From Mytilus galloprovincialis (Eukaryota; Mollusca; Bivalvia; Mytilida; Mytilidae): 64,000 nucleotides of DNA. Under the pieces are notes generated by a model, which worked only from the letters and a program-made list of their open reading frames with translations, was not told the origin of the DNA and made no database searches. The translations under genes were made by a program, and so were the position numbers. The first letter of the stretch is position 1; the number at the start of each line of letters is the position of its first letter. This document shows positions 1-64,000 of this stretch, piece by piece. The stretch covers positions 58,894,793 to 58,958,792 of the forward strand of contig NC_134840.1 in assembly GCF_965363235.1 (NCBI RefSeq), in the 5' to 3' direction.

Positions 1-520
1 CTTGTAGTATCTGAGAAACAGACTTTGAAATGATTATGCTAACTTTTGAACCACAAAGAGATTGAGGTCAGATGAACACTGTCATACAGACTTACATGTT
101 TAACAACATTTCATATACTTAGTCCAGTTGACCAATTGCTTTTAGTTTCTCTGAGAAACTGACTAAATTACAATTCAATGAACTCAGACAAAACCTGAAA
201 GACAGACATGTACAGTATATCTTACATTCCTTCTATACACCAAATAAAGCTGGCCTACAACTTAAAAGAGTACCTGAGATATGGACTAATCCTCAATCAC
301 TGATCCCTGAAATTAGGTCAAAGTCAGTTGAACCCTATCTGTCAGAGTTCAGTTATAGAAGATCCCATCATAATCTCTGTATTGCATTTTGTTACTTTGC
401 CACATCAAAACAAACCTATTCAATCCATATAATTAACAATGCTTGCAGAAATGTTTACATTTTTCTTCTTAAAATTCCAATCTAATTTTCTTAATAAACA
501 TGTACAATTGATATTTAAAA
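1..520. other. Gene-free left edge
   Basis: AT-rich sequence with no open frame, splice chain or repeat that I recognise. Confidence 0.5.
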
Positions 521-2044
521 CCAGATGCTCCACAGGGCGCAGCTTTATACGACCGCAGAGGTTGAACCCTGAACAGTTGGGGCAAGTACGGACACAACAT
601 ACAAGCTGGATTCAGCTCTAAATTTGGATTGTGATTAAATAGTTGACACAGCATAAGTTTCTGACACAGAATGAATGTGGTCTAATGAACTTAAATTTTT
701 TTTTTGCCTTTGAGCAATTCACTATGCTGTTCTCACATCCCCCTTTCCCTTATTCCAAAACTGATCTCAATTCAAATTTCTAATGGAGTTTGCAACAATA
801 ACTACTCATTTAAATACATCATAAAATATTAAATGTAAAAAAAGTGCTTGTAATCACTGAATGGTAAGGATTGTTTTAATTTATTAGTTGGTAGTAAAAG
901 TGAATATACATTGTATATTGTATAAAACAATGATTTAAGTTGATTCAATTACTATTCTGGAGAAAGAAAGATAACTCCAATTTTCAAAGAATATTTCATA
1001 AAAACTCTGCAATTGAAAATTTCTTGCTATAGCGCAATATTGTGCAATTAGATATTTCTTGCTATTGCGCAATACTGTGCAATTGAAGATTTCTTGCTAT
1101 TGCACAATACTGTGCAATTGAAGATTTCTTGCTATTGCGCAATACTGTGCAATTGAAAATTTCTTGCTATTGCGCATTACTGTGCAATTGAAGATTTCTT
1201 GCTATTGCACAATACTATGCAATTGAAAATTTCTTGCTATTGCACAATACTTAATATAATAATGTTGGACCCCGATTTGGACCAACTTGAAAACTGGGCC
1301 CATTATCAAAAATCTAAGTACATGTTTAGATTCAGCATATCAAAGAACCCCAAGAATTCAATTTTGGTTAAAATCAAGCTGAGTTTAGTTTTGGACCCTT
1401 TGGACCTTAATGTAGACTAATTTGAAAACAGGACCAAAAATTAAGAATCTGAATACACAGTTAGATTTGGCATATCAAAGAACCCCATTAATTCATTTTT
1501 TGATGAAATCAAACAAAGTTTAATTTTGGACCCTTTTGGCCCCTAATTCGTTGGGACCAAAACTCCCAAAATCAATCCAAACCTTCCTTTTGTGGTCATA
1601 AACCTTGTGTTAAAATTTCATAGATTTCTATAAACTTATACTAATGTTATTGTGCAAAAACCAAGAAAAATGCTTATTTGGGCCCTGTTTTTTGCCCCTT
1701 ATTCCTAAACTGTTGGGACTAAAACTCCCAAAATCAATCCCAACCTTCCTTTTGTGGTCATAGACCTTATGTTAAAATTTCATAGATTTCTGTTTACTTA
1801 TACTAAAGTTATTGTGCAAAAAACCAAAAAAAATGCTTATTTGGGCCCTTTTTGGCCCCTAATTCCTAAATTGTTGGGACCAAAACACCCAAAATCAATC
1901 CAAACCTTCCTTTTATGGTCATAAACCTTGTGTTTCATAGATTTCTATTAACTTTTAACAAATGTCTTCGGACGACAACGACAACGACGCTAACGTGATA
2001 CAAATATACGACTAAAAAATTTTCAATTTTTGCGGTCATATAAA
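521..2044 (+). mobile_element. Non-autonomous element, CCAGATGCTCC family, copy A
   Basis: Starts CCAGATGCTCCACAGGGCGC and ends near TGCGGTCATATAAA. The block TTTATACGACCGCA near the left end and TGCGGTCGTATAAA at the right end of sister copies are inverted repeats. Inside are a 35-bp palindromic tandem array (1021-1255) and several degenerate copies of a unit of roughly 140-190 bp (TTTGGACCAACTTGAAAACT and CTTCCTTTTGTGGTCATAAA types). No coding capacity. Five further copies or parts lie in the window. Confidence 0.85.
1021..1255 (+). repeat. 35-bp tandem array with an internal palindrome
   Basis: Repeats of the type TTTCTTGCTATTGCACAAT, each containing the inverted pair TTGCACA and TGTGCAA around a short spacer. 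The period is 35 bp at 1091-1160. The array is part of the host element; cognate arrays lie at 22545-22650, 23945-24150 and 48545-48785. Confidence 0.85.
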
Positions 2045-2652
2045 AAAATTGTTGTCCATAAATAGAAATTTCTCAAGATGACCTCTATACACAAAATTAT
2101 TTCAATCAGGATAACATTTTCTATTGTTAATCGCCCTTCCCTTTGTGAAACATACACATCACATTTGGTTTATATGCAAGTGTTTTCAGTTACTAATCTC
2201 ATCAAAATTATCGTTTATATTTTCTTTATGACAGCTAGGAATGAAGATTTCATAGACTGGTCAAAATGTTTACCTGATAATGAAACATGAATACAGATAT
2301 TCGATCAGTGTAGGGTTCTGCTTGAAGATAAAATTTGTATTTTGCATCCGTTTTTATGAACAAATTATTTTTAATTATTAAACTTGTATATATAATAATT
2401 GTCCTTTGGTGTTTTTTTATTCATTTGTTTTACTGGTGATTATTATACATGCCAGTATCAAATTTACTTTGCGGTGATAATTAACAGAACTATAAAAGTT
2501 AATTTAAGAAGGGTAACTTTTAAGATCATGCTGATTATGAACTACAACCTGTGAGAAGTCTTAGATACAGCGTTTAGCTAGATTTGTTTTACTTGCACAT
2601 GATTTTGTCTTCTGTAATACTACTCATTAACAAGAATATGTCCATAATACAT
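2045..2652. other. Gene-free stretch between repeats
   Basis: AT-rich; one 70-codon frame at 2078-2290 has no family resemblance. Nothing else seen. Confidence 0.5.
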
Positions 2653-2924
2653 TGATGCCCCATTAACACTATCATTTTCTAAGTTCAGTAGTACCTAAAA
2701 TTTGGGTCAAAACTCTAATTTGGCATTAAATTAGAAAGATCATATCATAGGGAACATGTGTACTGAGTTTCAAGTTGATTGGACTTAAACTTCATCAACT
2801 ACCTTGACCAAAGATTTTAACATGAAGTGGGACAAATGAACAGACAACGAACAGACTGACAGACGAACAGATGGACAAATGCACACACAGCCCAAAAAAT
2901 AATGCCTGATGGTGGGGCATAAAA
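2653..2924 (-). repeat. GCCCCAC-end dispersed repeat, copy 1
   Basis: Runs from GATGCCCCATTAACACTATC to GGTGGGGCATAAAA and matches 34979-35282 in reverse complement, sharing the block for the threefold phrase TTGAAGTCCAATCGACTTCA, ACATGTTCCCTATGATATGA and the variable ACAGAC/GTCCGT tract. Both ends carry GCCCCAC-type inverted sequence. Confidence 0.75.
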
Positions 2925-3393
2925 AAATGTTTTTACCTGTAAAAGACACGAAATGATGGCAAAAGGTCACAATAGTTAACTTAACTAAAATAACTTCTCA
3001 TATTACAAATTGTCAATTTTAAACTATTGATTCTGCAAAATAACAAATCAATAGAAAAACCTATTGCAGTTAAATGTGCAGAAATCTTTTCAAACAGATG
3101 GGACAATACCCCTAATGCGCCTTCAAATGAGGAACACAAAAGTCACGTGTAAACAAAAAATCTCTGTGTAGTGATATTTGACACATTTCTATGATAAACA
3201 AATGACTGAGCTGAACCATTAGTGTTAATTTAGAAAGTAAGAGAACACAGAATAAATGTGTAAAAACCATGGAGCTATTAAATGTGTTCAAAGTATTAAA
3301 ATTTCAAAGAACTTATTGTGTTAAAAATGGGATTTTTTACCATGAGGAGCCACATCGCAAAAGGATACTCGGGGTTTGCTAAATTACGGAAAA

Positions 3394-3570
3394 ATGAATC
3401 ACACTTCGTACCCCGAAAATTTAACCACATATGTAAAAATGTCTCAGCTTCGAAACAAGCCATCATACATACACAAGTTTACGATATGGGCTGAGCAACA
3501 GAAGAAAACGTTACCATTACGGCCTATGGAGAAACAATTGCGCATATTGCCCCAGATAAATGGAGTTTAA
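3394..3570 (+). CDS. Possible small protein, 58 aa, unrecognised
   Basis: An ATG-to-TAA frame reading MNHTSYPENLTTYVKMSQ at its start and LRILPQINGV at its end. Composition is protein-like (KFTIWAEQQKKTLPLRPMEK), basic, with no membrane segment or signal peptide. A second frame from ATG 3341 is open for about 56 codons over the same DNA. There is no clear promoter or splice partner. It could be the last exon of a gene, a retrocopy remnant, or chance. Confidence 0.25.
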   Translation: MNHTSYPENLTTYVKMSQLRNKPSYIHKFTIWAEQQKKTLPLRPMEKQLRILPQINGV

Positions 3571-4071
3571 ATTTTTAATAACCTTAGGCTTTGACAGAAG
3601 GGGCCCAAGTGAAAACCCTTAGGACATTAATCACAGTATAATCCTTTTTTATTTGTAGGTACCAAATGTCATTGATTGAAAAAAAAAAAAGTTCAAAGGT
3701 GTTTGATTTGTCATGAATTTGTCACAGTCTGCATAGACAAATATGTACATTGTTGAACTTTAAATTTTAAAAATTGTTTTTATTGTATAAATAAGGTTTT
3801 TATTGTGTTTATTTTTCAACCTCATTTTGTCATCCTTATTCATACATGTGTTTGTCTTTGTGTAACACTGCATCTAGGCCACCAAGAATACCAAGATTTA
3901 ATTTGTTTGTTCAGTTGCTTGATTTTTAAAACGAAAATTTCAAAAAGGAATTTGACCATAATTGTATTTTCAAAAATAGATAAAAACCCTAAGCATGGTT
4001 TCTTTTCTGTTGGTTTTTAATCATTTTCATTTTGCTTGTCATCTTTTAACATTTTACACAATGACATCAAT

Positions 4072-4835
4072 AAAAACAAGAAGCTGTCACAACGACAGCA
4101 AACCGGATTTATTAACATTTATTTGTGTCCTGGCAATATCACAAGAACCATTACTGATGAATGGTGAAGTGAAAATCATCAATATCAAATTTGACCTCCA
4201 TTTTGTCATCAGTATCAACATATTAAAATTTGAAAAGCTTAGATTGAATGGTTCATGAGTAAATGCAACAACGTGAATGGAAACGCCATTTTACAAATTT
4301 CAAGAACCATAACTCCTGAACCGTAAAAGTCAAAATCGTCATTATTGAACTTGACCTCTATTTTGTCATCAGTAACAACATATAAAAATTTCAAAAGCTT
4401 TGGTTGAATGGTTCATGAGAAAATGCACGGACACGACTGGAAACACCATTTTTCAATCTTTCAAGAACCATAACTCCTGAACGGTAAAAGTCAAAATCGT
4501 CATTATTGAACTTGACCTCCATTTTGTCATCAGTAACAACATATTAAAATTTGGGAAGCTTTGGTAGAACAGTTCATGCGTAAATGCATGGACACGACTG
4601 GAAACTCCATTTTTCAATCTTTCAAGAACCATAACTCCTGAACGGTAAAAGTCAAAATCGCCATTATTGAACTTGACCTTCATTTAGTTGTCAGTAACAA
4701 CATATTAAAATTTTAAAAGCTTTGGTTGAACGGTTCATGAGTTAATGCACAGACAACATTTGATTGCCGACCGCCCGCCCGCCGTACATCCCCAAATCAA
4801 TAACCGACATTTTTGTCACAAAAATCCGGTTAAAA
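4072..4835 (+). repeat. 161-bp tandem repeat element, four units
   Basis: The phrase AACTCCTGAACGGTAAAAGT recurs at 4311, 4472 and 4633, with a diverged copy near 4150, giving a 161-bp period. The block starts with GCTGTCACAACGACAGCAAA and ends with CCGCCCGCCCGCCGTACATC followed by AAAAATCCGGTT. A related element lies at 5718-6065. Short open frames here are accidents of the repeat. Confidence 0.85.
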
Positions 4836-5343
4836 AGCACAATTAATACTAACATTTGTTATTTTTTAGCATTTATTTATCAAAATGTTAAAAAATCTCT
4901 CATTTAGAGTATCTGTCAAACAAAGTTGTTATTCTGGTAAAATTTGTATGTTATCAATGGTATATATCTCTATTCTACCATTTGGCAGTGGGAAGGTGAA
5001 GGTGAAGGTTAAAGGTGATAAAAATAACAACTAAGACATAATGAAAATTATCACATATTTTACATCATCATACATAGTTAATTTAAACATGAAAATTGGT
5101 GTACAAATAGAGTGAAAATATCCAGGAATCTAAAGTCAACTCAAGCATACTAATCCTCTTCAAATTCCTGCATTAAAAATATTCAAGCACTGATGTAAAT
5201 ATAAGAATTCAACACAAATCTGTGCTGAAACATACAAATATAAAGTCTTTATGACACAGTCAGATGATAGCGCTGATCTGACTCTATCATCAAATAATCA
5301 CAACTATATGAGAGTTTTCTTCTCTTCCTATTTTTACAATAAA
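4836..5343. other. Probable 3' UTR and downstream region of cullin-4
   Basis: Lies just past the CUL4 stop on the minus strand. A minus-strand AATAAA (TTTATT on plus, near 4869) would give a 3' UTR of about 470 nt. No competing gene seen. Confidence 0.4.
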
Positions 5344-8300
5344 TCAAGCAACATAGTGATATTGATTAGCATCTTCTTTGTCTCTTTCCATATAGTCTCT
5401 ATCTATTAAACTTTCTATTCTTTTCTTCAGATCTGTAGGCTGTAACAAAGAATAATATTGTTGTCAAGATTGAATGGACATTTTGTAAACTACAAACATA
5501 ATGAGAATGATAAATCAGAATATGGTTATAAAATAAGTACATGTACCTGTTGGTGACCCTCTGCTGTTGTTTTTTATTTGGTCGGGTTGTTGTCTCTTTG
5601 ACACATTCCCCATTTCCATTCTCAATTTTATATTTTACATGTATAAAGATAACAAATAAAGAATGATAACTGTGTCGTCTAAAAATTAAATCAATATCTC
5701 AAAAGAAGATTAAAGCAAAACAAGAAGGATTTCAGAGCGACAGCAAACCAAAATTTTAATATTTGTGTCTTTGCATTTTTCAATATCACAAGGACCATAA
5801 TCCCTGAACGGTAAAAGTGAAAATAGTCAATATAGAACTTCACCCCCATTTTGTCATCAGTAACAACATATTAAAATCTGAAAAGCTTTGGTTGACCTGT
5901 TCATGAGTAAAAGCAGGAACAAGACTGGAAAGATTATTTTTCAACTTTGAAGAACCATTACTCCTGAACGGAGTATTAATGCACAGACATTGTTTGGCAG
6001 TGGCACACAAGCCATATATCCTAAATCAAAATCTGTTTTTTTTTTCTTCAGAAATTTGGTTGTATAACCTGCCATAAAGTGGCATTTTTATGTTTTTCCA
6101 CCACTTTGACTAAATATGAAGTTGTAATAATTAGAAATACCTTGACTGGGAATTTGAGTTGTTTGTAAAGTTCTGAGATAAGTAAATTATGACTAAGTGC
6201 TTTGCGTGTTTTCATGATACGGACAATAGCTGCGTCAACTTGATACTGTCTGTCCTGGAATACACGTTCTGTGGTACTGGTGTTTTCTTCCGGCTGTAAA
6301 ATATTATAAGAACAAATAAAAATTTTGTACTTTAAAAGTTACAAATCACTTCCCCTTATATGATGGAAAGTAAAAATTCATTCATATTTATATATTTATG
6401 CACAAAGTATATAGGCAACAAAAGTATTTAAGATACAAAATATGGTATTAAAGTTTTAAAAAAATCACAGTATATATCAATTCAAAGCATTACAAAACCT
6501 TTTATCCCTGAAACAATTGATTCAATTAGTCATAATTAATATATGTATGCTGATGGGAACTAAACTAACCTGATCTTATCAAAGAATTGTTTCTTTACTA
6601 AAATAGATATTGGTTAAACTTCATAAGGACCAATCAAAACACCAATAACAAATATTTCAACAATACCTGACAATATCAAGATGAAATATATGTATTCTCT
6701 CTACATAATACAAATTTTTCTAATTATTGATATAAAATTTACCAACATGAACTAATATTAAAAGTGACATTTGCTCCTTTTGGATTTTAGAATTTGAATT
6801 CTTAATTGGTCCAGTCACAAGTACTAGAGAATTAAGCATACACCTTTAATACCATTCTTTATGTACCTATAAAAAGTCAGGAGCCTGATGTTCAGTGGTT
6901 GTTGTTGGTTCATGTCAGTCATAATAGCTTTCATAAATGGTTTCGTTATATAAATAAGGCTGTTGGGTTTCTCTCAAATTGAAATGTTGGGGCTTTTCTA
7001 GCTGAGTATACTGTATCAGTTTTTCTCATAGTTGAAATTTCTGTAGTTGCCTATAATTGCTGACATCCATTTCATATGGACTTTGCTGTGCTGAATAGTT
7101 GTCTCATTGGCAATCATACCACATCTCCTTATTAGAGCCACTGTTTAACCCCTAAACTTTCAAAAATAGTAAAATTGTCTATCTATTCAAAGTTATGTTT
7201 AGTATTAAATATTACATTTCTTCTGACTTGGGAAAACATTTTAATGACTGACAAGAGGAATGATTAAGAATTGTATAGAAAGACCAATCATTCTACTACA
7301 TATACTTACTGTTTCTTTCATTTGAATCTGATTAATTTTGATTCTACATAATTTGTGCTTAAATCCATCATTGAATATGAACTTGTCATCATCTTCCACA
7401 TCTTTACTCTAGAAAAAAATAATAACAAAATCCTTAACTGTAGATTTCACAAAATATATTATATACTATTCCAATGAGTAAACTGAAAATCAAGATTTTA
7501 TAAGATATCCATTGTTACATTAATTCAATGCACTTACTCGATAATCAAATAAACGTCTTTTTTTGTTTGATTTTAAAGCAAGCATGTCACCTCCATGACC
7601 TCAAGGAACACTAAGCAAATCTTTATAAAAAGCTTTTATACAATTTTTCTTTTGACTAACTTTAAGAAAATGGTTTAGTGTTAGTTTTGAATTCTACTAA
7701 AGTAAGATACTATGCACTGTAAAAGTATAAATAAGTCAAAACAGCGTTTTGTACAAACTCTTTAAGAAGTTGACAATTGTACACTTCAAACATGTTCAAG
7801 TTTTCATACATAGGTAATATGTTTACATCAATTTATCACATTTCCTACCTTAGGTTCTTTTGAGATAACTCTGGCTTTACCACATGCTAAAGACTGTAGA
7901 GTCCGTCTCAATTCACCATCCTCTGTAGAAAAAATAAAAAAAGTTGTATCAGATATACATTTGTATGTATCAAATAAGTAAGTGTTTTTGATGGAAAAGC
8001 ATTACTTGACAAGTTTTCCCAATATATAACAGTTTACACTCGTATGTGTTTTAATTGTTCTAAAGAAAAATGAAATGAAAGTGCTAGTGACACTGAGAGG
8101 TAAAGACTGCTTAAACGCTGCAATTTGAACAAAAAATCATTTATTATTTTTATAAATCAAAGAAATATATTTAGCAACAACAACTGAAATGATTTCCCTT
8201 TGTTTAAAAGTCTCAAGATTTTAACTTCAGTGCATTATGTTGTGTAAACACAGAAAACACAGGTAGAAAAGAGGTTAAAATTACACTGCCCCAAGAGAGA

Positions 8301-11300
8301 ACATATCTACATTACTTTAATCCAATTACATGTATATTTTTTTTTCATTTCTGAAAAAAAAAACAAGATCATTAAAAAATCTTAACAAAGGTAATGTTTT
8401 GGGCGTATTAATTTGCTTAATTTTAAAAAAAAATTTTTTAATTCTCAAAAGAGAATTTACTTTTGCCTTCATACAACTGCACATGATTAAGACATTTTCG
8501 TATGATTCTCTTTGATAAAGTAATCAATATTTATCTCATTATGAATAAAAAGAAATCAGATATTTTACCATGGGAGATAACTTGGCCACAAATGAATTAA
8601 ATTCAAGGGGAGATAATTCACTTGGACATGACTGAACATCAACCAATTTAGTATAGTTTTAGTTATGTTTCCCAAAGAATGGATTCTCATATATAATATA
8701 AAATATGTAGCATTTAAATTTATAACTATGTCATTAAATAAGAACAGCAACCTTTATTTCTTCAAATAATTTTAAACATATTTTCAATTAATTCTTCCTT
8801 CCAAGAAAGTTTTAGACAACCTATTGTTCATTAATTTAAGCATCTATCTATCTTAACTCGTTTTAACCAGAATAACTGTCCATCAAACACTGTAATACAA
8901 GGCTCTTTATGTTAACCCTAGAAAAGGTACTTGAACTAAACTAAAATTTTAGATAATTTCCAATGTGTTTGATCTTTTTTCGTAGTTATTCTTCTTAATC
9001 ATTAATCATGGCCTCCTCTGAAATGACTGAATTTCTTAAAAGGGAGGAAAATCTTTTTATCTTCAATATGAAACCATTCAAGAATCAATTTCACTTTAAC
9101 ATTTACGATGGCTATGTTCTCCCAAGACTTACCTATTGCTGTAGCCAGTTTTATTTCTTTGAATGTGAAAACATCACCCTCATTAAATAAAAGAAGACAT
9201 AAGGTTTGGAATAGGGACACTTGTAGTTCCTTCTTTCCTCCCTGAAAACAATTATTAACTTGTGGTTAACTAATCATTTACACAACAATATTTTATGATA
9301 TTGGCTTCCAATATACTATTATAATTGATATATTTTTGCATTTTATTATCGAGTAGAAACAAAACAATTGTAAATCAGTGTAAGGATTAACCATGCACAG
9401 TTTTTGTTTTTGTAATTTTTCTTAAAATTTGATTAAAAGATTTACTTATAAATACATTGTAATACCTGAGGTTTGTGTGCACATAAAAACTCATTCAAAC
9501 CTAACACATTTTGTTCCTGTACCAAATCAGGCTATCCTGACCATGAGTTAGTTGTGTCTTTTATTATGTTATTTTCTGTGTTTTTTCTGTTTTTATCAGA
9601 GTCGAGTGTTCATGATTGATATGGTATGTTAGGCTATCAAGAACTTTTGGTGATGCTGGTCATCTTGTTGTTATTTTTCTTGTTTAAACCTTTTTTTCTT
9701 CTTAAAAAAATCACTTACTGGGAAGCATGCTTTGAGAACACAATGTCCCAGAGTTGACTGCCACTGAAGTTTCTTCCCACTGTGTTTACCCAAGTAAAAC
9801 TTTTTGAAAATTTCTTGGTATTTAACCATCTGTAAAAAAAATTTACAATAAATAATTCAATTTACAAATTTCTGTCAATAGTTTACTATCTATCATTGTG
9901 AGCTGTATAGTTTTCATTGTTTAAATAAAGAGGAGCAGACTTTAAGATATATTTTTGGTTATAAATATAAGTAGATGCATTACCAATGAGACATCTCTCC
10001 AACAGAGACCATGTCACTGTAAGGCTCTCAACAATGAGAAAATTCCAGTCCGCTAAATATGTTGAGAGAATGACATGGCCTTGGTTTACTAATAGTCCAG
10101 GGGTTTATCTGGGTATTTTGGGAAAAAGGACCCTGGCCAGTTTTAGGAATTTTTTAGCGCAGTTTTCAATGAAATTGGGAAAAACAACCAATATACCAGA
10201 TGTTAGTTTTAGTGTGTTTAGTTCATTAAATTTGTTTTTAAATATAACAACATGGCATTAAAGTTTATTTGAGTATCAAAATAATGAGTTCTAACTTTTT
10301 AAAGGATTGTTATTTTTTTTTATTTTGACATGAAAATTTGTGAACTAAAATATTTTGAGTTCTGTATAAAATATATCCTGTTTCTATTTTCTTTTATATA
10401 TATCTTTTACTTTTCAATTTTAGTGTTGCTATGATAGCTGTCACATGTTTGGTTCTTTTCATTTTTTATTAACTGTATTTGATTGACAAACCCCGGAATT
10501 ATATACTTGTTCGTTTCCGGATTTGATCTGGTTTTAATATTTTCCCACACTTCCTGTTTATTTATGGCAGCCATTGTTTGTCAAATGTTGTTTGTCATTC
10601 AGTATGTTTCAACTTGGATTTACACATTACTTGTTGACGATTTTTGACATAAAGCTAGCTGTTGAATAAAATAAACATCTCTGTCATGAATAATAAAAGA
10701 TGAAAATAAATTTTGTGATCATTTGGGAATTTTACTCCCAAAATTGGGAAAAATGTAGGGTTTTTGCCGTTGGGAATGGGTCCGAAAACCGGACCCTGTG
10801 GAATGCTAGAAAAATCCATGAATTCAGCAGGAAGGTATACTTCCATTGGCATATATGTAGGCCAATAGCCCATAGTTAATATATTGACAGTTAAATCTAT
10901 CATTGTCTATTCTGATACTTACTTCAGCGGGAAGATGTACTTCCATTGGCATATATGTGGGCCAATAGCCCATAGTTAATATATTGACAGTTAAATCTAT
11001 CATTGTCTATTCTGATACTTAGTTCAGCGGGAAGATGTACTTCCATTGGCATATATGTGGGCCAATAGCCTATAGTTAATATATTGACAGTTAAATCTAT
11101 CATTGTCTATTCTGATACTTACTTCAGCGGGAAGATGTACTTCCATTGGCATATATGTGGGCCAATAGCCCATAGTTAATATATTGACAGTTAAATCTAT
11201 CATTGTCTATTCTGATACTTACTTAAGCGGGAAGATGTACTTCCATTGGCATATATGTGGGCCAATAGCCCATAGTTAATATATTGACAGTTAAATCTAT

Positions 11301-14300
11301 CATTGTCTATTCTGATACTTAGTTCAGCGGGAAGATGTACTTCCATTGGCATATATGTGGGCCAATAGCCTATAGTTAATATATTGACAGTTAAATCTAT
11401 CATTGTCTATTCTGATACTTACTTCAGCGGGAAGATGTACTTCCATTGGCATATATGTGGGCCAATAGCCCATAGTTAATATATTGACAGTTAAATCTAT
11501 CCCACCAGGGGTGTCAATATGCTGCATTTGTTGTTTAAATGTCAACATAAAGTCTTTAGACAGTTCCATGTCTTTAAACATTCCTTCTAATTTACTAGTA
11601 AATGCTGCTCCACATTCTGAAAGACAATGACAATAATTGATATCAATATGGACTACCTAACTACTGTATTTTTTTCAAAAACTTATAGGAATGATAACCT
11701 AGGCCAGGTTAATAATTATTCTATCTAATGGTGCTCTATCTAGTCTAGGTACACTGCAACTGAATTATTTCTATTTAGATTTATCTATTATAGTATTATG
11801 AAAATATTTTATAAAAGAGGAAAATAAAATCATAAATATGTTCATTAAATCTGGATCTAGATAGATGGAGACTTAATATGTAAAGGTTTTTATTAAAGTA
11901 ATACTATGCAATATTATGTGTTGTTTGCATTTTTAAGTAATACTAGTATTGATTCTTTTTCTACAATAAACTGGTGAAGATATTTCATCATTGAAAGTAA
12001 GTTTACAGATAACATGGTAAAAATTTGTATCTGCATTATAAGGTTTTAATAAGAATAATCGAACAACAACTATGTAAAATGCATGCTGAAAATTATTTAA
12101 TGTTTTACCTTGTTTGAGCTTAGATAACATTGATTTCTCTGCATCTACAGAAGCACTTTTACCAACCAATAACCTCTTGGCTAAATCTTTTTTGTAGAAT
12201 GCCTCAAATACATCTTTACCTGTAAATTTAAAAATAATGGTCAAAAACATTATTCAATCATTATTTAAGGTGAAATAGTTAAATAAGAATTCACTTTTAG
12301 AGCCAGTTCGGTTCCATTTTGTCAAAATTAAGCTAAAAACATTGCTTTGGAACTTTTCACTTGCACAAAGACTGATTTTTAAACAGATAAAAACAATGAT
12401 TAACTTATGTTTTTAACCAATAGTATAACAAACAGACTAAGAAAAATCCACTTGCATGAGTTTTCTATCTATATTTATGTTGATATAGGGTTATATTACC
12501 ATTGGCAGTGTTCAGACGTCACCTCAATGGTTAATTAGATGGCATTTAGACTGAAATACACACGAATTGCTGATACATATAATCAAGCCCATGCATTGTA
12601 AATTGTTCATTTTAGACTTTTTATAATTTGAATATACGTTTTATTATGTTATATTTGAGTCAAATTGGTAACATAAATTTGACAGCTAATGAATGCCCCT
12701 CTAATCTACCTATCAAATAATAACCTACAATGTTTATCTCAACTAGAATAATTAATCAAATGATCAGACCATAAACCTGCTAGAATTTTTTTCTCTCACA
12801 AAACATGTACAAAATGTTCACTTACCATGAATAAACCTGAAAAGAACCATTATTTTGTCTAACAGTCTTTCTAGTTCTTCTTCTGTTGCTTCCTAAAGAC
12901 AAATAATTATATATTAAATTCTTAGAATGATTCATATAGTGTTCCCCTTTCAATAGATGAAATTATTTTTTTATAGAAACATACTCTGGTTAATTTTAAA
13001 CACATAAAACTATTTTTCTCTAAAAATACACAGAAATACCATTGAAAGGCAGGTTGGCACCTATTCAAAATAATGTAACTTTAAGAGAAGCATAATTTTG
13101 CTTCAGATTGTAACAATGAAGAGCCAGCAATACTTAAAATCAAGTTCAATAGAGGTGCAGTACAAATATAATTCCAGTTTCAATATATGTATTAATTTAT
13201 GATTCACATTTTTTCATGTACATTGTATTAGCCTTTAATAGCCAACTATACAGCATGAGTTTTTTTCATTGTTGAATACCGTGTGTTGGCCAATAGTTGC
13301 TTATATCAACTTCATTTGAACAAAGTTGTCTAATTGGCAATCATACCACATCTCCTTTTTAATTCAAAATGAATTCTACAAAACACCTAAATGGACTAAT
13401 TCTACAAATACCTAAATAAATTTAAACTAAATCTTTACCTTGTTTCCAGAACGTAACTTGGAATCAACATATTTTGCTGAAATAAGTAAAAAATAAGTTT
13501 CATGAATAGCTTAAAAACATAACAGCAACATGCATAATTATACAATCTTCACAAAAATAGAAAGAAATGTGTTCAATTCTTTTTATTAGCCTCCCATGAT
13601 TGATTTTTGATATGCAAAACAGACTAAAAGATCAAGATCATATATTGCTTTTGATAAATCTCCAGATAAGTGGACCTTAATGATTTGGTGTGAAGACTTT
13701 TTTAACTGGTAAACATAATTTGAAAACTAGATGTCTTCTTTTTTGGTTGCTGTTTTTTTTACTTATCTAACTGGAGATCAGAAGTTTAGATAACTATGTC
13801 TTTTTTACATTTGATTGTGTTGTTGTGTTGCTGTTTCATTAATATACCCTACATCTCCTTTGATCTTTGTATAAGAAGTATGTTTATGAAAAGTGTTATG
13901 CTTGATGAATTAAAATTTAAATCGTGATCTACTGTTGGATGTTCAGTATATTGTCATGAACTTTTTATTTGGAGAAATACTTATATTTCCATTTTTAACA
14001 AATTATCTTTACTATGATGTATATAATAATATTATCAATTCATACATTTTAGCTAATTTGATTTGTTCAGTGATAGTCGCATATTAAACTATATTTTCGA
14101 AGGTAGATAGAAAACGGTGGATAGCAAATGGGATATTTCAGTCATTTCATAATATAAATACCTATAAGTTCTGCAGGTTTGTTCTGTCGCTGGTTAATAA
14201 AATGTTCAAAGCTTTCCTTTAAACCATTGATAAATTTTTCATTTTTGGCAAAGCAAATGTCTATTACATTATCTAATTTTTCTTTAAAATCTGAAACAAA

Positions 14301-17300
14301 CGTTTTGTTATTAATAACACTAATCAATATAAAAAACAAGATGTGGTATTATTGCGAATGAGACAACTATACAAAAGAGACACTGCTTTTATTAGTTTTA
14401 ACATGTTTAATAAGACAAGTACAAAGTTCTGAACATATTAGTCTATATGACTGATTGTACGAACTATAAGACTGATTTTGCTGTTTAAATTTTTGGAGTA
14501 CTGACAAAACATAAAGATATATAAATCCTGCTATAAATGTTCTTTAGTTAAATTTGACATTTAATGAAATGACACAATAAACAAAAATTTCTAAATTCTA
14601 TAAATGAAATAAAATAAGAAATGTCTTAAAAATTTCTAAATTCTATAAATGATATAAAATAAGAAATGTCTTCTGAGACAAATACATTACAGAATAATTG
14701 ATTAGTTAGTGTTCAATCAACATTTAGTGGTAATAATCTGTAAGATTATAAATGAAACAATGTAAAAAAATATCACACTGCAAAATCACTTATATTTCAA
14801 AGAATCAGTGATTGAATTGCTGTTCTTCATCTAAATACCATACCTAATAATTTCTGTACCATATCTCTGTCCTTTTCTAGATCATTGTCAGTATTTACTA
14901 CAATAAGACGACCTGTAGTCTGAAAAAAAGTAAAAGGAATGATTTTCCTGCATATAAAAAATTATAACAAATCTTTCGACAAAAACTTTTTATCTGTTAT
15001 TACCTTATAACAAAATACAATCAAGTAATCTTAGTGTGTCTGTAAATAAAGATTTTCTCACTGTATCACAAAATTCTATTTCTAAAACCTGCCTGTTGCC
15101 ATATCATAACTTTACATTTACCAATCAGATCAATAAAACAGACAGTCATGAATAAATTTTGTAAGGGTTCCGTGGAACATAGTGTCTCACCTACTTTTGC
15201 TGTTGTTCGTGGTGAAAAAATTATTCAAAATTTTATTCTAGATACTATCTTTTGATTGTAAGAAGCTTCTGTCCCAGTTTGGTAAAAATCCAGGATGGTT
15301 TATGAATCTAATAAATGATTTAAAAACTTTGACTGCAGACTATGTAATGTTAACTGGCAGAACGTCCATTTATAAGTTATATACAGATAAATAGGAAATA
15401 AATGTTCACAAAATTTACATCTAGATACTAGCTTTTGATCATAAACCAGCTTCTGTCCAAGTTTGGTACAAATCCAGAATAGATTAAGAAAGTAATTAAA
15501 TTTTCAAAACTTTTAACCACAGAGTGAATATTTGTGGACAATGACGACGACTGAATGTAGGATGGTTATGTCTCAGTTTTGCGACAAAAGTCACAGGCTC
15601 AACAAAAGGGAGAAATTGAGAGCATTTGTCAACAAAACATCATCCCCAGGACACACACAAAACTTAGATTAAGTTGGTGTCCAAGCAAACATATTATGAC
15701 ACTATATAATGATTTGGTACATACTTTGATATATGCAGCAAATGCTATGGAAAGTTCCTTTAACCCATCCTTTACTCTAGAAAACAGCTGATACATTAAT
15801 GTGAGATCCTGTATTCTGTTTTCTGATAACAACTGATTCAGACCTATAAGCAACAATATAAACCATCTGAAAACATGTATTATCTGTAATTGTAACTGTC
15901 AGCTATTTACAGTACAGTAACATGTACATAATTCAAAATTAAATTCTTATCATGTAAGATTAAATGTTAAAACTATATAACTAATATAATTCAATTTCAA
16001 TTATATTTTACTTTCTGTCCATATAAAATCTTCAATTACACTTTGTTGAGTTTAAAACCACCTTACTAGTTTTGACTCTGTCAGCTTCTACCATATAAAA
16101 AACTGACGAAAAATGATAGTTAATTTTTCAAAATAATATGGGTTTGAGGAAACTTTTTCTTTTAACTTCCCCTTCTATGAATAATCTTTGACTAATAAAC
16201 ATTTAATATTTTCAAATCTTAATTTACCTTTTTGTAAAATTGTATTTAAGTGTTGATCCAGTAACTGTTTTTCAACACAGCAAACCAAATTCTTCCTGAA
16301 ATAGAAAAATAATCATTTAATAACTGTTTACAGCATAAATGATGGTAAAATCACTACAAAACTTTTAATAAGTTTTACACTACCATATGAGAAAAATGGC
16401 AACAAAATAAACATCTCTAAAACCAACAAATGTTACTTTGTTATGAAAATTAGAGATATGATAATTGTGCACATATTCCAGTCACATTCTTATTTTCTCT
16501 ATGATTTAATGAACTTATAACTTAAAACTTAACCAGAATTAACAATAATAATAAATATTTAAAATAAAAAAATATTTTGTAGGTCTTTTCTATAAGAACT
16601 ATATCTGCTAAATAAGCTTTAACATTACCCTATGTTAAACAAAACTTAACCCAGACAAACAATTTTTAAAACATGTATGTAGAGAACATGCTATAGTTAT
16701 CTCCAAAAGCTTGTACAAAAGATTAAATGCTCCACAATGAATGACTGATTTAATAAAAGTGCTTGTAGGCACAGACGGGTAAAGATTGTGTTAATTTATC
16801 AGTAAGAAGTAAAATTAAATATTGCATAGCATTGGTTGTAGTTGATTCAATTACAGTTCTGGACAATGGGAGATAACTTAAATTTTAACGATGACTTTAA
16901 CAATGACATCTTTCATATTTTTAGAACAGATATTAGATTCCTGCACCTTGCAAAAGTTTTTTAATTTTCCTGACCAGGGTTACATCATTTTGTGACTTGA
17001 ATATCTGTGCATATATTACATTGATAAATTTCTGGTAATTTTCATGGATAGAATGTATAAAATGTTATGATCAATGCACTATATTAAAAAGATAGTGATA
17101 AGTTTATCAAGTCAGTAACATAGGGTTTTCATTGCATGTCATGCAATCTTTACCAAAAAACAATATAGTTTACGAGAATTGAAACTTACTTTGTGGATGG
17201 ATCAAGATAATGCAGGAGTCTCTCATTCTCTTCTCCAAGTCTTTTGTCAACATAAGCTAGGTATTCTGGCACCTGTAAACGAAGTAGTTATAACATTATA

Positions 17301-20300
17301 TAAGACTGCATCACCACAAAATCAAAGAAATTTCTATTTTTCATCTATGAAGACTTTCATTACTTCTGTTAGGTCTTTTTATGCAATGAAACTACAAAAC
17401 ATGCAAAGTGCTTATTCAAACCTTTTGTACATGTATGGTCTCTGTTCTTAGCTAAGACTTAAATTATTATGATTTAATGGTCAGAGTGTATCATAGAGGC
17501 ATTTTGGGTTGTTGTTGAAAATTAACTGATCAGCTTTTATTTCATGACTTTAAATAAACATGAATATCAAGTATGAACCGAATTCAATGAAAACAGACCA
17601 AATTTCAACTGGTTTAAGGAAATTTTTTAACATAACCACTTGTAATAGTACATAACCTATTTGACCAGAATATTAAGTTTGTCAAACCCTCCACTCTTTA
17701 TTTCCTAGGTCACTAGACAACTTTTTACTAGAAAAATACAACAAATTAGTTCTATTTTACTTTCTAAAATGTTGTGCATGAAACTTGAAACACTTGGTTT
17801 AACACTGAAATAAGGGGGGTAAAAAAAACCTTTACCAAATCTGCTTCTTATGAGAAATCAGCAGCCATCGTCTATATTATAATTGAAATCTTACTTAATG
17901 AAATCACTTGAAATTATACAGAAGACTACAACTGTCCCTGGTAAATCTAATTTTAGCCACTGTATATTATTTGAATCTGATGGATAGAAATATTGCCCTT
18001 TTTTAAAATATAAAACTTAAATTTCTGTGTCAATTGGTCTCTAGTGAACAGCAATCAAACCACATCTTTTTTTTTTTATAGCTCTTATATTTCACTCATT
18101 GTCCGTTACAAACCACTAATATAAAAGTGTACATATTTTTCCTTTAATACAGTCCCTTTTAAGTCTCATACTTACATCCCTTTCTTGCATTAACCTTTGA
18201 CCCTCAGCTGCATACAATCGATCTGTTGCTTCTAAGAATTTCTTTTCAAATGAGTCATGATATATCTGCAAAAAATCAATTTCTTTTATGTAAAACAATG
18301 TATGATTATCATAAAGATGACAAAGTTGTACCATTGATTTGATTTCAAACCCTTCACATCTTCATAAACACTCAGGACAAGTAATCAGGTGATTTGATGA
18401 AAATCAGATAGTTGAATCGTTTATATGAGCCAAATGAAATTTTCAATACATTTTAGTCAGTTTGTTTTATATAATACTGGCTTCCATATTTGCTTGATAT
18501 TTGTTTGAAAGCCTAGATAATCTCAAACAATATGAAAGTCAATCATCATAGGACAGCATAATTGCCATATAGTCTTTATATTTTTAGCTGAAAAAAGGGA
18601 ATGTTATGACATATTTTCACTTTTGCATCACCCACAATCCAATATTCTTTCTTCAATAAATTCTCAAACAAAACTTTTAAAATGACCTTTATTGATATTT
18701 ACAAACAATTTATGCTTAAATAAAGTGGCTTTCCAAAGAGAAAAGTTCATACACCAAACACAAAACAGATGCAAAGTAAAGGCAATAGCATACAAAGTCC
18801 ATTTTGGTCAGTTGAGCTGAACAATAAATAGGAGAAAAGCAAGCCTAACTAAACTGTGAGGAATATAGATGAGACATATACAAAGACCTGAACCCTGAAA
18901 AGACATTACTTCAAACTAAATCTATTTCTTCTATAATCTGCAAGAGAATGTTCAATTGTAAAAGGAAGTTTTTTTTTACTGCAATGTTCCAAAACACAAA
19001 AAATCAAAATCAAATCAGTTTGGGAATACTATGTATTATATAACAACACAAAAACAGAGGTCAATTAATTTTTGCATCTTTTAATAGAATAATTACCTGT
19101 AAATCTGACAACATCCTGAGTAAAGACTTCATTAACTGTCGATCCACAGCCTCTCCACTTCTCTCCCTTGATATTAATTGTAACAATCCTTCTACTGTTC
19201 TGTTCTGAACAATGTGATGCCCAACAATATTTGATCTGAATAAATCTAGTCCCATATCCCTAAAAATTTTAATATGTTTTTTCTGGTATTAAATTTTTTA
19301 AAAAGAGTTGCAAAAATTATAGAAAATCAACAAAAGGTAAAAATGTTCATTACAGTCTTATGTTATCAATAAATAATCAATTCATGAGCAGATTGCTCGG
19401 AGGGATATGATTGCCATTGTTTTCATTGATACATGTATTAGTATTATTTTCAAAAATAATTCAACTGCACGTGTAAAATACTCGAAAAATGTAGTTTACG
19501 TAATCTGAATTGATATTCAAGTTCAACTTAAAAAATAGCCAATCCTCGATACAAGTGTATGAACAATGTACTTATTGTGTTTTATTTTTGTACTATCAAC
19601 AGTTTTATTTTTGTACTATCAATTCAAAGTTGACTTTCCACCGCAGTCACTGAAAGTAAGAGAAGGTATTTCACTTCGTACCTTATCACCTATTTTCCTA
19701 TGTGAATTCTAGGTGGAACCCTATTCCTAACTCTTTAAATATTTAATTTCCTTTTGGGTCAGTGGGCATGACTCCTTTCCGTACACATTCCTCTGTTTAA
19801 ATTGCAATCGGTTTTAATATAATACGACGTCTATAGACAGAACGAGTTAATTTTTCTTGATGTATCGTCGTTTGACGGAAGTTACTTACGGAAGGGAGAC
19901 AACTCGAAGCGATAATATGGAAGACTCCATTTCGGCTGAAGGGGTGTTCTAGTTACACCTTTACATTGTGGACTACATTTATTTTAATTTAAATGATGCA
20001 TGATTTAAAATTATACAACAACAATAACCATCAATAGCAGACAGACATAGAAAGGATCTCGTGAGTTTCAAATTAATCAATGGAGTGGGGAATCCAGAGC
20101 AACCATTCAATCTGATACCTCTTCAAGTCAAGAAAACTATACGCATGCGCATAATTACCTAAACAAACCCTAGACTTGTATTTGTAGCAAGGACGTATAT
20201 TAAATGTTAATTAATCGACCTCCGTTTCTTTGTAGAAGTACAATATCAAATATCAGTTTCATAACGGTGACATATATGAAAACTCCACTTCAGTTCTTGG

Positions 20301-23300
20301 AATTCAGAGAACTCTCGCATGTTATCAAAACTTGGGAATTCCCTCTGACGTGTTTCTAAATTTATAAAAACACTAAATATAAAATACTGCTTAATTCTGA
20401 TTTTCCGTGTTGTTAAAAACACGCATACAAGTCAAGGGAAATATCGAAACATGAAGATTATGAGAAGAACATTATAGGACAGTTGTTTAAATTCAATCCT
20501 TTTGTTTTTTATACCATTTAAAGCAAGACAATCTCAAGAATCTAAGATGTTCCTTGATGTTTAGAATAAAACGATTGACGTGAGGGCATGGCTCTGAATC
20601 AATGATATAAGTCTACAGATTGCTTAAAAGCAATCGAATCCCAAAAATAAAATGTCCCTCTTGCACTATCTCTGACATTGTCATGTTTTACTGAACAGGG
20701 AAATCTGGGACAAAACTCATACATGTATGATATTTTTGTATACATGTATATCAAGCTATATGGAACATTCATATCATAATGAATATATGAAATAAATTTC
20801 AAGTTAATGTGATAATTACTTCATCGTAAACCAATTTAAATCACACTTTAATTTATCTTAAAACCCAAAACCTTAAATTTATATGGCATGAACTTATACA
20901 TGTAGAAGCGGACCTGGCAGGAAACAAACTGGATTTGTTCTGGCAATAATGGAATAGTTTTCATTAAAAAGTTTGAAATCAATGATGCAAGAAAACTGTC
21001 TCATTAGCTGTATTTATTTCCTTCACAGGCAGTATACATGTATATCATATGTATCTGAAAATTTAACTAATACCCACCATATAGACATCACTGATGAGGT
21101 CTGTAAAACATAGGTTCTGTCTAAAAACAGGAAAATACTTCTGATCATTATCTGAAACAAAAATAAGTTGGTCAAACAATATAAGTTATGAAGTCTTATC
21201 CAATTAAATGTTGACCAACTAAACAATCAAATACCTTAAATATAAATTAAAATTTAAAATTTGTATCTTTCATGATATACAATATTTTTCTGAAATTCTT
21301 ATTGTTCTAAATTATTGTCAGAGGTATTCAACTTCAAAGTTGGAATTAAAAGGGTTGTGCAACACTACCTATATAGTACACACAGACCCTCTGAAAGGAT
21401 TATTTATTGAGTATAGTTTTTTTCAACGTGTCAATCTAAGTAGATTTGTTCACAATGCAGAGGCTAATATAAACATTTAACAAAATTCCAGATAAAAGTA
21501 AAATAAATGATTTACCATTTGTCTACAGTGAGATTGCCAAATGTTATCCATCTTCTTTAGAAACTGTTCATATCCAATGTTATCTGTATCAAGTGTTAAG
21601 GAACATACATATTTAGGTTTTCATGTTATAGTAAAAAACCAGGTGCTCCGCAGGGCGCAGCTTTATACGACCGCAGAGGTCGAACCCTGAACAGTTGGGG
21701 CAAGTATGGACAAAACATTCAAGCGTGATACAGCTCTGAATTTGGATTGTGATCAAATTTTTGACATTACATGGGTTTTTTTTACACAAAACAAATGTCA
21801 AGATTTTACAAATCAATTAAAGATTTCTTCTTCAAACTTATTTAAATCTAAAATTAAATAGTTGACACAGCATAGGTTTCTGACACAGAATGAATGTGGT
21901 CTAATGAACTTAAAAGTTTTTTTTTGCCTTTGAGCAATTCACTATGCTGTTGAATATTAATCCTCTCAAAAAAATGTTTGAAGAAATTTTCTTTTTATTT
22001 ATGAAATCTGAAATGAGAAAAATTTAAACCCCCCCCCCCTTTTTTCACATCCCCGTTTCCCTTTTTCCAAAACTGATATCAATTCAAATTTCTAATGGAG
22101 TTTGCAACAATAACTACTCTTTTAAATACATCATAAAATATTAAAATGTAAAATAAAGTGCTTGTTATCACTGAATGGTAAAGATTGGTTGGTAGTAAAA
22201 GTGAATATACATTGTTTATTGTATAAAACAATAAAAAAAACTTCATCAGCAACATTTTATATTGGCAAATTTCCAATGAAGTTATTTACATAAAGTTATT
22301 GGCAAATAAAAATAGAAAATGACATCATAGTCATGTCTGGCAAATTTCCAACATACATTATCTAAAAACATTTTAGATAAGATAAGGAAAAAAAGCTTCA
22401 TCAGCAACATTTTATATTGGCAAATTTCCAATGAAGTTATTTACATAAAGTTATTGGCAAATAAAAATAGAAAATGACATCATAGTCATGTCTGGCAAAT
22501 TTCCAACATATATTATCAACTACTATTCTATACAAAGAAAGATAACTCCAATTGAAAATTAATTGCTATTGCACAATATTGTGCAATTAGATATTTCTTG
22601 CTATTGTGCAATACTGTGCAATTGAAAATTTCTTGCTATTGCACAATACTTGATATGGAATCCTGATTTGGACCAACTTGAAAACTGGGCCCATATTCAA
22701 AAATCAAAGTACATATTTAGATAAAGCATATCAAATAAGCCCAAGAATTTAATTTTTGTTAAAATCAAACTTAGTTTAATTTTGGACCCTTTGGACCTTA
22801 ATGTAGACCAATTTGAAAACTGGACCAAAAATTAAGAATCTACATACACAGTTAGATTTGGCATATCAAAGAACCCATTTATTCAATTTTTGATGAAATC
22901 AAACAATGTTTAATTTTGGACCCCCATTTGGACCAACTTGAAAACTAGGCCAATAATTAAAAATCTAAGTACATTTTTAAATTCAGCATATCAAAGAACC
23001 CCAAGGATTCAATTTTTGTTAAAATCAAACTAAGTTTAATTTTGGACCCTTTGGACCTTAATGTAGACCAATTTGAAAACGGGACCAAAAATTAAGAATC
23101 TACATACATAGTTAGATTCGGCATATCAAAGAACACCAATTATTCAATTTTTGATGAAATCACACAAAGTTCAATTTTGGACCCTTTGGGCCCCTTATTC
23201 CTAAACTGTTAGGACCAAAACTCCCAAAATCAAACCCAACCTTCCTTTTATGGTCATAAACCTTGTGTTTAAATTTCATAGATTTCTATTTACTTATACT

Positions 23301-26300
23301 AAAGTTATGGTGCAAAAACAATGCTTATTTGGGCCCCTTTTTGGCCCCTAATTCATAAACTGTTGTGACCTCAACTCCAACCAGATGCTCCACAGGGCGC
23401 AGCTTTATACGACCGCAGAGGTTGAACCCTGAACGGTTGGGGCAAGTATGGACACAACATTCAAGCTGGATTCAGCTCTAAATTTGGATTGTGATTAAAT
23501 AGTTGACACAGCATAGGTTTCTGACACAGAATGAATGTGGTCTAATGAACTTAAAAAAAAAATGTTTGCCTTTGAGCAATTCACTATGCTGTTGAATATT
23601 AATCCTCTCAAAAAAATGTTTGAAGAAATTTTCTTTTTATTTATGAAATCTGAAATGAAAAAAATTGACCCTCCAATTTTTTTTCACATCCCCCTTTCCC
23701 TTATTTCAAAACTGATCTCAATTCAAATTTCTAATGAAGTTTGCAACAATAACTACTCATTTAAATACATCATAAAATATTAAAATGTAAAAAAAGTGCT
23801 TGTTATCACTGAATGGTAAAGATTGTTTTAATCTATCAGTTGGTAGTAAAAGTGAATATACATTGTATATTGTATAAAACAATGATTTAAGTTGATTCAA
23901 CTACTATTCTGGACAAAGAAAGATAACTCCAATTGAAATCCAATTGGAATTTCTTGCTATTGCACAATATTGTGCAATTAGATATTTCTTGCTATTGTGG
24001 AATACTGTGCAATTGAAAATATTTGCTATTGCACAATACTGTGCAATTGAAGATTTCTTGCTATTGCACAATACTGTGCAATTGAAGATTTCTTGCTATT
24101 GCTGAATACTGTGCAATTGAAAATTTCTTGCTATTGCACAATACTTAATATAATAATTTTGGATCCTGATTTGGACCAACTTGAAAACTGGGCCCATAAT
24201 CAAAAATCTAAGTACATGTTTAGATTCAGCATATCACAGAGGCCCAATAATTCAATTTTTGTTAAAATCAAACTTAGTTTAATTTTGGACCCTTTGGACG
24301 TTAATGTAAACCAATTTTAAAACGGGACCAAAAATTAAGAATCTACATACACATTTAGATTTGGCATATCAAAGAACCCCAATTATTCAATTTTTGATGA
24401 AATCAAACAAAGTTTAATTTTGGACCCCGATTTGGACCAATTTGAAAACTGGGCCAATAATAAAAAATCTAAGTACATTTTTAGATTCAGCATATCAAAG
24501 AACCCCAAGAATTCAATTTTTGTTAAAATCAAACTAAGTTTAATTTTGGACCCTTTGGACCTTAATGTAGACCAATTTGAAAACGGGACCAAAAATTAAG
24601 AATCTACATACACAGTTAGATTCGGCATATCAAAGAACCCCAATTATTCAATTTTTGATAAAATCAAACAAAGTTTAAATCTGGACCCTTTGGGCCCTTT
24701 ATTCCTAAACAGTTGGGACCAAAACTCCCAAAATCAATACCAACCTTCCTTTTATGGTCATAAACCTTGTGTTTAAATTTCATAGATTTCTATTTACTTA
24801 TACTAAAGTTATGGTGCGAAAACCAAAAAAAATGCTTATTTGGGTCCCTTTTTGGCCCCTAATTCCTAAACTGTTGGGACCTAAACTCCCAAAATCAATA
24901 CCAACCTTCCTTTTGTGGTCATAAACATTGTGTTTAAATTTCATTGATTTCTATTTACTTAAACTAAAGTTATTGTGCGAAAACCAAGAATAATGCTTAT
25001 TTGGGCCCTTTTTTGGCCCCTCATTCCTAAACTGTTGGAACCAAAACTCCCAAAATCAATCCCAACCTTTCTTTTGTGGTCATAAACCTTATGTCAAAAT
25101 TTCATAGATTTCTATTTACTTAAACTAAAGTTATAGTGCGAAAACCAAGAAAATGCTTATTTGGGCCCTTTTTGGCCCCTAATTCCTAAAATGTTGGGAC
25201 TAAAACTCCCAAAATCAATCCCAACCTTCCTTTTGTGGTCATAAACCTTGTGTTAAAATTTCATAGATTTCTATTCACTTTTACTAAAGTTAGAGTGCGA
25301 AAACTAAAAGTATTCGGACGCCGACGCCGACGACGCAGACGACGACGCCAACGTGATAGCAATATACGACGAAAAATTTTTCAAATTTTGCGGTCGTATA
25401 AAAATCAATCCCAACCTTCCTTTTGTGGTCATAAACCTTGTGCTAAAATTTCATTGATTTCTATTTACTTATTCTAAAGTTATTGTGCGAAAACCAAGAA
25501 TAATGCTTATTTGGGCCCTTTTTTGGCCCTTAATTCCTAAACTGTTGGAACCAAAACCCCCAAAATCATTCCCAACCTTCCTTTTGTGGTCATTAACCTT
25601 GTGTCAAAATTTCATAGATTTCTATTCACTTAAACTAAAGTTATAGTGCGAAAACCAAGAAAATGCTTATTTGGGCCCTTTTTGGCCCCTAATTCCTAAA
25701 ATGTTGGGACCAAAACTCCCAAAATCAATCCCAACCTTCCTTTTGTGGTCATAAACCTTGTGTTAAAATTTCATTGATTTCTATTCACTTTTACTAAAGT
25801 TAGAGTGCGAAAACTAAAAGTATTCGGACGACGACGACGACGCCAACGTGATAGCAATATACGACCAAAAAATTAAAATTTTTGCGGTCGTATAAAAAAG
25901 GAACCTTAACTTTTGATTGCTTGGGATTTTTAACAAACAAATTCAGTGTTGTTAACTAAAAATTGATTAAGGAGTACAATCATGAATATGTTTTGCAAAC
26001 ACCAAGGTTACACTAACTGTTATACTTTTTTTGTACATTGTACTCTCTGCATTTATTTTGACTGAGACCAGTTCAATAGACATGATGTCATAAATGGTAA
26101 GGGTCCAAACCAGAACTTTGTTTTAAATTTTAAAACCTTTATAACATTACATAGGAGTCTGCTTTACACAATTGGTATGGATTTCAAACTTTTCATTTAA
26201 TTTTTTTGCACTTTTTCCATTCTTTTATGGCTTGCCTTAATACACACACAGATTTAAAGTAGTTCAAACAAGAAAACTTCTACTAAGGTAAAACTGAATA

Positions 26301-28842
26301 AGCCAAATGGATTTACATTTAAACATTAGCCATTTGTACATCTGTTACACACCATCTGCAATTATAATTATAAGCTTTGCAATGCTCAATGACTGACTGA
26401 AGGACTACTACATATTGATAACATTCTGAAAGCATTATTGAAATATACATACATTTTTGTACTTGTCCTGTACAAATTGGGCTATAGTTTTGATAAAAGG
26501 ATATTCCAAGAACTGAGTAATATTTGATTTTACATGGTTTTCACATATCTGTTTCAGCTGATCATACAAAGCTGCAGACATCTTGTGAGAACACATGTTC
26601 TCTACTGCCTGATAAAGCTCTTCTAAACTGGAATTTATAGAACGGCTTGTGTGGATGGCCTGCACTGATTCTGCCAATTTGTCCCATGTTAAAGCTTGGA
26701 AGTTATCTGGAAGTCTTGGCTTTTCTAGAGTAAAAAATTTCATATAATTTAAATATAATTGTACTTACAATCCTTATAATTTATAGGTAATCTAGTATGT
26801 TAAAATGTACATGGAAATAAACAAAAGACAATACAGCTGATAACAATAAACTGTTGACACAGTGATGTTTTTCCTTTTATGCAATTTTGAGAGTATTGTC
26901 CTCTGACAATGACTCTGAATTCGAAATGTATATGTGATTAAAATGTAAAATTTAGCTTAAATAATCATGTTGCGGGCATTACCAATTTCTAGAAGTATTG
27001 TACAGCCTGTGAGTGTAACCTACAAGTTTTATAATTAGTCAACCCTGAAAACAAGTACAGTGGAGTCCCCGGTGTCCGTGCGGCCCTTGTTATCGCGCAT
27101 TAGCTGATTTCGTCATATCAACACAGTAACATATACAAAATCGTTCTTGTTATTGTTTTATCCTTCCGAAGGGATAAAAAAGAATAAAATTGATAAGTTC
27201 AAGAATTAATTAATAATTGAAATCCTGTGATTTACCATATTTGGCCAATTTCCATTAAAAAAGTTACATCATCAGATAAATTTAGTTTTATTTACGTCAC
27301 ATTAATATTAGATTGAAATAATTTTTGCTCTGCATCCTTGGAAGTATGTTTGGTACAAACTGAGCTATATTTCGTAATATAAAATCTTTCCTTTATTCCA
27401 AATAAGCTATTTTTGGAAGGCATGCGCGAAATCACCGGACATTGGAGGAACTCTCAGAACAGGGGCTTCCCTAATTTTGGACACACATTACACAAAATCC
27501 AGAGGATGAAACCATACAAACAGAAGATTTTATGATATAAGTATATTATGAATGTGTTCACACAAAATTATCCAATTATTGGTTTTATCAGTTGAATGAA
27601 GTGAAGTCATAAGTCTTAGGTGTGCGGATACACCGGACTGCACCGTATTAACATAGTTTAATATTTAACTAATTGTCCCTAAGAACAGTGCATAGCAGTG
27701 AGAATCTTAACTTCTTTATATCTCAAAAAGGCAGAGGTCACTTCATCATGCACAACATAACCATAATACACCTTATCGCTATGTGTCCGCCATTACTGGA
27801 TAACACACAGGTTCACCGTAAAATTTTGACATCATAAAACAAAATATCTGACGCCACAATGGAAAAGTGATTGTTGTATGCGTCAAAAGTTCAAGTGGCC
27901 GGGTGAGCCGGGATTAGCGATAAGGTGTATTACAGTAATATTCCTATAAGAATTTTATTTCAATAACTGTCATGACTGTTAAGAATGGTAACCCACTTTT
28001 GAATACATAATACACATTCATGAAGATTGTCCTGTCATGTTGACTGCTAGCAAGCCAAACCAGTAAACAAAACAAATGTCGAGAAGTACCTTATACTTAC
28101 AGCAGAGTGAATTTGATCACCATCATGCAAATTTGATACTTAGGCAGCAACCATTTGATTTTCTGGGGGGGGCTATGGTTTTTTTTTCTGTACAAACTTT
28201 TTTTTTCGCCTGCGGCGAAAAACAATCTATTTTTTTCGCGACAAGTCGAAAACAATTTTTTTCTTTCAATTTTAGCATTACATATAGTGGCAGCTGAGGG
28301 TGAAACAAACAATTTTTTTTTCTCAGAATCAAAAACAAATTATTTTTTTCTCCAAAAACTGGAAACAAACTTTTTTTTCCAAAAAAAACCATAGCCCCCC
28401 CCCAGAAAATCAAATGGTTGCTGCCTTAAAAACAATCAGATTTGTAATTTTTAGACATTAGTTGTACTTTTCAAAATAATGAAGTGTATGCATCGATGTT
28501 AGTTCTTAAGTTCCAGAGAGTAAATGCTTTGGATTCTGAACTTATTTTACATAATTAAGTACCTTTGAAATTTTTTATTATCAGTTTCTTTGTGGATCCA
28601 GGTTTACTATTGGCAAGAGGGGATGCATGCCTATTTATTCCGTTTGAGGGATTAGTTAACGCTGAAAAGTTTGCACGTTTCTGAGAATCTGTCATTGGGG
28701 ATATCTCAGAATTCTCCCTAAATCGTTTATTGTTTTGACTTGAACAGTTATCACTCAGTCGCCTTTTCTTCGAACTTGTCAGATCGTTTTCTTGGCTCTG
28801 CTGTTCAGGCAGATTGCGTTGGTTGGCATTTGAGAGTGGCAT
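5344..28842 (-). CDS. CUL4: Cullin-4, scaffold of CRL4 ubiquitin ligases (21 exons, 825 aa)
   Basis: CUL4 bridges DDB1 with its substrate receptors to the RING protein RBX1, acting mainly in the nucleus on replication, repair and chromatin proteins. Exons in gene order: 28842-28563, 26724-26449, 21583-21516, 21151-21078, 19259-19097, 18265-18176, 17272-17190, 16295-16228, 15843-15725, 14919-14844, 14290-14162, 13476-13439, 12892-12826, 12219-12109, 11616-11423, 9829-9719, 9241-9133, 7922-7849, 7408-7310, 6293-6141, 5439-5344. The lengths sum to 2478 nt, 826 codons with stop, and phases agree throughout. Residues 25-28 are KKRR, a CUL4B-like nuclear signal. Cullin repeats follow ([25 protein letters not shown]), then the cullin homology domain ([18 protein letters not shown]) and the winged-helix tail ending NQYHYVA. 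K771 in IVRIMK is the expected neddylation site. Human CUL4A has 759 residues and CUL4B 913. The exon 2/3 junction is the least certain. Confidence 0.97.
5718..6065 (+). repeat. 161-bp family element, short copy in a CUL4 intron
   Basis: Same order of parts as 4072-4835: GAGCGACAGCAAACC, then CCTGAACGGTAAAAGT, TTTTGTCATCAGTAACAACA and an end resembling AGAAATTTGGTT. Only about one and a half units remain. It lies between the last two CUL4 coding exons. Confidence 0.75.
6880..7140 (+). repeat. Mussel-type dispersed repeat (ATTGCCAATGAGACAAC family), copy
   Basis: Contains CAGTGGTTGTTGTTGG near the start and ends GTTGTCTCATTGGCAATCAT then ACCACATCTCC. From memory this family is abundant in Mytilus. 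Other copies or pieces lie at 9965-10060 (minus), 13270-13365, 30780-31170 (minus), 42335-42480 (minus), 45480-45645, 53968-54155 (minus) and 59785-59880 (minus). Confidence 0.7.
10801..11500 (-). repeat. 100-bp tandem array built from the end of a CUL4 exon plus its splice donor
   Basis: Seven units of exactly 100 bp. Each joins the last 78 bp of CUL4 exon 15 to the first 22 bp of the following intron, including the donor. The unit at 11401-11500 is the genuine exon end; the copies at 11301, 11201, 11101, 11001 and 10901 differ from it by only a few bases, and the one at 10801 is diverged and lacks a donor. The donor GTAAGT is intact in the units starting 11401, 11201, 11101 and 10901 and is CTAAGT in those starting 11301 and 11001. 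The last two also share a second substitution, so the array carries a 300-bp higher-order period. No unit has a pyrimidine-rich acceptor of its own, so the copies are most simply intronic. Confidence 0.95.
21638..23380 (+). mobile_element. CCAGATGCTCC-family element, copy B, left part (split by copy C)
   Basis: Begins CCAGGTGCTCCGCAGGGCGC and runs through the 35-bp array and internal units to 23380, where a new left end of the same family starts. Its missing right part resumes at 25402, so copy B was split by insertion of copy C. It also contains a 155-bp tandem duplication at 22241-22511. It lies in the CUL4 intron between exons 2 and 3. Confidence 0.8.
22241..22511 (+). repeat. 155-bp tandem duplication inside element copy B
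   Basis: Blocks starting TTCATCAGCAACATTTTATA and running through CATCATAGTCATGTCTGGC occur at 22242 and 22397, nearly identical over about 115 bp. Sister copies of the element lack this insert. Confidence 0.85.
23381..25401 (+). mobile_element. CCAGATGCTCC-family element, copy C, complete, nested in copy B
   Basis: Complete from CCAGATGCTCCACAGGGCGC to GCGGTCGTATA, about 2.0 kb. Near the right end is a GAC/CGA triplet tract (25316-25350). Sequence on either side is the continuous interior of the same family, which fixes both ends of the element. Non-coding. Confidence 0.85.
25402..25894 (+). mobile_element. CCAGATGCTCC-family element, copy B, right part
   Basis: Resumes at AAATCAATCCCAACCTTCC and runs to the family right end TTTGCGGTCGTATA. 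Together with 21638-23380 it represents one element interrupted by copy C. Confidence 0.75.
27058..27645. mobile_element. Tc1/mariner (pogo-like) miniature element, 588 bp
   Basis: Terminal inverted repeats CAGTGGAGTCCCCGGTGTCC on the left and GGACTGCACCG on the right, extended inward with matches (GTGCGG and CCGCAC types), flanked by TA on both sides (27056-27057 and 27646-27647). The CAGTG start with a TA target duplication is typical of pogo-like elements. No transposase. In CUL4 intron 1. Confidence 0.8.
27764..27932. mobile_element. Miniature inverted-repeat element, 169 bp
   Basis: Perfect 17-bp inverted ends TAATACACCTTATCGCT at 27764-27780 and AGCGATAAGGTGTATTA at 27916-27932, with TA as the probable target duplication included. 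Non-coding. In CUL4 intron 1, 118 bp from the preceding element. Confidence 0.85.
28143..28425. mobile_element. PIF/Harbinger-like MITE, 283 bp
   Basis: About 43-bp near-perfect inverted ends starting GGCAGCAACCATTTGATTTT, flanked by TTA on both sides (28140-28142 and 28426-28428). A 3-bp TTA or TNA duplication is typical of PIF/Harbinger. The interior is made of T-rich segments such as AAACAATTTTTTTCT. It sits 138 bp inside CUL4 intron 1. Confidence 0.88.
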
Positions 28843-29142
28843 ACACCTCTCTTTAGGCCTTAAGTGGCCTAAGGAGCCAGAACTGTTAAATTAAAGTGTG
28901 TATTTACACTTTTTCACAAGGCTGTCTGCCTTTCTTTGTCAAAATGGCGTAAATCTCGTGTGTTGTCTCGTGACAAGGGAGATAATCCATTTGTTTACTG
29001 ATGTACTTTTACGAAAGAATCACTTTGGACCTAAATAAATAATAATGAAAAAACAAAAAACAAAATTACATAAAAGAAAAATACGAAATTATTATGCCGA
29101 TGAGAATAATACGAATAAATAGAAAATTATACCTTTTAAAGA
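28843..29142 (-). promoter_or_regulatory. Probable promoter and 5' leader of cullin-4
   Basis: Directly upstream of the start codon; the least AT-rich part of this neighbourhood (28851-28990). A short hairpin TTAGGCC / GGCCTAA lies at 28853-28873, only 11 bases before the ATG. No TATA box stands out. Confidence 0.4.
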
Positions 29143-29700
29143 AAGAAAACTATATAAGATATCTTATATCTACGATGTCTAGTTATCTTATAAACTTTAT
29201 TAGATATCTCCTATGATATATAAGATATCTCCTTTAATATATAAGATATTTTATATGATATATAAGATATCTCTTTAAAATATAAGATATCTTGATATCT
29301 TATATAATTTCTTTTTTATAAGATATCTTATAAATATATTTTATCTCCTATAGTTTATAAGATATATCCTATAGTTTATAAGGTATCTTATATACTTAAT
29401 AAGATATCTCCTAAAGTTTATAAGATATCTTATAAACATATTTTATATAAGATATCTTATACTTTTATTATAAGATATCTTATATAGTTTATATGTTATC
29501 TTATATAGTTTATAAGATATATCATATAGTATCTCGAGTATAGTATAAAAGATATCTTATATAGAAAAAATATATGAGATATCTTATTAACTTATTAACT
29601 ATTTAAGATATCTCATAAACTATATAAGATATCTCATAAACTATATGAGATTTCTTATAAATTATATAAGATATCTTATAAAGTTTATGAGATATCTTGA
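29143..29700. repeat. Palindromic AT satellite, AAGATATCTTA motif
   Basis: About 560 bp made almost entirely of variants of the self-complementary motif AAGATATCTTAT, separated by short AT spacers. Most units can fold on themselves or pair with neighbours. It lies 300 bp upstream of the cullin-4 start codon. Confidence 0.92.
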
Positions 29701-30269
29701 AGTAAGAATAAATTGAAAAACGGCTAGCCGTATGCTAAGAATATTTGGCGTACCTTATGTGCATTTCGACTGACAGTTATACAACCGAATATATTTGTAG
29801 TACACTGTGTATTTTGGCCTGAAATAGCGTCTAAGATGAAGAACCAGTTATACCAGGATTTGCTATTAATACTACTAGATGACTATTCCTTTAATGTTGT
29901 ATTGTAAACGCTATGAACAATTGAAAATAACACTATTCAATGACATCCTAGACGACTACAACATATATTTAAATAAGCTACCAGTGAACATCAGACCAAA
30001 ACTTTTATTTTCTATTACAGCAAGTTTGTTTCTAACTTTATCTTGAACTGTTTCTACAATCAGAGAATCTTTGACCAACTTATTAAACGTGCCTTACCAT
30101 ATTTTCGTCTAAATTTGAATTATTTTTTCAATAATGAAAATCATATCATGAGGGTACATCGTAGATCTATTTAGCTGACTGAAAATCACTAGTATATTTG
30201 AATATAATTCTTTGTTACAATTCAGGTTGCACTTTGATATTAAAATTTCTAATTTATATTATTACATTT

Positions 30270-30600
30270 CAAATGTTGTTACTACAATCCCGACACCTTT
30301 TTCATGAATGTTTCCTACCGTATTAGACTTACTACTGGGTTTGAACTTACATGAATAACACGACGGGTGTCGCATGTAGAGAAGGATTTGCATACCCTCC
30401 ATGATCACCTGAGATGACCTCCAGTTTTTGGTGGGATTCTTGTTGTTCAGTCTTTGATTTCTATGTTGTGTTTGTTTACAATAGTTTGTCTTTTGGGTTT
30501 TTATCTTTATGTCATGGCGTTGTCAGTTTATTTTCGACTTATGCGTTTGAATGTCCCTTTCGTATCTTTAGTCTCTGTTTAACTGTCTCGTGGTCTATGT
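30270..30600 (+). mobile_element. Retroelement 3' tail remnant
   Basis: Contains CGACACCTTTTTCATGAATG, AACACGACGGGTGTCGCATG and ATGGCGTTGTCAGTTTATTT, phrases I recall from the 3' ends of an abundant mussel retroelement. The open frame here (82 residues from 30414) is part of this repeat, not a gene. A second, shorter piece lies at 53500-53660 (GTGGAGCAGGATATGCTTAC). Confidence 0.6.
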
Positions 30601-30779
30601 CACATACAACGTCGTGGGCAGCAGGTTTCATCTTATTTATATTCTGGTATTCCAAAAATGGTTGAATAATGCAAAAGTGATTGCACAATACAAATTGCTT
30701 CTAAAGCCTTTCATCTGCAAAATGTTTTTTTACTACAGTTAAACTGCAGAACCGACAGTAGGCTTTCAACGATAAGCGA

Positions 30780-31170
30780 AACCCATATTGTGTAGTTAGC
30801 TATAAAAGACACCAGCATGGCAAACCAAGAAAAAATTCGAAAGAGAAAACCAACGGCCTGATTTGAAAGAAAAAAAAAACCAAATACTATGCAACGACTA
30901 CTTATTAGTCAGAAGCTAATATATTGAAACAGCTGACACAGAATGTGGTTGGGCTATTAAATCTAAATTGCTTAAAAGGAAAAGAAGAAAACCAACTATA
31001 AAAATCAGTTGGAAAATGGTCGATTCACCAGAACGCCACTAAGCTCACAAAAAACCTTACAAAACGGGGACAAAAACCAACATTAAGTCAAGGTACCTAA
31101 GAGTAATCACTGTCACTGCATGCTAGTTCAAAGGCTAATTCCAACTAATAAACTAACCAGGTTTCCCCAG
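30780..31170 (-). repeat. Mussel-type dispersed repeat, uninterrupted copy
   Basis: Reads GTATAGCTATAAAAGACACC-like sequence, then the phrase AACCAACTATAAAAATCAGT, and later TCAAAGGCTAATTCCAACTA. It aligns to 47600-47978 plus 50036-50215 and preserves the uninterrupted site into which copy E inserted there. Confidence 0.65.
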
Positions 31171-32815
31171 ACTGTCAAAATAGTTACGAATCAAACTGTA
31201 CTAAGGAGTTTGTCAAAACATTTATTCATACATTTCATTACCGTTATGTCTTTAAAACAACGAGTGTTCTCTGTATCATTTGTGTGTTGAGTTCCTGCTT
31301 ATGCAGACAATTATCTTCAAAGCCTTGAGCTATTGCTAATACCGTAAATACAAGAAAGCATTCTCCCTATAATTTCCAAATTCTGAAAAATTACTACTGA
31401 CCGGATTCAACTAAATATGAGAAAATTAAATTTTGCGAGAAATACTTCTTACTTCATTTATGTTCCATTGGCAAAGCAAATACTGCTTTTCGGCAATATG
31501 CACCAAGACTCTCATGAGTTGAATTGACTGAAGGCAATACAGCACCAATCAGTTAACGCAAACGTTCCCACATGATATCTAACGTCGAAACGTCATAAAC
31601 CTCTCTGGCAACCTTGTATCAGATCAGAACGTTGCTATCTATCTGCCTGCCGCTTTTATACGCCTGAATATCTGTAATTGACTTTTGAAAGTTTGGTGAA
31701 GATTGTAGGAATCTCATTGTCAGGTAAGACGATTTCTTTTTGTCTTAAGCGTCATTTTCCGCAGTAAGTCCAAAGGAAAATTAGCGAACATTATTGGTTT
31801 ATTTGATTACCTGTAAACTATTAATCAAGTTTCTTGTTTCTCAAACCTCAATTTTACACAACTTTGCAATTTGGAACTGATTTTTTTTCTGACGCAAGTG
31901 GAATCTATATATCATTTCGGTCTTCCAAGTTAACAGTCAGGCTACAAAGTTAGAATAATTCAAGTATTGCCATATTGGTTGTTTGACTGAGAACCATTTA
32001 GTATAAAATAATCCTGTGAAAAAAGTCTCTTGTTTTCAAGTAAAGAAAAGTAGCAATTCCAACACTGCCTACGGTATTATCTATTTATTCATTTATTTAT
32101 GCTTGGTTATTGTTTATTTTTTTGCTGGAATATTGAACAATGATCAATACATGTAAAATTATGTACAATTGCAATATAAAATAATTATAAAGGTACTTGA
32201 AGACAGTCTGTTTATCTAACAGTAGTATGCATATAATTCAAATGTAATATTTAAGTTAAAAGTAGCACAGGTAGTACCAGCTGAACATTTTAAAAAATTG
32301 TACGGCCGTAGGCGCTTTTCTAGATTTACCTTCCCCAGTAACGCTCAAATGTGTTATCGATGTAAAACACGTAGACTGGTTGGAGGCACCACAAATAAAT
32401 GCTGTAGAAAGTTAGAACCCTTGAAAACTGCTGTTTGAATAATAATGATATTTCTTTGGCAACGTCGCCACTTTGTTAACTGTCCTGTAACAGTGTACAC
32501 GCTTTTTACGATTTCAAACTAAATTAACCATTTGTCCGAGATTTTGCAATCGAGACTAACTAGGTAAGTTTATATTTATACACATTAAAACCCCAAAGAT
32601 ATTGCATGGACGAGCAATAGGTTGAATGGACCAAACAATAAGTTGTTTGATCAGATAAAAAAAAAAAACATACGTGAGAGAGAGAAAGAGAGACAGAGAG
32701 ATCAAATCAAAACAAATTACACATGATATTAAAAAAAAAAAAAAAAAAAAAAAAACACCGGAAAAACAGCAAATTTTACTGTAACATTTCTCTTTGGTTT
32801 TTTATTAGAATAGAA
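31171..32815. other. Upstream region of the 32816 gene
   Basis: No coding exon seen. Donor-like sites GTAAGA (31722) and GTAAGT (32563) precede the acceptor at 32810, so a noncoding first exon may lie here. A GAGA-rich tract is at 32674-32701. Confidence 0.4.
32731..32755 (+). repeat. Poly(A) tract, 25 bp
   Basis: Uninterrupted A run 61 bp upstream of the first ATG of the 32816 gene. It may affect assembly quality or promoter structure. Confidence 0.95.
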
Positions 32816-35800
32816 ATGGAGACCGATAATAGTAGTCTTGAATGGAATACCCGTAGTTTAATAGTGTCGTTATTTCAAGTTGCTTTCAGGTATGTACTGC
32901 CTTAAATTGCCGTCCGATATATGTTCACACTAATTTTATTTTTGACAAAGGTTATTATTCTAGAATGAAAGAAGTATTAAGTAATGGCTATACTAAAATC
33001 TAAGTTTTTAACACTACAGAAATGTATATTACTTCAATCAATAAAGAATATTGGACATCCATATTTTCTCATTTTGAAAAAAAAGAATGACATGTAGTGT
33101 GTCTCGCAGTCTGTATGCTCTCTTTCAGACTGTCCTCTTAATAATTTACTATTCATGTATTTCATTGAATGGGGTATAATTTTCTTTGACAGCGTTGCAT
33201 CAATTCTGAATACTCCTTGGTTTCATTTTCAGCGAAATAGAAGCTAACACTATGTCTGGTGCACAAATAGTTAATGGTATCGCGACTGAAATTCCATTAA
33301 ATAACAGAAAAGAAGAAATAACAGACAGCGACGAATGCGCTGCTTTTTACAAATCCGTCAGAGATGCTGAATACAATAGACTTGTTGACGCATATGCCAG
33401 AGAAAAGATGATCCAAGAAGAAAAGGAGAGCAATATGATAACAAGAGAACAAGAAAAGATAATTTCAACCAAAGAAATGACAGACGACGATGAATGCGCT
33501 GCTTTTTACAAATCCGTCAGAGATGCTGAATACAATAAACTTCTTGAAGCATATGCCAGAGAAAATATTATCCAAGAAGAAAGAGAGAGAAATATGATAA
33601 CAAGAGAACAAGAAAAGATAAAGAAACAATTTGAAGAATTCTGGAAACCAGCCACTGACATTGATTCACTACGGCATGTTTTTCAGGAGGTATTAACACA
33701 TATAATTTTGAAATCTACATGTATGTTCCCTTCACTTGATTGTCTGAGTATTGGGTTCTATGGAACGTAGCATTTTAACTCTCTAAGTACAGCAGTGTAT
33801 ATTTTTGTGTACAAAACTATGGTATCAGTGCAATTACACTTTCGTAGAAGCAACCCTCCAATCAATCAGTAGCTCATAAAGTTTTCTATCTTTTTAATGA
33901 AAATTTGAAAATGACCTGTTTCAATATTGTGTGCGTAGATAGCAAAAGTTTAATATCGTAATTTTCATGTCTTATATTTTTTTTTTGACAGACAAGAGTC
34001 AATAAAGAGAAGTCTGGGACTTCACAACAAGAACTATATCTTAAAGAGGAACACGTAGAGAAAAGACAACAAGGACCCTTCCTTTCACCGGTGAAAGAAG
34101 AAAGAATAAACTCATTTGTGAGAGAACAGCATAACAATTATCAAAGCTTCCAAATGACAGACACGTGGAATGTACCTATCAACAGTAAGCACATATAGAA
34201 ATTAACTCATAGTACGAAAATGTGGGATTTAGAAAAAGGTCGAGTAACACAAATAAACAAATTTCGTGTCCGAAAGGAAAAGAAACCAAAACTAACAAAT
34301 CAAATATAGTAATTATTTTATATGAAAACACAAAATAAAAGATTTTTTTTTTTATATTACACTTTTATCGTTGTTTAAAAAAAACTTTCATTATACCTTC
34401 TTTCATACATTCTGATGTAAAATTACTAAGTTCCAAAGTCTGAAAACATGGCAAAAATCCTCAAAGAACTTCACCGATAGCAATAGCAGGTGCGCAATTT
34501 CAAAATCTTCCTGTGTAGTTTTAGGAATTTGGGTTAAAAACTATTGATTACTCAATACATGTACACTCTTTTATAAATCTTGCTGAACACTGAAAAATCA
34601 AACATGTATGTAATACACAAGTCGAAGAGCTGGAGAAACCAAAAAGGACATACAGTTTAGTACATGTCAAACGAAAATAACTGTAATAATGAGTTTGTCG
34701 TTAGAAGACACATTCAAGCTTATTGTTTGTGTTTCAACAGTGTGTGTATTCAATTTTCAAGTTTATAATTGAGGTTAATTTGTGCTTTGCTTTTCAGAAG
34801 AACTGGACGGATCTGAAATACGTGAAACTGTTCCAAATAAGAGGGGATATCTCCAACGGATAGCCAATAAAGTATTCAAGGTAAATAATATTGATATTTT
34901 TATTAAAACAAAAATAAGTCAAAGATAAAATGACATTTTTCAATTGATTCGCAGGTACTGATGTAACGCTGTCTATTTTTATGCCCCACCTACGATAGTA
35001 GAGGGGCATTATGTTTTCTGGTCTGTGCGTCCGTTCGTTCGTTCGTCCGTTCGTTCGTTCGTCCGTCTGTCCCGCTTCAGGTTAAAGTTTTTGGTCGAGG
35101 TAGTTTTTGATGAAGTTGAAGTCCAATCGACTTCAAACTTGGTACACATGTTCCCTATGATATGATCTTAATTTCTAATTTTAATACCAAATTAGAGCTT
35201 TTACCCCAATTTCACGGTCCACTGAACATAGAAAATGATAGTGCGAGTGGGGCATTCGTGTACTGAGGACACATTCTTGTTATAAGTCATATTTTTAAAG
35301 GAAAACGTCAAAATAAATGAACGCACATGTTTTCCCTGTTGAACCAATGGGGTTGTCTTTCAAAATAGAAAGTCCCCATTTGTATATCATGACTGACATA
35401 ATAAAGGATGTAATAACACTTAGTTCACTCTATTTTTCAGAGAAACAAGTCTTCAACAAAAGGTAACCAGCTTGTTTTAAAGGAAGAACTAAAGTTAGAT
35501 TTGTCGACATTGAATGACGAAATAGAAGATCAAGGTAATTTATATCATATCCCCCTTTTCTATCTGACGTAATTTTCATTTTATAACCTTGATGGCTTAA
35601 AATTCGGTTTATTTTACAAATGTTGGATATCAACACTATAATTGTCATTTTTTTTTACGTAAAACTTAAAAAAATTATCACTGAAATTTTAATCACAATT
35701 GACAACATATTTGTTGAATTTGGAGGTAGACTTTTTCAACAAATTGTCGACATTCCTATGGGAACGAACTGTGCGCCTCTCCTTGCCGACCTCTTCTTAT

Positions 35801-38800
35801 TTCATATGAATCGGAGTTCCTTCAGACACTTGTCAAAAACAAAAAGATCAAAGAAGCCAGGTTATTTAATTTCACTTTCAGATATATTGATGATGTTCTT
35901 TCCATTAACAATCCAAACTTTTCTGATTGGGTTCCATTAATATACCCACCAGAACTAGAAATTAAAGAGACAACAAACACGGCTTCCTCCGCCTCATTTT
36001 TAGACTTATACCTCGAATTTGACATACACAGTCATCTCAGTACCAGAATCTATGACAAACGAGACGATTTTAATTTTGAAATTATCAATTTCCCCCACCT
36101 TAGTAGTAATATACCAACTTCACCTGCATATGGAATATACATTTCCCAACTTATTCGGTATTCAAGAGCTCAAGCAGCTCCTATTCAGACTTTGTAAAAC
36201 GTCACCAGTGTCTGAGCAGAAAGTTGATGAACCAGGGGTATGTCAAAGAACGTCTCGTCCTTTTTCTTAAAGAGTTCATCGGAAGGTACCAAGAACTTGT
36301 TGATAAATATTCCGTATCAACTTCACAAATAATACTAGATGGTCTTGAAGTATAGATTTTGCGTACTGACGTTGGTTATCATCTTAATCACGTGTTATAG
36401 TATTCTTTTATTTGTCTTTATTAATATTACTTTTACTGTTAAGTCAGTTTTTTGAGATATTCATTTGACGTGACTCTGTGCTTATGTAAAACATCATACT
36501 TTGAACGACAAAATTATTTCATTTATTAATATTACTTTTACTTATGCAGTCGGAAACCAGGTTGAAATAGAACAAAAGAATCGAAGCTCTTTGTTAGAGA
36601 AGGCGATAAATGCTTACTGTAATGTTTACTATAGTGACAAAAATTCTAAAAGTTAATAGAAATAAACAAAATTACAATTTTCTTCTCAATTACGAAGTGT
36701 TTTATTTTAAAAACACCATTTGCATAAGTTTTCAATTTATTTATTACGTAGTTAAGCAGAACAATTAGATATCAAGTCGACGACATGGGTATCTTTCAAG
36801 TTGGATGTAGAAAATGCTTAACCTCCGATTTTAAATTTTTTTTTTACCACGGACGGAGAACATATCAATCTATTAGTTCAGTAATTTTCGTGTCTGCACT
36901 TCCATTATGTGACTCAAGAAAAAATTCCAAAAAATGGGTAACAATTGTATCGAAAAGAGAAAATCTAGTGCACCTTTTTATGTTAGGGCGTGTTTGAGTT
37001 GAATATTTTGTCTTGATATCGTACAAAGCAAGAATATTTCATACATCGTCTCGCTTCAGATTCTATTATTTTTATATTCCAAAGCTACAGGTTGACTTTA
37101 TAACTTAAAAAAATCACAGTACTAAGATAAAATATATGGGTCAAGTGAAATACCTATCTAATGAATCACAAAAACAGAGTAGGTGTGTTCGACTAGCTAT
37201 TTTTTTACTGAAAGTACTTAACGACAGTCTTTCAAGTTGGATGATGAAAATGCATATCTTCGAAAAATTATAATATTTTGTGTGTGAAAACTAGGGTTTA
37301 TAGTCTTCAACCACTAAAAAAATCTAGTCTGCCCTTCCACGAAATATTTATTTAGAATTTTTTTAAATGTTTATGAATTTTCGAAAATTCCACCTGACAA
37401 CCGATCAGACAATAGTTTTAAGTGGAATCAGTGCAGACAAGATCATAAACTGATGCTCATTAGCTAGTTGATACATTTGTCTTTTAAAATACAACTGACA
37501 TATAAGGATCGTAATAGTGCAATGTGGATAAATTTATCGGTTTCCGAGAGCAAAATTGGCAGCGCGTCATCCCTACAATGGCTTCCATTTCTACGATTGT
37601 GAAAATGAACTGGCGTAATGGGGAGATAATTTTGACGAAGTAGAATCCTGACTGTATGGATCTTGTCATACTTTGAATGACAAAACTATTTTATTCATTA
37701 ATACTACTTTTTCTGTTATGTCTGCTTTTCATGATATACATTTGACGTGACTCTGTACTTATGTATCCCGTCATACTTTGAACCACAGAATTATTTTATT
37801 TATTATTATTACTTTTACTGTTAAGTCTGTTTTTTGTTATATCTACTTTACGTGACTCTGCATTTATGTATGCCGTCATACTTTGAACGACAAAATTATT
37901 TTATGTCTATCTGTGCGGATTTCAAACGCGCAATTTTACACCAGTACTGAAAACCTTCCATCCTTTACGGGTAGACTTTACATAGATAAATAAAATCGTA
38001 TAAGATAAGCAAAATAAGGATGTTAAAGATGTATGCCTTTTTGTGCTTCTTCGTTACATTTTTGTTTTTATAGTGATTAAGATGATAACACAATGTTGAC
38101 TGCTGTACCCCTTTTTTTGACATTTTTACTCTATAAGTATGTTTGTTTTGTTCACGCATCGTTGACAATGTAATGGAATTTGATGCGACTGACATACAAG
38201 TGAAAGGTTTAGCTAGCTATAAAACCAGGTTCAATCCACCATTTTCTACATTAGAAAATGCCTGTACCAAGTCAGGAATATGACAGTTGTTATCCATTCG
38301 TTTGATGTGTTTAGACTTTTGATTTTGCCTTTTGTTTTTTGATTTTCCTTTTTGAATTTTCCTCGGAGTTCTGTATGTTTGTGTTTTTACTTTTTATGTA
38401 CTCAACCTATAACACCCAGAGTAGTTTTTCTATGATTGATAATGATATTGTAATTTAAAAGGCGAGAATTATAACAAAAACAATATTCTGACTTTTACTG
38501 CTCTCATGTTAATAAAGTTCCATTTTCTTATAGATATACCAGACACATCAAGGACGTCAGACAGTGAATGGTTCAGTATTAGTTTAAGTGATACAGAAGA
38601 AACCCCAAGACCACATTTAAAGCCATTCTTTTCACCACTAGAGGAAGAAATGCATGGTTCAACGATTACTAGTAAAACAAAAGAATCTGCAATAGAGATA
38701 CAAGTTGATTTTCAATCAAAACCTAGCAATGGATTCACGAGCTTTCGACAGTGGTTCTGTCAACTATTTTGTTGTCATAGCAAACCAGATGAAGATATTG

Positions 38801-38808
38801 ACAATTGA
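32816..38808 (+). CDS. Unrecognised six-exon gene, 391-aa protein with a 53-residue internal duplication
   Basis: I do not recognise the family. Exons 32816-32889, 33233-33689, 33992-34184, 34798-34880, 35441-35534 and 38534-38808 sum to 1176 nt and keep phase at every GT...AG junction, ending TGA. AATAAA lies at 38842. The first exon starts METDNSSLEW just after an acceptor-like TTTTTATTAG, so an upstream noncoding exon is likely. Exon 2 carries two copies of a charged, probably helical unit (CAAFYKSVRDAEYN, then ITREQEKI). The middle is rich in Glu, Lys and Gln. The C-terminus has a cysteine cluster, FCQLFCCH, which could be lipid-modified (inference). No signal peptide or membrane segment is seen. 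An alternative last exon at 36550 gives a shorter form. A retroelement fragment and a GCCCCAC-end repeat sit in its introns. Function unknown. Confidence 0.72.
33315..33632 (+). repeat. In-frame tandem duplication inside the unrecognised gene
   Basis: Two adjacent 159-bp units, 33315-33473 and 33474-33632, encode 53 residues each. Long stretches are identical at DNA level, such as the part coding for AFYKSVRDAEYN. The duplication keeps the frame and lies wholly within one exon. Confidence 0.93.
34979..35282 (+). repeat. GCCCCAC-end dispersed repeat, copy 2
   Basis: Starts TTATGCCCCACCTACGATAG, contains a GTTC/GTCC short tandem tract (35030-35070), and ends near GTGGGGCATTCGTGTAC. Lies in the intron between exons 4 and 5 of the unrecognised 32816 gene, opposite in orientation to copy 1. 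Confidence 0.75.
35690..36548 (+). mobile_element. Penelope-like retroelement fragment (3' part of RT and tail)
   Basis: Translated pieces show reverse-transcriptase signatures IPMGTNCAPLLADLF and FRYIDDVLSINN. They match a retroelement, Penelope-like as I recall it, common in bivalves. Only a broken portion remains, with no intact reading frame. A non-coding tail runs from about 36360 and includes the 105-bp unit also found at 37667-37910. Sense orientation, within an intron of the 32816 gene. Confidence 0.7.
36550..36656 (+). CDS. Alternative last exon of the unrecognised gene (335-aa isoform)
   Basis: The exon follows an acceptor TTACTTATGCAG and joins the donor at 35534 in the required phase. 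It codes for VGNQVEIEQKNRSS and ends at TAA, with AATAAA at 36661-36666 immediately after. The resulting message is 1008 nt, 336 codons with stop. It replaces the cysteine-rich tail of the long form with a short polar and aromatic tail. The bases just upstream, including the pyrimidine tract, belong to a repeat unit also present at 37667-37910, so the acceptor may derive from a repeat. No transcript is visible, so this exon is a prediction. Confidence 0.55.
36661..36666 (+). terminator. Poly(A) signal of the short isoform
   Basis: AATAAA five bases after the TAA stop of the alternative last exon, supporting 36550-36656 as a terminal exon. Confidence 0.5.
37667..37915 (+). repeat. 105-bp tandem repeat, retroelement-tail type
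   Basis: CATACTTTGAA-type starts at 37667, 37772 and 37877, period 105 bp, with ATTTGACGTGACTCTG in each unit. A related unit at 36416-36548 precedes the alternative last exon of the 32816 gene. Confidence 0.85.
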
Positions 38809-38841
38809 ATATATTTATTTTCGTTGTTTTTTTATTTATTC

Positions 38842-38847
38842 AATAAA
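38842..38847 (+). terminator. Poly(A) signal of the long isoform
   Basis: AATAAA 33 bases after the TGA stop of the 32816 gene. Confidence 0.6.
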
Positions 38848-38848
38848 A

Positions 38849-41800
38849 CTTTTATTTTTGTTTAATTTTATATTTAATTCAAGTATTTTAAATTTGAACA
38901 TCATAATGACATTGATGATGTAGAAGAAAGTACATTAAATCTATGTTCTATATATGTGTCAACAACAATGATTACTAGTATATAATTTTTTACCGAAGAC
39001 CAGCATTTATTACTGGCGTTCAAGTCTCATATATACTTTCACAAAGGAAAAAAAATCATAAACCGCCTATAACACGGCCACCCCTTTCAACCGAATGACA
39101 AAATTGGGTCACTTACTACCAGCACCCTTTCTGTTATAATACTCCTCATTTTAGCAGGCATATTTGCAGCATTGTTAAAGTAATGTTTGATGCTATTATA
39201 AACAAAAATGCTACTTTAAAAGAGAGACGAGGGTTACAAAAATGATATGAAATGACAGAAAGCGAAGAATGGTCTAAAACAAACAACAGTATACACAGCA
39301 CAAAATTAAAAGCAAACTTAAAATGAGCATCATGAACCACAGCAAAAAAAAAAAAAAAAAAAAAAACCGGGAAAAGAGTATATTAAGTATTTCTACCGAA
39401 AAGAAAGAGAAAATATCTGAATAAGGGAACTATACAGGAACTGTACTGCCATATGGTTGCAATGATAACATCTAAAGAATAGGAAGTTTGTTAAGTCCAG
39501 CTTGCAGTAATGTAAATGTTCCAGTGTAGCCATGGACAACAACATTACCCCCGACCCAATATAAAACGAGTGTTCCAAAGGCTGTATCGCCTTCTTGGAG
39601 CGTTGATTACATTATCATGCATCTTCAACATCAGGTATGTTTTGATTACATTATAACTATTTGTTGATTTTTAAAAATGTTTGAATGACTAGTAATAGTT
39701 TCTATGGTGTACCATTTGCACGGGTGTCATTCGGTTTATCGAGAGAAATGATCGTGAAAGAATGGCGATCAAGTATTGCAATTGGATCGTGAATTCAATC
39801 TTATCGAGAAGACATATGCAAGGTCAATAACTAATATAATTTAATTAATAGCACCGACAAATAATTAATTTACAACAAAATAAAACTGTCAATATGGTTC
39901 AACATTATGATCATTATATGAGAAAATCCAGGTTTAAGAGTACATCGTTTTTACAAAATTATAAAAGGCAGATTGCTCCTCGACATTACAATGACATCAA
40001 AAATGTAAACAAACATGATTTTTTTCCATCATTGGAATAACTAAACTGCTTTCTTCCAAAAAAGGTCATGTCATTTGATTGAATAAAATGGTTCTGAAAG
40101 ATATTTTTGTGTAAGGATTATCAGAAACTCGGTAAAAACAAATATTTGCACAAAATTGATATTTCGGATCGTGAAAGATCGTGTACTCCCTTTTGAAGAT
40201 CGTGAAAGGGATCGTGAAAGATCTGTTGCTACATGTATGAAGACGTTCAAATTATTCTTCAATTTATATATGATAGTTTATATTTGTTATTGGTATAGAA
40301 AAAAAAACTAGATTTGCATGACTAACACGGGTTTCTTTTGTTGATAACAATATATATTTGCCTGAGTCTATGGTGCAATAAAGTATTCAGATTGATAAAC
40401 AAATATTGTACATACGATGCATGCAAATCTTTTAGCATTTATTCTATGAAAATAAAATATAATGTAGATACGTAGTTTTTTTTTGGGCAAAAGGGATGCA
40501 GACGCAAAAGAAACATTGACAAGTGTTATGTGCAGTTCACGCATGCCTGCAGTGGCAGCATCCATTTCTTTTAACGGCAAGAAATTAAAATGCACCAAAT
40601 GCAAAGCTCTGGTTTTAAACACATGTAAAGCATTTTAAGGGTGTTTAATAATCCTAGCTGTTACTTATTATTTAAAATATAAGGCCAACCTTTAAAATAT
40701 GTTTGTTTGCAGTTTTCCGACTGTACCAACAGAATGAATGGTCGTAAGAGGGATATTATATTTTATCAGCCAAAATAAAGTTTAAACAAGCAATTACACA
40801 AACCTCACCCGATATGAATTTTATTGAGCAAAGTGGGTAAAAATTGGGGGGGCGGGCAATTTGGCACACACATTCTTTTAAAAACATTTCATAGATTTCA
40901 CTATGAAAAAGAATAATTAAGTTACATTTAATATAAGAAATTTTTTTTCCTACCCCGGCAGTGAGATTTGAACACACTCAATCTTGCCACCTTGTGATAG
41001 CTCAGCGTACCCCTGCGCAACTGGCATTGTCAAGAATTTATTGAAATTTAAGTACTTAAGTCTACTTCTACTGAAGAAATTTAAAAAAAATAATAATATA
41101 AAGATCCTCACCCAGTTTGTTTTCTACTACATGTTCCTTTATTCAAACAAAAGTGTTTTCAACTATCATACCTCAACACTTACGAAACCATGTTTTGTTA
41201 CATCTATTTCAACTTTGCAAAAAAAAAATCAGAATATTTTAGTGGTTTTTGTCTCTTTTCCCATAATATCTTTAAGAAATGACTTTGGATTTTTAGCGCA
41301 TTTCAAGTTTGTTATTGCGCTGTTACACTAAAAATTACATTTTCAACTAGTGTACAAGTTAGAACTATTAGTTTAATATTATTCTTCATAAACTCACTGC
41401 ATAGTTATTGAAAAAAGTCATAAATCCTCTTAAAAGAGCAGTTTTCTTTGCACTTCTTTTTGAGATTATTCCTCAAAATTCGAAGTAAAAAAAATGTTTT
41501 TTACAGAAAAAATACACATCAAGGGGCGACTTGACTATGAACTAATAATGATAGAAGTTTGATGCCCATTAAATCACATTACTGGTTATCTGAGGATTAA
41601 TTTGAGCCCTTAACCACACCTGTACGTCAGCAAATGGCGATGGAACAAGTCTAAATGCCCCAAAACATAATATTCTCGCTAAGAAAAAAAAAAACATTTA
41701 AAAAAAACTTGTAAACACTGTCATTAGCCAATTTCTGCATGAAGCGCTATGATTCCCGGAGCTGGCAAAACAGCACCAAGGAGGCAATTTTACCAGAGCC

Positions 41801-42334
41801 TGCAAAATAGCCACTACCTTTTATTTTTATAAGGAATACACATAACAATACAAACACAAGCTAGCAGTAGCATTTTTACGGAATATCATCGGAATATTAT
41901 ATTATCTACATCTCGTCATATCGAGGAGCATTTAGTACAGTGATTTTGTCATAGTTTGGTTAAGTTAAGTTACTTCCTTGAACGATTGCCTTAGTGTCTT
42001 CAAACAAGCAAATAAAATGTTAGAATCTATATAGTAATGCAAACTATCTACATTTGTAATGTAGTTTTCAAGAAATTAACGCACAAACTATCGAAATTGC
42101 TATGGTTTGGCCATGTTAAGCGATTGACATGGTTCGGTTAAGTGTCTAGAAATTTGTCATGGTTTTTATCAAGTCTTTTTTGGTTAAGATCCAAAATAAT
42201 ATATATGCGTTTCAGCTCAATATTGATAGTTTGTTTGAAAACGCTTGTAATTAAACAAAGTTACACAATTTACCAACTGACTTAGAAGCAAAATAAATGT
42301 GTCATGATTTGTATTGTCCTCTATCAATTTATAT
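38849..42334. other. 3.5-kb stretch without a recognised gene
   Basis: AT-rich with scattered stops in all frames. It holds a poly(A) tract, a tRNA-like remnant near 40950-41035 and several GATCGTGAAAG motifs (39748-40220). Nothing coding seen. Confidence 0.5.
39344..39366 (+). repeat. Poly(A) tract, 23 bp
   Basis: Uninterrupted A run in the gene-free stretch. No gene-derived sequence was recognised in front of it. Confidence 0.95.
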
Positions 42335-42480
42335 AGATCAAGATGTGGTATGAGTGCCAACGATACAACTCTCCATCCAAGTCACAATTTGTCAAAGTAA
42401 ATCATTATAGGTCAAAGTACGGTCTTCAACACGGAGCCTTAGAAGTAGGCTTACACCTTACAGCAAGCTATAAAGAGCCC
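42335..42480 (-). repeat. Mussel-type dispersed repeat, partial copy
   Basis: GATGTGGTATGAGTGCCAAC, ACAACTCTCCATCCAAGTCA and GGTCAAAGTACGGTCTTCAA match the family. It lies 250 bp upstream of the 42733 gene and may overlap its promoter or 5' leader. Confidence 0.7.
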
Positions 42481-42732
42481 CTAAATTACGTGTATACTGC
42501 TCATTTCTTACCATATATGTATTTTGAAATAGACATAAATCAGGAAAGGAAAGGATTCCTCCTTTAATAATTTCTAGGAATTCAGTATTTTATCAGTTAA
42601 TTATCATTCACAACATATCGGCTCTCTCATTCATTATGACGTTAAGCATCGGACGCAATCACGTGATATCAACAGCTCTATATGTAAACTTGCCTAACGA
42701 CGTTCTAAAAGAGTACAGTAATCGAGTCAACA

Positions 42733-44980
42733 ATGCCGACTTCTAGTCAAACAATGATTGTTATGAAGGACCAGGGAGAAGATCCAAGAATTCCAAGGCG
42801 ACAGTTTCCTTCTGTTTCTGCCTTTCCATCGATGGACAGCAGTCAGAACGATATTCCAGATACTACTAGGCGAAACACATCATCTTTGAGTACTGACAAC
42901 TCATCTGGATTTCCGGAGGTTGCTGATGCAAATGGATTCAGAGGAAAGATGTATTTTGATAGGAAGACGCAAAGCCTACGTTGGAAAATCCCAAACATGA
43001 ATTCTAATCAGCTTGCCAGAAATAAACTATCACCTACGGAAACTAAACAGCATGCTGCAATCAAAATTGAAACAAACGAAGGTATATATACTAGTAGATA
43101 AAATTAACACAAGTTGATTACCAAACACTAAAGCGCAGCAAACAAATCAAATTAAGACTTTTCTCAGGATCAAAATTCAAGACCCTTGTAGTAATATTGT
43201 CCCCCGGGCCCATTTTTCTGTATTTACTGGACAAACAGTGAAATATCTTTACTCTTTACGTACCAAGAAGCTTTCCATAGAAAGCAATTTCATCTTAATC
43301 AATTTCTAAAATTTCAACTTTATCAAAAAAAAATTTGGACTGTACATAGCGATTTTTTCCAAAACACTGAATAGTAATTCTGAAAGACATAAACCTTGAT
43401 TTTGATCGCTGATTAGCGCACCATGCCAAATTCCCAGTAGATATAATAATCATTTCAGTCTTACAGGGAACATTACAGGGGTTAACAACGACGTTTTTTT
43501 TCATGTAACATATGTATATTTGTAATGGCACATTTTTGACACAATTGCCGTAGAGTTCTAGTGAAATCGATGATTTTTCCTCGTCTTTTTAGGCATAAAT
43601 TAATATTTAGTAGATAGATAAACTTCAAACAACAAACAAGATCTACTCAGATGAGATTGCAAAGAAAAGTGTCGAACGAAAGTCGATTTGAATTGTTATG
43701 TCCCCATTCAAGATGTTCTTTTTATATTCCAGAAAACCAGATGCGCCTAGAAAATCTTGGTTTCAGAAGACGCCGCGGTATCAACGGCAACCGAGTCGGA
43801 ACTGTTAGCACGAGATCAATCTCTTCAACCCTACCTAAAGACGCAAAATACATGCCAGCACCACCGGGAATAAAACCAAGTCCTATTCTTCCTGCTATCA
43901 ATCTACCTGTAAATAATTTCAGCTCTGGTGATAGCTTAAGTTGCAGTACTAACAAAAGCATTAGGTAATTATATATATATATATATATATAATAAAATGC
44001 CTAAATCCAAATGGTGCAAAGCACGTCGAGTTAAACAAATAACATTCTAACTTGATGATAGAATTTCAATCTTAATCAAATATATACTTCTGATTTCGCA
44101 CCTCATAAGAACTATACGAGCACGTGAGTAAATATGGATGATAATTTTAAATCAGATTGATAGAACTTTACGCTATGTTATCGATACTTATTGTTTATCT
44201 CACAATTCTATTAAAATGTTTACAAAATTATTATCTTCTCTCACGGTAAAGAAAATATATCACTTGATGAAGCCAGCAGGTATATGCTGTAGCAATCCTT
44301 CGGCGGATATCTGACAGATGAATTTTTGCCAGAATTCGTATTTTTTTTAAAGAGTTATTCATTTGGCGGATCCTAGTCGTAAAAAAACTTTAATTTTATG
44401 AGGAGATCTATTGCATATTAAAATGTTAAACAGTTTCTAGTTATTTTTACTTACAAGTTGATTAATATAGGCTTGAATTCTTTTCAGTATACGAGACAAA
44501 CCAAAATCCTTGTTGGATGAACTAAAAGAATGCATATCTTACGATAGTAGAGTGTTCCCCTCAATGGAGATGAGGAAATGTTTACCACCAAAGTCTCCAA
44601 ATAGTGTCGTTTTCACTCTGAGAAACAATGAAGAATATACGTACAACGAAATTTTAGATTTGATAAAACAGGAAACCGGTTTGAAGGCCGTATCCCTTCA
44701 GTATGACCCAGTGAATGTCCGAACTGGAAATTCTAAGGTTCCAAGTAGGTGGATTGCTGAATTCGGTTTCCAAGATGATGTTAGGCCTATGTTACAGAAC
44801 GGACTTCAGATCAATGGTGAGAAGGTTGTTGTCAGATTGCTTGACAATGTTCATAAAATGGAATTTGAAGCCTATAAGCAAAAAATGGAAGAAGAAAGAA
44901 AAAGAAATGAGAGAGAAGCAAATACGTGTGTCAAAAGAAAATCTAGAAGAAACAAAAAGAAAATCAATAATAAATTGTAA
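42733..44980 (+). CDS. Unrecognised three-exon gene, 357-aa protein with RRM-like C-terminal half
   Basis: Exons 42733-43081, 43733-43964 and 44488-44980 sum to 1074 nt and stay in phase. The start MPTSSQTMIV is the first ATG of the open frame. The N-terminal 190 residues are low in hydrophobics, rich in Ser, Thr, Asn, Pro and Arg (FRRRRGINGNR) and probably disordered. From about residue 215 the order strand (VVFTL), helix (TYNEILDLIKQETG), strand (LKAVSLQYD), strand (WIAEFGFQ), helix (VRPMLQNGL), strand (EKVVVRLLD) resembles an RRM or ferredoxin-like fold. A charged helix and a very basic tail (RKSRRNKKKINNKL) follow. RNA or nucleic-acid binding is an inference from fold pattern and charge only; classic RNP1 and RNP2 motifs are not obvious. 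AATAAA lies at 44999, running into the 3' end of the convergent transporter gene. Confidence 0.75.
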
Positions 44981-44998
44981 ATTATACTTTTTACTGCA

Positions 44999-45004
44999 AA
45001 TAAA
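44999..45004 (+). terminator. Poly(A) signal of the 42733 gene
   Basis: AATAAA 18 bases after the stop codon at 44980. Confidence 0.65.
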
Positions 45005-45032
45005 TTTATTTTGAAAAAAGAATGGTTTTATT
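45005..45032 (-). terminator. Poly(A) signals of SLC2A13
   Basis: On the minus strand AATAAA occurs at 45032-45027 and 45010-45005, 36 and 58 bases past the transporter stop. The second directly abuts the poly(A) signal of the convergent gene. Confidence 0.6.
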
Positions 45033-45068
45033 TGTCAAAACTTTTAATGAAAACTCTATTTTTTTGTT

Positions 45069-48000
45069 TCAAACTGGTTTGTTCGTTGTTTTGTTTATTT
45101 CTAAAGATCCAGATTTCCCATAGCTACACCAAGGCGTTTCAAATAAAGATTCAACGTCCTCCAATTTTTTATCTTTCGTTTCTGGTAACGTGAAGAAAAG
45201 AAAGATGAATCCTAACACCACAACAGCAGCAAATAACCAATAAGTTCCTGGAAAGACATAAAAAAAAACAAAAAAACAATTAGGCTACATGAGAGTTTAT
45301 TTACAGTTGATTGTATAGCGTGTGACAGTACAGGTAATATCATTGGTTACTAGCTTGCTTGCTAGCTGAACCGTGAAGTCATTATTAGGTAAGGTATACT
45401 ACCCTCCTTTCGAAGTAGTCTAGTCCTACAGACAGGTAGATTGGTTATCTGTCGGACTAGTCTATTTTTTTTGTGTCCAATGGTTTTACATTAGCCATTT
45501 TGGGGACCTTTATTGCTAGCTGTTTGGCGTGAGCCAAGGCTCTGTGTTGAAGACCGTACTTTGACCTATAATGGTTAACTTTTACAAAGACTTATAGAGT
45601 TGTCTCATTGGCACTCATATCACATGTTCTTATATCTATTAAAGATTAATTGTTATATCTATTGAAGATTAATTTATACGGTTTATTAGTCGGGTAAGAC
45701 CATTAGCTAACAAAATTGAAACACAACATAATGGTATTATCATTGACGAACAAAACAAAAATTATAGACTTACCATAAGCTCCAACACTATCCGTCAGAG
45801 TCAAGAACGACAATGAAATGACCAATGAAAATAACCAATTTGCTGATGATGCAATCGCCATACAAGTACTCCTGGCCCACAAAGGATATATCTCTGAGTT
45901 AATTGTCATCGGTAAAGGACCAATGCCTGAAATATGTGGGGTACACGTCAAGAAAAGAAAAGAAGCACAACGACACGAATAACCTGAAGGAAGACAACCA
46001 AATATCATGTTTGCTTAAAAACCAATTTGAACAGTATTTGATGATTGTGAAAATCTTAATATTGTTAGATATATATATTCATTTATTTTCGTGGGTACCA
46101 TTTTTCGTGGATTGAGGAAAATTTACATGTTCGCCGATATTAAATTTCGTGGGTTTCCCGAAGTATGCATACAAGCCTATGTAAAATTTGGTATTCGTTG
46201 AACATTTAGTTTCGATGTTCACCTGTTCCCACAAAATCCAGGAAAATTGGTATCCAACGAATAATAATGAATTCACAGTATGTCATTTCATAATTTGGAG
46301 AACTGAAGGTGACTGCTTTGTATGCTTTCTACAGTTATTTTTGTTTTTTTGTTTGTTTTCCACATAATTTATTTTATGCCAGACTCGAAAATGAGTGAAT
46401 GTATTTTTTTTGGCAACCAATATCCTTATATCGAATTGTAAAAATTGATTTGGTTGCCACATTAATAACATCCTTATTGGTAATAAAGTCAAAGTTTGAG
46501 ACAATTAGTATGAAGAAAACAAACCTGGAGAAAACGTTATAAGATATAACGATAGTCCTAATAAGCACATCCAAAAATATTGAGAAGGACACGATGTTGC
46601 TCCCCAGATTAAGCCATTTGATAACTCCGTAGAGTTACATCTACCATACTTAGCTGTCATAGTATCTAACTTGTGTGCACATGAACCATTAATGGCAGAA
46701 TAACCGTCTTCTATATAACAAAATCCACAATTTTGTTCTTTGATACACGTCGCACAAGAACTGCAAAGACAACAATTCAACTTAGAAAATGTCTTTAAAT
46801 ATTTCAATAATTTATACACAGCAATTTGATAGGTCTGATAAAATTGAAAAACTTGGCTATATTAAATCAATATTGCATATTCTGTAAGTGCCTTTCCAAA
46901 GCAAGAAGCCAGCTAAGATCAGCTAACAGTGGTAGTTGTTTGTTGCTTTATAGTTGTTTGTTGCTTTATGTCGTATTTGTAAACTCAACTAAATATAATA
47001 CACATTCGTTTAAGAATAATTACAACATGTTTTACCTGTAAGATGAGCAGGTATTGTTAACGTCCTCACTATAAGTAACTTCTGGTGAGTTAATTTCAGA
47101 CAACTGGAAGGCCACAGCTAAAACAATCAAACTTAAAAGAACACCTGAAGAAAGAAAAAAGAATAAGGCCAAATAATAGTACTTAAGACAAGTTGTTATG
47201 TTTTGTCATTCCAGCAATGAATGTCGCGACGTGAAACACAGGTTCCTCAAAGATGACATAGAGCTTATTTTTATTTCTTCAAACGTTGGTTTGCTGGATA
47301 CTCTTCAACATACTTGATCCGCACCTGCTAACACCGCAATCCACCGGTAGTATAAATGACAATGAGGCATTAATCTAATAAAGACTAAACGGCAATGAAA
47401 CGAACAACTATATGATACGTACGGCTTTAAGGAATTAGCCTGCCCAATACTGCAAAGTGATTTATAAGAAGATCCGGTCTACGGAATAGCTTAACTATCC
47501 AACAGAAACTTACAAAGGCATTGACCTAATTCAGTGGTCGTCCCTTTTTTAAAGTATCAGATGACCCAGGATTGCGTTAATATTTTGTTTTTACATAACT
47601 ATAAAAACGAAGATGCGGTATGATTGCCAATAAGACAAATCTCCACAAGAGACCAACTGACACAGAAATTGACAACTATAGGTCACCGTATGGCCTTCAA
47701 CAATAAGAAAATTCCATACCGCATAGTCAGCTATAAAAGACCCCGAAATGACAAATGTAAAACAATTCAAACGAGAAAACTAACAGTCTAATTCATTTAC
47801 AAAAAATGAACGAAAAACAAATATGTACTACATCAACAAACGTCAACAACTGAATTACAGGCTCCTAACATAGGACAGGCACATGCATACAGAATGTGGC
47901 GGGGTTAAACATGTTAACGGGACCCCCCTTCTAACCTTGGACAGAGGCGTAACAGTACGACATAAGAACGAACTATAACCAGATGCTCCGCAGGGCGCAG

Positions 48001-49936
48001 CTTTATACGACCGCAGAGGTTGAACCCTGAACGGTTGGGGCAAGTATGGACACAACATTCAAGCTGGATTCAGCTCTAAATTTGGATTGTGATTAAATAG
48101 TTGACACAGCATAGGTTTCGGACACAGAATGAATGTGGTCTATTGAACTTATAAATTTATTTTTTTTGCCTTTGAACAATTCACTATGCTGTTGAATATT
48201 AATCCTCTCAAAAAAATGTTTGAAGAAATTTTCTTTTCATTTATGAAATCTAAAATGAGAAAAATTTACCCCCCCCCCCCCAATTTTTTTCACATCCCCC
48301 TTTCCCTTTTTCCAAAACTGATCTCAATTAAAATTTCTAATGGAGTTTGCAACAATAACTACTCATTTAAATACATCATAAAATATTAAAATGTAACAAA
48401 AGGTGCTTGTTATCACTGAATGTGGTAAAGATTGTTTTAATTTATCAGTTGGTAGTAAAAGTGAATATACATTGTATATTGTATGAAACAATGATTTAAG
48501 TTGATTCAACTACTATTCTGGATAAAGAAAGATAACTCCAATCAATTGAAAATTTCTTGCTATTGCACAACATTGTGCAATTAGATATTTCTTGTTATTG
48601 TGCAATACTGTGCAATTGAAAATATTTGCTATTGCACAATACTGTGCAATTGAAGATTTCTTGCTATTGCGCAATACTGTGCAATTGAAAATTTCTTGCT
48701 ATTGCACAATACTGTGCAATTGAAGATTTCTTGCTATTGCTGAATACTGTGCAATTGAAAATTTCTTGCTATTGCACAATACTTAATATAATAATTTTGG
48801 ATCCTGATTTGAACCAACTTGAAAACTGGGCCCATAATCAAAAATCTAAGTACATGTTTAGATTCAGCATATAAAAAAAGCCCAAGAATTCAATTTTTGT
48901 TAAAATCAAACTTACTTTAATTTTGGACCCTTTGGACTTTAATGTAGACCAATTTGAAAACGGGACCAAAAATTAAGAATCTACATACACAGTTAGATTT
49001 GGCATATCAAAGAACCCCAATTATTCAATTTTTGATGAAATCAAACAAAGTTTAATTTTGGACCCCGATTTGGACCAACTTGAAAACTGGGCCAATAATA
49101 AAAAATCTAAGTACATTTTTAGATTCAGCATATCAAAGAACCCCAAGGATTCAATTTTTATTAAAATCAAACTAAGTTTAATTTTGGACCCTTATGACCT
49201 TAATGTAGACCAATTTGAAAACGGGACCAAAAATTAATAATCTAAATACACAGTTAGATTCGGCATATCAAAGAACCCCAATTATTCAATTTTTGATGAA
49301 ATCAAACAAAGTTCAATTTTGGACCCTTTGGGCCCCTTATTCCTAAACTGTTGGGACTAAAACTCCCAAAATCAATCCCAACCTTTGTGTTTAAATTTCA
49401 TAGATTTCTATTTACTTATACTAAAGTTATGGTGTGAAAACCAAGAAAAATGCTTATTTTGGCCCCTTTTTGGCCCCTAATTCCTAAACTGTTGGGACCT
49501 CATCTCCCAAAATCAATCCCAACCTTCCTTTTGTGGTCATAAACCTTGTGTTTAAATTTCATTGATTTCTATTTACTTTTACTAAAGTTATTGTGCGAAA
49601 ACCAAGAATAATGCTTATTTGGGCCCTTTTTTGGCCCCTAATTCCTAAACTGTTGGAACCAAAACTCCCAAAATCAATCCCAACCTTCCCTTTGTGGTCA
49701 TAAACCTTGTGTCAAAATTTCATAGATTTATATTTACTTAAATTAAAGTTATAGTGCGAAAACCAAGAAAATGCTTATTTGGGCCCTTTTTGGCCCCTAA
49801 TTCCTTAAATGTTGGGACCAAAACTCCCAAAATCAATCCCAACCTTCCTTTTGTGGTCATAAACCTTGTGTAAATTTCATTGATTTCTATTCACTTTTAC
49901 TAAAGTTAGAGTGCGAAAACTAAAAGTATTCGGACA

Positions 49937-49967
<31 letters not shown>

Positions 49968-52808
49968 AGACGACGGACGACGCCAACGTGATACCAATAT
50001 ACGACTAAAAAAATTTTAATTTTTGCGGTCGTATAAAAATCAGTTGAAAAAGGCTTAACCCATCAGATAAATAGAAATACATCTAACAAAAAACAGAGTA
50101 GACGTGGCCGGGTACTTGTATATTCCAACAACAAAAAGACACTAAGTACAGATCTGAGGGTACTCGCAGTTACTGACAGGTAGTCCAAAGCCACTAACAA
50201 GTCAACTATTTAAAAAGTCATGTATCTCTATACAAATGCACCAGAATAATACTTGACTCATTTTACCGATAACAACTCCCCGACATTGTGACCTCTAAAA
50301 TCAGCATTTTAACACTAACAGATTGTACCTGCAAGGCTGCTTAAAATGAGTTTCCGTCTGCCCACTTTTTCCACAAGATAAATGCCTGACAATGTAAATA
50401 TACAGCTCACGCCTGCAGTGACAGCTGTCAGCCATATTGCCATTATTTCATCTCTCACACCTGACATTTGGATTATAGTACCACTATAGTACCTGTAGAA
50501 AGACCCAAACAATTTTGAATTACAAGATTGTTTATTGAAAAGAGTGTTCTTGGTCAGCTCGCAGTGTCGAACGGTATTTCTTCTAGCAGGCACACACCGC
50601 ATTTTTTTTTTACATAACAAATGGTTGAACAAAGTTGATTCAATCTAAACTTCCAACTTGGAAATAACGATTAAATGATCAGTGTGCTTCCCTTGCAGTT
50701 GTAAGTTCAAACTTGTATTGGTCTTAATCAAAGAAATAATGGTGAAGTCTTAAAAGGGTAAATGAAAATGTTACATTAACTGAATGTTCTCGTATATCTT
50801 AAATTAAGAATGAACTAAACCGTCTATTCTAGATACCCACAAGTTGTAAATACAATAAAAATTGTAATGTACGTACTTACATAACTGTATTGATGCCACT
50901 AAGTTGTTGAATTAAAGATGTAGAAACTCCAACTATAAGTGCTCTGCGGACTGATGGTGTGAGCATGATCTTCTTCAATGTCCATTCATTTCCTTACAAA
51001 ATAACCTTTCTTTATAATTTTACATAGTATCACCTAATTGACAAAGCTTAAACCAGTATCACTTAACAAGTACAAAATTCGTCTTTAATTTATTTAAAAT
51101 ATTTGATTATTTTTTTACTCTTCTCGTCTCTTTCTGTTTTTAAAAGACATTTTAGTTAACTTCAGAGTTTTCACTAATTAAACGAAAGACACTTAAGATT
51201 TGTTTATGTTATAAAAAATTAGAAATAACCTTGAAGTTCTTTGAGTTTTATCTCTTGCTGACATATTTCTTTAATTTGTTTTATGTCGTCCGAAACATCA
51301 GATCTTCCTCGAATCCTCTGTAGAATGTGTGTCGCCATGTCTTCCTTGCCATTCCGCACTAAATAACGAGGTGTCTCGGGCAGGAATAAGAATCCTATGA
51401 ATTGTACTAATGATGGCACACCAGTTAGGCCTAGCATGTACCTAAAATACACAAAGACTACATGTTTGGAAAAGCATCATTATTTGCATTGCAATTCTCT
51501 TTTTATCAAAGATTCTGAAAAATGAATGAATTTCTATAAGATCTTTAAAAAAATATTTTTTGTAAAAAGATCTTTTATAGTTTCGATAAATAATAGTGAA
51601 TTGTAAACAAATATAATAAATTTAAGTGAGTTCATTTTACCTCCATCCAGTCTTATCATAACTAAACGCGCCATCTACAATGCTGGCTACTGTCCTTCCT
51701 ATCGCCATCATACCAGTACACAGTGTAACTAATGGTCCCCTGTACTTTACTGGTGAACATTCAGCAATATAAACTGGTGATATCATTAGTATTACTCCTA
51801 TTAATCATAAAAAAACATGTTACAATTGTCATTCATATTCATGCTTACTGATAGTCAAGTGGTGTTTTCGTTCGCAACTTGATTCGTTTAATCCGTTCGT
51901 CTGTTCGTTATTTGTAACCACAACTCCTTTTAAACAAGAGAATGACTAGCAACAAAGCTTTCGCATATTCTTTATTATAGCTTCCCATTTAAGCTTTTGA
52001 TCGTTTGTGGTCCTCTATAAATCGAATAAGATCTTTGCGAGATCTACTAACCTAATATGGAATATACACGGTCTCCACACGGTTGCTTTTAACCAATCAT
52101 ATTCCTATAAATGTATAGGAGGTAAGATAAACATCATATACGTTCTGATCTATGATTTCGAGTAAAACTTTATTTATATATATGTAGCATATTGAATTTA
52201 CTCTTGGAATGTTAGTTGTAAACACAGTCATGTATATTGCTAAGTCGCACTGAAACTTAGAATCAATACCAATTGTTGACAGTTTGAACGATAAAAATAA
52301 CTCGCAAATGATAGTCATGCCAAATAACATATCAAATAGAAGTTGAACTCCGATAGGATTAGTGACGAACAAACCACCTTCAAGCAGACTCACCAATTCC
52401 AATGCCTAGTAAACCACGTCCAAGAAGTAACATCCAGTAAGTCTTAGAAACTCCATTGAGTATTGTAGAAACTGTAAAAACAAAACTACCGATCAACATG
52501 GAAGGTCTTCTTCCAATTTTATCGCCAAGGTAGCCAGACATGAATGCTGTTATCATGGCAGTTGCTATAGTAACACTTACAAGTACTTCCTGGTCAAACG
52601 AATCTAATTCGAATTCTGTCCGTATAAAGAGTAATGCTCCTGAAACAACCCCAGTATCATATCCAAACGAAAAACCACCGAGTGCTCCAAATACTGCTAC
52701 AAAACATAAATAACATGTGAATTTAGAACTAGTATTCTTAGAGTCATATACGGTTTTACCACTATTGTTTGTAATTTTGTTACTGGAGATAGTTGAAACT
52801 TTCTCCAT
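45069..52808 (-). CDS. SLC2A13: SLC2A13-like proton/myo-inositol (polyol) cotransporter (9 exons, 578 aa)
   Basis: A major-facilitator sugar transporter. The vertebrate homologue imports myo-inositol with protons at the plasma membrane; the substrate here is inferred. Exons in gene order: 52808-52394, 51797-51641, 51441-51230, 50992-50881, 50492-50329, 47144-47036, 46760-46525, 45926-45774, 45247-45069. They total 1737 nt with consistent phases. Family motifs appear in order: GGFSFGYDTGVVSGAL in helix 1, GDKIGRRP in the first cytoplasmic loop, VYIAECSP, VDGAFSYDKTGWRYMLG, FLFLPETPRYL, QQLSGINTVMYYS, VEKVGRRKL, PLWARST and the terminal LPETKDKKLEDVESLF. Exons 6 and 7 code for a long extracellular loop with CATCIKEQNCGFCY, the PSI-like cysteine cluster that separates SLC2A13 from ordinary GLUTs. 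Human SLC2A13 has about 648 residues, the difference lying mainly at the termini. The 3.2-kb intron at 47145-50328 holds a transposon nested in an older repeat. Confidence 0.95.
47600..50215 (-). repeat. Mussel-type dispersed repeat, copy split by element E
   Basis: Left part 47600-47978 starts with GATGCGGTATGATTGCCAAT and includes ACAGAATGTGGCGGGGTTAA; right part 50036-50215 continues with CAGTTGAAAAAGGC. The interruption is transposon copy E. The repeat lies in the SLC2A13 intron between exons 5 and 6. Confidence 0.75.
47979..50035 (+). mobile_element. CCAGATGCTCC-family element, copy E, complete, nested in a dispersed repeat
   Basis: About 2.06 kb from CCAGATGCTCCGCAGGGCGC to GCGGTCGTATA, with the 35-bp array at 48545-48785 and a GAC triplet tract at 49935-49985. 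Left flank AACTATAA and right flank AAAATCAGTTG rebuild the uninterrupted sequence seen at 30996-31014 (ACTATAAAAATCAGTTGG). Lies in a SLC2A13 intron. Confidence 0.88.
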
Positions 52809-53499
52809 TTTTGATATTGAACTATGTTAAATCTATGTTTTCATGATATAGATAACTGGTTCAGCTTATCTTTCTAGATCTTCTAAGTCAGTTCATATTT
52901 CATTATCGGAAGACTAAATACATGTATGTAAAGAGTTACACGAATAAATTAATAGATCTATAGTTATTGATAATGACCCTAGACAACCTATTGTATTATA
53001 TAATTTATATCACCTAAAAGAAAAATAGTAATGAACAAATAAGGAAGAATGACTACTCGGCTGTTTCAACAGAGTAAACACCGGTCTTCCAGAAATACTT
53101 TTTTGCTACATTTTTCCCCATTAAAATCACAATACTGTTTTATTGCGTATGGATATCATTGTTCGACCATCCGTCAACATATTGAAATATCAGTGAAGCA
53201 TAATGCTCACACAAATATCTTTTTTCAGGATATATACAATCCGATTTATTTGATTAAATTGTGTCATAGGAGCATAATATACAAATAAAGGAATTCCTTA
53301 TTTTTGGGTTGTAAAAAGGTCGTTGTATGCTTTAGATATATCAATGATTAAGTGCTTCTAATAGTACTTTCTATTCTGTGTATAACAGTTTTGACCTTTC
53401 GACTATCTACACTACACTTTCACGTTATCTTATCAGACAGAAACCTTTTGTATTTAATAAAACGAGCCTTCGGAAAACCTGAATGTAAATCTATCGGCT
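52809..53499. other. Upstream region of SLC2A13
   Basis: AT-rich, no gene or repeat recognised. The transporter promoter should lie at its left end, but no specific element is evident. Confidence 0.45.
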
Positions 53500-53660
53500 G
53501 CAATTCAGCCTTAAAGTTACATGTGGAGCAGGATATGCTTACCCTTCCGGAGCACCAGGTAAAGGTAACATTCAGTTTTGTTGGGTACTTGTTGCTCTGT
53601 CTTTAGTTTTCTATGTAGTATTTTGTTCTTTTCATTCTCTAGTTGTCTTGGGAGGTATTA
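53500..53660 (+). mobile_element. Retroelement 3' tail remnant, short
   Basis: Shares the order GTGGAGCAGGATATGCTTAC, CCTTCCGGAGCACC and TTTAGTTTTCTATG with the tail at 30270-30600. Broken and non-coding. Confidence 0.55.
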
Positions 53661-53967
53661 GTGGTAGAAGACATCCCTTTCCACTCAAGTTTTCTAAATT
53701 TGTGGTTGCCCCGGGTCCCACTGTCCCTGATATGTAGTATTTCGCTGGATCAATGTCAATCAACTGGTGTTGGGTCTCGTAACACAGCACTAGGCTCTGT
53801 TTCCATCGTCTGTGTTGCAGTGATTCCCATTGAAGTTGGCTCAGTAGTTAAGTAACACATCAAGGAGAGTTGTCCTTGAAACAAAGCGAGCTGCTCGTCT
53901 TTCTACCTGCTCTATGTCGCGTATGGTGGTAATTTGATGAGAATCTCATACTGGGGAATATAAAAAA

Positions 53968-54155
53968 AACGAAGATTTGGTATGATTGCCAATGAGACAA
54001 CTCTCCACAAGAGACCAAAATAACACAGAAATTAACAACTATAGGTCACCGTACAGCCTGCAACAATGAGCAAAGCCCATACCGTATATTCAGCTATAAA
54101 AGGCCCCGAAATGAAAATGTAAAACAATTCAAACGAGAAAACTAACGGTCTTATT
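53968..54155 (-). repeat. Mussel-type dispersed repeat, partial copy
   Basis: Contains GATTTGGTATGATTGCCAAT, GAGACAACTCTCCACAAGAG and CAATTCAAACGAGAAAACTA, the same order as at 47610-47785. Non-coding. Confidence 0.75.
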
Positions 54156-54530
54156 TAAAAGCATATTCCAGAGTCGTTCTTACTAGCGTTGAGTATGCTG
54201 TGGCTTTTGTTGCTGGAGTACACCTACCAAGATTTCTCCGTTAAAAGCGAAGTGTCTATGAGGCTTTCCCTATTGATATGGTTTGTCCAGATGAGGTCTT
54301 TGTTGATAGTGAGCCTAAGGTATTCCCCACTGTCTACTGTCTCTAATGTGTGTCCATTGCGTGTGTAGGACGTCTGATGTTGCTGACGTCGTCCTGAGAC
54401 ACGGATGACTGTACACATATTTTTCGGGTTGAAACACTTATATGAGAGTAAAAAGGAAGCTAGGGTTAACAAAAAAAATATCTTAAGAGTTGTTTTTTTT
54501 AAATATTTTTGCTGTTGTTGTTACCGTTTT

Positions 54531-55240
54531 TTATACGACTGCATTTTTTTTAGTTCGTATAATGCTATGGTGTCGTCGTCGTCGTCTGTGTCGTCGTTAG
54601 GAGACACATTTGTCAGTTTGCTGGACAATAACTTTAGTTTAGTTGAATGGCTATCTATGAAATTTTTTAAGAAGGTTCAATACCACAAAAGGAAGGCTGG
54701 GATTGATTTTTGGGATGATGGTCCCAACCGTTAAGGATTTACTTAGGGGCCCAAAACAAGCATTTTTCTAGTTTCAGGATATCAACTTGTGTTAAAGTAT
54801 TTCAATTGCTCTAAAATTGTACCACAAGTAGAAAGTTTAGATTCATTTTGGGGGTTACGATGCCAACAGTTTAGGAATTAATGGCCAAAAAGGAACTAAA
54901 AACAAGCGAGCTAGATTCCATACTACAAGGGAAAGACGGATATCGAGTTACTGCTACGTAACAAGGGGTATGCAAACATGACATTGGGGCCATTTAGGGG
55001 TAAAATTTTAAAAATTTCAAATTTTTGAAAAGTTTCAAGAAGAAATCTTCAATTGCACAATATTGCGCTTCAGATTTGAAAGATCTTTGACCATGTTTAT
55101 GTTGTGTCCGAAACCTATATTATATAAAAAATTTGATCACAATACAAATTCAGTTACGGTATCAAACTTGAATATTGTGTCCAATTTTGCCCCAACTGTT
55201 CAGGGTTCGACCTTTGCTGTCGTATCAGGCTGTGCTCAAT
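54531..55240 (-). mobile_element. CCAGATGCTCC-family element, copy F, short, inverted and diverged
   Basis: Reversed right end TTTATACGACTGCA at 54530, then GTC triplets at 54572-54598, and a reversed left end CAGGGTTCGACC at 55201 with TGTCGTATCAGGCTGTGCTC. Much shorter and more diverged than the other copies. Confidence 0.75.
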
Positions 55241-56025
55241 CAAAGCATTTTATTTCAGGTTTTATTGATGTTTAAACAGTTTTTACTTTATTAATTCTTC
55301 ATAACTTGGCAAAAAAACTCTCTAATTTCTGTTGATGTTCTGGAAATCACGACAACAGTAAATAAGAAACTAAATACCATGGAGTATAATATATCCAACT
55401 CTTAACCTGCCAGAATGGTCGGATTTTTTTTTTTAAGGAAATAAAATGCTGAACTATTTTAAAGAAATATTTAAAATATGAAATTTGAATATACATAAAG
55501 CCTTAATTACATTAAAAATATATTATTAATTGTCAAAACAATTAACAATTGTTTGTGCTTTTTATATGTTGATTTTACAGCTGGTCCTAACCATCGAAGA
55601 TCAACGAAGCTAGTGTACATAAAACCTGACCATTTTTAAGATGGAAAATAGATCGGATACTTCATACTCATATATCACTTGTTTTTTTTCTTCCAATATT
55701 TAGCCTTCGATATTTTTTTTATATCCAATAACACTTTAAAATTTACAAATAATATGTATTCTTTTAAACGTATAATTTTAATGTAAAGGTAAATTTTCGA
55801 AATTATGCGATATTTGTGGCACATTTACGGGTCTGTAGTGATGGAAATAGCGTCTCCATTAAAAAATCCGAATAGATGATCAACCAAAACGATTTTTTTT
55901 TAACTTCTGTTATTTACAATTTTGGAACCATTCAAACGAGATAAATTAAAAATTATAATTCATATAGTAGAAAGTGTTGTAAAAGAAAGATTTTAGTGTG
56001 AAACGTTTGTTATAAATGTTTCAAT
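55241..56025. other. Upstream region of thymidylate kinase
   Basis: AT-rich with no gene recognised. It must contain the thymidylate kinase promoter; no TATA box or motif was assigned. Confidence 0.45.
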
Positions 56026-59000
56026 ATGAGACTAGCTGCTTTGCTTGTTCAGTCTATGGTAAAAGTTAGAAGTGTTCCGATAAATTTGGCGCAAAATTTA
56101 AAAAGAACATTGATGATGCCGTCGACAGCTGAAGTTAGAGGAGCTCTTATTGTATTTGAAGGATGTGATCATAGTGGCAAAACAACTCAATGTAAAAAAC
56201 TTGTTGCAGCTTTGAATGAAAAGGGAATTAAAACGGAAGCTATGCGTTTTCCAGGTAGTTTGAGGCGAACATCAGTTTGCCGCTTTATTTTAAATTTTTT
56301 GATTATGTGATTACTTGCACACCCCTATGAGCAAATTTTTGATGAGGGTCCTCAAAATTTGACATAAAGTTTGATCTTGTACTGCTTACATAGTTCTGCC
56401 TAATGTCCTGACCAATATAAAACTATTTTTTTTCTCACATTAATTGACACTGATAGTTATTAAATAGTCATTCTGTATTCTGATAGGCCTTCAACAATGG
56501 GCAAAACCAATACTGCACAGTGAGCTATGCACCTTATCACTATTTGGAAATAAGTCCAAGTTGACCTGAGAATTATCTGCCCACTTGAACTATCATACTA
56601 AGGCGGATCCAGGGGGGCCCGGGCCCCCCCTTTTGTAGGAAAAATTTGGTTGATTATATAGGGAATCATTGAAGCATGACTGTAGCGGCCCACCCCTTAG
56701 GTCAGTTAGCGGGCCCCCCTTAGGAAAAGTTCTGGATCCGCCACTGACTATTGATGTCATACAAGTCTTTCCATTGTGGCGTCATGCAGGTATTTTGTAT
56801 TATGACGCCAAAATTTTATGGGAACCTTTGTTATGTCCAGGAATGGCGAACAAATAGCAATAAGGTGTATACTAAAAGGCCTGGAAATAACAAATTGGAA
56901 ACAGTTCAAAGGAAGAATCTAACGGCCAATTTTATGTACAAAAGTTAAACTAAGAATATTAATCAGTACACATCCAGCATGCATCCAATGGATTTAGAGT
57001 AAAGATGTGATTAACATTTAATAAGTAAAAACATCAACTCTCTGCAATGCCAAAATATAGGTATCAACAGATTGTTGGACATAAAATGATCATATATATG
57101 TGTATAACCATGATAACAATTATATTTAGGTAGGTTTTCATTTAATGATACATTTGTACATTGTACATGTAACATGTATACAAAATAACCATGGTAATAA
57201 TACCAATATTTATACTGTCATAAAAAAAATGTTGAATTGACCACTTTTAAGAATATCTAAAAAAAAAAAAAATCATTGATATTGATACTGATTTATATCT
57301 AAATTTAGGAGCTCGGTAAACAACATTGCCATACCAATTTTGATTGATGATCTCCTGTTTGTAATCAGTTTTCTACTGAGAGTGAGATGCAATCAAACTT
57401 CCAAACCAAATCTTTTTATCAAGAATTTAGTGAAGGATTTGAGAACTGTAAATTCAGAAATTATTGCAATGTTTTTATTATTGCAAAAAATGTGACAGGT
57501 TATCATCATGATCATCGCTATAATTAAAACTCGCATTTTGAATTTTTTTATACGAATCAAACAGGATTTTTCTGAATATCGCAAGAAAAAATTAGATCCA
57601 CATTTTAGTCTAAAATGACAAAATCACTATAATGAATACATGCAATAATTTCTGAATTTACAGTAATTTATTTGTGTAAAAGTCCTTAACTTAATAATTT
57701 TCTAGTACAACATAGATTCTAACATGACGTCCTTCAAATGCTATGAGTACACACCCGTGGTAAAATATGAATATATTGCCAGGGCTGTTCCGATCGTACT
57801 CCCACGTCATATGCTTTTTCATGAATGAGGTGCCAGATGTCATAGAACGATGACCTAAGAATATCAGCATTTTACAGGAAAATACACCGAAAATCATCAC
57901 AACAAGGAAACATAAACAAACGATTGCTAAAATGTGGTATAAATGTGATATACATGTAAGCCTCTTTTTTTTTTATACATATAAGACAAATAGTAAATTA
58001 TCATTTTATTTCCTCCAAAAACTATCTAAATACGTTATGGTAAATAGTTTAAGCATGTCACTAATTCAGTTTGCTCCATCCTTTTACTCCTATTTGATAG
58101 TGCATTTATTTATGGTAACGGCAAATATTTGCCGCCACCTAGAGTGCTTCGATCCAAAATAATTGCTGTATTTGTCCTATTAGAATCGAAATAATTGATA
58201 TCCAAGATGTTACTGCAGTATAGAAAATCTCATATGTAACAAATTGTGATAGAAACACTAAGATGGTTCCATGGTGGTAAGAGAAGATACATTGTATATC
58301 TATATGTACAAATATTTAATATGTGACACTTTAATAAACTATTTTACTTACTAACAGGCTACTGTAACTATAAAATTTCAGCTTGATGAAATGTTTGAAT
58401 TGTTTTCTTTGTAGACAGAACAACAACAATTGGTAAAATGATTGATGGTTACCTTAGTAACAAATGTGAAATAGAAGACCATTCAGTTCATCTTCTATTT
58501 TCAGCCAACAGATGGGAAATGGTGTAAGTTTGACATTTGCATGTTACATTTTTTTCAATTTTAATATAGGTTTGCTAATTACAAAGGTTAAGTAAAAACT
58601 TTATATACATGTACAGAATAGAATAGAAAAATGTTTTATTGCTTATCACAGCACCCAAAGCTAAGCTGAATAATTACATTAAATTTATTTACAATGATTA
58701 CATTACAATGATTGTTTTAAACAAATGCCGATGAAAAAAAACCATTAGGAAAACAGTACATATACATTTTTTTTGTAAATCCCCCCAAAAATCTATTAAG
58801 ACCAGCAATATGAAGCAGCTGGTAAAGTAGCAATAAAAAATGTATGCTTCTTATTAGAAATAAATGAAATATATACATTCATTAAATGTTGCATTATACA
58901 TGTCCTGCTCCAATCAGCTCCATAGCATCCAACATGTACAAATGTACATACATACATGTACATTGTTGTATGTACTTTTGACCAACAGCGTTTTATGATA

Positions 59001-62000
59001 AATAATGTGTGAATGTAAACAAGTTCATGAGGTTGGTATATAATCATCCATTTGAGCACATGGAAAGTTAAGGTGGTCAGACCCATAGGTTCATGTTCTT
59101 TGAAATATTTTAGGATTAGCCATACACTACAGTGCCAACATGTACATGTATCAGCTTGTTACATTTAACCCTTTTAAGACCATATATTTTGTGAATGTTT
59201 AGATACCTTTTGTGTCTGAATTAAAAAAAATAATTAAACCTTGTTTTATTTTCAAACAGAAATTGCATGTCAGAGAAAATTGACATTGTATCTCTTACTA
59301 CGGTAGATATTATTAAACATCCCTGAATATAGGTCAAAGCTACAATTTGTTGAATCTATTAGTTCACTTGTATTTCAGGCCTAAAATGAAATCCATGTTA
59401 GAAGCCGGGACTACATTGATAGTGGACAGATATGCTTTTTCTGGTGTGGCATTTACAGCAGCTAAAGAGGTACTGTTACCTTGTAATGTAAATTTAATTT
59501 AAACATGCTCTATTTTGATTATCTCAAAATTTGTTATATAGACACATACATGAGCATGTAGATAGATATAAGGTGTGGTATGAATAGAATAGAATATTTT
59601 TATTCACTGGCCCCAGGAGGGCATATATAGCATACAAACAATATTATTATAAATAATAACATCTGCAATACATTTGTACATAGGCAATAGATATATACAT
59701 GTATGTAACATGTGTAATAAAAAAAAAATATATACTACAGGAAATACACTCGACAAAATAATAGCAATATATTATAATTTAATTAACATTGATATGAGTG
59801 CCAATGAGACAACTCTCCATCCAAGTCACAATTGGTAAAAAGTAAACTATTATTATAGGTCAAAGTACAGCCTTCAACATATTCCTCATGTCATTAATGC
59901 TTTTGATGAAAGTTTCCACTTAAATATTGTTAATTTGTTTTCTTTAAAGTATAAAAAATAAGTTTTGTGATTCTGAATAAATAAAAATCTACAGTTTCAA
60001 AATGTTTTATGTGTAAACATTTTATAATATTTCAGAGACATTTTATATGACGTTTGTTAAATAAAATATGTTATTTATAATAGGGGTTTGATATGAATTG
60101 GTGTAAACAGCCAGATGTTGGTTTACCAAAACCAGACAGAGTTATCTACCTTACATTAAGTACAGAAGAGGCAGCAGCTAGAGGAACTTTTGGAAAAGAG
60201 AGATATGAACAAACAGAATTTCAACAAAAAGTCTCAACAAATTTTGAAAAGTTGAAAGATCCAACATGGCAGGTAATGTATTTTCATGTGCTGGTAACCA
60301 TGGTAACCAGCTATTAAAAGTTTTGATTCCAGATTTTTCTCCATTTATAAAATACCAATGCTACTGACAGAGAACATAAGCAGTGACATTTTTAATAAGT
60401 AATAGAATTTCAGTTAATAGACTTGCATCAGGATCATACTGTTATATTATTTATACATATACATACAGTGATCGGGAAGGACGTGCGCCCTGTGCCTATA
60501 GCGCATATTGACAAGAAATGGCACATACAGTGACAAATGTAAGCGCCCACGTGGCGCACGATATTTTTCACTTCGTTTTGAAATGTTTAGATATCGTCAA
60601 ATGAATTTCCGATCGTGTTCCGTGCCGCCATGAGTGTGTACACAACTGTGTTATGTTCCTCCAATAATAGGAGCACCTATATATTTTTGGGATGTCTCGG
60701 GTGTTTCCCTATCATAATAGAAACATGCGATTTAAGGTCTCGGTGTTTTTTTATTGTAATAATAGAACCTTGCGGTCTAACTGATAACCCGAAAAACGTA
60801 ATTAACCATCATTCATGATACATTTATTTATAAACAACTTTAAATTTGTGAAATTTGGCTAGTACAGACAAGATTTAACTCTAATAATAATCTCATTTAG
60901 TTTAGCTTGCTATTATTTCGATTGAAGAACCCCAAGATTTTTTAGGAATATAGTTTTTGTCTCCATAAAAGACGCCTAACTGTCCTTGTCAATTTTTGGT
61001 CTTTGGCTTGTTTTCACATTTTGTAAACATGACTTCAGCGATTTGTTGTTATGTTCTATGAATTAATGGTACTCTATACTGTTATTCTTGTCACCGTGAT
61101 GAAGTTATAATAATACAAGAAGTACAGAGGAAATGCCTGAAATGTCCTCTGATATGGAACGTCTAGAATAAGTATGGTATCGACGAAGACCCAAATTTAA
61201 CGTACAAAAAAACAAAACATGAACATGAACAAGGCAACAGTACCAGTTTAAACATTGTAAATAAAGGTTGACTTAAATATTGTTGGGGTTGGAAGAAGTT
61301 GTTGTATATTCATTGAAATTGAAATTATAAAATCACAGGAACAATATCCATGATTTTATTTAAAATCATAAAGGTAAGTTTCAACACCTCTTTGCCAAAA
61401 TATACTGATAATTTTTTTTTATAGAAGTCAATTAAAATGGCCCACTCATTTGACAACATGGCCCATTATTTTTTAAAATGGCCCATTGAATTTATTTTTG
61501 AGGGGCCCTGGGCCCATAGTGAAAAAAACCTTCCAGATCACTGACATAAAATGTCATGACAGTGATCTCAACTCTGAAGATCAGCTACACACAAACTTGA
61601 ATTTAATTCATCTCTAAAGGGACAAATTTTGGATCTTTTTTTTTGATGGCCCCACCACTAAGTGGTCGGGGACATATAGTTTTACCCTTGTCAAAAATTC
61701 CGAAATTCCGTCATTCCGCAACAAACCATTATACAGAGTTTTTTCAAAACCGCTTCATATATTGGGCTGATCTATGGAATGTAAGTTCTTCATGATGAGT
61801 TACAGATCAAGTTTAAGTTTTGTTCTGCTCCGCTAATTTTTGCCAAAATTACGGGCTTTGGACTTTGATAAATTGTTTAAAATCACAGTTATATGGACTT
61901 TTTTCTAAAGGCTTTCAGATATTGGGATGATTTTTGGCATGTGCGTTAACCAATCAAGTTTTAAGTTTTGTTCTGCTAGGCTAATTTTTGCCAAAATTAC

Positions 62001-63949
62001 ATGCTTTGGACTTTGATAAATTGTTGAAAATCACAGTTATATGGACTTTTTTTCTAAACGCTTTCAGATATTGGGATGATTTTTGGCATGTGAGTTAACC
62101 AATCAAGTTTAAGTTTTGTTCTGCTAGGCTAATTTTTGCCGAAATTACGTGCTTTGGACTTTGATTTATTGTTGAAAATCACAGTTATACAGACTTTTTT
62201 CTTTCGACTCCAGATTTTGAGCTGATTTTTTTTTATGTGATACTACCATCATGTTTGTGTCCACATGTGTTATTGAAATTGCACATTTTTCAACTTTGGA
62301 GACGGGGCCATTCGTGTCCCTTTGACACATTTAGTTTTTACATCTTTTGACAAGCACATATCTACCAATCAAAGAGAAAGGTGCTAACTGCTCCTAAATA
62401 TGAAAGTTTCTGACACTGACATGCGCGTAGCTACGTTTACGTCAAAACGCCCGGTCGTACACTTGAATTTTGAAAATAAAACAAATAATCGACATAGAAT
62501 AAGAAAAACTGGTCAAAAGCACATCATCCTTGTGCTTCTTTTTTCAATGGATTGTAATTTTGAATAAAAAGGGACTAAATTTACTCAAATAGATCATTTA
62601 ATATATTTGTTCGAATCTTGTAAAAGTCTGAATCTACTATGAATTCTACGTACTTTTCTTATATTTAAAGCAATTCACTATCTGCTCAGATTCGATATGC
62701 TGTTTGTATTTTTGTCGAGCCTGTGATTTATGTCCTAAAAGCGAGACAAAGCGGCGTCAATATTTAGGTTCCGAATGTGGATAAAGTCTTTTGAATGACT
62801 CTCCGTGAAATTCTACGAAAGTTGGACAGAAACTGTTTATGATCAAAAGAGTATTCAGAGCAATATAATAATGCAATTATATCTTTAATTTTCCCGCATT
62901 TTAAGGACAAAACGTATTTCTTTCTGCAATTAATAAGTGGTCGCAGTTTGGGCTTACATTTTATTATTTCTCAATTACATTAACTACTTGTCGAACATTT
63001 ATCGAATTTTATGAAAATGCTGAAGAAGCTTTTTCAATGACTAATGTCTAAAGCTAAAATTTTGAAAGCATTTGTTTTCGTTCATTTTTCTGTTCTTTTC
63101 TGATAGACAGATAGCCGGGCTCTTCTTTACGCAATTAATTGTTTTACATGCTCAATTTATAAACCTTCATAGATTGTTGTGAAATATTCCAGATCAAGAA
63201 AAAAATATCAAAAGAAAATTTTAGATGACCATTAGGCTAGCTTCCAGTTTAACACGATGAATAAGTTAACATATGTATTACACAATTTAACCAAAACAAA
63301 CCAACCATTTAGATTCAAAAGTATGTTGCTATCAATGATTTTTTACTGACAGAAATCATTACGGTATCTCATTCTCGATAGCTTTCGGGGGCTTCGTCCC
63401 TTTCGAACACACTTCCAGCAGATGATTTAACATTGAGCAGTTGGCACCCCTCATATCCCTCGCCAAGGTTCGGGCGTACACGTAAAAATGACCCAGCTAC
63501 GCCACTGACTGAATTGGTGTAACCTTTGCTCATCAAGAAAGCATTTAAATGAGACAGGTCTTTTACACACATAGTTTTGAATGCAGTTAAGAGTTTTGAA
63601 TACTCCTGATTTCAATCTGCTGCAGGCATGTGAATTATGAACTATGCGTGTGTGTATATTTAAAAATACAAATTAAATTAAGAATTATACTAAGTGTGCA
63701 TCTGCCTTTGGTTGTTTATGAACAACACATATTAATGAAACCATTGATTACATATAAAGAAAATAAGAAAATATGTATTAACAAAAATACTGAAATCCAA
63801 GGTAAATTAAAAGTTTATATTATATATTGTAGGAAGTTGAAGCTGACAAGTCTATAGAAGACCTACACAGAGAAATTCTAGTGATTACCCAAAACATTAT
63901 TGAAGAATCTGGTCATAAACCTTTACAACAATTATGGTCAGATGAATAG
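56026..63949 (+). CDS. DTYMK: Thymidylate kinase (dTMP kinase), 5 exons, 244 aa
   Basis: Phosphorylates dTMP to dTDP with ATP, an obligatory step of dTTP synthesis by both the de novo and salvage routes. Exons 56026-56254, 58415-58523, 59379-59469, 60084-60272 and 63833-63949 total 735 nt and stay in phase. The P-loop GCDHSGKT lies at residues 46-53, the dTMP-binding DRY at 129-131 in [12 protein letters not shown], and the lid [10 protein letters not shown] at 176-185. [15 protein letters not shown] and [13 protein letters not shown] match the eukaryotic enzyme closely. The human protein has 212 residues; this frame adds about 30 at the N-terminus that are basic, hydrophobic and free of acidic residues ([16 protein letters not shown]), which suggests a mitochondrial presequence. 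The internal [17 protein letters not shown] would start a protein of usual cytosolic length. AATAAA lies at 63972. The last intron, 3.6 kb, is full of repeats. Confidence 0.97.
56602..56742. mobile_element. GGCGGATCCAG miniature element, 141 bp
   Basis: Inverted ends GGCGGATCCAG (56602) and CTGGATCCGCC (56742), with C-rich inner arms GGGCCCGGGCCCCCC and GCGGGCCCCCC. Short and non-coding. It lies in thymidylate kinase intron 1. Confidence 0.85.
60466..61543. mobile_element. hAT-like non-autonomous element, 1.08 kb
   Basis: Ends CAGTGATCGGGAAGG and CCTTCCAGATCACTG are inverted with one mismatch. ACATA flanks both sides. GGCCCATT-type motifs (AAAATGGCCCA) lie near the right end. No transposase seen. 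CAGTG ends suit hAT, but the usual 8-bp duplication is not clear. In thymidylate kinase intron 4. Confidence 0.75.
61640..62340 (+). repeat. 148-bp tandem repeat element in thymidylate kinase intron 4
   Basis: The phrase TGTTCTGCT followed by CTAATTTTTGCC recurs at 61821, 61969 and 62118, so the period is 148-149 bp. The flanks read GGCCCCACCACTAAGTGGTC on the left and GACGGGGCCATTCGTGTCCC on the right, the same GGGGCCA end type in opposite orientation, which suggests a mobile unit. Confidence 0.8.
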
Positions 63950-63971
63950 GGTTCAGGTTGCTAAAATATAA

Positions 63972-63977
63972 AATAAA
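63972..63977 (+). terminator. Poly(A) signal of thymidylate kinase
   Basis: AATAAA 22 bases after the TAG stop. Confidence 0.65.
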
Positions 63978-64000
63978 TTTTAAAGAGGGGGTGAAAAGTT

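Follow-up and report, generated by a model that had tools for sequence, protein, structure and literature searches.

A tandem array of exon ends carrying splice donors in the CUL4 gene of Mytilus galloprovincialis

CUL4 is a conserved scaffold for the disposal of proteins. In the CUL4 gene of the mussel Mytilus galloprovincialis, the end of one coding exon is repeated in tandem together with the beginning of the following intron, and this conserved gene contains, behind one acceptor, a natural series of near-identical splice donors in 100-bp steps. The locus shows a minisatellite born from an exon-intron boundary, with a putative 7-bp breakpoint. We consider it reasonably probable, if by no means assured, that the array is a young and near-neutral minisatellite, that the true donor dominates, that the other donors are decoys whose transcripts would enter nonsense-mediated decay, and that the copy number is variable.

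The CUL4 gene and the affected exon

The window, the whole stretch of 64 kb that was analysed, contains on its minus strand an intact CUL4 gene, of which 20 coding exons were located and joined by GT-AG rules. The N-terminal coding part lies outside these exons, and the first modelled junction is uncertain. Aligned without the 18 residues at this junction, the spliced peptide matches CUL4B (4a0l) from end to end with 1147 bits and with two gaps, one of eight residues at the first modelled junction and one of four residues elsewhere. CUL4A chains can likewise be aligned end to end with the spliced model, which comprises the Cullin and Cullin_Nedd8 (neddylation) domains. The affected exon (11423-11616, minus strand, 194 nt, ending in ..MEVHLPAE) is the 14th of the 20 located; the earlier note had named gene and exon correctly, and its number 15 for the exon is only plausible. 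The next exon (9719-9829, minus strand, MVKYQEIF...) follows the true exon end in phase 0. CUL4B is continuous across this 11423/9829 junction (..LPPE MVKLQEIF..), and the model spliced via 11422 has no gap there. According to this alignment, the first unit of the array (U1), which contains the final 78 exon bases (11423-11500), is the authentic exon end. The two introns flanking the exon have 492 and 1593 nt, and the 18 modelled internal exons of the gene range from 38 to 194 nt. Searching the genome with the 194-nt exon for a second copy or retrocopy of CUL4 gave seven matches, all at this locus. A search with 233 residues for a second copy gave 13, of which 12 are located here; the remaining one, on C3, is weak (61% over 38 residues) and may belong to another cullin.

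Anatomy of the array

TRF reports the array at 10823-11501 with a period of 100, 6.8 copies, 97% matches, and a score of 1295. The unit-by-unit reading agrees, with the 78-bp exon end recurring each 100 bp from 11500 down to 10823, seven times including the true end, and the array described in the earlier note is therefore real. Its start had been placed at 10801, but the array begins at 10823, and the stretch 10098-10820 belongs to a dispersed transposon. Six extra units of 78 bp of exon and 22 bp of intron had also been claimed: six additional exon-end copies are indeed present, but the intron piece accompanies only five of them. In the first six units the same 22-bp piece of intron comes after the exon end (11401-11422 behind the true exon end, minus strand, with the authentic donor GAA|GTAAGT and its G at 11422), save for one base in two units.

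All units lie on the minus strand. U2 (11301-11400) and U5 (11001-11100) are identical; relative to U1 they carry two changes, of which one is G to C at donor position +1, so that both have lost the donor (CTAAGT at 11322 and 11022). The exon copy in U2 shows a change from M to I and contains a TGA at 11326-11324. U3 (11201-11300) differs from U1 at one site; its last exon codon has changed from GAA to TAA, and its GTAAGT at 11222 is intact. U4 (11101-11200) and U6 (10901-11000) equal U1 over 100 bp and have intact donors at 11122 and 10922. U7 (10823-10900) diverges most of all exon-end copies (from U1 at 4 of 78 positions) and ends at the donor position, with no donor at 10822. GTAAGT is thus kept in four of the seven units, as had been read before, and the four sites are 11422, 11222, 11122, and 10922. 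The units had also been called nearly identical. This is true for U1 to U6, which differ by 0-3 bases per 100 bp at only three variant sites, but not for U7 with its 4-5 differences per 78 bp to the other units.

With at most one mismatch allowed, the donor word GAAGTAAGTATC matches seven times in the window, six times inside the array, where 0.41 matches are expected, which excludes chance for the donor array. Among the 11 non-overlapping tandem arrays (period 30-350, at least three copies) found in 114 kb including the window, all of which lie in the window, the CUL4 array is the only one with at least three GTAAGT on one strand; a survey of this size is no estimate of the genome rate. The array is not a tandem exon duplication, because the repeated part comprises the last 78 of 194 nt and the acceptor lies outside. 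That it might be dispersed or a captured gene fragment was rejected: 40 of 80 candidates were scored, comprising the window's own match and 39 that reach only the transposon end (query 1 to 41-46). Also rejected was a gain of introns inside the array, since none of the seven units contains AGGT and the parental acceptor is outside the unit.

Other repeats and open frames are found elsewhere in the window. At 33313-33621 (plus strand) there are about two tandem copies of 159 bp, which encode an in-frame charged repeat of 53 residues inside an open frame of 186 codons and are possibly a coding tandem duplication. Similar composite repeats with tandem periods of 35, 135, and about 160 bp are located at 22549-25814 and 48543-49920, and part of them is also present near 1004-1934. 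An open frame at 52383-52826 (minus strand) has a sugar-transporter domain (PF00083), and further transporter-like open frames were seen by eye on the minus strand between 45 and 52 kb.

Age and origin of the array

The blocks U1-U3 and U4-U6 differ at one of 300 bases (0.33%). Together with the identity of U1, U4, and U6 and that of U2 and U5, this indicates that the expansion is recent, and supports the earlier description of the array as recent or homogenised. The order of the variants suggests that a three-unit block of 300 bp was copied. The heterozygosity of Mytilus galloprovincialis, reported as 3.27% (PMC11183127), is about ten times the difference between the blocks. The near-identity of the blocks makes copy-number polymorphism likely, and with so young a block copy the unit number probably still varies between individuals.

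The breakpoint may be recognisable in the same intron. A 12-mer, ACAATGATAGAT, which includes GATAGAT (9888-9894), is located near the far end of the intron (9888-9899, minus strand). It occurs seven times in the window, six times at array junctions and once in this intron, compared with 0.05 expected occurrences. When the 268-bp intron remainder is shuffled 2000 times, an equally long word is shared with the junction only twice, and the 12-mer is reached 11 times if the whole unit is allowed. A gapped alignment of the unit to the intron remainder does no better than shuffled sequence, with 278 of 2000 shuffles attaining its score. The proposed origin rests on the exact 12-mer, which was spotted after looking, and the gapped comparison adds nothing to it, so that this step is likely without being certain. 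With the same reservation, the 12-mer is likely what is left of the ancestral intron and of the 7-bp breakpoint, and the ancestral intron, read as homology, would have consisted of GTAAGTATCAGAATAG, ACAATGATAGAT, and 58 nt, about 86 nt in total. The duplication would have joined two copies of GATAGAT, that of the intron and that of the exon (11495-11501), which in the ancestor lay 100 bp from each other, and the first tandem duplication would have comprised the last 78 bp of the CUL4 exon and the first 22 bp of the then short intron. Later unequal exchange or slippage, including the recent copying of the three-unit block, could have led to seven units, and insertion of the 723-bp transposon and of a stretch containing a repeat-like piece would have removed the outermost donor and lengthened the intron. 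The order of these events is inferred. If the proposed origin is true, relatives without the array should have an intron of about 86 nt beginning with GTAAGTATCAGAATAGACAATGATAGATAGTAAAC.

The transposon (10098-10820, 723 bp) has similar inverted ends, CAGGGGTTTATC and CATGGATTTTTC, and adjoins U7, which meets it two bases past the exon end. Of 1059 candidate matches in the genome 40 were scored, and 35 of these span at least 700 bp at 85-99% identity. Eleven other full-length copies were examined by eye; nine have an exact target duplication, which measures 6 bp in one copy and 5 bp in the others, one has four of five bases duplicated, and one is without a clear duplication. A target duplication is doubtful at CUL4, because the flanks, TAGTC and AATTC, agree at three of five positions. 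Several copies are 97-99% identical to the one in CUL4, and the element has therefore probably been active recently. The 258 bp on its other side contain a piece of 50-70 bp that has eight other matches in the genome, with identities of 77-83%. Two candidates for a diverged donor continuation were rejected: the score of the one immediately past the transposon is attained by 167 of 2000 shuffles, and that of the one immediately ahead of the 12-mer by 322 of 2000.

Strength of the donors and predicted transcripts

Donors were scored with a weight matrix entered by hand. The true donor reaches 8.5 and shares sixth rank out of 19 modelled donors; those at 11222, 11122, and 10922 reach 8.0, 8.5, and 8.5, respectively. 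Only ten GT sites in the 21-kb gene span score at least 8.4, and by the listed scores seven of these are authentic donors and two are array donors. Use of the distal donors would result in exons of 394, 494, or 694 nt. For all three the first stop is the TGA at 11326-11324, after 32 foreign codons; the earlier note, right about the frame and the early stop, had described such an in-frame TGA in the first extra unit, and it was found there. As a general rule, nonsense-mediated decay follows when a premature stop is located over 55 nt upstream of a junction. The TGA would be 101, 201, or 401 nt upstream of the new junction, beyond the 55-nt criterion, and the transcripts from distal donors should therefore be degraded.

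The true donor does not stand out in the folding prediction. The predicted unpaired probability is 0.026 for the true donor, 0.086 for 11222, which is somewhat more open, and 0.014 for both 11122 and 10922, which are somewhat less so. The idea that RNA structure conceals the spare donors was rejected, because no donor is hidden relative to the region median of 0.013.

A G to A change common to U2 and U5 creates an AG (CTATAG|G) at 11369 and 11069, in the same two units that have lost the donor. In a scan for new acceptors covering U1-U2, the AG at 11369 is the best acceptor-like site with a score of 1.3, which applies to 11069 by identity. The acceptors of the affected and the next exon score 5.0 and 4.1, three modelled CUL4 acceptors score 0.9-1.2, and the uncertain first one scores -2.5. 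The new AG may be used cryptically, given that it is no weaker than the weakest modelled acceptors at 0.9-1.2.

Which donor is expected to win

According to a database and minigene study, when two donors are nearly equal, short introns favour the downstream one and long introns the upstream one (PMC9225289). In minigenes with introns of 365 nt and two identical guaagu donors, the same study reports exclusive choice of the upstream donor (PMC9225289). The intron lengths of 492 and 1593 nt suggest exon definition at the CUL4 locus, and under this rule the true donor should dominate. By extrapolation from other cells, genes, and organisms, 11422 is thus most likely the dominant donor. The spliceosome would pair the acceptor of the exon with the nearest donor, 11422, yielding normal CUL4, and the three spare donors would be weak decoys, whose occasional use would generate TGA-bearing transcripts destined for nonsense-mediated decay. 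The array itself is most likely passive. Among the three options considered earlier, a neutral minisatellite, a poison extension tuning the CUL4 level, and a length polymorphism, we favour a young, near-neutral, and probably length-polymorphic repeat; the sequence alone proves none of them, and it gives no sign that the array acts as a regulated poison extension.

Several observations do not fit easily with a passive array. The distal donors equal or nearly equal the true one (8.0, 8.5, and 8.5 against 8.5), 11222 is predicted to be more accessible than the true donor (0.086 against 0.026), and one of the three variant sites in U1-U6 destroys the donor adjoining the true one, which selection could explain. 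An alternative is that the distal donors are used appreciably, as in the IFI6 minisatellite, and that the resulting frameshifted transcripts reduce the CUL4 output, by leakage or as a regulated poison extension. All three donors, similarly strong, reach the same early TGA; two downstream repeat units of IFI6 are reported as donors (PMC4526556), which also speaks against a passive array, and splicing in human genes can change through tandem repeats at exon-intron boundaries (PMC2812944). However, with equal donors under exon definition the upstream one is preferred (PMC9225289), exons of 394, 494, and 694 nt would be needed in a gene with modelled internal exons of 38-194 nt, and little loss should be tolerable in a conserved gene that lacks a second copy. 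We regard such appreciable use as unlikely, albeit worth keeping in mind. It is distinctly less probable that the extra units, or the copy of the 300-bp block, are an assembly or haplotype artefact absent from most or all real chromosomes. The single difference in 300 bases between the blocks would agree with this, but the variants are ordered across the units, U7 is clearly diverged, and the array sits between unique CUL4 sequence and a sharp-ended transposon. It is hard to imagine that the spare donors are retained as back-ups against loss of the exon's own donor. Several consensus donors for one exon might look like redundancy, but each distal donor adds an in-frame stop, so that a back-up would not yield CUL4.

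A more speculative extension of the passive reading, to which we give a small chance, is that lengthening of the intron made growth of the donor array tolerable. At the start the array would have been beside an intron of 86 nt, where the downstream donor should win by intron definition and break CUL4. The transposon, reaching to within 2 bp of the outermost exon copy, and the repeat-like stretch would then have removed that copy's donor and extended the intron past 1 kb. Under exon definition the upstream, correct donor would win, and further growth of the array would be tolerated. If true, the locus would be a natural experiment in which intron length settles the competition between identical donors. 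Individuals differing in unit number would in any case allow a direct test of how proximity and exon length govern the choice between equal donors.

Comparison with known systems

In the open-licence literature on repeats with donors, intron gain, mussel genomes, and donor competition we found no account of this CUL4 locus, and none of the open-licence papers listed for CUL4 names Mytilus. As in poison extensions and other 5' splice-site choices coupled to nonsense-mediated decay, the distal CUL4 donors would introduce a stop whose distance to the next junction exceeds 55 nt; the difference is that for CUL4 this is predicted from the sequence alone. The closest precedent is human. Turri, Cuin and Porter reportedly described in 1995 that a minisatellite in IFI6 (6-16, G1P3) provides multiple splice donor sites. 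The IFI6 repeat unit has about 12 bp. The CUL4 array is alike in anatomy, with tandem units carrying consensus donors. The IFI6 unit is short and its donor use has been reported, whereas the CUL4 unit has 100 bp, is mostly coding and stop-bearing, and its donors have been recognised only by reading the DNA. In IFI6, two downstream repeat units are reported to act as donors, resulting in three mRNA species (PMC4526556).

Tandem repeats at human exon-intron boundaries have an average unit of about 30 bp and are found in genes of segmental duplications, some of them with novel introns (PMC2812944). They resemble the CUL4 array in that minisatellite expansion shifts the exon-intron boundaries, and their host regions are often copy-number polymorphic. 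In contrast to these cases, no second gene copy was found for CUL4, and no novel intron is evident. Tandem duplications creating introns, for which another study cites cases from fission yeast and ATP2A1 (PMC4974935), similarly involve a segment bearing splice signals. There a new intron results, whereas the CUL4 unit, without AGGT and without an acceptor of its own, multiplies donors only. Overall, the locus offers less as a new mechanism than as a natural experiment on splicing.
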